This document shows positions 1-44,039 of a stretch of 44,039 nucleotides of DNA, in pieces. The notes beneath the pieces were generated by a model. It ran no database searches. It saw only the letters and a list, made by a program, of their open reading frames with translations, and had not been told where the DNA came from. The position numbers and the translations under genes are program-made. How positions within the stretch are numbered: position 1 is the stretch's first letter; each line of letters opens with the position of its first letter. This stretch comes from an uncultured Pelagibacteraceae bacterium. Lineage in GTDB: Bacteria > Pseudomonadota > Alphaproteobacteria > Pelagibacterales > AG-422-B15. Location of the stretch: assembly GCA_902590345.1 (NCBI GenBank), contig CACIWK010000001.1, positions 206,010 through 250,048 on the forward strand, read 5' to 3'.

Positions 1-2
1 AG

Positions 3-557
3 CCTTTTGGGTTATTGGCAAATGATAGTCAACATTTAGGAGGCGCAATTGACTCAGAAGGAGCTGACAAAGCATCTTCTTTTATTGAAATATGTAGTGA
101 ATATGGTTTGCCACTTATTTCACTAGTTGATACGCCTGGATTTATGGTGGGGCCAGACAGTGAGAAAGAAGGGGCTGTAAAAAAAATGTCAAATCTCTTT
201 AAGATTGGGTCGAAAGTAAAAGTACCTTTAACAGCAATTTTTTTAAGAAAAGGTTATGGACTTGGAGCTCAGGCAATGGTTGGTGGTAGTCTTCATGAAC
301 CAGTGTATACAGCAGCCTGGCCAACAGGTGAGTTTGGAGCAATGGGGTTAGAAGGAGCTGTAAAACTTGGGTTTAAAAAAGAGTTAGAAAAGATTGAAGA
401 TAATTCAGAAAGAGAGAAATTATTCAATAGTCTAGTTGAAAAGCTCTATGATAAAGGAAAAGCCATAGAAGCTGCTGCTCACCTTGAAATCGACGCAGTA
501 ATTAATCCATCTGAAACACGAAGTGTTATCTTAAAATCACAAAAGGCCTTTGCATGA
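3..557 (+). CDS. acyl-CoA carboxyltransferase (PccB/MmdA family), 5'-truncated by window edge
   Basis: This is the C-terminal carboxyltransferase half of a biotin-dependent acyl-CoA carboxylase beta subunit. The frame is open to the left edge and reads PFGLLAND before the first possible in-window start, so the gene begins outside the window. Family hallmarks are HLGGAID, the DTPGFMVG oxyanion/CoA loop, RKGYGLGAQAM, the WPTGEFGAMG block and a closing NPSETRSV that matches the usual DPAETR end. The stop overlaps the next ATG (ATGA), so the downstream maleate-isomerase-family gene is probably translationally coupled. The acyl substrate (acetyl-, propionyl- or other CoA) cannot be told from this half. 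It is distinct from the housekeeping accD at 40047. Confidence 0.9.
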   Translation, partial: PFGLLANDSQHLGGAIDSEGADKASSFIEICSEYGLPLISLVDTPGFMVGPDSEKEGAVKKMSNLFKIGSKVKVPLTAIFLRKGYGLGAQAMVGGSLHEPVYTAAWPTGEFGAMGLEGAVKLGFKKELEKIEDNSEREKLFNSLVEKLYDKGKAIEAAAHLEIDAVINPSETRSVILKSQKAFA

Positions 558-1285
558 GAGATTATGAATTGGATGACAATGGATATTACAAAGCAAGATT
601 AGGATTGATCGTTCTTCAGAGCGATGAAACTATCGAGCAAGAATTCAGAACCATTCTTGATCAAAGTATATCAATCAATCACTCACGCATTTACTGTGAC
701 AATATTGTAAGTAATAAAAATCTTAGACTTATGGAAAAAGAATTGCCAGCAGCATCTGCGTTATTACCTGATATCCAGTATGATAGTATTGGATATGCTT
801 GTACATCAGGCGCAACAATTATTGGCTCAGATAAAATTGAAAGTCTTATAAATAAAAAACATAAATCGGCATTTGTAACTGATCCAATAAGAGCTGTAAA
901 AAAAGCTATGAGTACATTGGGCTGTAGAAAAATTAATTTTGTGTCACCCTATCAAGAATCGGTAACAAAATCTTTACGTGATCATTTACATGCTAATAAT
1001 TTTATAATTCAAAATCAAATTTCTTTTAATGAATCCGATGATAAGAATGTTGCAAGAATTTCAGATAAAGACAGCCTCGAAGCTATATTAGAAGTTGGTA
1101 AACAGGATTGTGAAGCTGTATTTATTTCATGCACTAACCTCAAAACATTTAAGATTATCAATGAAGCAGAGAAAGTATTAGATAAACCAGTAGTCTCATC
1201 AAATCAGGCGATTAGCTGGCAAATGTTAAGAGAGGCTGGAATTAATAGTACAGCTGGTCCAGGAATTCTTTTTTCAAAACATTAG
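554..1285 (+). CDS. maleate isomerase / Asp-Glu racemase superfamily protein
   Basis: The 243-aa protein fits the maleate cis-trans isomerase / arylmalonate decarboxylase branch of the Asp/Glu racemase superfamily in length and in two cysteine motifs: Cys83 in YACTSG and Cys193 in ISCTNL. In maleate isomerase the equivalent pair carries out cofactor-free chemistry at the alpha carbon. The C-terminal KPVVSSNQAISWQML block is also typical. The start overlaps the upstream carboxyltransferase stop by 4 nt, suggesting one operon and perhaps one catabolic route. The exact substrate is not known; maleate isomerisation, malonate-type decarboxylation and racemisation are all possible for the fold. Its stop overlaps that of the converging lysE-type gene. 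Confidence 0.8.
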   Translation: MRDYELDDNGYYKARLGLIVLQSDETIEQEFRTILDQSISINHSRIYCDNIVSNKNLRLMEKELPAASALLPDIQYDSIGYACTSGATIIGSDKIESLINKKHKSAFVTDPIRAVKKAMSTLGCRKINFVSPYQESVTKSLRDHLHANNFIIQNQISFNESDDKNVARISDKDSLEAILEVGKQDCEAVFISCTNLKTFKIINEAEKVLDKPVVSSNQAISWQMLREAGINSTAGPGILFSKH

Positions 1286-1907
1286 CTAAGAGCTAACCAG
1301 ATACCAACACCCACCATTAAGAAACCTGCTAACCCATTAATAAGCCTGATATTATTTTTTTTTTTAACATAATGCCTAAAGCTTGACCTCCAGTTGCATA
1401 AATCATAAGTGAAATAAACTCAATTATAAGAATAATTATTACGAGTGCTGACATTTGTGGGATTAAATTTGCTTTGTAATTAATAAATGCAGGTACCATT
1501 GCAATAAAAAATGCCCAACCTTTTGGATTCGCAACAGCAGTTATAAAGCCTTGCATTGCTAACTTAAAAAAATTTATTTCAAATGAATGTGAACCATCCA
1601 AATTTAATGCTAGTGATCCTCTTGAGTTAATCATCTGATACCCAACAAACATCAAATAAAGACCACCTCCATATTTGAAAACGGCAAATGCAATTGGAAA
1701 AGATGAGATGATCGCTCCACCTCCTACCACCGCTGTACCTGCCACAATTAAAACTCCAATTAATTCTCCAACCATCATTTTCATTGTATTTTTTACACCT
1801 ATTGTAATTCCCATTGTTAAAGCAAGTGTCATGCATAAACCTGGTGTAATGGATATTATGAAAAAAACTGGTATGAAAAAGTAAAGTAATGAGAAATCAA
1901 AGATCAT
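1282..1907 (-). CDS. LysE/RhtB-family amino-acid exporter with 3' frameshift at an A11 tract
   Basis: This is a LysE-type exporter of about six membrane segments, opening with MIFDFSLLYFFIPVFF and the family motif ITPGL near residue 20. The coding-strand A11 tract (T run at 1355-1365) pushes the frame into a stop at 1329. Read with one extra A (or two fewer), the frame continues NNIRLINGLAGFLMVGVGIW and stops at 1282-1284, which is the expected LysE C-terminus and gives about 208 aa, the usual length. The frame is otherwise intact. It could be a sequencing or assembly indel, a recent pseudogenising slip, or a gene rescued by polymerase or ribosome slippage on the A tract. An upstream TTG at 1919 is possible, but the ATG at 1907 fits family starts better. 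A structured element with a terminator ends 29 nt upstream. Confidence 0.75.
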
Positions 1908-1935
1908 ATGAACGAGCAATAGTATTTAAGGGAGC

Positions 1936-1985
1936 AAAAAAAACGGGGCGCAACACAAACCCCTAAAGGTCTCCATTCCGCCCCG
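1936..1985 (-). terminator. intrinsic terminator ending the structured element
   Basis: On the minus strand a 7-bp stem CGGGGCG/CGCCCCG (1979-1985 with 1944-1950) is followed at once by eight U (A run at 1936-1943). The 28-nt interior holds a further 6-bp helix (1967-1972 with 1957-1962). On the plus strand no U run follows the stem, so termination is directional and leftward. It lies 29 nt before the ATG of the lysE-type gene and would either insulate that gene or attenuate it. Confidence 0.75.
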
Positions 1986-2035
1986 AAACTCGGCTTCCCG
2001 CCGACAAACTCCCCGAAGGGCTTTCGTTCTTTGTT
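1936..2035 (-). ncRNA. GC-rich structured RNA element (candidate small RNA or leader)
   Basis: About 100 nt of sharply GC-rich sequence stands out in AT-rich surroundings. On the minus strand it can fold into three consecutive hairpins: a CCC/GGG stem capped by a UUCG tetraloop with an outer ACAAA/UUUGU helix (2004-2034), a perfect UCGGC/GCCGA stem with a 5-nt loop (1990-2004), and a terminator stem (1944-1985). It lies between the DUF2061 stop and the lysE-type start, all on the same strand. It could be an independent small RNA, a 3' UTR, or a terminator-type leader controlling lysE. It was compared by eye with SRP RNA, 6S, tmRNA, RNase P and common riboswitches, and no match was recognised. 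Confidence 0.5.
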
Positions 2036-2169
2036 CGTCCGATGGATTAATGTTAGCAAATAGGAAAAATATTTTAAATAAGTTTTGTTAAAAAAACTCC
2101 TTGTACGATGTGGATAAGTGGATAAATAGTTTTTACTATAAGAATCAATATTTAATAAAAAATACTTAA

Positions 2170-2394
2170 TTAAGATTCCATACCCCAAGATAAAGAATTC
2201 CATATTCTTTCATGAAAATAATAAATAGTTACCTTCGTAATTACTTCCAATGCAGCAATTAAACCAGCAGTTTCAAGAACTGAAAAATCTGATTTTAAAA
2301 TTACTAGGTAACTGATTAAGAATGTGTCTGCTGTTGCAGTTACTCTCCAGGTAAGAGCTTTTACCAATGATCTTTTTTTTGAACTCTTAGGCAC
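2170..2394 (-). CDS. DUF2061 small membrane protein
   Basis: The 74-aa protein matches the DUF2061 pattern: a basic N-terminus (PKSSKKRSLVKALTWR), an ATADTFLISYLV membrane segment, a second hydrophobic segment, and the diagnostic YYFHERIWNSLSWG ending. The function of the family is unknown. It sits between the MFS transporter and the structured RNA on the same strand. Length and motifs agree with the family, and the ATG start gives the standard N-terminus. Confidence 0.85.
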   Translation of the reverse strand: MPKSSKKRSLVKALTWRVTATADTFLISYLVILKSDFSVLETAGLIAALEVITKVTIYYFHERIWNSLSWGMES

Positions 2395-2471
2395 AATATT
2401 TAATTAGTTATCTAAAAAAACATTTCAAATATAAGTTTTTTTATATTTGTTCAAACAATTAAACTACTGAT

Positions 2472-3674
2472 TTAATTTGCCATTTTGACTAGTGGTGTTT
2501 CTTTAATTGGAAAATGAACTACTGCAGAAGCAAACCCTAAAATCACACAAGCCCACCACATAATATCATAAGAACCATAATAATCATAAAACCTGCCTCC
2601 AAACCATGATCCAACAAACGAACCGACTTGGTGAGATAAGAAAGTAAAACCATACAGCATAGACATATATTTTGATCCAAAAATAACTGATATTATTCCA
2701 CTGGTAAGAGGCACTGTAGATAGCCATAGAATTCCAAGAAGTGACGCAAAAATTAAAACTGTTATTTCATTTTTTGGCAAAAAGATAAAAATTAAAAACA
2801 GTAGGGCACGTAGAGTATACAAGATTACCAACAGATTTTTTTTAGACCTTAGGTCACCTAAGTGACCAAAAACAAGTGTGCCTATTACATTAAATAAACC
2901 GATTAGTGCTAAAGACCAGGAACCGATCCACATGGGCAAAGATAAATCATCGAGGTATGCGGGTAGATGAGTTGCAATAAAAGAAATATGAAAACCACAA
3001 ACAAAAAAACCAATTGTTAGTAAGACATAGCTCTTATTTGCAAAGGCTTCATTTAAAACAGATGCTAAAGACCTATTAACTTCATCATTTATTTCACTTT
3101 TGGATGAATGCTTTGTTAATACTAGTGAGAATAAAATCATGATAAGTGAGATAAAACAAAGATATAAGATTGATCTTTGCCAATCACTCATTTCTATTAA
3201 GAAGCCTGTAAGAGGAACAATTAAAAATTGACCCAGAGAACCGGCAGCCATTACAACACCTAGAGATAATGTTTGATATTTGCCTGTTACAGCTTTACCA
3301 ACAGCCCCTAATATTACAGCAGTACCACATCCAGCGCATCCAAATCCAAAAATTATTTGTGAAACGATTAGAAGTATTGAACCTTCAACAAGTGACATTA
3401 AGTAAAGTCCAATTAAAAAGAAAATTACTCCTAATAGGCCAGCTACCGATGAACTATATTTATCTGCTATGGCGCCAAAAATTGGTGATCCGATGCCAAT
3501 CATAAGAAATTGTATTGCAATGGCAAACCCAAATACTTCTCTACCAGTTTGTATATGTTCAGAAATTGGGATCAAATAAAGTCCAGAAGAATGCCTTATA
3601 CCGAATGAGACAAGCAAGAGTATGCAGCCTCCAATAATCACTAAAGTTGAATAAGAATGTCTAAATAACTGCAT
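2472..3674 (-). CDS. MFS transporter
   Basis: The 400-aa protein has roughly twelve hydrophobic segments in a 6+6 arrangement with a cytoplasmic loop near residues 190-210 (KHSSKSEINDEVN). The GAIADKYSS stretch in loop 2-3 and GHLGDLRSKKN in loop 8-9 are the usual MFS motif A positions. General likeness is to the oxalate/formate antiporter and monocarboxylate porter groups, but the substrate cannot be assigned. It is followed on the same strand by DUF2061, 77 nt away. It is transcribed away from the small membrane protein gene that starts at 3721, leaving a 46-nt shared promoter region. Confidence 0.85.
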   Translation of the reverse strand: MQLFRHSYSTLVIIGGCILLLVSFGIRHSSGLYLIPISEHIQTGREVFGFAIAIQFLMIGIGSPIFGAIADKYSSSVAGLLGVIFFLIGLYLMSLVEGSILLIVSQIIFGFGCAGCGTAVILGAVGKAVTGKYQTLSLGVVMAAGSLGQFLIVPLTGFLIEMSDWQRSILYLCFISLIMILFSLVLTKHSSKSEINDEVNRSLASVLNEAFANKSYVLLTIGFFVCGFHISFIATHLPAYLDDLSLPMWIGSWSLALIGLFNVIGTLVFGHLGDLRSKKNLLVILYTLRALLFLIFIFLPKNEITVLIFASLLGILWLSTVPLTSGIISVIFGSKYMSMLYGFTFLSHQVGSFVGSWFGGRFYDYYGSYDIMWWACVILGFASAVVHFPIKETPLVKMAN

Positions 3675-3720
3675 GTTTTAATTTATATACTTCCAACGTC
3701 GAATTGATACTATAAATCAC

Positions 3721-3885
3721 ATGATATTTACAATTATATACCTTCTGGTCTTGGTAATGCTTTTATCTATGGTGATTTATAAGCAGGCGAAGAAAATTGA
3801 GAGTACAAGAGCATTTAATGAAAGAACAATGTTAATCTTATGGCTTGTACTTGGAATGGTTGGTCTCATCACTGGAGGGTTGTAA
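3721..3885 (+). CDS. small two-helix membrane protein, unknown function
   Basis: A 54-aa ORF starts at ATG 3721 and stops at TAA 3883. The predicted layout is a first membrane helix (residues 4-19), a charged link (YKQAKKIESTRAFNERT) and a second helix rich in Gly/Leu (LILWLVLGMVGLITGGL). Support comes from its position directly before ggt with no competing frame, the regular hydrophobic-charged-hydrophobic design, and a diverged copy of its last third at 5728-5784 that keeps an open frame and the same residues (LWLVLGM, LITG). No family was recognised. Confidence 0.6.
   Translation: MIFTIIYLLVLVMLLSMVIYKQAKKIESTRAFNERTMLILWLVLGMVGLITGGL
3821..3885 (+). repeat. left copy of 65-bp direct repeat flanking ggt
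   Basis: This is the end of the small membrane protein gene. It matches 5720-5784 at 50 of 65 positions by hand alignment, without gaps. It includes an exact 22-base block ending in CTTGGAATG and an exact 11-base block AAAGAACAATG. The two copies lie about 1.9 kb apart with ggt between them. Confidence 0.75.
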
Positions 3886-3926
3886 CACCTAAACATTTAT
3901 TGCACTGGTATGATGATCTGGTTTTT

Positions 3927-5717
3927 ATGCAAAAAATTTTACTTGTATTTTTAATATTATTTTTCTCGCTAAAAAATTCATATTCTGACAATAATATTAA
4001 GGATAATTCTCCAGAAATATTTGAAGGAGTCTCAGTAGAGCTTGATAGATTAGAAATTCAAGAGTCACTCAATCTCAAAGAAAATGGAAAATCTGTTTCA
4101 GGTAAAAACTGGATGATTGTTACAGCAAACGCCTATGCTTCAGCTGCTGGTGCAAAAATATTACAATCTGGAGGTACAGCAGCAGATGCAATGGTTGCAG
4201 CTCAATCTGTGTTAGGCTTAGTCGAGCCTGAGTCATCAGGAATTGGTGGGGGTAGTTTCTTATTATGGTATGACGGTGTAACAGGTAAAATAGTTACTTT
4301 AGATGGTCGTGAGACTGCACCACAAAACTCAACTTCAAATCAATTTCTAAAAAGTGATGGAACTAAAATGAAGTTTTTTGATGCTGTCATAGGTGGTCTA
4401 TCGGTCGGTACACCTGGAACTCTTGCATTAATGTTTGACGCTCAAAAGAAATGGGGTAATCAAAACTGGGAAAACCTCTTTGATGAAGCAATTTTCTTAA
4501 GTAAAAATGGTTTTAAAGTTTCAAAAAAATTATCCTCATCAATTGAAAGAGATAAAGATAGACTTAGCAAAATAGATAAAACGAAAGAATATTTTTTACC
4601 AAACGGGAATAGTTTAAAGCACGAGCAGGTATTGAAGAATTATGCTTATGCAAGCACAATGCAAAACATTGCTACCAATAACATTGAAGATTTCTATAAA
4701 GGATCAATTGCGCAGGACATTGTTAGCACAGTAAAAAATCACACCAAAAATCCTGGCTTTCTAGAAACTGAAGATTTGAGCAACTATAATGTAATAGAAA
4801 GAGATCCAGTTTGTGTGAACTATAAGGTATACAAAATATGTGGTATGGGCCCACCATCGTCTGGAGGAGTAGCAGTCGCGCAAATATTGAAAATTTTAGA
4901 GTCTTATGATCTTCAGTCTCTGGGCTATTCAAATCCTATAACATGGCAAATAATTGGAGATGCGACTCGTCTTGCATTTGCTGATCGCGATCGATACTTG
5001 GCAGATAGTGATTATGTCAGTGTACCTTTGTCTGGTCTTTTAAATGACAATTATCTGATTGAAAGGTCAAAGAAAATCAAAGTTGGAACGAAAACTGAAA
5101 ATGTAACCTCAGGTAAACCGTCTAGCGACTTTGTTTACAATTACGGAATAGACAACTCATTAGAGCTGCAATCTACAACGCATATTTCAATTTATGATCA
5201 GTATGGAAACGCACTCTCGATGACATCGTCAATTGAGAATGCATTCGGATCAAGATTGATGACGGAAAGTGGTTTTTTACTTAATAATCAACTTACCGAT
5301 TTTTCATTTAATGAAAGAATTGATGGCAAGCTGATTGCAAATAGATTAGAGCCTGGGAAAAGACCAAGATCATCCATGGCGCCAACAATTGTACTAAAAG
5401 ATAGAAGGCCTATTATTGTTATTGGCTCTCCAGGTGGTAGCAATATTATCAGCTTTGTAGTCAATTCAATTATCGCATTACTTGAATGGGATATGAATAT
5501 TCAAGAAGCAGTCTCTCATCCTCATGCAATTAATAGGTGGGGGAAATTTGAAATAGAAGAATCTCTTTACTCTTCAAATCTTGAAAATTCTCTAAAGGCC
5601 ATGGGATACGATACTAAAATAAGAAAATACTATTCAGGCCTAAATGGAATATACATTGATACTGAAATTTATGGAGGCTCAGACCCTAGACGTGAGGGAA
5701 TTGCACTGGGCAATTAA
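3927..5717 (+). CDS. ggt: gamma-glutamyltransferase (gamma-glutamyltranspeptidase)
   Basis: This is a periplasmic N-terminal nucleophile hydrolase that transfers or hydrolyses the gamma-glutamyl group of glutathione. The start at 3927 is preferred over the in-frame ATG at 3840 because it gives a clean signal peptide (MQKILLVFLILFFSLKNSYS) and avoids overlap with the small membrane protein gene; this yields 596 aa, normal for the family. Thr417 in QSTTH is the expected autoprocessing site and nucleophile that begins the small subunit. GIGGGSF, the early DGRETAP and GSPGGSNII near the C-terminus are all conserved. It is bracketed by a 65-bp imperfect direct repeat, and it converges with acdS downstream. 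Confidence 0.93.
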   Translation: MQKILLVFLILFFSLKNSYSDNNIKDNSPEIFEGVSVELDRLEIQESLNLKENGKSVSGKNWMIVTANAYASAAGAKILQSGGTAADAMVAAQSVLGLVEPESSGIGGGSFLLWYDGVTGKIVTLDGRETAPQNSTSNQFLKSDGTKMKFFDAVIGGLSVGTPGTLALMFDAQKKWGNQNWENLFDEAIFLSKNGFKVSKKLSSSIERDKDRLSKIDKTKEYFLPNGNSLKHEQVLKNYAYASTMQNIATNNIEDFYKGSIAQDIVSTVKNHTKNPGFLETEDLSNYNVIERDPVCVNYKVYKICGMGPPSSGGVAVAQILKILESYDLQSLGYSNPITWQIIGDATRLAFADRDRYLADSDYVSVPLSGLLNDNYLIERSKKIKVGTKTENVTSGKPSSDFVYNYGIDNSLELQSTTHISIYDQYGNALSMTSSIENAFGSRLMTESGFLLNNQLTDFSFNERIDGKLIANRLEPGKRPRSSMAPTIVLKDRRPIIVIGSPGGSNIISFVVNSIIALLEWDMNIQEAVSHPHAINRWGKFEIEESLYSSNLENSLKAMGYDTKIRKYYSGLNGIYIDTEIYGGSDPRREGIALGN

Positions 5718-5719
5718 CT

Positions 5720-5784
5720 AAAGAACAATGCTTGTCTTATGGCTTGTACTTGGAATGATAAGTCTAATTACCGGTAGACTTTAG
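5720..5784 (+). pseudogene. truncated copy of the small membrane protein gene
   Basis: This is the right copy of the direct repeat, directly after the ggt stop. It encodes M-LVLWLVLGMISLITGRL then TAG, aligning with the C-terminal 18 residues of the protein at 3721-3885, but it has no first helix or linker. It is probably the remnant of a duplication or insertion event that placed ggt here. A translated 18-residue peptide cannot be excluded. Confidence 0.6.
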
Positions 5785-5790
5785 ATGTAT

Positions 5791-6807
5791 TTATCCATTA
5801 CGGTAGGTATATGAGTAGCCATTAATAGCTGGAACTCCGCCAAGATGAGCATAGAGTATTTTAGATCCTTTTTTAAAGTAACCTTTCCTGGCTAAATCAA
5901 TCATTCCTTGCATAGATTTGCCCTCATAAACAGGATCGGTAATCATGGCTTCAGTTTTTGCTGCCATACGAATAGCCTCATTAGTTTCTTCACTCGGAAC
6001 TCCGTATGCTGGATATGCATAGTCAGGAATTATTATTATTTCATCATCTCTAACTGTTCTTCCAAGTTCAACTAAATCAGCTGTATTATCTACAATTTCT
6101 CTTACTTGCTTGACTAATTTATCTGGTGTACCCGATCCATCAATGCCTATGACTCTGTGTGCACGGTCATCTTCTGCGAACCCAACGATCATCCCCGCCT
6201 GAGTTGAGCCAGTAACTACACACACAATGATGTAATCAAATTTTAATGACATATCTTTTTCTTGCATTCGAACTTCTTCAGCAAATCCTACGTATCCCAG
6301 TCCACCATATTTATGAACAGATGCCCCAGCTGGAATTGCATAAGGCTTACCACCGCTATCTTTCACGGATTGAATTGCGTCTTCCCAACTTTTCCTAATC
6401 CCAATATCAAAACCATCAGGTACTAGCCTGCTATCTGCTCCCATCAAACGCGTCATTAAAATATTGCCAACACGATCATAAACTGCATCTTCATGAGGAA
6501 CCCAACTTTCTTGAACAACAACACACTTCATGCCAATTTTAGCTGCAGTTGCAGCTACCATTCTAGTATGGTTAGATTGAACACCACCAATAGAAACTAA
6601 TGTATCAGCTCCAGAAGCAATAGCGTCTGGAACAATGTATTCTAGTTTTCTTAGTTTATTTCCACCCATAGCCAAACCTGAATTACAGTCATCTCTCTTT
6701 GCATATATCTCAACATCAGCGCCTATTGCTTCAGTCAAACGCGGCAGATACTCAATTGGAGTCGGTCCATAAGTAAGTGGATATTTCTCAAATTTATCTA
6801 AATTCAT
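5791..6807 (-). CDS. acdS: 1-aminocyclopropane-1-carboxylate (ACC) deaminase
   Basis: This PLP enzyme opens the cyclopropane ring of ACC to give 2-oxobutanoate and ammonia. Started at 6807 ([11 protein letters not shown]) it is 338 aa, the length of the Pseudomonas enzyme, and numbering coincides without gaps: Lys51 (PLP), Ser78, Tyr294, Glu295 and Leu322 are all present. Glu295 and Leu322 are the residues that separate true ACC deaminase from D-cysteine desulfhydrase, so the specific name is justified. An ATG 9 nt earlier (MMAMNL) is possible. It lies at the 3' end of the lepA/tRNA-Ser run and converges with ggt. Confidence 0.93.
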
Positions 6808-6853
6808 GGCCATCACATTATAGAAAAATTTTTCAATGAAAATAGCTTTAAAA

Positions 6854-6943
6854 TGGCGGAAAGGATGGGATTCGAACCCACGATACGGTCACCCGCATAC
6901 ACGCTTTCCAAGCGTGCGCCTTCAACCACTCGGCCACCTTTCC
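6854..6943 (-). tRNA. tRNA-Ser (GGA)
   Basis: This is a class II tRNA with a long variable arm. The acceptor stem is GGAAAGG/CCTTTCC (6937-6943 with 6858-6864), the discriminator is G at 6857, and CCA is encoded at 6854-6856. The anticodon stem CACGC/GCGTG encloses TT-GGA-AA, giving anticodon GGA. The T arm reads GGGTTCGAATCCC. The 5' end directly abuts the lepA stop codon, with no spacer. Confidence 0.97.
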
Positions 6944-8743
6944 TTATTCAACTTTTAAAGCAGCTATAAAGGCTTCTTGTGGGATATCGACCTTACCGTA
7001 AGTTCTAAGTCTCTGTTTTCCTTTTTTCTGCTTATCAAGTAATTTTCTTTTTCTATCAGTAGCTCCGCCACCATGTATTCTCTCAATTACATTTTTTCGA
7101 TATCCTCTGACAGTTTCGCGGGCAATAATTTTTCCGCCAATTGCTGCTTGAATTGGAATATGGAATTGATGACGAGGAATTAATTCTTTTAGTTTTTCAC
7201 AAACAGCGCGACCTTTTTTTTCAGAAAAACTTCTGTGAACAATAATTGACAGAGCATCTACTGACTCATCATTTACTAATATACTAAGTCTTACCAAATC
7301 ACTTTCAATATACTCATCAATTTCATAATCAAAACTTGCATATCCACTAGAAATTGACTTCAAGCGATCATAAAAATCAAAAACAATTTCATTTAGAGGT
7401 AACTTATAATTTAAAATTACTCTTGATCCAGAATAAGATAATTCTGTTTGCATTCCTCTCTTATCTTCACAGAGAGATATGATGCTACCTAAATATTCAT
7501 CGGGACAAATAATTGTTGCTTTAATCCAAGGTTCAGAAATACTTTTAATTTTCATAACCTCAGGCATATCTGCTGGGTTATGTAATTCAAGTGAGCTTCC
7601 GTCATTTAATACTAAATTATAAATAACACTTGGAGCTGTAGTTATAAGATCTAAATTGAACTCTCTATCAAGTCTCTCAACAATAATTTCTAAATGTAAT
7701 AATCCAAGAAAACCACATCTAAAACCCATTCCAAGAGCCGCTGAGGTTTCTTGTTCGAAATGAAAACTAGAGTCGTTAAGCTTTAACTTAGCTAATGCAT
7801 CTTTTAAGAATTTAAAATCAGCAGCATTTGTTGGAAATAATCCACAAAATACTACCGGCTGACTTGGCTTGAAGCCAGGTAAAGGCTCTGATTGTTTATC
7901 GTTAGCTAGTAGTATTGTATCCCCAACCTTAGTTTGAGCTACTTCTTTAATTGCAGCTGTTATAAAACCTAATTCACCAGCATTGATAAGCTCGTTATCT
8001 ACCATTTTTGGTGTAAAACATCCAATTCTCTCTATTAAATGTTTTGTATTAGTTTGATGAAAACGAACCTCCATACCCTTTTTTAGAACTCCATCTATCA
8101 CGCGAACCAATATCACAACACCCAGGTAGGCATCATACCAACTATCTACTAGCATTGCTTTTAATTGTTTACTTTCATCACCTACAGGAGATGGTAATTC
8201 ATTTACAATATTTTCTAAGACTTCTTCAATGCCGAGGCCTGATTTAGCAGAAATTTCAATTACATTACTGGTATCAATACCTAAAATATCTTCTATCTGT
8301 TTTTTTACTCTCTCGGGATCCGCTGCTGGTAAATCTATTTTATTTAAAACCGGTATAATTACATGATCATTTTCTACTGCTTGATATAAATTAGCTAATG
8401 TTTGAGCTTCAACACCCTGACTTGCATCAACAACCAATAGCGATCCCTCACAAGCAGATAATGATCTGTTAACTTCATAACTGAAGTCAACATGGCCAGG
8501 CGTATCAATAATATTAAGTGTGTACGTTTGACCATTTTTTGCTTTGTATTTTAATTGTACAGTTTGAGCCTTGATTGTTATTCCACGTTCTCTTTCAATA
8601 TCCATAGAATCAAGTACCTGTGCTTTCATTTCTCTTTCAGAAAGCCCGCCACAAAATTGAATCAATCTGTCAGCTAAAGTAGATTTTCCATGATCAATAT
8701 GAGCGATAATAGAAAAATTTCTTATGTTTTTAGTGCCAGTCAT
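6944..8743 (-). CDS. lepA: elongation factor 4 (LepA), back-translocating GTPase
   Basis: The 599-aa protein is the full length of the ribosomal back-translocase GTPase. The G1 loop AHIDHGKST is at residues 14-22, the switch II DTPGH at 80-84, and NKID follows near 135. The C-terminal LepA-specific domain carries the conserved basic [16 protein letters not shown] segment and ends [12 protein letters not shown]. It is the last protein gene of the thrS-to-lepA run, 12 nt after pheT. Its stop codon is immediately followed by tRNA-Ser, so RNase P cleavage of a read-through transcript would cut at the end of the lepA coding sequence. Confidence 0.98.
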
Positions 8744-8755
8744 AATATTTTTAAT

Positions 8756-11143
8756 TTAGGATCTAACAGTTCCGGAAGTAGACTTTTCCACAGATTCAAT
8801 TATTTTTGAACTTATTTCAGAAATGTCATTTTCGGCAAGAGTTTTTTCGTTAGATTGTAATGTAACCTTAATAGCAATAGACTTTTTATCTTTTCCCAGA
8901 CTATCATCTTCAAATAAATCAAAGATTTCAACATTTCTAATTAATTCCTTATCTACCTTAAAGGCTGAAGTAACAACTTCTTCGCTTTTTACTTTTTTAT
9001 CAATAACAAAGGCAAAGTCTCTTGTGACAATCTGAAAATCACTTAAGTTAAGTACAGGCTTGTTGGTAGTTTTCTTTTCTGTATTTGGCAGTTCATCAAG
9101 GTATAACTCAAATATATTTATTTTATTTTTAATCTTAAATTGACTTGCAACTCTTGGATGCAACTCTCCAAAATATCCAGCAATTACTGAATTATTAATT
9201 TTTATCGAACCAGATCTTCCAGGATGATACCAGGATGGACAGTCATTAGAGACAGATATTTTTTTGTTACCTGGCATTAAATAGTCAATTAAGGAAGTTA
9301 AATCCTGTTTAACGTCATATATATCAAATTCCGTCTGTATATTCTTCCAAGACTTTTCTGTCTTAATTCCAGATTTAATTCCACATGCAACGTTCAATTG
9401 ATCCTCGGGAGATGTTGATCTGTACTGACTACCTATCTCAAAAATCGAGAATGAGTCAAAGTTTCTATTCTTGTTTTTTTTAATTGCTTGAAGAAGATTA
9501 GGTAGAAGATTGGGTCTTAATATATCCAGATCCTCTGATATGGGATTTACAATTTTTAATTTATTTATATCACCAAATACTTCACAATTTTTTGAGTCTG
9601 TGAATGAAAATGTTACTAATTCATCATATTCAATTGAAGCAATGAAGTGTCTAGCTTTCATCAACTTCTTTTGTGCGTAATTTAAGATATTTTTATTAAT
9701 TTTACTTTTTAGTCTAATATTACTTGTCGGAATATTTTCATATCCTTTAATACGAATAACTTCTTCACTTATGTCAGCTTCTCCGTTAATATCTTGTCTC
9801 CATGAAGGTATTAAACATTTAATAACATCACCTGTTTGGCTCGTTTCAATTCCTAAAGAACTAAGTATTGATATCAATTCTTTGTCAGACACTTCAAAAC
9901 CAAGTCTTCTTGAAATATAACTACTAGAAGTTGACACTTCATTTTTATTTTCTTTTATATTTCCAGCCAACTCAACCTCACTGCACTCACCACCACATAT
10001 TTCAAGAATTAATTGTGTTGCAAGGTCTATCCCTTTTAAAGTTGAATTTGGATCAATGCCTCTTTCAAAACGATATCTTGCATCACTTAGAATTGACAAG
10101 TTTCTCCCCGTCTTGGCAGTATTAATCTCATCAAATAAGGCTGACTCAAGTAAAACGTTCTTTGTCTCAGTGCTGCAACCTGTACTTTCGCCTCCCATGA
10201 TCCCCCCTAAGCCTAGTACTTTTTTTTCATCAGCTATTACGCACATACCATTTTTTAGGTGATAATCTTTTTCATCTAGCGCTAGGAAACTTTCTCCATC
10301 ATTTGCTGAGCGTACTATAATTTTGCCGTCTATTTTGTCTGCATCGTAGACGTGAAGTGGCCGGTTCTCGTCATACATTACAAAATTAGTTATATCTACC
10401 AGTGCAGATATTGGCCTTAAACCTATTGACTTAAGTTTATTTTTAAGCCATTCCGGGCTTTCAGTATTCTTTACATTTCTAAAATATCTTCCAGCAAAGG
10501 CTGAGCATATTTTATTATCTTGTATTTCAATTTTAATTGGTGATTTAAAGGAGCCTTTTTCTCTAGATATTTTTCTCTCTAACAATTCCCCCATGCCAGC
10601 TGAGGCAAGATCTCGAGCTATTCCTTTTACACCAAGACAATCTTGTCGATTTGGAGTGATACCAATTTCTATTACAATATCATTAAGGCCATAAATCTCT
10701 GAAAAAGATCTTCCAATAGTTTCTTTTTCCTCAAGTCGAATTATTCCATCATGCTCATTTGAAATACCAAGTTCATATTCTGAACACATCATTCCATAGG
10801 ACTCTACTCCTCTAATCTTGGCAGCTTTAATTTTCATTTGATTAACTGGAATAGTTGAACCAACTGGCGCATAAACCACCTTCATGCCTTTCTCTACATT
10901 TGGCGCACCACAAACTACATCAACTTTTTCCTTGCCAATGTCAACTTTGCATAGTTTTAATTTATCCGCATTTGGGTGTTTTTTTTCTTCAAGCACCTGT
11001 CCAACAATAAAATCCTGATATGCTTTTCCCGTGTCTTGAATATCTTCAACTTCAAGACCGATTGAAGTGAGTTTCTTTTCAATTTCTTCAAAATGAGCAT
11101 TTGTCTTAAGATGCTCAGTTAACCACGAATAACTAAATCTCAT
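8756..11143 (-). CDS. pheT: phenylalanyl-tRNA synthetase beta subunit
   Basis: The 795-aa subunit of the alpha2beta2 PheRS has the usual domain order: the N-terminal OB-fold tRNA-binding domain (VGQVLEEKKHPNADKLKLCKVDIG, near residues 46-70), B3/B4 editing region, B5 domain, catalytic-like core and C-terminal ferredoxin-like anticodon-binding domain (FQIVTRDFAFVIDKKV). Length matches bacterial PheT. It starts one base after the pheS stop, as in most bacteria. Nothing odd was seen. Confidence 0.97.
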   Translation of the reverse strand: MRFSYSWLTEHLKTNAHFEEIEKKLTSIGLEVEDIQDTGKAYQDFIVGQVLEEKKHPNADKLKLCKVDIGKEKVDVVCGAPNVEKGMKVVYAPVGSTIPVNQMKIKAAKIRGVESYGMMCSEYELGISNEHDGIIRLEEKETIGRSFSEIYGLNDIVIEIGITPNRQDCLGVKGIARDLASAGMGELLERKISREKGSFKSPIKIEIQDNKICSAFAGRYFRNVKNTESPEWLKNKLKSIGLRPISALVDITNFVMYDENRPLHVYDADKIDGKIIVRSANDGESFLALDEKDYHLKNGMCVIADEKKVLGLGGIMGGESTGCSTETKNVLLESALFDEINTAKTGRNLSILSDARYRFERGIDPNSTLKGIDLATQLILEICGGECSEVELAGNIKENKNEVSTSSSYISRRLGFEVSDKELISILSSLGIETSQTGDVIKCLIPSWRQDINGEADISEEVIRIKGYENIPTSNIRLKSKINKNILNYAQKKLMKARHFIASIEYDELVTFSFTDSKNCEVFGDINKLKIVNPISEDLDILRPNLLPNLLQAIKKNKNRNFDSFSIFEIGSQYRSTSPEDQLNVACGIKSGIKTEKSWKNIQTEFDIYDVKQDLTSLIDYLMPGNKKISVSNDCPSWYHPGRSGSIKINNSVIAGYFGELHPRVASQFKIKNKINIFELYLDELPNTEKKTTNKPVLNLSDFQIVTRDFAFVIDKKVKSEEVVTSAFKVDKELIRNVEIFDLFEDDSLGKDKKSIAIKVTLQSNEKTLAENDISEISSKIIESVEKSTSGTVRS

Positions 11144-12214
11144 CTAGCTTAAGTCTCCTATGATCGAAGGTATGTTCAAAGGTGAAAAGCCATAATGCTT
11201 ATTCCATCTAAGATCACTATCAAAGAAAGTTCTTAAATCACTAATTCCGTATTTAAGCATTGCAAGCCTCTCTATACCCATACCAAATGCATAACCTTGA
11301 TATTCATTTGAATTGATATTTACATTTTCAAGCACGTTTGGATGAACCATTCCACACCCTAAAATTTCCAACCAATCCTCACCCTCTCCAATAATTAATT
11401 GATTCCCTTTCTTAGTGTATCCAATATCAACTTCTGCAGATGGTTCAGTAAAGGGGAAATGACTAGGTCGAAATCTCATATTTAATTTATCAGTCTCAAA
11501 AAAAGTCTTGAGGAATATTTCTAAACATCCTTTGAGGTGGCTCATGTTGCTTTCCTGATCTATTACTAAACCCTCAACTTGATGGAACATAGGAGAGTGC
11601 GTTTGATCATTATCACATCTAAACGTTTTTCCGGGAGCAATTAATCGAATTGGTGGTTTTTGCTTTAACATACTTCTTATTTGAACTGGCGAGGTATGAG
11701 TTCGCAGAACATTTGGCATTCCATCAGTCTCAGTTTCAACATAAAAAGTATCATGCATTTGCCGTGCAGGGTGGTGTTCTGATGTATTTAAAGCAGTAAA
11801 ATTATTGTAATCAGTTTCAACTTCAGGTCCTTCAGCAACAAAAAAATCTAAGTCGCCAAATATAGTTATAACTTCCTCTATAACCTGACTGATTGGGTGA
11901 ATAGTTCCGTATGACTTTGAAGTAGATAGAGTGATATCTAAAGTTTCAGAGTTAAGTTTTTTTTCTAATTCCTCGCTATTTAACTCTTCAGTCTTTGAAG
12001 CTATTATTTCAAGAACAGTGTCTTTAATTTTATTTAATTTTTCAGCATGCTGCTTTCTTTCATCTCCAGAAAGACTGGCTAGCTCTTTCATTTCGAGAGA
12101 AATAATACCTTTCTTACCAAGAAATTTTATCCTAAATTCATTTATGCTTTCGATATTTGTAAATTTATCTGAAGCTTTTTTAATTTCAGTTTCTAACTCT
12201 CTAAAATCTTTCAT
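11144..12214 (-). CDS. pheS: phenylalanyl-tRNA synthetase alpha subunit
   Basis: The 356-aa class II synthetase subunit forms phenylalanyl-tRNA together with PheT. After an N-terminal coiled coil of about 85 residues come the class II motifs: motif 1 around HPISQVIEEVITIFGDLDF, motif 2 at FRCDNDQTHSPMFHQVEG, and motif 3 at GYAFGMGIERLAMLKYGI. TSEHHPARQMHDTFY is also diagnostic. It lies 71 nt after rplT; that gap shows no convincing leader peptide or terminator. Confidence 0.97.
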   Translation of the reverse strand: MKDFRELETEIKKASDKFTNIESINEFRIKFLGKKGIISLEMKELASLSGDERKQHAEKLNKIKDTVLEIIASKTEELNSEELEKKLNSETLDITLSTSKSYGTIHPISQVIEEVITIFGDLDFFVAEGPEVETDYNNFTALNTSEHHPARQMHDTFYVETETDGMPNVLRTHTSPVQIRSMLKQKPPIRLIAPGKTFRCDNDQTHSPMFHQVEGLVIDQESNMSHLKGCLEIFLKTFFETDKLNMRFRPSHFPFTEPSAEVDIGYTKKGNQLIIGEGEDWLEILGCGMVHPNVLENVNINSNEYQGYAFGMGIERLAMLKYGISDLRTFFDSDLRWNKHYGFSPLNIPSIIGDLS

Positions 12215-12285
12215 CGTAGAACAACAATATCAGATTTAGTTTTTTCTGTAATAATAATATGCTTGAGAATATGATGCCAACTGAA

Positions 12286-12642
12286 TTATTTGGCTGAGGA
12301 CTGAACCTGTTTTGCTAAATGCTCAAAAGAAGTAGGTTCATTCATAGCAAGATCAGCTAAAATTTTACGATCTAATTCGATGTTTAATTTTTTTAGACCA
12401 TTCATGAAAACTGAATAAGAAATTCCATGTAATCTAGCTCCAGCATTTATCCTTTGGGTCCAAAGTGATCTAAACTCTCTTTTTTTTACTCTTCGATCAC
12501 GATAGGCATACTGCATTGATTTTTCTACAGCTTGCTTTGCGACTTTAAAAGTATTCTTTCTTCTGCCTCTATATCCTTTGGCTTGCTTAATTACTTTTTT
12601 ATGTCTTGCGTGTGCAGTAACTCCTCTTTTAACTCTTGCCAT
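12286..12642 (-). CDS. rplT: 50S ribosomal protein L20
   Basis: The 118-aa protein has the basic L20 N-terminus ([19 protein letters not shown]), [15 protein letters not shown], and the globular C-terminal RNA-binding part ([17 protein letters not shown]). Length is standard. It follows rpmI by 16 nt in the usual infC-rpmI-rplT order, where L20 is a known translational autoregulator in other bacteria. No classical pseudoknot leader was recognised here. Confidence 0.98.
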
Positions 12643-12658
12643 TATATTTTCCTATTTA

Positions 12659-12856
12659 TTAAGCGTAGGGTAAAAACTTTTTAACTATTCGGGCATCTTG
12701 GTCAGATAAAATTGAAGAACCTCTTTGATTTCTTATCTGATTATTCGTTCTTTTAATCATACCGTGTCTTTTTCCACTTTGATATGATTTAACTTTACCT
12801 GAAGCTGTAAGCCTAAATCTCTTATTAGCGCCTTTTTTTGTTTTTAATTTACTCAT
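12659..12856 (-). CDS. rpmI: 50S ribosomal protein L35
   Basis: The 65-aa L35 starts at the ATG at 12856 ([23 protein letters not shown]). A longer frame from 12898 exists, but its 14 extra residues ([13 protein letters not shown]) are not part of L35. [18 protein letters not shown] and the closing VKKFLPYA are conserved. It lies 78 nt after infC and 16 nt before rplT. No clear Shine-Dalgarno sequence precedes the start. Confidence 0.96.
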
Positions 12857-12934
12857 ATTGGATGAACGGTTTATAGACCCTAGGTAAGAAAAAATCAAAA
12901 GTTTTTTATTAATGATAAGAATTAACTACTGCTG

Positions 12935-13483
12935 CTAATTTGCAGTAAAAATCATGGTAAATTGGCGACCTTCAAGTTTTGGCTCTTGCTCGATTTTACT
13001 TGTCGTACCCATTGTTTCTCGAATTCTTTCCATCAAATTTTCAGCAATATCATGATGTTCGAACTCTCTACCTTTAAATCGGATAGTAAATTTTACTTTA
13101 TCGCCTGCAGCGATAAATTTTTGAGCAGCCTTTACCTTGAAGTCGTAATCGTGAACATCAATTCCCGGTCTCATTTTAATTTCTTTAATTGTAATTTCTT
13201 TTTGTTTTTTCTTGGAGGTACTAGCTTTTTTTTGAGCCTCATATTTAAATTTACCAAAATCAAGAATTTTGCACACAGGGGGGTCAACTTGTGGTGATAC
13301 TTCAACTAAATCAAGGCCTGCATCTGAAGCTTTTTGCATCGCCTCATCAGTATTAATAACCCCTAAGTTGTTACCTTTTTCATCAATTAATCTTACAGTG
13401 GAAGAAGTTATAAATTCGTTTATACGAAACTTTGGACCTTTAGTAGATAGCTGGGCTCTATTATTTTTTCTTTGAAGTGCTAT
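12935..13483 (-). CDS. infC: translation initiation factor IF-3 with non-canonical start
   Basis: The 182-aa IF-3 has an N-domain (FRINEFITSSTVRLIDEKG), linker, and C-domain (KEITIKEIKMRPGIDVHDYDFK). The first in-frame ATG (13339) lies inside the N-domain, and no ATG, GTG or TTG occurs before it. A strong Shine-Dalgarno sequence AAAGGAG (13490-13496) is followed by ATT-AAA-ATA. The ATA at 13483 has ideal 6-nt spacing, while the ATT at 13489 touches the Shine-Dalgarno sequence. The chosen start is therefore AUA. Rare starts in infC allow IF-3 to repress its own translation (established for AUU in E. coli). It is 15 nt after thrS. Confidence 0.93.
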   Translation of the reverse strand: MALQRKNNRAQLSTKGPKFRINEFITSSTVRLIDEKGNNLGVINTDEAMQKASDAGLDLVEVSPQVDPPVCKILDFGKFKYEAQKKASTSKKKQKEITIKEIKMRPGIDVHDYDFKVKAAQKFIAAGDKVKFTIRFKGREFEHHDIAENLMERIRETMGTTSKIEQEPKLEGRQFTMIFTAN

Positions 13484-13498
13484 TTTAATCTCCTTTGT

Positions 13499-15238
13499 CT
13501 ATTGATGAGACGGCATCATACATTTTTTTTGAAAAAAATCATTTAATTTTTCAAATTTAATTTTTTCTTGCTTGTGATTACCAAACTCCCTCAATGTTAC
13601 AGTATTGTCTTCCATTTCATTCTTACCTAGGATCAATTGATAAGGTATTTTTTTTAGAGAGTTTTCTCTAATTTTATAGCTTATCTTCTCATTTCTTAAG
13701 TCCTTTTCAACTCTAATACCATTATTTTTAAGAGATGAAAAAACACTCTCTGCATATTCGTTTATGTCAGAAGTAATCGGCGCTACCACAGCCTGAACTG
13801 GTGACAACCAAATTGGCAAATTACCAGCGTAATGCTCTATTAAAATTCCAATAAAACGCTCTAAAGATCCAAATAATGCTCTGTGTAACATAACCGGATT
13901 GTGCTTTAAACCGTCTTCGCCTACATAAGTAGCATCAAGTCTTTCAGGTAAATTTAGATCAACTTGCAACGTTCCACACTGCCATTCTCTTCCAATTGCA
14001 TCTTTGAGAATAAATTCTAGTTTCGGACCATAAAATGCTCCTTCACCTGGATTTAAAGTATATTCTAACCCTGTAGCTTCCATTGCCTCACGAAGAGCAG
14101 CCTCAGATTTGTCCCATACATCATCATTGCCGACTCTTTTTTCAGGACGGTCAGAAAATTTAATTGATACATTTTCAAATCCGAAATCTTTATAAATACT
14201 TAAAACTAGATCGCATACCTTTTTGCTTTCTTCGGTAATTTGGTCTTCAGTACAAAATATATGTGCATCATCTTGTGTAAATGCCCTGACTCTCATTAAA
14301 CCATGAAGAGCACCCGATGGCTCATATCTGTGAACTTTTCCAAACTCAGCAACTCTCAAGGGAAGATCTCTGTAACTTTTAAGTCCTTGTTTATAAACTT
14401 GTACCCCTCCAGGACAATTCATTGGCTTCAGAGCATATACTCGATCTTCTCTTGGTTCAGTAGTAAACATATTGTCACCAAATTTTTCGAGATGCCCTGA
14501 TTTTACCCATAAGGACTTATCCATTATATCTGGTGTATTAATTTCTTCATAACCAGCCTCTTCTTGTCGCTGACGCATATAATCAATAAGTGTCCTAAAC
14601 AAAGTCCAACCATTGTTATGCCAGAAAACTGAACCTTGAGCTTCCTCTTGAAAATGAAATAAATCTAATTCTCTTCCAAGTTTCCTGTGGTCTCTTTTTT
14701 CAGCTTCTTTAAGTATGTTTAAATGATTATCTAGTTCTTCCTGAGACTCCCAAGCAGTTCCATAAATTCTTTGAAGCATAGGATTGTTTGAATCTCCACG
14801 CCAATAAGCACCTGCTACTTTAGTCAATTTAAATGCTTTTCCAATTTTACCTGTTGATTCTAGATGAGGCCCCTTGCAAAGATCAAACCAGTCACCGTGA
14901 TAGTATACTTTAAGTTCTTCACTCTCAGGTAAGTCCTTAATAATCTCTACCTTATAGTTCTCTCCCTTATCAGAAAATAGCTTAATCGCATCTTCCCTGC
15001 TCATTACTTTGAATGAAGTCTTTTCGTCACGATTAACAATCTCTTTCATTTTCTTTTCAATAGTTCCAAGATCTTTTTCGGTAAACGGCTCTTTTCTATC
15101 AAAATCATAATAAAAACCATTTTCAATTACTGGACCAATCGTAACTTGCGTATCAGGAAACAACTCCTGTACAGCCATAGCTAAAACATGGGCAGTATCA
15201 TGTCTTAAAGTATTTATAAATGGTTCGTCGTTACTCAT
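13499..15238 (-). CDS. thrS: threonyl-tRNA synthetase lacking the TGS domain
   Basis: The 579-aa class II ThrRS is about 60 residues shorter than the usual 640 because the N-terminal TGS domain is absent. The protein opens almost directly in the editing domain, whose metal motifs are intact: HDTAH (His13, His17) and CKGPH (Cys121, His125). The catalytic core keeps the zinc-binding Cys in MNCPGG, His in DDAHIF and His in [12 protein letters not shown], plus the anticodon-binding domain (VQAVVAPIT). No TGS can be recovered upstream, because an in-frame TAA lies 15 nt before the ATG and only 25 nt separate it from the preceding gene. It leads the infC-rpmI-rplT-pheST run. Confidence 0.95.
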
Positions 15239-15263
15239 AAGGCTTAAGTATTATATCATCTAT

Positions 15264-16187
15264 CTATAAATGAGAATCTATTTTATCGAAGACTTCTTCC
15301 ATACTAATATTTCTTATATTTTTGGAAGAAATTGATAAAAAACTGCCTGTTTCAATACTTACTTTCTCTGGTGAAGTGTGACCACCAAATAATGCTAAAC
15401 CTCTGCATCCTAAGTGAGCAGCTAAGTGTGCAGGTCCTGTATCATTTGAAATTACATATTTTGCGCCAATAAGTAATTTCGCTAATTGAAAAAAATTTGT
15501 TGGCTGATTGTTATGTAAACATAACTTAACATTATATTTTCTTGCTGCATTTATTTCTCCTGGTCCTGGAGCAATAACAATATCCATTTCAAATAACTTT
15601 GATTTTAGCTTTGAAATGAGCTCTTCATAATAAGGCCAGATTTTTTGATTATGTTTTGGAGAACAAAAAGGAAATAAAACTATGTAATTTTTTTTAATTT
15701 CAGAAGAAATATGAAATTCATCATCTATCATCCAAGAAACTTGGGGTTTTTCTGCGAACTGCGTTTCTATTTTTGATCTTGATAATTGTAATTTAAATCT
15801 TTCTAAAATACTTTTTTTATCAAATTCTTCTTTTGTTTCGTTAAATCTTAACATTGTCCTTGAAGAGATCCATTCAGAAGAAGATAGATACTTTCGATAA
15901 AATTCAGTTCGATGGGAATTTTGTAAATCAAAAATTCTTTCAAATTTATATTTGGTGAAAAATTTCTTCAATTGATATAGGTAGATTAAATTCCATCGAG
16001 ACTTCCTCTTATCTAAAATTACTTCATCAATAAAAGGGCACTTACCAAAATAATTATTAAATGCCGGTGTAGTTAAGATATATATTTTATGTTTTGAGTA
16101 ATGCTCTCGAATATCTTTCAAGCATCCATTTATTTGAATAATATCTCCAAAAGAACCGTGCTTAATTACCAAAATATTCTTAACCAT
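15264..16187 (-). CDS. glycosyltransferase family 9 (heptosyltransferase-like)
   Basis: The 307-aa GT9 protein begins ILVIKHGSFGDIIQINGCLKDI, the typical heptosyltransferase start, and has the C-terminal nucleotide-sugar site ISNDTGPAHLAAHLGC followed by LALFGGHTSPEK. GT9 enzymes add heptose or related sugars to the LPS core. It directly follows the GT4 gene with no gap and precedes thrS by 25 nt. The presence of kdsD, lptABC and these two transferases fits an outer membrane with LPS. The exact sugar is not inferable. Confidence 0.85.
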   Translation of the reverse strand: MVKNILVIKHGSFGDIIQINGCLKDIREHYSKHKIYILTTPAFNNYFGKCPFIDEVILDKRKSRWNLIYLYQLKKFFTKYKFERIFDLQNSHRTEFYRKYLSSSEWISSRTMLRFNETKEEFDKKSILERFKLQLSRSKIETQFAEKPQVSWMIDDEFHISSEIKKNYIVLFPFCSPKHNQKIWPYYEELISKLKSKLFEMDIVIAPGPGEINAARKYNVKLCLHNNQPTNFFQLAKLLIGAKYVISNDTGPAHLAAHLGCRGLALFGGHTSPEKVSIETGSFLSISSKNIRNISMEEVFDKIDSHL

Positions 16188-17327
16188 TTAATTTATAACT
16201 TCTTTGTAAAAATTTATTGTCTCCTCACACATTTTAATTTTTGAATATTTTTCTCTAACATGTGAAATGCATGCTTCTGAAGTCTTTTCTGATTTATATT
16301 TTTCATTGGAAATTGCATTAATAATTTTTTTGCATAGATCCTTAGCGTTATTATTTTCAAATAAATAGCCTGTTTCGCCGTCATTCACTGTCTCGACTGA
16401 TCCTCCATGATTTGACGCTATTACAAATTTACCCATTGCTTGGGCCTCGACAGAAATTCTACCAAAAGCTTCTGGATCTGTTGACGCAGATATTACTAAA
16501 TCAGCCAAACTATAAAAATTATTCAGATCAGTTCTTGAACCCACAAAATGTACAGATTTTGCAAGGTTGTGTTCATTTGCAAAATTTTTTAATGAATTCT
16601 TTAGTTTATAATTTTCATCAGGACCAACAAAAATTACCTCGAATTTATGATTTGTTTGTTTAATAATATTAGAAATCGCTTGAAGAAGAAGTTTATGTCC
16701 CTTCCACTCCGTTATTCTTCCGGCAAGAAGGATCTTAATTGCATTATAATCGATATTGAGTTCATTTATAATTAATTGTACTTGCTGAGCTTTAACGTTA
16801 TTTGGATCAAAAAAATTGAGGTCTATGCCTCTGGCAATGGTTCTAATATTATAATTTTTAGTTGGGTAACAATTATTTATATGATTATTAATAAACTCTG
16901 AAATTGCTATTGTTCCATTTGTTTTTAACATAATGGAGTTATAGTACTTTTTTAGTGGATTACTAAAATTGTATGTACCATGAAATGTAGTAATAAATTT
17001 TGTGCCAGTTACAGCGCATGCAAAGTATGAGCTCCATGCAGGTGCTCTACTTCTAGCGTGAACAATTGTAATATTTAGTTTTTTGATAAGTTTTATAATT
17101 TTAATTATATTAAAAAAGATTTTGATTGGATTTTTAGAGTTAACAGAAGCATAGAAAACTTTTTCATTGTAGTCTTTTACTTCTGATGTTTTAGGCCCTG
17201 AATGCGTTAGAATATAAGAATTATAGTTCTTCTCTGACAAAAAATTTGCAACATCTACACATCCTTGAGAAGCACCACTTACATCAAGATTAGGTATTAC
17301 TTGTAATACGCAAATTTTTGATTGCAT
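16188..17327 (-). CDS. glycosyltransferase family 4 protein
   Basis: The 379-aa GT-B fold enzyme has an N-terminal acceptor domain with GASQGCVDVANFL and the HARSRAPAW segment, and a C-terminal donor domain carrying LLAGRITEWKGHKLLLQA, VHFVGSRTDL, and the EX7E-type signature STDPEAFGRISVEAQAMG. It probably acts in surface polysaccharide or LPS assembly with the adjacent GT9. It starts 40 nt from the divergent hydrolase gene at 17368. Confidence 0.87.
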   Translation of the reverse strand: MQSKICVLQVIPNLDVSGASQGCVDVANFLSEKNYNSYILTHSGPKTSEVKDYNEKVFYASVNSKNPIKIFFNIIKIIKLIKKLNITIVHARSRAPAWSSYFACAVTGTKFITTFHGTYNFSNPLKKYYNSIMLKTNGTIAISEFINNHINNCYPTKNYNIRTIARGIDLNFFDPNNVKAQQVQLIINELNIDYNAIKILLAGRITEWKGHKLLLQAISNIIKQTNHKFEVIFVGPDENYKLKNSLKNFANEHNLAKSVHFVGSRTDLNNFYSLADLVISASTDPEAFGRISVEAQAMGKFVIASNHGGSVETVNDGETGYLFENNNAKDLCKKIINAISNEKYKSEKTSEACISHVREKYSKIKMCEETINFYKEVIN

Positions 17328-17367
17328 ATAGTATTTCTAATAGTTAAATGATGAATAGTAAATCATT

Positions 17368-18114
17368 ATGCAAAATAAAATTAGTTACATTAATTCTTCT
17401 TTTGATGAACAAATCGCTTATTCAAAAGATGATCTTAAATCGCAAACAACAATTTTCTTTTTTGGAGGATATAGCTCAAGCATGGATGGAACTAAGGCAA
17501 CTGCTTTGAGTAAATGGTGCATTGAAAATAAATTGAATTTTTTGAGATTTGACTATTCTGGTCATGGCGTGTCAAAGGGTAAATTTGAAGATGGCGGAAT
17601 TAGTAAGTGGTCAATAGAAGCGAGTGAAATATTTGAAAAATTTAAATCAAATAAAAATATTATTATTGGTTCGAGTATGGGTGGATGGATTTCTTTAATC
17701 GTATCTAAGCAAAAATCAAATTATGTGCATGGTCTAGTAGGTATAGCATCAGCACCAGATTTTGTTTTAGGTGAATGGAATAGGCTAAGTGTTGAACAAA
17801 AAAAACAAATTAAGTCTGAAGGTAAAATTATAATTAATTGGGATAAGTACGCTGAAGATTACACCATAACTTATAAATTTCTTGAAGATGGAAAAAAAAA
17901 TATGCTCTTAACAAAGCCAATAAATATCTCTTGTCCTGTAAGGCTTCTTCATGGAAGGAAAGATCAGGTAGTAAGTTTTAAAACCTCTGAGAAAATTATT
18001 GAATTATTAGAAAGTAAAAATAAAAAACTGACAATTATTGAAGATGGAGATCATAGTCTTTCAAGAGAAACTGATCTAAATACTTTATACAAAAATATCG
18101 AAGAATTATTGTAA
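17368..18114 (+). CDS. alpha/beta hydrolase (ABHD10-like)
   Basis: The 248-aa alpha/beta hydrolase has the nucleophile elbow GSSMGG (Ser103), the acid in LLHGRKDQVV and the base in DGDHSL near the C-terminus. The FFGGYSSSMDGTKA oxyanion region and FDYSGHGVSKGKFEDGGI resemble the ABHD10-type family common in alphaproteobacteria and mitochondria, where it acts as a thioesterase/esterase. The substrate here is unknown. The stop overlaps the start of the EamA gene (TAATG), so the two are coupled. Confidence 0.83.
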   Translation: MQNKISYINSSFDEQIAYSKDDLKSQTTIFFFGGYSSSMDGTKATALSKWCIENKLNFLRFDYSGHGVSKGKFEDGGISKWSIEASEIFEKFKSNKNIIIGSSMGGWISLIVSKQKSNYVHGLVGIASAPDFVLGEWNRLSVEQKKQIKSEGKIIINWDKYAEDYTITYKFLEDGKKNMLLTKPINISCPVRLLHGRKDQVVSFKTSEKIIELLESKNKKLTIIEDGDHSLSRETDLNTLYKNIEELL

Positions 18115-19004
18115 TGAATTCCACTCTTAATAATTATTCACTTTTGGTATTTCTTGGTGCTGTTTGGGGAGCCTCTTTTGTAGCAATAAAGTTTTGCAAC
18201 TTTATGTTTAATCCAATTGAAATAGGGTTTTTTAGAACATTTATTGGGGCGATTTTTCTTCTTTTAGCAGTTCTATATAGAGCAGGAAACCTTCAGCTTT
18301 TTAAAGAAAATACATTTACTTACGCAATCATTGGATTATTTAACGCCGCAATCCCTTTCACTTTGATTCCTTACGGATTATTAACACTGCCTAGCAACAT
18401 AGGTGTTATTATAATGTCAGCCAATCCATTTCTTGCATTGATATTGGCACATTATTTTACAGATGATGAAAAATTAAACCTTAGAAAAATGATAGGAACT
18501 ATAATTGGTTTTTCTGGAGTTGTGTTTGCGGTTGGCGTGCAAGTTTTTGTAACTGATATATCAAGTTTTATTGGCGCTTTAGCGATTTATTTAGCGGGTT
18601 GTTCATATGTGGTATCAAATTTAATTATTCGAAAAGTTTCAAACTTACCTTCCGATATGGTTACGATGAATACGCTCGCATGGGGAAGTATATGGCTTAT
18701 TCCATTGATGCTATTATTTGCTGAACCAATAAATTATGAAATGAATCTTACAGCGATATCTGCATTATTTTATTTAGGTATAATTCCAACTGGCCTAGCA
18801 TTTAGTCTGAGACAAATATTGATTAGAACTGCAGGAACTACTTTCATGATGCAGGTGGCATATTTAATTCCTGTATTTGGAATATTTTATGGCTGGGCAT
18901 TAATGAATGAACCACTGAAATTTTCATTATTAATTGGTGTTATACTTGTAGTAGTTGGGATCGCAATTAGTAGATTACAAGTTGAGTCGAATACAGGAAT
19001 TTAA
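18114..19004 (+). CDS. EamA/DMT-family transporter
   Basis: The 296-aa protein has about ten hydrophobic helices in two EamA repeats. The first begins LVFLGAVWGASFVAIKF and the second IGALAIYLAGCSYVVSNLI. FRTFIGAIFL and the C-terminal VGIAIS are family-like. The probable role is a metabolite exporter of unknown substrate in the inner membrane. It converges with the SDR gene, with 4-nt overlapping stops at 19001-19004. Confidence 0.88.
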   Translation: MNSTLNNYSLLVFLGAVWGASFVAIKFCNFMFNPIEIGFFRTFIGAIFLLLAVLYRAGNLQLFKENTFTYAIIGLFNAAIPFTLIPYGLLTLPSNIGVIIMSANPFLALILAHYFTDDEKLNLRKMIGTIIGFSGVVFAVGVQVFVTDISSFIGALAIYLAGCSYVVSNLIIRKVSNLPSDMVTMNTLAWGSIWLIPLMLLFAEPINYEMNLTAISALFYLGIIPTGLAFSLRQILIRTAGTTFMMQVAYLIPVFGIFYGWALMNEPLKFSLLIGVILVVVGIAISRLQVESNTGI

Positions 19005-19849
19005 TTATTTAAATTAATGATTTGATTATAACCTTCTTTATATGAGGGGTATTCTAAAATGATACCAAGTTCTTCTTTGATAAGCCTGTTGCTCACTTTT
19101 TTATTTTCAGAAAAAAAACTTTCTATTTGTTCTTTTTTACTTAACGTTTCATAAAGAACTTCATTTGGTATGATAATTGAAATCTTTTTTGAAATATAGT
19201 CAATCACATCATCTAGAGTCGACGGACAGTCGTCAGTAATATTGTATATAGAAATAGGATTCGGTTTGTTCATTGAAGCTAAAATAATATTTGTTAAATC
19301 ATTGATGTATATTCTTGAAAAATAATGTCCCTTTTTTATTATTCTTGTGAAATTTCGAGATTGAATTCTCCCAAGAATATTTCTTTCTGGTCCATATATG
19401 CCAGCAATTCTAAAAATATGTAAGGGTAGATTATATTTTTTAGATAACTGAATCCACTGATCCTCTGCAAGCTTGCGGCTAATTCCTCTTTTAGACTTAG
19501 TAAGTAATCTTGAGGTTTCACTCACAAATTGACCGTCATGATCGCCATAAACACTGGTAGCAGATAAGTAGCCAATCCATTTAAGATTAATTAATTCATG
19601 TAAATTAAAATTTATATTTTTTAAAAAAATATCACCACTTTGATCTGGTGGCACAGATATAACTAAATGAGTTATTTCATTTTTATATTTTTCGAGAATA
19701 TTTGGGGTCTTCGAAGGGTCAATAATTCGAATGTTTTTTTGATTAATTTGTAAACTATTTAGACTTCGAGAAGTGGCAAAAATTTCTTTATCACTTACCT
19801 TGCTTGCAAGATGTTTGGCTGTATATCCATAACCAAATATAAAAATCAT
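19001..19849 (-). CDS. NAD(P)-dependent epimerase/SDR (YeeZ-like)
   Basis: The 282-aa extended-SDR-like protein begins IFIFGYGYTAKHLA, a variant Rossmann glycine motif as in E. coli YeeZ. It has GYLSATSVYGDHDG as the active-site Ser/Tyr region, and IFRIAGIYGPERN, typical of nucleoside-sugar epimerase relatives. The reaction is unknown. It is 4 nt downstream of queG on the same strand and likely co-transcribed with gltD-gltB-queG. Confidence 0.8.
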   Translation of the reverse strand: MIFIFGYGYTAKHLASKVSDKEIFATSRSLNSLQINQKNIRIIDPSKTPNILEKYKNEITHLVISVPPDQSGDIFLKNINFNLHELINLKWIGYLSATSVYGDHDGQFVSETSRLLTKSKRGISRKLAEDQWIQLSKKYNLPLHIFRIAGIYGPERNILGRIQSRNFTRIIKKGHYFSRIYINDLTNIILASMNKPNPISIYNITDDCPSTLDDVIDYISKKISIIIPNEVLYETLSKKEQIESFFSENKKVSNRLIKEELGIILEYPSYKEGYNQIINLNN

Positions 19850-19853
19850 AAGT

Positions 19854-21029
19854 TTAATTTAACCATTCTTCTTGAACACTTTTATTTTTTTCAAGAGCGA
19901 AATATTTTTTTTTATAGTTTTCAATATGATTACTATCGATCACTTGCTTTAATGACCAAACGGCCATTGCTCTTACAGTAGAAGATTCATCTTCTAAAAG
20001 TGCCTCAATATCTTTCTTATATTTTTTTTCTTTACTATTTCCAACTGCGATCAATACATTTCTTAAAAATCTATCTCTACCAATCCTTTTGATGCTGGAT
20101 TTAGAAAACTTTTTTCTGAAATCTTCATCTGTTAAACTTAAAAAACTACTTAAATCAGGCTTGATAAGATCATCTCTTGGATAAAAACTAATTTCTTTAG
20201 ATTTTTTTGCAAATTTATTCCAGGGACAAACTGCTAAACAATCATCACAGCCATAAATTCTATTTCCAATTAGTTTTCTCATATTTTTATCTATAATTCC
20301 TTTATGTTCTATTGTGAGATATGAAATACATTTAGTAGCATCTAATTTGTAAGGCTCAACAATTGCACGAGTTGGGCATATATCGATACAGTTTGTACAT
20401 GAACCACAATGATCAATTTCTGGATGAGTATTATTTATTTTTTTATCCACAAAAATTGATGAGAGAAATAACCATGATCCAAAGTCTTTTGAAACTAGAT
20501 TTGTATGCTTACCTTGCCAACCAATGCCGCCTTTCATAGAAATAGGCTTTTCCATAACAGGAGCTGTATCCACAAAGTATTTAAAACTACAATTAAGCAA
20601 CTTTGAAATTTCAAATGAAAGACTTTTCAATTTTTTTTTAATTATTTTATGATAATCATAATTTCTTGAATAAACAGAAATTATACCCTTATTTTTTTCA
20701 GACAATAACTCAAGCGAATTACATTCAAAGTGATAGTTGATACCAAGAACAATTATTGACTGAGCTTCATCCCACAAAACATTTGGATTTGACCTAAGAT
20801 TAGATCTTTTTTCCATCCATGCCATTTCGCCATGATGATTTTTTTTCAAGAACTCATCTAGTTCTTTTTTAAAATCCAAGTTCGGGTTTATATCTACAAC
20901 ACCAAAAGTATCAAAACCATGCTGCTCTATTAATTTTTTTAGTTCATTACTTTTATCTAGTTGACCTTCTTCAACTGATTTTTGAAGCCTAATGGCTGAG
21001 GAAGAATATTTACTATCTCTTTTGGACAT
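19854..21029 (-). CDS. queG: epoxyqueuosine reductase
   Basis: QueG performs the last step of queuosine tRNA modification, using cobalamin and two [4Fe-4S] clusters. At about residues 205-275 the protein has CGSCTNCIDICP and GCDDCLAVCPWNKF, the two ferredoxin-type sets. A C-terminal HEAT-like repeat follows (LLEDESSTVRAMAVWSL). The only canonical start found, ATG 21029, gives 391 aa and overlaps gltB by 73 nt; its first 25 residues have no counterpart in the family, which would normally begin near SNELKKLIEQHG. An SD-like AAGAAGGT lies at the end of gltB, but no standard in-frame start follows it. Confidence 0.92.
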   Translation of the reverse strand: MSKRDSKYSSSAIRLQKSVEEGQLDKSNELKKLIEQHGFDTFGVVDINPNLDFKKELDEFLKKNHHGEMAWMEKRSNLRSNPNVLWDEAQSIIVLGINYHFECNSLELLSEKNKGIISVYSRNYDYHKIIKKKLKSLSFEISKLLNCSFKYFVDTAPVMEKPISMKGGIGWQGKHTNLVSKDFGSWLFLSSIFVDKKINNTHPEIDHCGSCTNCIDICPTRAIVEPYKLDATKCISYLTIEHKGIIDKNMRKLIGNRIYGCDDCLAVCPWNKFAKKSKEISFYPRDDLIKPDLSSFLSLTDEDFRKKFSKSSIKRIGRDRFLRNVLIAVGNSKEKKYKKDIEALLEDESSTVRAMAVWSLKQVIDSNHIENYKKKYFALEKNKSVQEEWLN

Positions 21030-24000
21030 ACGTGAATAAATTTCTGTATTTCAGTTTCCCAGTTGTCTAATATGCTTTTCGCGTGAAGACTTCCCGTATT
21101 TTGATAATGTGAAAGAATAATTTGGTTAAGTTCATTTGTCCAATATTCAGATGCTATAGTATCAAAAATTAGAGTTTCAGCGTTAACTCTCTGATTAAAT
21201 TTTTTATCCTCATCATAAATAAAAGCCATACCTCCTGTCATTCCCGCTCCGAAATTATCTCCAGTTTTTCCAAGCACAACAACAGTGCCGCCAGTCATGT
21301 ACTCACAGCCGTTAGAGCCACATCCTTCTACAACTGTAATCGCCCCTGAATTTCTTACAGCAAACCGCTCGCCTACTTGCCCAGCAGCATATAACTCTCC
21401 TGAAGTTGCACCATAAAGAACTGTATTTCCGATTATTGTATTTTCATTTGTAACTAAATTACTATTCTTATGAGGTCGAATTGAAATAGTTGCACCAGAT
21501 AAACCTTTACCAACATAATCATTTGAATCTCCATAAAGATTTATTTTTAGTCCTTTAATAGCAAAAGCTCCTAGCGACTGACCCGCTGACCCAGTCAGAT
21601 TAATAGTCAGATGTTCTTTATTAACTTCTTTATCTTTGAAAGTTCTGTATATTGTTGACGATAATCTTGTACCAACAGCTCTATCGGTATTTTTAATGGG
21701 ATAGTTTAGTTCAGTTTTTTGACCTGTTTGTAAAAATTTAGATGCATCCTCAATAATTTTTTGGTCAAGTGTTGACCCAACGTCATTGATAATGGAGTGG
21801 CTAAAGTATTCTACGTTTGGATCCTTTTCCGCTTGAATGAGCAATGAATTAAGGTCTAAGTCATCTAAATGAGTTGATCCCCTTGATATTTGATACAAAA
21901 GGTCAGTTCTTCCAATGATTTCGTTTAGGCTTTTGAATCCAAGTTTTGCTAAGATTTCTCTTACCTCTTCAGCTATATAACTAAAAAGGTTAACCACTTT
22001 TTCAGGACTACCTGAAAATCTCGCTCTTAAGTCCTCATCTTGAGTACAAACTCCAACTGGACATGTGTTTGAGTGACATTGCCTTACCATTATACAGCCC
22101 ATCGCAACCAGTGAAGTTGTGCCAACACCAAACTCCTCGGCACCCATAATTGCAGCAATTACAACGTCACGACCTGTTTTGATACCTCCATCAGTTCTAA
22201 GCACAACGTTTTGCCTTAAGCCGTTAAGTGTCAAAACTTGATTCACTTCTGTTAAGCCCATTTCCCACGGGATACCTGCGTATTTAATACTTGTTTGAGG
22301 ACTTGCTCCAGTTCCGCCATTATGTCCTGAAATTAAAATGACGTCAGCTTTAGCCTTCGCAACACCTGCCGCTATTGTTCCAATTCCAGATGACGCTACA
22401 AGCTTTACACAAACTCTGGCATCTGGGTTTGCCTGTTTAAGATCATAAATAAGTTGAGCAAGATCTTCTATTGAATAAATATCGTGATGTGGTGGAGGGC
22501 TGATTAGTGTAACACCTTCTGTAGAGTGACGAAGCTTGGCTATCTCAGCAGTTACTTTAAATCCAGGAAGCTGACCACCCTCACCTGGCTTAGCTCCTTG
22601 TGCTATTTTAATTTCTATTTCCTCACAGTTATTTAAATATTCAGTTGTTACACCAAACCTTGCTGAAGCTACTTGTTTTACTCTTGAGTTAGCACTGTCT
22701 CCATTATTGAGAGGCTTCGATCTTTCAATCGATTCACCGCCTTCGCCTGAACAAGAAGCACCTCCGATCCGGTTCATTGCTATTGCTAGTGTTTCATGGG
22801 CCTCCTTTGAAAGTGCTCCATGTGACATACTACCTGTACCGAAGCGCTTTCTGATAGACGTTATTGATTCTACTTCGCTTAATTCGATTGAACTTTCACT
22901 TTCTTTAAACTCGAGCAAATCTCTAATATTGATTGGAGCAAAGTTGCTCATGGAGTTTGAATATTTTTTAAACATCTCATAAGAGTCATCTGCCACTGCT
23001 GTTTGTAGAAGGTGTATCAACTTCCCTTCATAAGCATGAGTTTCACCACCGTTTCTGTACCGATATATACCACCAATTGGCAATGTTTGTACGCTATCCG
23101 AATACGCATAATTATGAAGATCGGTTAGTTTTTTTTCAATTCCAGATAAACCAATGCCAGACATACGACTTTGTACACCTAGGAAATATTCATTAACCAT
23201 TGAACGGCTTAAGCCAACAGCTTCAAAATTAAATCCGCCCCTGTAAGCACTGATAACTGAAATTCCAAGCTTAGACATAACCTTGAGTAAGCCTTGGTCT
23301 ACTGCTTTTTTATATCGCTCAACACATTCCTCGTAAGATAGATTTCCAAAGAGTCCCTTTTGTTGTCTTTCATAAATACAGTCCAATGCTAAGTAAGGGT
23401 TTACGGTCGTGGCGCCAACACCAATAAGTACAGCAAAGTAATGAGTATCCAGACACTCTGCAGACCTTACGTGCAATGATACAAAAGATCTTATACCTTT
23501 ACGTGTCAAATCTGTGTGAACTGCAGCGGTGATCAATATCATTGGCAAAGATAATTTGTCGTGGTCCGCTCTAATATCAGACAGTACGATATGAGACTTT
23601 CCGCTTAAAACTGCAGTCTCAGACTCGAATTGAATACGCTTTATTTCCTCTTTTAAATTAAAATTATCCTTATGAACTCTACAATCAATTACAGTTGTAG
23701 ACTCTTGTCCCCGAGCAGAAATCTTTTTGAACAACCCATTTGTTATAAATGGACTATCTATTACAAAAACATTTTCTTCATAAGGATTAGGAGATAGAAT
23801 ATCTTGTAAATTTCCAAATCGAGTTTTTAAACTCATTCTGCTTTGCTCTCTTAGACTATCAATTGGAGGGTTTGTTACCTGACTAAACTTTTGTCTAAAA
23901 AAATGAGATAATGGCCGATACTTGTCCGATAATACTGCAACAGGAGTATCATCACCCATGCTTCCAGTAGATTCCTTGGCATCACTCACCATTGGATGAA

Positions 24001-25477
24001 GAATAAGTTCTAGTTCTTCCATTGTGAAACCAGCCGCGATCATTCTTTTTCTTAATTTTTCAGTTTCTATAACTGTCGACTCTCTTGAAACTGTTACTCT
24101 TTTATCTAATCGAATTATTTTTTTGACATACTCTTCATAAGGAGCTTCTTTCGCAAGATAGTCTTTTAAATCAGAGTTACGATAAATTTTTCCTTCCTTC
24201 AAATTTATTCCAATTATATCTCCAGGGCCCAGTCTGCCTTTTTCAACTATCTTTGACTCATCAACCCTGACCATTCCTGTTTCAGAACCAACGTATATTA
24301 TGTTGTCATTTGATACAGAGTACCGCATTGGCCTTAAGCCATTTCGATCCATACCACCAATAATCCAATTTCCGTCAACTGCAGCTATTGCTGCGGGTCC
24401 ATCCCATGGTTCTACAATAGCATTAGAAAACTCATACATATTTCTATGCTCAATTGGCATTAGTTCACTTCTTTTTGACCACGCCTCTGGTATTAGAAGA
24501 GTTTTAACAAGGGGAACTGATCTTCCAGCTCTAACATATAATTCAAATGCGGCATCTAAGGCAGCAGAGTCAGAAACATTCTTTTCTATAATTGGTTTAA
24601 CTTGTTCACTATCATCACCAAAAATTTCTGATGTAATTCTTGTTTGATGATTTCTCATCCAGTTTGTATTCCCAGAAATTGTATTTATCTCCCCATTGTG
24701 AGCCAACATTCTAAATGGTTGCGCCAAACCCCAGGATGGAAAGGTATTTGTAGAATATCTCTGATGAAACACTGCATAAGAAGAAACAAAATTATTATTA
24801 GCTAAATCAGGATAGAATATGGAAAGTTGTTCAGCTAAAAATAGTCCCTTGTAAATGATTGACTCAAAACTCAGAGAGCATACATAAAATCCATTAATTT
24901 GCTGTTTTGCTATTCTCTTTTCAAGTCGACGTCTTACTAGATATAATTCTTTTGAATAATCAAAATTACTTTCTCTTTCAATGTTATTAACAAACATAAC
25001 CTGCTCAATCTCAGGTCTAGTTGAATTAGCTTTTTCACCAATAACACTGTTATTAATAGGCACTTGTCTCCAGCCATATATATAGTATCCATGATCAAGA
25101 AGTTCAGACTCAATTATTGTTCGACATTTTTCTAATGCTGCATAGTCGTTTCTTGGCAAAAACATCATACCAATGCCTAGAGGCTCGTCTCTTTTTTCAT
25201 GGCCTGTTTTAGCAATTTCGTCATCAAAGAAGTTTATAGGTATTTGAGTAAGTATGCCGGCACCATCCCCTGTCTTACCATCAGCATCAACAGCACCTCT
25301 GTGCCACACAGCTTTTAGCGCATCGATACCACCTTCTACAACTTCTCTTCTTTGCTTACCATCAACTGATGCTACAAAGCCAACACCGCATGCATCGTGC
25401 TCTTGTTTAGGACTATAAAGGTGCCCTTCTTCCAAGACTTGCTTATTTTTTCTGTATCTATTTAAATCTGAACTCAT
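20957..25477 (-). CDS. gltB: glutamate synthase (NADPH) large subunit
   Basis: The 1506-aa GOGAT alpha chain makes glutamate from glutamine and 2-oxoglutarate with GltD. Cys30 (EHDACGVGF) is the N-terminal nucleophile released by propeptide cleavage. The order is glutaminase class II domain, central domain, FMN/2-oxoglutarate domain (PPHHDIYSIEDLAQLI, KLVASSGIGTIAAGV), the [3Fe-4S] cysteines from about residue 1128 (CIMVRQC then NTC), and the C-terminal beta-helix rich in glycine. Length is standard. The start overlaps the gltD stop (ATGA), so gltD comes first in the operon. Confidence 0.98.
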   Translation of the reverse strand: MSSDLNRYRKNKQVLEEGHLYSPKQEHDACGVGFVASVDGKQRREVVEGGIDALKAVWHRGAVDADGKTGDGAGILTQIPINFFDDEIAKTGHEKRDEPLGIGMMFLPRNDYAALEKCRTIIESELLDHGYYIYGWRQVPINNSVIGEKANSTRPEIEQVMFVNNIERESNFDYSKELYLVRRRLEKRIAKQQINGFYVCSLSFESIIYKGLFLAEQLSIFYPDLANNNFVSSYAVFHQRYSTNTFPSWGLAQPFRMLAHNGEINTISGNTNWMRNHQTRITSEIFGDDSEQVKPIIEKNVSDSAALDAAFELYVRAGRSVPLVKTLLIPEAWSKRSELMPIEHRNMYEFSNAIVEPWDGPAAIAAVDGNWIIGGMDRNGLRPMRYSVSNDNIIYVGSETGMVRVDESKIVEKGRLGPGDIIGINLKEGKIYRNSDLKDYLAKEAPYEEYVKKIIRLDKRVTVSRESTVIETEKLRKRMIAAGFTMEELELILHPMVSDAKESTGSMGDDTPVAVLSDKYRPLSHFFRQKFSQVTNPPIDSLREQSRMSLKTRFGNLQDILSPNPYEENVFVIDSPFITNGLFKKISARGQESTTVIDCRVHKDNFNLKEEIKRIQFESETAVLSGKSHIVLSDIRADHDKLSLPMILITAAVHTDLTRKGIRSFVSLHVRSAECLDTHYFAVLIGVGATTVNPYLALDCIYERQQKGLFGNLSYEECVERYKKAVDQGLLKVMSKLGISVISAYRGGFNFEAVGLSRSMVNEYFLGVQSRMSGIGLSGIEKKLTDLHNYAYSDSVQTLPIGGIYRYRNGGETHAYEGKLIHLLQTAVADDSYEMFKKYSNSMSNFAPINIRDLLEFKESESSIELSEVESITSIRKRFGTGSMSHGALSKEAHETLAIAMNRIGGASCSGEGGESIERSKPLNNGDSANSRVKQVASARFGVTTEYLNNCEEIEIKIAQGAKPGEGGQLPGFKVTAEIAKLRHSTEGVTLISPPPHHDIYSIEDLAQLIYDLKQANPDARVCVKLVASSGIGTIAAGVAKAKADVILISGHNGGTGASPQTSIKYAGIPWEMGLTEVNQVLTLNGLRQNVVLRTDGGIKTGRDVVIAAIMGAEEFGVGTTSLVAMGCIMVRQCHSNTCPVGVCTQDEDLRARFSGSPEKVVNLFSYIAEEVREILAKLGFKSLNEIIGRTDLLYQISRGSTHLDDLDLNSLLIQAEKDPNVEYFSHSIINDVGSTLDQKIIEDASKFLQTGQKTELNYPIKNTDRAVGTRLSSTIYRTFKDKEVNKEHLTINLTGSAGQSLGAFAIKGLKINLYGDSNDYVGKGLSGATISIRPHKNSNLVTNENTIIGNTVLYGATSGELYAAGQVGERFAVRNSGAITVVEGCGSNGCEYMTGGTVVVLGKTGDNFGAGMTGGMAFIYDEDKKFNQRVNAETLIFDTIASEYWTNELNQIILSHYQNTGSLHAKSILDNWETEIQKFIHVCPKEIVNILPQPLGFKNQLKKVN

Positions 25478-26913
25478 GATGCTCTAACCTTACTAACCTC
25501 TGCCAGTTTTTTAGCTTCAATATAACTGTGTATTGAATTAGCTACATCTCGACCATCCCTTATTCCCCAAACTACTAATGAAGCCCCTCTAACGATATCT
25601 CCTGCAGCAAAGACTCCATCAATATCAGTCATCATAGTATTGAAACCAACTCTTACTGTGCCCCACTTTGTCACTGGTAAGTCTTTAACATTAAAAAGTG
25701 TGGGTAAATTTTCAGGAGAAAAACCTAGAGCAGCTATGACCATATCAGCCTTCAAATTAAAATCAGATCCTTCTATTTGTTGCGGTGTTCTTCTTCCATC
25801 GGCATCAGGCTCACTCAATCTCATTTTGACACATTCAATTTGGTAACCATTTTTTAAAACATTCATATTAATTGGGAGAGATTGCCACATGAATTCGACG
25901 CCTTCCTCTTCAGCATTATTTACCTCTCTTGCAGAACCAGGCATATTTTCTTTATCTCTACGGTATAAACATTTCACAGATTTAGCCTTTTGTCTTACAG
26001 CAGTTCGTACACAGTCCATTGCCGTGTCACCGCCACCAATGACCACAATGTCTTTACCATTTGCATCCAACTCACCTTCATCAAATTTCTTAACTTCATC
26101 TCCAAGTCCTTTTCGATTAGACGCGGTTAAGTATTCTAATGCTGGAATTATGTTACTTGTACTTTCACCCAGGTTAATTTCTTTAGCTTTATAAACACCT
26201 GTTGCTATTAAAACTGCATCATGTTTTTTTTGAAGATCTTCAAATTTTATATCTTTTCCAATTTCAACATTAAGCTGAATATTAATTCCAGAATCTTTTA
26301 AGTATTGCATTCTCCTTTGAACGATATCTTTTTCTAATTTAAAATTTGGAATACCGTAAATTAATAATCCACCGGCTCTGTCGTAACGATCATAAACATG
26401 AACCTTGTAACCTTTTTTTCTAAGTTCTTCTGCCGCTGCTAGTCCTGCTGGTCCTGCACCAATTACACCTATGCTATTTTCTTTTTCTATGCTCTTTTCA
26501 ACCTTGAGAGGAGTAATCCATCCATTCTCAAATGCATTATCTGTTAAATATTTCTCTACTGAGCCAATTGTTACGGATCCATGTCCTGATTGCTCGATTA
26601 CGCAATTACCTTCACATAATCTATCTTGTGGACATATCCTGCCACATATCTCAGGCATATTATTTGTACTTGATGAAATTTCATAAGCCTCTTCCAGCCT
26701 GTCCTCTGCAGCAAGCTTTAACCAATCAGGTATATGGTTATGAAGTGGACAGTGAACTGTGCAATATGGAACGCCACATTGAGAGCATCTGCTAGACTGC
26801 TCTTTTGCACTATTTTTAATGAAATTATCATAGATTTCTCGAAAGTCTTTTTTTCTATCTTTTGATAATCTCTTATCAGGATACTCTTGATTTAGATCAG
26901 TAAATTTAAGCAT
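25474..26913 (-). CDS. gltD: glutamate synthase (NADPH) small subunit
   Basis: The 479-aa flavoprotein passes electrons from NADPH to GltB. N-terminal iron-sulfur cysteines are Cys43, 46, 51, 55 and Cys90, 94, 100, 104. FAD binding is at GAGPAG (about 152-157), NADPH binding at GGGDTAMD, and the closing FAD motif is VFAAGDIVRGASLVVWGIRDG. It is the first gene of gltD-gltB-queG-SDR and is transcribed divergently from uppP across a 160-nt AT-rich gap that holds two inverted repeats. Confidence 0.98.
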   Translation of the reverse strand: MLKFTDLNQEYPDKRLSKDRKKDFREIYDNFIKNSAKEQSSRCSQCGVPYCTVHCPLHNHIPDWLKLAAEDRLEEAYEISSSTNNMPEICGRICPQDRLCEGNCVIEQSGHGSVTIGSVEKYLTDNAFENGWITPLKVEKSIEKENSIGVIGAGPAGLAAAEELRKKGYKVHVYDRYDRAGGLLIYGIPNFKLEKDIVQRRMQYLKDSGINIQLNVEIGKDIKFEDLQKKHDAVLIATGVYKAKEINLGESTSNIIPALEYLTASNRKGLGDEVKKFDEGELDANGKDIVVIGGGDTAMDCVRTAVRQKAKSVKCLYRRDKENMPGSAREVNNAEEEGVEFMWQSLPINMNVLKNGYQIECVKMRLSEPDADGRRTPQQIEGSDFNLKADMVIAALGFSPENLPTLFNVKDLPVTKWGTVRVGFNTMMTDIDGVFAAGDIVRGASLVVWGIRDGRDVANSIHSYIEAKKLAEVSKVRAS

Positions 26914-26924
26914 AATTTTTAATT

Positions 26925-26943
26925 ATGTCATAATTATTGACAT
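26925..26943. promoter_or_regulatory. inverted repeat ATGTCA-N7-TGACAT upstream of gltD
   Basis: A perfect 6-bp inverted repeat with a 7-nt AT spacer lies 12-30 nt before the gltD ATG, overlapping a CATAAT hexamer that could be the minus-strand -10 box. A second repeat with the same TCAT/ATGA core lies at 27002-27016. The position suggests an operator for the gltDB operon. The binding protein is unknown. Confidence 0.4.
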
Positions 26944-27001
26944 ATATAGAATCTCATTAATAATTTCATTAGTTTTATATCAGTCTAATAATATATTAAT
27001 A

Positions 27002-27016
27002 GTCATACATTATGAC
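27002..27016. promoter_or_regulatory. inverted repeat GTCAT-N5-ATGAC upstream of uppP
   Basis: A 5-bp perfect inverted repeat with a 5-nt spacer lies 58 nt before the uppP ATG and about 90 nt from gltD. It shares its half site with the repeat at 26925-26943, so one regulator could bind both. Nothing else was recognised in the 160-nt gap beyond AT richness. Confidence 0.35.
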
Positions 27017-27073
27017 ATAAATAGAACTTTTGCTTGCCTATTTGGCGTAAAACTCTATTTTTTCATATCTGTT

Positions 27074-27871
27074 ATGCATATTTTTCCTGTAATCATCTTA
27101 GCAATTATCCAAGGAATTACTGAATTCCTACCAATTTCAAGTTCAGCTCACTTGCTTATTACTGCAGAAATGATGAATATAAGAGAAAATTTATCTCTCG
27201 ATATAAGCCTTCATTTAGGCACTTTGATGGCTGTATTGATCTATTTTAGAAATGAGGCACTTAACTTCTTTAAATTCATAATGCCTTTCTTTTCGTCTAA
27301 CAAAATATCTAAAACAAAGATAAATCAAAATTTGATCGTTGCATCATTACCTATAATTTTTATTGGTGGCTTAGCTTATATGTCTGGTTTTGCTGAAATC
27401 TTTAGAGATCTACATTTTATAGGTCTATCAACTATAGTCTTTGGTTTAGCGCTTTATTTTGCGGATATCAGATCTAATGAGGAAAGTCTTAAAGTGGATA
27501 ACCTATCTTATAAGAAGTCTCTTGTTGTTGGTTTTTTTCAAATTTTCGCGATTATTCCAGGTGCTTCAAGAGCAGGTGTTGTTTATACGGGTTCAAGAAT
27601 AGTTGGTTTAAATAGAGTCGAGGCTGCAAAATTTTCAATGCTCTTATCAATACCTGTAATACTAATATCAGCCTCAATTCCTGCTATTGAAATAGCGAAT
27701 GACTCAATTTCAATAAATTTTTTGTATTTGTTTTCTGGTTTTATTATTTCTTTCATTACTGCATACTTATCAATAAGTATATTGCTAAATTGGGTAAAAA
27801 ATAATTCGATGATACCATTTGTAATTTATCGAATAATACTTGGATCGATAATTTTGATTTATTTCACTTAA
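27074..27871 (+). CDS. uppP: undecaprenyl-diphosphatase
   Basis: The 265-aa integral membrane phosphatase recycles undecaprenyl pyrophosphate for peptidoglycan and LPS sugar transfer. The two family signatures are present: GITEFLPISSSAHL at residues 14-27 and PGASRAG at 162-168, with about eight hydrophobic segments. Length is standard. It converges with the NDUFA9-like SDR gene, 4 nt apart. Confidence 0.96.
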   Translation: MHIFPVIILAIIQGITEFLPISSSAHLLITAEMMNIRENLSLDISLHLGTLMAVLIYFRNEALNFFKFIMPFFSSNKISKTKINQNLIVASLPIIFIGGLAYMSGFAEIFRDLHFIGLSTIVFGLALYFADIRSNEESLKVDNLSYKKSLVVGFFQIFAIIPGASRAGVVYTGSRIVGLNRVEAAKFSMLLSIPVILISASIPAIEIANDSISINFLYLFSGFIISFITAYLSISILLNWVKNNSMIPFVIYRIILGSIILIYFT

Positions 27872-27875
27872 ACAA

Positions 27876-28787
27876 TCAAATATATGTACTTATAATACTT
27901 TTTGGCGAACTTGGTTCAATTCCTAATTTTTCTAAATTAAATTCAGTTTTAGAGATGACGTTATCTTTTCTTAGAAGTTTTACTTGATCAAAAGTTATTA
28001 GTGGAGAGGGTAAGGGCAGCATCATAAACGCAATAAAGTTCGCAAAAGACAATGGAACTGGAACTATTAGTCTTTTAATTTTTAAAGTGTCTAAGATCAA
28101 CTGGTATATTTCTTTTAGACTCATTTTTTCCGGTCCACCAAATTCAAATATCTTACCATTATATTTATCATCCAAAATAAGTCTGTTTATAGCTGTGGCG
28201 ATATCTTTAACATAAACACATTGGTATTTGTTATTAGCGAATAACGGTACAACTGGTAAACTTTTTAATAATTTGGCTTGAACTGAAAAGAAACCGTCAC
28301 CAGGTCCAAAAACTATCGATGGCCTAATTATAATTGTGTTGGGATAACTTTTTTGAATATTTTGCTCTCCTAAGCCTTTTGATTGTTGATATTTTGAGTC
28401 ACTTTCAATGTCAGCTCCAATGGATGAAAAATGGATAAATTTCTCAACCTTATATTTTGTACATGATTCAGCAATATTTTGAGGTCCAAATGCGTGACAG
28501 TTTTCAAAAGACTGGGCACCAGAACTGTCATTAAGAACTCCAACAAAATTAATAACTACATCAGAGTTTTCTATATGAGGCTCAATTGTGTGCTTAAGCA
28601 TAATATTACCTTTAACTATATCCAATTGCTCAATTGGTGCCATCATTCTCAAATGACCGGCTAAATGAGGATTTCTACACACAATTTTTAAATAGTGACC
28701 TTCTTTTAGAAGTTCTGAAATACAATATTTACCTAAAAAACCAGATCCACCTATTAATGTAATCTTTTTTTTCTTCATATTTATCAA
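27876..28787 (-). CDS. complex I NDUFA9-family SDR protein
   Basis: The 303-aa atypical SDR has the Rossmann motif GGSGFLGKY (residues 14-22) and VINFVGVLND, FIHFSSIGAD, YQQSKGLGE and IIRPSIVFGPGDGFF, the pattern of the NDUFA9 (39-kDa complex I accessory subunit) family shared by alphaproteobacteria and mitochondria. It may bind NADPH and associate with NADH dehydrogenase, or act as an independent reductase. It is divergent from rnd, with a 44-nt gap. Confidence 0.88.
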   Translation of the reverse strand: MINMKKKKITLIGGSGFLGKYCISELLKEGHYLKIVCRNPHLAGHLRMMAPIEQLDIVKGNIMLKHTIEPHIENSDVVINFVGVLNDSSGAQSFENCHAFGPQNIAESCTKYKVEKFIHFSSIGADIESDSKYQQSKGLGEQNIQKSYPNTIIIRPSIVFGPGDGFFSVQAKLLKSLPVVPLFANNKYQCVYVKDIATAINRLILDDKYNGKIFEFGGPEKMSLKEIYQLILDTLKIKRLIVPVPLSFANFIAFMMLPLPSPLITFDQVKLLRKDNVISKTEFNLEKLGIEPSSPKSIISTYI

Positions 28788-28831
28788 ATATACCTTTATG
28801 TACTGATTTGAAATAGAATAAATCTTAGATA

Positions 28832-29443
28832 ATGCAAACTATTTTACATAAAAATGATTTAAGTGACGGCATTGATTTTTCAGATATTATTGCTGCTGAT
28901 TGTGAAATGATGGGACTGCAGCCAAGTCGTGATCCTCTTTGCCTCATCCAACTTTACGATGGAAAAGGAGATTGTCATTTGATACAATTTACTGATCAAA
29001 AGTTTAATGCCCCGAATCTTAAAAAATTATTGGATAGCAATAAAACATTTATTTTTCATTACGCTAGACATGATCTAGCTGCTATAAAACATGATTTAAA
29101 TATCATGATCAAAAATGTGTATTGTACTAAAATCAGTTCAAAGATAGCCAGAACTTATTCACAAGGGCATGGCTATAAGGATTTATGTAAAGAGTTGCTG
29201 AATATAGAGATTTCAAAAAAACAGCAATCAAGTGATTGGTCCAATCCAAGTCTATCAAAAGAGCAAATAAATTATGCTGCAACAGATGTAATACATCTTC
29301 ATGCTATAAAAGAAAAATTAGACGAAATTCTTATCAGACAAAATAGAAAACAGCTTGTGAAAGAATGTATTGAATTCTTACCTACGCGAGTTGAATTAGA
29401 TTTAAGAGGTTGGAATAATGATATATTTTCACATTCAAGTTAA
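28832..29443 (+). CDS. rnd: ribonuclease D (short, catalytic domain only)
   Basis: The 203-aa DEDDy 3'-5' exoribonuclease has ExoI DCEMMG (normally DTE, here Asp-Cys-Glu), ExoII HYARHDLAAIKHD and ExoIII NYAATDVIHLHAI. It lacks the HRDC domains of E. coli RNase D, as is usual for the short alphaproteobacterial form. It likely trims tRNA 3' ends. It lies 3 nt ahead of kdsD, at the head of the LPS transport gene run. Confidence 0.9.
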   Translation: MQTILHKNDLSDGIDFSDIIAADCEMMGLQPSRDPLCLIQLYDGKGDCHLIQFTDQKFNAPNLKKLLDSNKTFIFHYARHDLAAIKHDLNIMIKNVYCTKISSKIARTYSQGHGYKDLCKELLNIEISKKQQSSDWSNPSLSKEQINYAATDVIHLHAIKEKLDEILIRQNRKQLVKECIEFLPTRVELDLRGWNNDIFSHSS

Positions 29444-29446
29444 AAA

Positions 29447-30412
29447 ATGAAAGTAGACTCAATAATAAATAATGGCAAAGAGGTAATTAATACCGAATTA
29501 AAAGGTATTAAAAAACTTAACAAATCAATTAATCAAAACTTTGCTAAGGCTGTAGAAGTCCTTTCTAGAGTGAGAGGTAGAGTTATTGTAACTGGAGTTG
29601 GAAAATCAGGTCATATTGCAAGTAAAATTTCAAGCACAATGAGTTCCACTGGAACCCCGTCACAATACTGTTCTCCAACCGATATGAGTCACGGAGACCT
29701 GGGAGTAATTTCTAAAAAAGATGCACTGATCATTATATCTAACTCAGGAAATAGCTATGAATTAGATAACCTAATAAAATTTGCTAAGAAATACTCAATT
29801 TCTATAATCGGTATTTCTTCAAACTCTGAGAGCGATTTAATTAAAGCGTCAGACATTAGTATAGTTATGCCGAATGCTACCGAAGCATGTTCAATTGGAT
29901 TGGCTCCTACAACTTCAACTACCATGGCACTAATTATTGGAGATGCTTTATGCGTAGCATTAATGAAAATGAAAAAATTTAAGTTATCAGATTATAAAAA
30001 GTTGCATCCTGGTGGATCACTTGGAATAAAAATGCTTCAAGTACAAGATATCATGCATTCTAAAAAGAAAATGCCAATTGTTACTGAAGAATCAAGTATG
30101 AAATCTGTTTTGATTGAAATGACCAAAAAATCATTTGGTCATGTTGGTGTTAAAAATAAAAAAAATCAATTGATAGGCATAATAACAGATGGAGATTTGA
30201 GAAGAAAAATAAATAAAAACTTTTTTGAGTACAATGCTAAAATGCTTATGACACTTAAGCCAATTTTAATCGAAAAAGATTGTTTGGTAATAGACTCATT
30301 AAATATAATGAATAAAAATAAAATTACTTGTTTATTTGTTGTAGAAAAACAAAAAAACAAAGTCCCTATAGGTATTATTCATATTCATGACTGTTTAAGA
30401 TATGTTAATTAA
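29447..30412 (+). CDS. kdsD: arabinose-5-phosphate isomerase (KpsF/GutQ family)
   Basis: The 321-aa enzyme makes D-arabinose 5-phosphate for Kdo. An N-terminal SIS domain (GVGKSGHIASKISSTMSSTG, SPTDMSHGDLGV, TSTTMALIIGDALC) is followed by two CBS domains (from about DIMHSKKKMP and MLMTLKPILI). Length and layout match KdsD. Its position before lptC-lptA-lptB supports a role in LPS synthesis. The stop overlaps the lptC start by 11 nt. Confidence 0.95.
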   Translation: MKVDSIINNGKEVINTELKGIKKLNKSINQNFAKAVEVLSRVRGRVIVTGVGKSGHIASKISSTMSSTGTPSQYCSPTDMSHGDLGVISKKDALIIISNSGNSYELDNLIKFAKKYSISIIGISSNSESDLIKASDISIVMPNATEACSIGLAPTTSTTMALIIGDALCVALMKMKKFKLSDYKKLHPGGSLGIKMLQVQDIMHSKKKMPIVTEESSMKSVLIEMTKKSFGHVGVKNKKNQLIGIITDGDLRRKINKNFFEYNAKMLMTLKPILIEKDCLVIDSLNIMNKNKITCLFVVEKQKNKVPIGIIHIHDCLRYVN

Positions 30413-30914
30413 ACTTTTAAAATTTATTCTTTTATTTTATTCATCTATCTTTTTTACAACAACTATCACATTTTCTGAAGACGATACCTTAGTAATTGAG
30501 ATAGATAATCCAAAATTTTCTGAAAAGGGTTTGGATGATAAAACTTACGAAATAAAAGCAAAAAAAGGACTGAAATCAGAGTCAAATTTAGAATTATTTA
30601 TTGTAGAAGGAAAGTTTAAATCAAAAAATGATGGAAAATGGATCTACTTAAAAGCAGACAGTGGAAATTATAATCAATCTATGGGTTTAATAGAATTAAA
30701 GCAAAATATAGAGTTCTACACTAATGATGGGGAGATACTGAAATCAAACCTTGCATCTTTTGATATGAATAAAAATGTAATCGAATTAAAAGATAATATT
30801 AGCCACTTAATAAATGAAGGAATAGTTATTGCTGATAAGTCAACGATTTCAGAGAACTTTAATAAATTTAATTATGAAGGAAATGTTAATACAACATTAA
30901 AAATTAAAGATTAA
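30402..30914 (+). CDS. lptC: LPS export system protein LptC
   Basis: The 170-aa protein has one N-terminal membrane anchor (residues 4-24) and a periplasmic beta-jellyroll seen as repeating strand patterns (GNYNQSMGLIELKQNIEFYTNDG). LptC links the LptBFG transporter to LptA. Sequence is weakly conserved in this family, so the call rests on the pattern and on lying between kdsD and lptA. The ATG at 30402 lies inside the kdsD end; the stop abuts the lptA start. Confidence 0.85.
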   Translation: MLIKLLKFILLFYSSIFFTTTITFSEDDTLVIEIDNPKFSEKGLDDKTYEIKAKKGLKSESNLELFIVEGKFKSKNDGKWIYLKADSGNYNQSMGLIELKQNIEFYTNDGEILKSNLASFDMNKNVIELKDNISHLINEGIVIADKSTISENFNKFNYEGNVNTTLKIKD

Positions 30915-31367
30915 ATGATAATTAAATTTTTAATTAGCAAACTTATTATTATATTTTTTATTTCAATTTCACATTCGAAAGAGATAAAAATAAGCTCAGA
31001 AAGTTTACTGATCGACCGTGAAAATAATATTTCAACTTTTTCTGGAAGTGTTTACGTTGAGGAAAAAGATATGGAAATATGGGCAGACAAATTAGTTATA
31101 AAATTAAATATAGATACCGATGAAATTGAAGAAATCTATGCTCAGAATAACGTAAAAATCATAAGAGAGAATATTATGGCTACTGGTGAGATTGGATTTT
31201 ACTATCCATTTATAGATGAGGTCAGGATAATTGAAAATGTTGAGGTGATAGAAAAAAATAATATTATAAATTGTGACGAATTAGTTCTAGATATAAAGAA
31301 TTCAATCAGTATAATGAAAAGCAACTCAAATAACAGAGTTGAAGCTACAATAACTAACACAAACTGA
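30915..31367 (+). CDS. lptA: LPS transport periplasmic protein LptA
   Basis: The 150-aa protein has a signal peptide (about residues 1-20, ending SHSK) and the OstA-like jellyroll: DRENNISTFSGSVYVEEKD, MEIWADKLVI, EIEEIYAQNNVKIIRENIMATGE. LptA forms the periplasmic bridge that carries LPS to the outer membrane. It starts immediately after the lptC stop and ends 4 nt before lptB, so all three are translationally linked. Confidence 0.9.
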   Translation: MIIKFLISKLIIIFFISISHSKEIKISSESLLIDRENNISTFSGSVYVEEKDMEIWADKLVIKLNIDTDEIEEIYAQNNVKIIRENIMATGEIGFYYPFIDEVRIIENVEVIEKNNIINCDELVLDIKNSISIMKSNSNNRVEATITNTN

Positions 31368-31371
31368 ATAT

Positions 31372-32127
31372 ATGATTTCTACAAAACCAAAATTAGTATC
31401 AGCAAATAATGGATTAGTTGTTAAAAATCTCAGAAAATCTCTATCAAAAAAACAAATTGTTAGAGATGTTAGTTTGAAACTTCAGAGAGGGAAAACTATT
31501 GGATTATTAGGTCCAAATGGAGCCGGGAAGACAACAACTTTTTATATGATTATGGGACTAATTGAATGTGATGGAGGTGAGATACTATTAGATGGTTTAA
31601 ATTTAACACCACTTCCTATGTATAAAAGAGCGAAGTTAGGGCTTGGTTTTCTACCTCAACAACCATCAATTTTTAGAGGCATGTCAGTCGAAGACAATTT
31701 ATTATCTATTCTCGAAACACAAAATTATCCAAAGGACCATAAACAAAGTATTTTAGAGGAGTTATTAACTGAGTTTTCCCTAACACATATTAGAAGAGCC
31801 ATGCCCCATATGTTAAGTGGTGGCGAAAGAAGAAGAACTGAAATAGCAAGGTGTTTATGCTCTAATCCTAGTATAATATTGATGGACGAACCTACAGCAG
31901 GTGTAGATCCAATAGGAATTGATGATATAAAAATGCTTATCAAGCAATTAATGAACAAAAATATAGGTGTTTTAATTACAGACCATAACGTAAGAGAAGT
32001 TTTGGATATTTGCGATTACTCGTATGTAATGCACTCTGGCGAAATTATCGCTGAAGGGGAGAGCGAGACAATTCTTGGTAATAAAGAAGCGCGTAAGTTT
32101 TACTTGGGTGACTCATTTAGATTTTAA
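31372..32127 (+). CDS. lptB: LPS export ABC transporter ATP-binding protein LptB
   Basis: The 251-aa ABC ATPase has Walker A GPNGAGKTT, the Q-loop LPQQPSIFRGMSVEDNL, signature LSGGERRR, Walker B IILMDEPTAGVDP and switch H in TDHNVRE; PSIFRGMSVEDN is characteristic of LptB. It energises LPS extraction from the inner membrane. Alphaproteobacteria often have rpoN, hpf and ptsN next; here the stop instead abuts the CCA end of a convergent tRNA-Ala. Confidence 0.96.
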   Translation: MISTKPKLVSANNGLVVKNLRKSLSKKQIVRDVSLKLQRGKTIGLLGPNGAGKTTTFYMIMGLIECDGGEILLDGLNLTPLPMYKRAKLGLGFLPQQPSIFRGMSVEDNLLSILETQNYPKDHKQSILEELLTEFSLTHIRRAMPHMLSGGERRRTEIARCLCSNPSIILMDEPTAGVDPIGIDDIKMLIKQLMNKNIGVLITDHNVREVLDICDYSYVMHSGEIIAEGESETILGNKEARKFYLGDSFRF

Positions 32128-32203
32128 TGGTGGAGCTAGTCGGGTTCGAACCGACTACCTCGTCACTGCCAGCGACGCGCTCTCCCAAATGAGCTATAGC
32201 CCC
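32128..32203 (-). tRNA. tRNA-Ala (GGC)
   Basis: This is a 76-nt cloverleaf. The acceptor stem GGGGCTA/TAGCTCC has one G-U pair, the discriminator is A at 32131, and CCA is encoded at 32128-32130. The D arm is AGCTCATTTGGGAGAGC. The anticodon arm CGTCG-CTGGCAG-TGACG gives anticodon GGC, and the T arm is GTCGGTTCGAACCCGAC. Its 3' end touches the lptB stop on the opposite strand. Confidence 0.97.
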
Positions 32204-32208
32204 CACTA

Positions 32209-32580
32209 TCATGGTTGATCCTCAATATCTTCTGGATTACTCTCACTTATTTCTAAGTCATCTACTTCATCGGAAATTACTTGAACGTCATTTTCCGAAT
32301 CTTCAAGACTTATAGTATCATCATCTATTGCGTCTTCGATTTCAATTTCTTCAACTTCAGCAACTGACTCTGCTGCATCACTTCCAACTAAATTTTCATC
32401 CGTTACTACATCAACATCGCTGGTGAAAACTTGTTTTGTACTTGCCAATGTAGCATCAATTGTAGGTTCAGAATATTCTGTTCCACAACTTGGGCATATT
32501 GCAGGCTTTCTATTTAGATCATAAAATTTTGTCTCACAATTCAGACAGACTACTTTTTTCCCCCACTCAGCTTTTGGCAT
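32209..32580 (-). CDS. TIGR02300 family protein (FYDLN zinc-ribbon, acidic tail)
   Basis: The 123-aa protein has a short N-terminal zinc ribbon (Cys12, Cys15, Cys29, Cys32) containing the FYDLN motif (19-23), then a long Asp/Glu/Ser-rich tail of about 75 residues. This is the TIGR02300 architecture, nearly confined to alphaproteobacteria, with unknown function. It lies directly upstream of tRNA-Ala and divergent from aroA, which is also its common setting in alphaproteobacterial genomes. Confidence 0.92.
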   Translation of the reverse strand: MPKAEWGKKVVCLNCETKFYDLNRKPAICPSCGTEYSEPTIDATLASTKQVFTSDVDVVTDENLVGSDAAESVAEVEEIEIEDAIDDDTISLEDSENDVQVISDEVDDLEISESNPEDIEDQP

Positions 32581-32677
32581 AACTAGACCTTTGATATTTA
32601 TGGTATAAATTTTTGATACAACTCAAATATAAATAATATATAACTTTAGACTAACAAACTAAATTGACAATACAAAA

Positions 32678-33967
32678 GTGTTAAAATTAAAAGGCAGCAT
32701 AAAGATTTCAGGCGATAAATCGGTTTCGCATCGGGCTTTAATATTATCTGCAATGTCTATCGGTAAGACAAAAATATCAAATTTATTAGAATCCGATGAC
32801 GTTATGAGAACATTAGCAATACTAAGGGAGCTGGGAGTAAAAATAATTAAATCTGAAAATTGTTGGTATGTTTTTGGTAATGGAACAAATGGTTTTATGC
32901 AACCAAGTAAGGCGCTTGATTGTGGTAACAGTGGAACCACAGCCAGATTGTTAATGGGTGCTGTATCCTCAAATCCAATAGAATGTACTTTCATAGGTGA
33001 TGAGTCATTAAGTAAAAGATCGATGTCACGAGTTACAAAACATTTAGAAAAAATAGGAGCAGAAGTAAATATTACAAAAAAAGACTACTTGCCTGTTTTA
33101 TTAATTGGAAAAAACAGCTTATTACCAGCTACTCACCGCATGGAAAAGGCTTCGGCTCAAATTAAGACTGCGCTTATTTTAGCTGCGTTAAATATTCATG
33201 GTAGAACCAAAATTATTGAAAAAGTACAGACACGGGACCACACAGAAAGATTAATGAAATATTTAAAAATAAATTTTAAATTGAGTAAATTAAAAACTGG
33301 TGAAAAGATTATAGAATTAAATGGTCCATATGAAATTTTTTCTAAGAATATTGAGATCCCAAGTGACCCTTCAAGTGCTTCTTTTTTTATTGTTGGTGCA
33401 CTTATTACGCCATGTTCAAAAATAGTTCTTAAAAATGTAATGTTAAATCCAACTAGGATTGCATTTTTAAAGATATTAAAAAAAATGGGTGGAAAGATTG
33501 AGGTAGAAAAAACAAAAAGTATCTGCGGTGAGGAAGTTGGTAATATTACTGCGCAACATTGTAAACTAAAAGGAATAAATATTCCCTCTAAGATGTCAGC
33601 TTTATTGATTGATGAGTACCCCATATTATCTATAGCGGCTTCTCAGGCAAGTGGAAAAACTGTTATGAACGGTATTGATGAGCTGAGACACAAAGAAAGT
33701 GATAGAATACATAGCATTGCCACTAATTTAAAAAAAATAGGCTTTAATATTAGAAGCAGTAAGAGTCACTTAATTATTCAAGGTAAAAATATAAGTTTGA
33801 AAAGAAAGATTAAAATAAAAACATTTAATGACCACAGAATAGCAATGTCTTTTGCTATACTAAGTATAATTTATAATAATTATCTAAAAATTGATAACAA
33901 AAAATGTATATCCATAAGTTATCCAGATTTTGAAAATCATCTTAAAAAATTATTAGTAAAATATTAA
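32678..33967 (+). CDS. aroA: 3-phosphoshikimate 1-carboxyvinyltransferase (EPSP synthase)
   Basis: The 429-aa enzyme joins shikimate 3-phosphate and PEP. It has GDKSVSHRALIL (12-23), GNSGTTAR (83-90), RDHTERL, IPSDPSSASFF and the C-terminal DELRHKESDRI and NDHRIAM motifs. Start is GTG at 32678, which gives the standard N-terminus (MLKLKGSIKISGDKS). The stop overlaps the cmk ATG (TAATG). It heads the long plus-strand array aroA-cmk-rpsA. Confidence 0.96.
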   Translation: MLKLKGSIKISGDKSVSHRALILSAMSIGKTKISNLLESDDVMRTLAILRELGVKIIKSENCWYVFGNGTNGFMQPSKALDCGNSGTTARLLMGAVSSNPIECTFIGDESLSKRSMSRVTKHLEKIGAEVNITKKDYLPVLLIGKNSLLPATHRMEKASAQIKTALILAALNIHGRTKIIEKVQTRDHTERLMKYLKINFKLSKLKTGEKIIELNGPYEIFSKNIEIPSDPSSASFFIVGALITPCSKIVLKNVMLNPTRIAFLKILKKMGGKIEVEKTKSICGEEVGNITAQHCKLKGINIPSKMSALLIDEYPILSIAASQASGKTVMNGIDELRHKESDRIHSIATNLKKIGFNIRSSKSHLIIQGKNISLKRKIKIKTFNDHRIAMSFAILSIIYNNYLKIDNKKCISISYPDFENHLKKLLVKY

Positions 33968-34599
33968 TGGTTAAAATAATTGCAATTGATGGTCCAGCTA
34001 GTTCAGGTAAATCAACTATAGCAAGAAAAATTGCTACTTATTATAGCTCACCAATACTTCATAGTGGTAGGCTTTATCGTGCAATTGCGTTTGAAATAAT
34101 AAAAAAAAAAATAAAAATAGATAATAGAAATGAGATTTTAAAAAGCATTAAGTCGTTGAATGAAAAGAAATTAAAATCCAAAGATTTATACTCAACTGAA
34201 ATTGATAAAATATCATCTATTATTTCAGCTAAAAGTTATGTGAGGAATGAATTAATGCACTATCAGAGAAACTTCCCAGTAAATTTCGCTAAAAATAAAA
34301 AATTTGCAATAATTGAAGGAAGAGATATTGGAACAGTGGTATTTCCAGACGCAAAGCACAAAATATTTTTGTGGGCAGATGCCAAAATACGAGCTCAAAG
34401 AAGGTATATTCAAATACTAAAAAACGGCGAAAAAACAGGGCTAAAACGCATCTATGGTGAAATAATTGCTCGCGATGCAAAAGATTTGAATAGGAAGGTA
34501 GCTCCGTTAAGACCAGCAGTAAATTCCTTGTTGCTAGATACAAGTTATCTTGATATAGAACAGGTTTTTAATGCAATAAAGAAAATTATTAAAAGTTAG
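33967..34599 (+). CDS. cmk: cytidylate kinase
   Basis: The 210-aa nucleoside monophosphate kinase phosphorylates CMP/dCMP. The P-loop GPASSGKST is near residue 8, HSGRLYRA binds the monophosphate, EGRDIGTVVFPDA and KIFLWADAKIRAQRR follow, then the LID region (RDAKDLNRKVAPLRPA). It is coupled to aroA and 6 nt before rpsA, the classical aroA-cmk-rpsA order. An A11 tract (34101-34111) lies in frame and must be copied accurately for the gene to work. Confidence 0.96.
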   Translation: MVKIIAIDGPASSGKSTIARKIATYYSSPILHSGRLYRAIAFEIIKKKIKIDNRNEILKSIKSLNEKKLKSKDLYSTEIDKISSIISAKSYVRNELMHYQRNFPVNFAKNKKFAIIEGRDIGTVVFPDAKHKIFLWADAKIRAQRRYIQILKNGEKTGLKRIYGEIIARDAKDLNRKVAPLRPAVNSLLLDTSYLDIEQVFNAIKKIIKS

Positions 34600-34605
34600 T
34601 TTTAT

Positions 34606-36303
34606 ATGTCACAAGAGTCTATTAACGCATCCTCTCAATCAGAATTTGACTCATTACTTGCAGAATCAATTGCCAAATCAAAATTAAAAGAGGGAACAAT
34701 TATAAAAGGCACAGTTGCTGAAATTGAAGATGATGCCATAATTGTTGATATTGGAGCAAAAGTTGAAGGCAGAATATCTAAAAGAGAATTTGCTTTTCAA
34801 AAGGACCAAAAAGAAATTTCAGTTGGTGATGAGATAGATGTATATCTAGACAAAATTGAAAATCATAATGGTGAGTGCATCCTCTCTAGATCTAAAGCTA
34901 AATCAAAAGAAATATGGGGTGAAATTGAGAAATCTTTTGAGGCCGGTGAGTTAATTGAAGGTGTAATAACTGGCAAAGTTAAGGGTGGGCTTTCTTGTGA
35001 AATTGGAATAACTGCTTTCCTTCCTGGTAGCCAGATAGACACTAGGCCTGTTAGAGACGTAAGTCACTTAATAGATGTTCCTCAAAAGTTCAAAATTCTA
35101 AAAATGGACCTTAAAAGAAATAATATAGTTGTTAGCAGAAGAGCAGTTCTTGAAGAAATGCATAAAGAAGTCCGCGAAGAAAGATTTTTGCAATTAAAAC
35201 TCGGAGATGTTGTAGACGGTAAAATAAAAGCAATAACAGATTATGGAGCGTTTGTTGACCTAGGCAGCTATGACTCTTTGCTGCACAGTAGTGACATAAC
35301 ATATAGAAGAATTGGACACCCATCCGAGGTATTAAAAATTGATCAACAGGTTAAAGTTAAAATTATAAAAGTGGATCCTGAAAAAAATCGCGTCTCAGTA
35401 GGAATGAAACAACTGGAAGATGATCCGTGGAATAGTGTGAAAAATAAATTTAATGTAAATGATAGAGTAAATGGCGTTGTAACTAATGTTACAGACTACG
35501 GTATATTTATTGAAATTGAAAACGGCGTTGAAGGTCTTTGTCACAAAGATATGTTAACGTGGAGTCAGAAACAAAACGCAAAGCCTGGAAACTTATACGC
35601 TCGTTCCCAATCAGTAGATTGTCAAATCCTTGAAATTGATCACGAGAAAAGAAGGCTAAGCCTAGGAATTAAACAATTAACACCCAATCCTTGGCATAAG
35701 TTTAACGAAGAAAATCCTGTAGGTAAAATTCTTGAAACTGAGATAACAAATATCAAAGATGGAATTATATTTTGCAATTTGGATGGAGAGATTGACGGAG
35801 CTATTTTTAGTAAAGATTTATCATGGGAAGGAGATCCGAAAGAAGAAATAAAAAAATTCAAAATTGGAGATAAAATAAAAGCCAAAATTGTTACAAATGA
35901 TAATGAAAAGATTTCACTTTCTATAAGAGAGGTTGATGGCAATCCTTTTGATGAAGTAAAAGATAAAAATAAGGGTGACATTGTAACTTGCAATGTGATT
36001 GAAGCAGGTGACTTTGGAGTTAAAGTAAAGATTGGAGATAAAGGGCCAATCACAATAATAAAGAAAAATGAGTTAGCGCTAAGGAAATCAGATGCAAGAC
36101 CAGACAGATGGGCAAAAAATGATAAGGTTGATGCAAAAATAACAAATATAGATTTAGCAAATTATAAGTTAAATTTATCTATTCGCGCAATGGAAGAAGT
36201 AATTGAACGTGAGGCAATGGAAAAATATGGATCTAAAGACTCAGGGGCATCTTTGGGAGCAATTCTAGGCAAGGCATTGGGTAAAGACAAAAAAGAAGAG
36301 TAA
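34606..36303 (+). CDS. rpsA: 30S ribosomal protein S1
   Basis: The 565-aa protein has six S1 OB-fold repeats, recognisable by repeated KGTVAEIEDDAIIVDIG, DGKIKAITDYGAFVDLG and NGVVTNVTDYGIFIEIE segments. S1 brings mRNA with weak Shine-Dalgarno sequences to the ribosome, which fits the scarcity of such sites in this window. Length is close to the 557 aa of E. coli. ihfB follows 55 nt later with its own predicted promoter. Confidence 0.97.
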   Translation: MSQESINASSQSEFDSLLAESIAKSKLKEGTIIKGTVAEIEDDAIIVDIGAKVEGRISKREFAFQKDQKEISVGDEIDVYLDKIENHNGECILSRSKAKSKEIWGEIEKSFEAGELIEGVITGKVKGGLSCEIGITAFLPGSQIDTRPVRDVSHLIDVPQKFKILKMDLKRNNIVVSRRAVLEEMHKEVREERFLQLKLGDVVDGKIKAITDYGAFVDLGSYDSLLHSSDITYRRIGHPSEVLKIDQQVKVKIIKVDPEKNRVSVGMKQLEDDPWNSVKNKFNVNDRVNGVVTNVTDYGIFIEIENGVEGLCHKDMLTWSQKQNAKPGNLYARSQSVDCQILEIDHEKRRLSLGIKQLTPNPWHKFNEENPVGKILETEITNIKDGIIFCNLDGEIDGAIFSKDLSWEGDPKEEIKKFKIGDKIKAKIVTNDNEKISLSIREVDGNPFDEVKDKNKGDIVTCNVIEAGDFGVKVKIGDKGPITIIKKNELALRKSDARPDRWAKNDKVDAKITNIDLANYKLNLSIRAMEEVIEREAMEKYGSKDSGASLGAILGKALGKDKKEE

Positions 36304-36323
36304 ATATTCTTTACAATCAAATA

Positions 36324-36351
36324 TTTACAATACAAACTAATATCATATAAT
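36324..36351 (+). promoter_or_regulatory. predicted sigma70-type promoter of ihfB
   Basis: TTTACA (36324-36329) and TATAAT (36346-36351) are separated by 16 nt. The expected start point, 6-8 nt after the -10 box, falls at or next to the ihfB ATG at 36359, so the transcript may be leaderless. No Shine-Dalgarno sequence is visible before that ATG. Confidence 0.55.
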
Positions 36352-36358
36352 TATTTAT

Positions 36359-36667
36359 ATGAGTTTAATAAAATCAAAACTTATTCAAAATATTACTGAA
36401 GCTAATCCTCATTTATTTGTTAGGGATGTTGAAAGAATTGTAAATACGATTTTTAACGAAATAACTCAGTCTTTGGCTGAGGGAAAAAGAGTCGAATTAA
36501 GAGGTTTTGGGGCATTTTCAGTTCAGCATAGAAAACAGCGTACAGGAAGAAATCCTAGAACAGGTGAAGCTGTTAATGTAGAAGAAAAGTACATACCTCG
36601 CTTTAAGACTGGAAAAGAACTTAGATTAAAACTAAATAAACAAGAAAACTCATCTAACGAAAGTTAG
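36359..36667 (+). CDS. ihfB: integration host factor beta subunit
   Basis: The 102-aa HU/IHF-family DNA-bending protein has the arm and signature [27 protein letters not shown] and the dimer core [17 protein letters not shown]. The position right after rpsA is the standard place for ihfB, which separates it from HU. The protein ends with a short polar tail ([10 protein letters not shown]). It is followed by pyrF with a 23-nt gap. Confidence 0.95.
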
Positions 36668-36690
36668 AAAGTTTTAATAAAACAAAAATT

Positions 36691-37383
36691 TTGACTAAAA
36701 ACCCAATCTACTGTGCTATTGATACAAGTTGTATTGATGATGCAGATAGAATTATTAATGAAATTGCACCTCACATTGGTGGAGTCAAATTAGGCCTCGA
36801 ATTCTTTACCTCTTGTGGCATCAAGGGCATTGAAAAAATTGCAAAATATAAACTTCCTTTATTTATAGATCTAAAGCTGTACGATATTCCAAATACAGTA
36901 AAAAAAACACTTGAAAATATCTTATCTTATAATCCTACATATACAACACTTCACGTTTCAGGGGGTTCTCATATGTTAAAAGAATGTGTAAATTTAAAAA
37001 AAGAATTAAATAGTAATACAAATTTAATAGGTGTCACAATGCTTACAAGCTTTGATAATGAATCAATTAATGAAATTGGTATAAGTGGCACAGTGAATAA
37101 GAACGTAAAAAATTTATCTGCACTTGCATTTGACTGTGGAATGGATGGTATTGTTTGTAGTCCAATGGAAATAAGAAAAGTCAAAGAAACATTTGGATCT
37201 AAATTAAAAATTGTTGTGCCTGGAATAAGAAATCAAACGGACAATGCTGATGATCAAAAAAGAACTCTTTCAGCTAAGAAAGCAATTGAGTTTGGTGCAG
37301 ATATTATTGTAGTGGGAAGACCAATAACTTCTGCCGCTTCACCACGAAATGCAGCTGAGATTTTTCATCAAAGCATAAAGTGA
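36691..37383 (+). CDS. pyrF: orotidine 5'-phosphate decarboxylase
   Basis: The 230-aa TIM barrel produces UMP. The catalytic DLKLYDIPNTV (Lys-x3-Asp charged network) is intact, as are VKLGLEFF near the start and VVGRPITSA for phosphate binding near the end. Start is TTG at 36691. The stop overlaps the GTG start of trpF by 4 nt, beginning a chain of 4-nt overlaps down to accD. Confidence 0.96.
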   Translation: MTKNPIYCAIDTSCIDDADRIINEIAPHIGGVKLGLEFFTSCGIKGIEKIAKYKLPLFIDLKLYDIPNTVKKTLENILSYNPTYTTLHVSGGSHMLKECVNLKKELNSNTNLIGVTMLTSFDNESINEIGISGTVNKNVKNLSALAFDCGMDGIVCSPMEIRKVKETFGSKLKIVVPGIRNQTDNADDQKRTLSAKKAIEFGADIIVVGRPITSAASPRNAAEIFHQSIK

Positions 37384-38021
37384 GTAAGGCGTTCATTAAA
37401 ATTTGTGGAGTAAAAGATATTAAAATTGCTAAACATGCAATCAATTGCGGTGCATCTTTTTTAGGCTTTGTTTTTTTCAAAAATTCAAGCAGAAACATAT
37501 CAATTAGTAAATGCGCAGAAATCTTAGATGAAATAAATGGCAAAGTGAATACTGTCGCAGTAACTGTAAATCCAACTAATAGTGATTTAGAGACTTTCTC
37601 AGAAATGAAGTTTACACATCTTCAGTTACACGGAAATGAAAGTTTAAATGAGGTAAGAAAAATCAATAAGACTTATAATCTAAAAATAATAAAATCATTT
37701 AACATATCTAAAGTATCTGATTTGGATAAAATAAAAGAATATTGTCCTTACATTGACTATATTCTATTGGACTCAGAACAAAAGAAAGATGTGCCTGGAG
37801 GAACTGGCCAGACATTTGATTGGAAAATTATAAGAAATTTTTCCCCAAATAAGTCATTTTTTCTATCAGGAGGCCTCAACATTACAAATATATCAGATGC
37901 ATTAGATTTAAAAAAAACAGAATATTTTGATGTTAGCTCTGGTGTTGAGAATTCAGAGGGTATAAAAGATGAAAAATTAATAACTGAATTCATATCAAAG
38001 GCAAACAAAGCTGTAAAATGA
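37380..38021 (+). CDS. trpF: phosphoribosylanthranilate isomerase
   Basis: The 213-aa TIM barrel performs the Amadori rearrangement of tryptophan synthesis. The acid/base Cys in IKICGV near the N-terminus and Asp in YILLDSE are present, followed by PGGTGQTFDW, LSGGLNITNI and DVSSGVENSEGIKDE, all canonical. Thus trpF looks ordinary, in contrast with trpB and trpA that follow. The GTG start overlaps pyrF and the stop overlaps trpB (ATGA). Confidence 0.95.
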   Translation: MSKAFIKICGVKDIKIAKHAINCGASFLGFVFFKNSSRNISISKCAEILDEINGKVNTVAVTVNPTNSDLETFSEMKFTHLQLHGNESLNEVRKINKTYNLKIIKSFNISKVSDLDKIKEYCPYIDYILLDSEQKKDVPGGTGQTFDWKIIRNFSPNKSFFLSGGLNITNISDALDLKKTEYFDVSSGVENSEGIKDEKLITEFISKANKAVK

Positions 38022-39247
38022 AACTAGAAAAAGGGATTCCTCTAATTGACCAACATGATGAAAATGGATATTGGGGCGGTAAATTTGGTGGAAACCAAAT
38101 AGCTGAAAGTCTGAATTATCCAATTGAAGAATTAACTCGTGAATTTGAAAAATTAAGAAATGATGAGACATTTATTGCTGAGAGAGATTATTATTTTAAA
38201 AATTTTGTTGGAGCGCCGACTCCATTTATAAAATTAGAGAATCTTACAAAACATCTTGGTGGGGCTCAAATTTATTGCAAACTGGTTTCTAAAGCAACAG
38301 GCGGTGCACACAAAGCTTATAATGCAGTTGTTCACAGCTTAATATGTAAGCGATTAGGCAAAACTTATATAGGTGGTGACACTGGTGCCGGATATGCGGG
38401 AAAGATGCTTAGTATGGCAGCCGCAAAATTTAATTTAAAATGTAAAATATTCATGGGCGTAAAGGATGTAGAAAGGCAATCAATTAATGTTTTTTCCATG
38501 AGAAGTTATGGCGCAGAAGTCGTACCTGTTAGCTCTGGCTCGCAAACTTTAGTGGATGCAGTGTCAGAATGTATGAGATGGTGGACAAGTGAGAATGAAG
38601 AAGCACATATGTGTGTTGGAAGCACTGTTGGCCCTACTATTTTTGTCAAAATATGCGCTTGGTCTACTGCTCAAATATCCAGAGAAATGAAAAAACAAGT
38701 AATAGATGAATTTGGTGATGTTCCAAAAGATATGAAATTAATTAATTGCGTTGGTGGAGGATCGTCGGCTGCAGGTTTTTGGAATGAATGGATTGATTAT
38801 GATCATGTTGAACTCATAGGAGTAGAAGCTGGGGGACCAGAAGGGTCTTCAAAACATGCTGCACCCTTGACAAATGACTCGCCTATCGGGGTTCTCCATG
38901 GAGCAACTCAATATGTTATTCAAGACGACCAGGGGGAAATTGAGGAAACAGAGTCAATAAGTGCTGGACTTGATTATCCAGGTGTAAGTCCACTTCATTG
39001 TTATCTAAAAGAAACTGGAAGAGCAAGGTACACTTCTGCTAGTGACGAGGAAGCCATAGAAGCTTTTCAATTAGTAAGTAAAAATGAAGGTTTTGTAAGC
39101 CCATCACTTGAACCTTCACACGCATTCGCAGAAGCAATTAAAATTGCACCTAAATTAAGTAAAGATACAATTATTGTTGTTGATTCTTGCGGTGACTCTG
39201 CAAAAGACTCAAAAATTATTGCTGAAAGGCTTGGTTACAAAATATGA
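38018..39247 (+). CDS. trpB: tryptophan synthase beta chain, divergent active site
   Basis: The 409-aa PLP enzyme of the TrpB fold aligns along its length with normal TrpB (DVERQSINVFSMR, SISAGLDYPGV, EAIEAFQLVSK). The PLP lysine is Lys99 in GGAHK and the phosphate loop is GGGSSA (normally GGGSNA). Conserved positions have changed: Glu109 of Salmonella is Asp121 (DTGAGYAG for ETGAGQHG), Ser377 is Cys391 (SCGDSAKD for LSGRGDKD), and GPHPYP is GPTIFV. It may still make tryptophan with altered kinetics, or may act on another substrate. It is coupled by 4-nt overlaps to trpF and trpA. It is not the long TrpB2 type. Confidence 0.85.
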   Translation: MKLEKGIPLIDQHDENGYWGGKFGGNQIAESLNYPIEELTREFEKLRNDETFIAERDYYFKNFVGAPTPFIKLENLTKHLGGAQIYCKLVSKATGGAHKAYNAVVHSLICKRLGKTYIGGDTGAGYAGKMLSMAAAKFNLKCKIFMGVKDVERQSINVFSMRSYGAEVVPVSSGSQTLVDAVSECMRWWTSENEEAHMCVGSTVGPTIFVKICAWSTAQISREMKKQVIDEFGDVPKDMKLINCVGGGSSAAGFWNEWIDYDHVELIGVEAGGPEGSSKHAAPLTNDSPIGVLHGATQYVIQDDQGEIEETESISAGLDYPGVSPLHCYLKETGRARYTSASDEEAIEAFQLVSKNEGFVSPSLEPSHAFAEAIKIAPKLSKDTIIVVDSCGDSAKDSKIIAERLGYKI

Positions 39248-40050
39248 CTTCGTCATCTTTAATTAAATCTTTTGAACGAGCAAAAGAAGATGATAGAGCT
39301 GCGCTATTAACTTATACAGTTGGAGGAGACCCAGATAAAAAAACTTCACTGAATATATTTAAATCAATTGCAGATTCAGGCGTTGATATTATTGAATGTG
39401 GACTTGGACATGGAGCAAACATTGGTGATGGCGGTGCAATTCAAGACAGTACTTACAGAGCACTATCTAATGGGATTAAAACAAATGACATTTTTGAAAT
39501 TATTGAAGAGTTCAAAAAAGATTATGAGACAGATGTAATCATTATGACATACCAGAACAAAATTATGGCTTACGGGGAAGATGATTTCCTTAAGAGATGC
39601 ATTAGTAGTAAAGTTTCAGGTATAATTTGTGTTGATTGGCCATGGCCACTTAATCTTAATTTTGCAAAAAAATGTAAAGAAAATAGTATTGTATTCATAC
39701 AATTGCTTTGCCCTACTACAAATGAAGACCGACTAAAAAGTATTTTAAGCGATGCTCATGAGGTTGTTTACTATATTTCAATGCTTTCAACTACAGGTCA
39801 AAAACTAAAAGTGAGTTCAGACGAAATTAAGAAAAGATTTAATTTAATTAAAAAGATATCTCCTGATAAAAAATGTATAATTGGTTTTGGAATTACAGCT
39901 GATACAATAAATGATTTTAAGGATACTGATGCATGCGTTGTAGGATCGGCTTTATGCAGAGAAATAACAAGGTCAATTGATGAAGAACTTAATCCTGCCA
40001 AAAATGTAGGAAATATGGTAAGTGATTTAAAACAAAAACTAAGCTCATGA
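39244..40050 (+). CDS. trpA: tryptophan synthase alpha chain, divergent
   Basis: The 268-aa TIM barrel aligns with TrpA. Catalytic Glu51 and Asp62 (Glu49 and Asp60 in Salmonella) are kept, as are Tyr177 (Tyr175), phosphate loops GFGI (214-217) and GSAL (235-238), and LLCPTTNEDRL. But loop 2, normally PFSDPxADGP, reads GHGANIGDGG, so Asp56 and the prolines that contact the beta chain are gone. The loop 6 GVTG is STTG, and VDLPPEE is VDWPWPL. The changes parallel those in TrpB and suggest co-evolution. The stop overlaps accD. Confidence 0.82.
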   Translation: MTSSSLIKSFERAKEDDRAALLTYTVGGDPDKKTSLNIFKSIADSGVDIIECGLGHGANIGDGGAIQDSTYRALSNGIKTNDIFEIIEEFKKDYETDVIIMTYQNKIMAYGEDDFLKRCISSKVSGIICVDWPWPLNLNFAKKCKENSIVFIQLLCPTTNEDRLKSILSDAHEVVYYISMLSTTGQKLKVSSDEIKKRFNLIKKISPDKKCIIGFGITADTINDFKDTDACVVGSALCREITRSIDEELNPAKNVGNMVSDLKQKLSS

Positions 40051-40901
40051 ATTGGTTAACAAGAACTATTTCAAAAGTATTTCCTATAAAGAAAAAAAGT
40101 TTAGATATCGCAGAAAATGCTTGGATTAAATGCTCTCAATGCCAAACAATGCTCTACTCGAGTGATCTAGAAAAAACTCTTTTTGTATGCCCTAATTGTG
40201 ATGAACACTTACAAATTCATCCTCGTATTAGATTTAAAAATCTATTTGATGGTGGTGTATTTGAAGAAATAAAATACCCCTCTGAGTTCACTGATCCACT
40301 TAATTTTAAAGCTTTAAAAACTTACAAAGAGCGATTTAATGATGCTCGTCAAAAAACAGACATGGATGACTGCTTTCTTATTGGTTACGGGCAAATTAAT
40401 AATATCAATGTAACTGTTGCTGCTCAAAATTTTCATTTCATGGGTGGTTCTGTGGGAGCTTCAGCTGCAGAAGCAATGATTAAAGCGGCAGAACACTCGG
40501 TCACTAACCATACTCCATTAATTGTATTTACTTGTTCCGGAGGAGCAAGAATGGATGAAAATCAACATTCTCTTCAATCACTTCCAAAAACAACAATAGC
40601 TTGTCAAATGGTTAAAGATGCTAAGTTGCCTTATATAGTTGTTAATACAAATCCAACAAGTGGAGGTGTGTCTGCGTCTTTTGGATCATTGGGATCAATT
40701 ACATTAGCTGAACCAAATGCATTAATTTGTTTTGCAGGTCCTAGGGTAATTTCAAATACTGTAGGTGAGACTCTGCCTGATGGGTTCCAAAGATCAGAAT
40801 ATCTATTAGAACATGGGTTTATAGATCAAGTGGTTCATAGAAAAGAACTTAAAGATAAATTATTTCAAATAATTTCGTTATTACTTAAAAGAGTAGCCTA
40901 A
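40047..40901 (+). CDS. accD: acetyl-CoA carboxylase carboxyltransferase beta subunit
   Basis: The 284-aa subunit of bacterial acetyl-CoA carboxylase commits carbon to fatty acids. The N-terminal zinc ribbon CSQCQTML and CPNCDEHL is complete. The carboxyltransferase part has FMGGSVGASAAEAM, FTCSGGARMDE, NPTSGGVSASFGSLG and FAGPRVISNTVGE. Length is standard. It follows trpA by a 4-nt overlap and is directly followed, without a gap, by folC, as is usual in alphaproteobacteria. Confidence 0.97.
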   Translation: MNWLTRTISKVFPIKKKSLDIAENAWIKCSQCQTMLYSSDLEKTLFVCPNCDEHLQIHPRIRFKNLFDGGVFEEIKYPSEFTDPLNFKALKTYKERFNDARQKTDMDDCFLIGYGQINNINVTVAAQNFHFMGGSVGASAAEAMIKAAEHSVTNHTPLIVFTCSGGARMDENQHSLQSLPKTTIACQMVKDAKLPYIVVNTNPTSGGVSASFGSLGSITLAEPNALICFAGPRVISNTVGETLPDGFQRSEYLLEHGFIDQVVHRKELKDKLFQIISLLLKRVA

Positions 40902-42188
40902 TTGAAAAAATCAAATGAACAAATTGATAAGCTTTTAAACGAGCTTCTTGAACTTCATCCAAAAAGAATAGATTTATCACTTGATAGAGTTTGTAACCTA
41001 TTAGAAAAATTAGATAACCCTCAAAATAAAATAAATAATATTGTTCATATTGCTGGAACTAATGGAAAATTTTCTACACTGAAATTTATTCAGGACATAT
41101 TAAAAAGTAATAGTAAATCAACGAATGCTTATATCTCGCCTCACCTAATTAGATTTAATGAGAGGTTTCAGCTGATGGATAAAGAAATATCAAATGAGGA
41201 GCTGTATTCCGTTTTAAATAAAGTCAAAGATTTTAATCATAGCGATCCGATTACTTTCTTTGAAATAACTAGTTCCGCTTTTTTTGAAGCAGCCTCAAAT
41301 TGCCCGGCTGATTATACGCTTCTTGAGGTAGGTTTAGGTGGAAGACTGGATAGCAGCAATGTAATAACTCCTACAATCTCTGTTATTACCTCAATTTCTA
41401 GGGATCATCAGGATTTTTTAGGAGATAGCATTGAGATGATAGCATTTGAAAAATCTGGAATAATTAAAAGTGATATCCCAGCTATTATTGGTTATCAGCC
41501 TTACCCAGAAGCTAGAGAAATGCTTATGGATCAGGCGGAATATAAAAAAGCTCCGATATTTGCCCATGGAATTCACTGGAACTTAACGGAACATAATGAC
41601 AAATTAATATATGAAGATAACCAAAATAAAATTGAATTTGATAACCTATATACACATAATGTATTTCAAAAAAAGAACCTTGGACTTGCGTTGGCTGCAG
41701 CTTCAAAACTACCCAATATTGATATCAAGTCTTTTGTATCTAAAAATCTTCACAATAAAACTTACTTTCCAGGAAGAATGGAAAAAATATCAGATGGCAA
41801 ATTAGGATCTACTATAGCTTCAACAAATGAATTGTATTTAGATGGTTCTCATAATGAGGATGCCGCAAGCAATCTAAATGAAACAATTAATCAGCTTACA
41901 AATAAAAAGTTGTGTATAATTTTAGGAATGATCAATACAAAAGATCCAATTAGTTATTTAAGCAAGTTTGATAAAATTGATGCTCTAACTGTTATTACAA
42001 TACCAAATGAAGAGAGTGCAATTGATTCAAACGAATTATATAACAAGCTTAAAATGTTTTATGAAAATGTAAATAGAGCCGACTCAATTCAGGAAGCATT
42101 AGCTAATTTAAATAATAATCACCAAGATGCACGTATCCTAATATGTGGATCATTATATTTAGCCGGAAAAGTTTTAGAAATGAATTAA
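40902..42188 (+). CDS. folC: dihydrofolate synthase / folylpolyglutamate synthase
   Basis: The 428-aa Mur-ligase-family enzyme has the P-loop AGTNGKFS (51-58), SPHLIRFNERF, LEVGLGGRLDSSNVI, and SRDHQDFLGDSIEMIAFEKSGII, then FPGRME and YLDGSHNEDAA. The start is TTG directly after the accD stop (TAATTG). The end overlaps the convergent trxA stop by 4 nt. Confidence 0.95.
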   Translation: MKKSNEQIDKLLNELLELHPKRIDLSLDRVCNLLEKLDNPQNKINNIVHIAGTNGKFSTLKFIQDILKSNSKSTNAYISPHLIRFNERFQLMDKEISNEELYSVLNKVKDFNHSDPITFFEITSSAFFEAASNCPADYTLLEVGLGGRLDSSNVITPTISVITSISRDHQDFLGDSIEMIAFEKSGIIKSDIPAIIGYQPYPEAREMLMDQAEYKKAPIFAHGIHWNLTEHNDKLIYEDNQNKIEFDNLYTHNVFQKKNLGLALAAASKLPNIDIKSFVSKNLHNKTYFPGRMEKISDGKLGSTIASTNELYLDGSHNEDAASNLNETINQLTNKKLCIILGMINTKDPISYLSKFDKIDALTVITIPNEESAIDSNELYNKLKMFYENVNRADSIQEALANLNNNHQDARILICGSLYLAGKVLEMN

Positions 42189-42508
42189 GCGATTGAGTCT
42201 TCAATCCACTCAACGATTGCAGTCTTAGATACTGCCCCTACTTTCGTTGCAGCAGCCTCACCATTCTTAAAAACTAACATAGTTGGGATACCTCTAACAC
42301 CAAACTGTGTGGGTGTATTCGGGTTCTCATCAATATTAATTTTAGCAACAGTAATTTTGTCAGCCATTTCATTTGATATTTCTTCAAGAGAGGGGCCAAT
42401 CATTTTGCAAGGGCCACACCAAGGAGCCCAAAAATCAAGCACAACTGGCTTATCAGATTTTAATACTTCTTCTTCAAAAGATGCGTCTGTTACATTGATA
42501 GTTGTCAT
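42185..42508 (-). CDS. trxA: thioredoxin
   Basis: The 107-aa protein is a classical thioredoxin with active site WCGPCK (Cys31, Cys34), FWAPW before it, the cis-Pro motif RGIPT and buried-Asp region VVLDF. The start has a good Shine-Dalgarno sequence (GGAAGGA, about 6 nt away), unlike most genes here. It converges with folC. The 94-nt gap to rmuC contains no recognised element. Confidence 0.98.
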   Translation of the reverse strand: MTTINVTDASFEEEVLKSDKPVVLDFWAPWCGPCKMIGPSLEEISNEMADKITVAKINIDENPNTPTQFGVRGIPTMLVFKNGEAAATKVGAVSKTAIVEWIEDSIA

Positions 42509-42602
42509 AGTGATTCCTTCCCTAAAGTTGTCTGTAATTTATGTATGAGGGGGGCCAAAGTCAAGGCTAAATACAAGATAATTTGATCCTAAATAACTGA
42601 TA

Positions 42603-43598
42603 TTATTTGATTTTTTTTATTTTTGTTGACGAAATTTCTTCTGTTTCTGGGATTTCTTTATCAGGTTTTAAACCCCCCAGTTTAATCATTTTTTTGACTC
42701 GCGATACCAAGCTTCCTTTTCCATCTCTTAATCTACTCTTTGCAGTTTCAATTGATCCCATTGATTTACTCAGTTCATATCCTGCATTTTCAAAAGCACT
42801 ATATACCTTTTCAACCTGAGAATAAATTTCGAGAGCTGTGCCTGCTATTAGATCTGCATTCTTATTTCTTTCGTTAATTGACCACATGTTATCAATTATT
42901 TTTAGTACAGATATCAAAGTAGATGGACTTGCTAAAATTATCTTATATTTATTTGCCTCAAGAATGATTTCCTCAGTTTTATCTAGCATTGAGTCAAAAG
43001 CACTCTCATAGGGCATGAACATTATAACTGCATCTAATGTTTTAATTTCATATATCTTTTGATAATTAGCTTCACTCAGTTTTTTTAAGTGACTGCGTAT
43101 TGATTGAATATGCCTCTTATGAGCATCTTCTTTTATTAATTGATCTTCAGAATCACAATATTCTTGCCAAGCACTGAGTGAGACTTTTGAGTCAATTATT
43201 ATGTCCCTGCTATCTGGTAAATGTAAAATAATATCTGGATATTTTCTTTTTAGTTCACCATTTATCTCATCATGAAACTTCTTTTGTACTTCAAAATCCT
43301 TTCCTTCTCTTAACCCTGACTGTTGCAAAATATTAATTAATAAAATTTCACCAGCTGCACCTTGTTTCTTTGTTCCACCTGTAAATGCAGAAGTTAATCT
43401 ATTGACCATCTCATAACGTTGTTCATCTTTACCTTCTTTAAGAGAAATTTTATCACTTAGATCTTTAACTAGATCTTTTACATCGTTTAAACTTTCACTT
43501 TCTTCGATATTATTCGAATTTCTTTTAAATAAATGAACAGTTATTCCGCCAATTACTGCCCCGATTACAAATATTATGATTGTAATAATACTATCCAT
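42603..43598 (-). CDS. rmuC: DNA recombination protein RmuC
   Basis: The 331-aa protein has an N-terminal membrane anchor (IITIIIFVIGAVIGGITV), a short coiled-coil region, and the RmuC core: GAAGEILLINILQQSGL, YPDIILHLPDSRDIIIDSKVSLSAWQEY, and VIMFMPYESAF with LASPSTLISVLKII. The core belongs to the PD-(D/E)XK nuclease-like fold and limits inversions at short repeats in E. coli. It is shorter than E. coli RmuC, mainly in the coiled coil. It overlaps the exonuclease I gene by 8 nt, so the two DNA-repair genes are probably one operon. Confidence 0.93.
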   Translation of the reverse strand: MDSIITIIIFVIGAVIGGITVHLFKRNSNNIEESESLNDVKDLVKDLSDKISLKEGKDEQRYEMVNRLTSAFTGGTKKQGAAGEILLINILQQSGLREGKDFEVQKKFHDEINGELKRKYPDIILHLPDSRDIIIDSKVSLSAWQEYCDSEDQLIKEDAHKRHIQSIRSHLKKLSEANYQKIYEIKTLDAVIMFMPYESAFDSMLDKTEEIILEANKYKIILASPSTLISVLKIIDNMWSINERNKNADLIAGTALEIYSQVEKVYSAFENAGYELSKSMGSIETAKSRLRDGKGSLVSRVKKMIKLGGLKPDKEIPETEEISSTKIKKIK

Positions 43599-44037
43599 CT
43601 AGCTTACCTCTATGATATTCATCTAGTTCCTGAATGTAGGTATCTATTTCTTCTAAACGACTCATATCAATTTCATCATCACTTTCTCTTAAATCATCAA
43701 TTTCTGTCATTGCCGCTGGAATAGTATTCCATGTACATTTATCCATTGATAATATTTTTTCAGCCACTTCCTTATCTCTTCTTTGAATTTCTTTCTTTGG
43801 TAAATATTCGGGTTTTTCATTATAAATTACCCTTTTTGCGAATTCTTTTGATCTAATATCTGTAATTTTTTCTGCAATTTCGTATTTTTTTTCCCATTTT
43901 GCCGCGTGAAAATCTGACATCAAATAATTGTCTTTGGAACTTGGAAAACCATTGTATATCTGCTCTTCAACTGGCTTTTCGGTTTGATCTTGGGTTAATT
44001 CTCTGTCTTCTCCTTTATCAAGAAGTAAATTTGTAAA
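43591..44037 (-). CDS. sbcB: exonuclease I (SbcB) C-terminal part, cut by window edge
   Basis: The minus-strand frame is open to the right edge; the first complete codon is at 44035-44037, and the gene begins beyond the window. The 148 visible residues match the ExoI C-terminal domain pattern: EEQIYNGFPSSKDNYLMSDFH, DIRSKEFAKRVIYNEKPEYLP, then an acidic helical end (YIQELDEYHRGKLDG). ExoI is a single-strand 3'-5' DNase acting in recombination and mismatch repair. The catalytic DEDD part is outside the window, so the name rests on the C-terminus and on the rmuC neighbour. Confidence 0.72.
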   Translation of the reverse strand, partial: FTNLLLDKGEDRELTQDQTEKPVEEQIYNGFPSSKDNYLMSDFHAAKWEKKYEIAEKITDIRSKEFAKRVIYNEKPEYLPKKEIQRRDKEVAEKILSMDKCTWNTIPAAMTEIDDLRESDDEIDMSRLEEIDTYIQELDEYHRGKLDG

Positions 44038-44039
44038 TT

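Follow-up and report, generated by a model that had tools for sequence, protein, structure and literature searches.

Tryptophan synthase in SAR11 and in model bacteria

Tryptophan synthase is a standard model for substrate channelling and inter-subunit allostery, and SAR11 bacteria are among the most abundant marine bacteria. In the Salmonella enzyme, Asp at position 109 of the beta subunit lowers and alters beta activity. The TrpA of Chlamydia trachomatis varies naturally in its alpha loops and is catalytically impaired. The closest described relative of the genes considered here is the SAR11 trpB cluster of a 2008 study, which we take to be that of Kagan et al.

The mechanism has been worked out largely from enterobacterial mutants; in the accessible parts of two papers, beta Glu109 and the contacts of alpha loop 2 look important (PMC9512447, PMC6608616). 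For the Salmonella enzyme, the accessible sections of one assign to Glu109 the stabilization of charge at indole N1 while the C-C bond forms, call it essential, and identify Arg141-Asp305 as the salt bridge of the closed state (PMC9512447). Those of the other report that substitution of alpha Asp56 or Pro57 reduces the activity of alpha, significantly so only within the complex; that loop 6 has a conserved GVTG motif to which Gly181 belongs; and that anchoring of the pyridoxal phosphate (PLP) phosphate is helped by conserved His, Ser, and Asn residues (PMC6608616). The 2008 Genome Biology study assigned SAR11 trpB to a distinct, early-split, single-copy trpB_1 cluster, judged functional and with the same gene order, and reported trpE-G-D-C in P. 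ubique; its main text holds no residue analysis, and its accessible sections describe no other SAR11 TrpBA types (PMC2395257).

The trpB-trpA pair examined here lies in the window, a stretch of 44,039 nucleotides from an uncultured Pelagibacteraceae bacterium (contig CACIWK010000001.1). With a probability of about 0.85 the pair is this organism's tryptophan synthase, of a SAR11-wide type (the SAR11 type) in which the beta active site and the subunit interface have been remade. This assignment rests on sequence, conservation, the single copy in the assembled genome, synteny, selection, and fixation of the changes within the type; from these we infer catalysis, a role for Asp121, altered coupling, and serine as the donor. 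That SAR11 trpB forms a distinct cluster has been known since 2008; what appears to be new is the set of residue changes, the paired loss of an interface contact, and swapping in place, of which no description was found in the open-access literature searched on SAR11/Pelagibacter tryptophan synthase (a scope that mostly excludes subscription journals). Nor was an open-access paper found on a tryptophan synthase with E109D.

The trpBA locus of the window

All genes of the locus lie on the plus strand. trpB (38018..39247, 409 aa) overlaps by four bases both the upstream trpF (37380..38021) and the downstream trpA (39244..40050, 268 aa), which in turn shares four bases with accD (40047..40901). 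Conserved neighbors are pyrF (36691..37383), accD, and folC (40902..42188). Family-model tests covered pyrF, trpF, trpB, trpA, and accD only, and support the naming of pyrF and accD; folC is named by published SAR11 gene order and synteny.

Both subunits pass their curated models, TrpB with 400.7 bits to TIGR00263 (cut-off 392.45) and TrpA with 170.2 bits to TIGR00262 (cut-off 102.35). trpF is ordinary, as a sequence-only reading of this DNA had described it: it scores 136.6 bits to Pfam PRAI, where 22.7 are required, and its best NCBIfam model gives 215.4 bits, just below the cut-off of 216. The predicted TrpB model has a mean pLDDT of 77.9, with stretches below 50 around residues 280-298 and 316-323, and its nearest solved fold is P. 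furiosus TrpB (5t6m chain C; TM-score 0.86). TrpB2 (TIGR01415) shares the PLP beta-replacement fold, but the window TrpB reaches only 106.8 bits to that model, below its cut-off of 518.85; TrpB2 is found separately in some SAR11 genomes and has Glu109. TrpB is complete or nearly so in 55 relatives, and 15 of these score below the curated trpB cut-off; two more genomes give only weak unrelated matches. Automatic annotation can thus miss tryptophan synthesis in SAR11.

Residue changes in TrpB and TrpA

Residues are numbered by E. coli TrpA and TrpB from NC_000913; the window TrpB is 42% identical to E. coli TrpB. We compared 95 distinct SAR11-type TrpBs with 68 ordinary ones, the latter being 58 Pseudomonadota proteins, among them that of E. 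coli, plus 10 taken from records of plasmids (Bacillota, Fusobacteriota, Actinomycetota, Deinococcota, Haloferax, Martelella, and one uncultured bacterium). Because the SAR11-type set was assembled from sequences similar to the window or related to it, its counts characterize the type and are not frequencies among TrpBs in general. Duplicates (L001, L002, L145), rows with fewer than 200 aligned residues, and L182 were dropped before counting; L182 is the second TrpB-like gene of genome G152 (244.7 bits), a 414-aa frame that lacks the PLP lysine. L186, only 100 bases long, did not enter the analysis.

The pair shares with the Salmonella and E. coli enzymes the PLP-binding lysine that follows His86 (Lys87, here Lys99, 38312..38314), the beta closing pair Arg141-Asp305 (Arg153 and Asp319), alpha Glu49 and Asp60, the phosphate-site glycines, and the pairing of the two genes. 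It differs in beta first at position 109, which is Asp in 95/95 SAR11-type TrpBs and Glu in 68/68 ordinary ones; the change, recognized in the sequence-only reading, is found in the window as Asp121 (38378..38380) and retains a carboxylate side chain. Sequencing error was rejected as its source, since the same residue recurs in 95 distinct sequences. Asn236 is replaced by Ser in all 95 SAR11-type TrpBs (Ser250, 38765..38767), and we presume, by a mapping made here, that this is the Asn that helps to anchor the PLP phosphate. Lys167 gives way to Val or Ile in 95/95, His115 to Ala in 91/95, and Arg379 to Asp in 90/95. In the window Gln114-His115 of the substrate-carboxylate loop are Tyr126-Ala127 (38393..38398), and Ser377-Gly378-Arg379 are Cys391-Gly392-Asp393 (39188..39196). 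The beta changes K167V, H115A, Q114Y, N236S, and R379D, like D56A and G181S in alpha, go beyond those first remarked on. Rewriting of the GPHPYP segment had been pointed out and is borne out (GPTIFV, residues 205-210 of the window TrpB). The replacement of Ser377 by Cys, listed beside these as an active-site change, is present as Cys391 but is not an oddity: Cys occupies this position in 33 of the 58 ordinary Pseudomonadota TrpBs (all 10 plasmid-borne ones have Ser), so that Cys391, as opposed to Asp393, was discarded as a novelty.

In the alpha subunit, loop 2 has lost PFSDPLADGP, as had been noticed; the window has GHGANIGDGG at residues 55-64 (39406..39435), with Ala58 at the place of Asp56 and Asp62 at that of Asp60. 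Position 56 is Asp in 57/57 ordinary TrpAs and Thr, Ala, or Cys in 91/91 of the SAR11 type. Loop 6 is altered, also as claimed: Gly181, present in 56/57 ordinary TrpAs, is Ser in 89/91 of the SAR11 type (Ser182 in the window, 39787..39789), and the GVTG motif is absent, with Ser182-Thr-Thr-Gly185 instead. The earlier statement that alpha keeps its catalytic acids and phosphate sites also held: SAR11-type TrpA retains Glu49 (Glu51 in the window), Tyr175, Thr183 (Thr184), and the phosphate-site glycines, and Asp60 in all but the protein of G015, which has Glu, as do 4/50 ordinary TrpAs. Retention of Glu49, Asp60, and Thr183 sets the SAR11 TrpA apart from that of Chlamydia trachomatis TrpAB (6v82), which is among the fold matches.

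Of the 119 TrpB columns that are near-invariant (at least 97%) in the 68 ordinary proteins, 34 differ in no fewer than 90% of the 95 SAR11-type ones, so the substitutions exceed chance; in TrpA, 4 of 27 such columns are changed across the type. The 34 changed columns would also fit a changed donor, which counts against the assignment to tryptophan synthesis.

The alpha 56/beta 167 contact

Alpha Asp56 pairs with beta Lys167 at the subunit interface; tryptophan synthase salt bridges were reportedly the subject of a 2001 study. In the window the two positions are Ala58 and Val179 (38552..38554), neutral on both sides, as in every SAR11-type pair read. Both genes were readable in 194 rows, in which near-identical repeats and some repeated genomes are not collapsed: Asp-Lys occurs in 59, Glu-Lys in 11, Thr, Ala, or Cys with Val or Ile in 121 (the SAR11 type), and Thr-Leu in 3 (another type). 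No row of the 194 is charged on one side alone. The sole loss of Lys167 among ordinary TrpBs is in a Haloferax plasmid protein (Ala), which lacks an adjacent annotated trpA; six TrpB2 proteins, also without an adjacent TrpA, have Gly at 167.

The contact is lost both in the SAR11 type and in the three-member Thr-Leu type (G456), and the best tree needs two changes to account for this; a single clade of both contact-loss types is compatible with the data in the AU test (p 0.352). The expectation of two independent losses is weakened by this and one is possible; the matched change rests on few evolutionary events. Matched divergence of alpha and beta had been proposed for this genome; it is real, yet not peculiar to it, being common to the SAR11 type, and as judged from the alignments the 56/167 change is a stronger matched change than those originally named.

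Phylogeny and distribution

All Asp109 proteins form one clade (100/100) both in a tree of 61 TrpBs, with a stem of 1.34 changes per column and an unsettled bootstrap, and in a tree of 51 joined TrpB and TrpA sequences, with a stem of 1.78 (L050, which lacks a usable TrpA, was left out of the latter). Asp109 needs one change on either tree; the exact attachment of the clade is unsure because of the long branches. Alignment and trees, proposed with the sequence-only reading as a check, thus gave a divided answer: the residues are common within the clade, yet the clade stands on its own long branch outside ordinary TrpB.

Among the best 80 of 564 TrpB relatives, 78 are titled Pelagibacteraceae, Pelagibacterales, or Pelagibacter, and the other two (L063 and L064), titled alpha proteobacterium, fall inside the SAR11 clade. 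In a sample of the class, 106 of 143 genomes matched; among them were two Pelagibacterales, at 400.5 and 393.4 bits, and each of the other 104 genomes had a top score of 466-658 bits. A sample of the phylum gave matches in 241 of 249 genomes, with a best foreign score to the SAR11-type profile of 409 bits against 799 for the window. Glu109 is present in all 59 foreign loci examined from the two samples, and no close relative outside Pelagibacterales was found in the 143 class and 249 phylum genomes. Carriage by phage or plasmid was rejected: the best-ranked plasmid match is 45.5% and the best-ranked phage match 42.6% identical, among the best 60 of 119 plasmid and 10 of 20 phage records listed. 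A search of viral contigs found no relative.

The SAR11 type may have arisen in an unsampled lineage, entered SAR11 from there already formed, and spread through the group by replacing the resident genes in place, a history that we regard as possible, though the odds lie somewhat against it. The single clade with its stem of 1.78 changes per column would fit such an origin, as would the divergent members in G015, G668, and G522 and the identity of the window to the G041 locus, which is 70% for trpB and 34-43% for rpsA, pyrF, and accD. TrpB is, however, well conserved in general, which makes the identity contrast alone weak, and the samples searched (for the relatives, the best 80 of 564 listed) contained no donor outside Pelagibacterales.

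Other TrpBA types in the same slot

A TrpB match was found in 278 of 298 Pelagibacterales genomes that are at least 80% complete. The 24 with the weakest E-values were re-examined; the other 254 were assigned by similarity and partly read at residue level. Eleven of the 24 are of the SAR11 type, with Asp109 visible in eight and three fragments that lack that stretch. The remaining 13 carry other types: eight that of G048, which has Glu109; one, G437, a sister of the G048 type, also with Glu109; one, G434, of the window's own family, a TrpB of the ordinary alphaproteobacterial kind (633 bits); and three the G456 type, with Glu109 and Leu167.

The flanks fetched for the different types agree in gene order; in some, trpF or cmk was not detected. 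Between G434 and G437, which are assigned to one genus, identity is 84% for rpsA, 67% for pyrF, 66% for trpF, 79% for accD, and 96% for trxA, against 50% for trpB and 45% for trpA. Between G456 and G048 it is 82% for rpsA, 66% for pyrF, 61% for trpF, and 76% for trxA, against 30% for trpB, trpA, and folC and 47% for accD. Types of alpha and beta go together: in 165 distinct pairs, the closest other sequence to TrpB and that to TrpA belong to one type every time except for the one pair of G437. Divergent versions alternate at accD, folC, and trxA as well, so that the mosaic extends over the wider locus; given this and the promiscuous recombination reported for SAR11 in the accessible parts of one study (PMC12374537), such exchange is not peculiar to trpBA.

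Function and mechanism

The window's genome is assembled to 1.01 Mb in 28 contigs and is 76% complete. A profile search of this 76%-complete genome found no second trpA or TrpB1, its other two TIGR00263 matches being weak (36.5 and 18.6 bits), and single-contig relatives also have one strong TrpB match each; a second, canonical trpA/trpB, for which the sequence-only reading had advised a search together with trpC, was rejected on these grounds. The search for trpC gave a mixed result: the gene is present in 44 of 59 relatives, and in 30 of the 31 near-complete ones, but the search did not find it in the assembly of the window's genome (76% complete), which counts against the assignment to tryptophan synthesis. 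G041, a single contig of 1,308,759 bases, has a SAR11-type TrpB, and its only other match to the TrpB model scores 36 bits. We take G041 to be strain HTCC1062, and the link to growth data rests on this. In the accessible sections of two reports, the growth medium of HTCC1062 is a defined artificial seawater to which pyruvate, glycine, vitamins, and an organic source of sulphur are added, and no tryptophan is named (PMC5069961, PMC8437039).

Among members of the window's genus, dS for trpB was measurable in three of eight comparisons and saturated in the other five, in which accD is equally constrained by dN. In the three, the dN/dS of trpB is 0.019-0.029, the lowest of six genes, and decay of trpBA into a pseudogene was rejected on this evidence. 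The same values weigh on the possibility, unlikely in our estimate, that the pair is a tryptophan synthase of unchanged mechanism, in which drift in a fast-evolving, AT-rich lineage has been locally compensated and coupling and kinetics are normal. The retention of the catalytic Lys, the alpha acids, Arg141-Asp305, and the phosphate-site glycines is consistent with this, and so is the long stem branch; yet the changes are fixed and not drifting (Asp109 and Ser236 throughout the type), and the 56/167 contact changes on its two sides in concert.

In the tryptophan synthase that we favor, of the SAR11 type with remade active site and interface, Glu51 and Asp62 of TrpA, which correspond to Glu49 and Asp60, would cleave indole-glycerol phosphate; the indole released would pass to TrpB and be joined there to serine on PLP-Lys99. 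Asp121 may stand in for Glu109, in a pocket repacked with Gly120, Tyr126, Ala127, Ser250, and Asp393, and beta keeps its closing pair, Arg153-Asp319. The lowered and altered beta activity of the Salmonella enzyme with Asp at 109 speaks against this reading. The high standing of Glu109 in the accessible part of a review, where it is termed essential, also counts against it (PMC9512447). The alpha Asp56-beta Lys167 contact is replaced by neutral Ala58/Val179, and Gly181 of loop 6 by Ser, so communication between the sites is probably weakened or wired differently. Of the two alternatives first offered for the pair, changed coupling in a tryptophan synthase is supported as the likelier, as the residues of the interface and of loop signaling are changed on both sides. 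Slightly short of an even chance, in our judgment, is the fuller proposition that the textbook acid/base geometry of beta has been replaced, that the alpha 56-beta 167 signaling arm has been abandoned with the sites weakly or differently coupled, and that trpBA is an exchangeable cassette of at least four alpha/beta-matched types in one fixed slot.

The other half of the original proposal, a lyase or beta-replacement enzyme that acts on another phosphorylated substrate or donor and not in tryptophan synthesis, would suit the change of 34 of 119 columns invariant elsewhere, but is very improbable given the sole copy found in the 76%-complete genome, the operon context, trpC in all but one of the near-complete relatives, the retained alpha catalytic residues, the ordinary TrpBA in the same slot of a same-family genome, and the growth of HTCC1062 in a medium for which no tryptophan is named.

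Implications for SAR11 tryptophan synthesis

Judged by their genes, most sampled SAR11 genomes appear to run tryptophan synthesis with Asp at beta 109 and without the 56/167 contact. Other versions occupy the same slot in relatives, and these natural enzyme pairs could be used to test which parts of the coupling are needed; the SAR11 pair itself would be a test, set by nature, of the extent to which the classic mechanism is required.

Divergent TrpBA in the trp operon slot

The same operon slot of other SAR11 genomes can hold TrpBA of other types. The G048-type TrpB, found at loci L176 and L183 and in their relatives, keeps Glu109 (E. coli numbering) but has either Gln or Thr at position 305; because of this residue at 305, it is the closing pair Arg141-Asp305, the closed-state salt bridge of ordinary TrpB, that this type has lost instead. 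The slot in genomes G456, G565, and G654 (L243, L245, and L248) contains highly divergent TrpBA, with TrpB 28-29% identical to that of the window; the one TrpB of these three that was scored reached 322 bits, under the trpB cut-off of 392.45 bits (TIGR00263).

At L175 (G015:C1), in a genome of the window's genus, trpF, trpB, trpA, accD, folC, and trxA are just 41-53% identical to those of the window, and Asp60 of TrpA is replaced by Glu; rpsA, ihfB, and pyrF at this locus have 82-99% identity with their window counterparts.

Additional TrpB2-like genes and TrpB split over two open frames

Six SAR11 genomes (G565, G602, G662, G534, G607, and G584) carry an additional TrpB2-like gene (L235-L240); the one scored gave 624.6 bits with the TrpB2 model TIGR01415 (cut-off 518.85). 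At L231 (G609:C9) and L229 (G683:C7), the SAR11-type TrpB is split over two overlapping or adjoining open frames, which is a frameshift in either the gene or the assembly.

Gene organization

In the window (36691-40901), each junction of pyrF/trpF/trpB/trpA/accD is a 4-base overlap. These overlaps suggest that the five genes are translationally coupled on one transcript.
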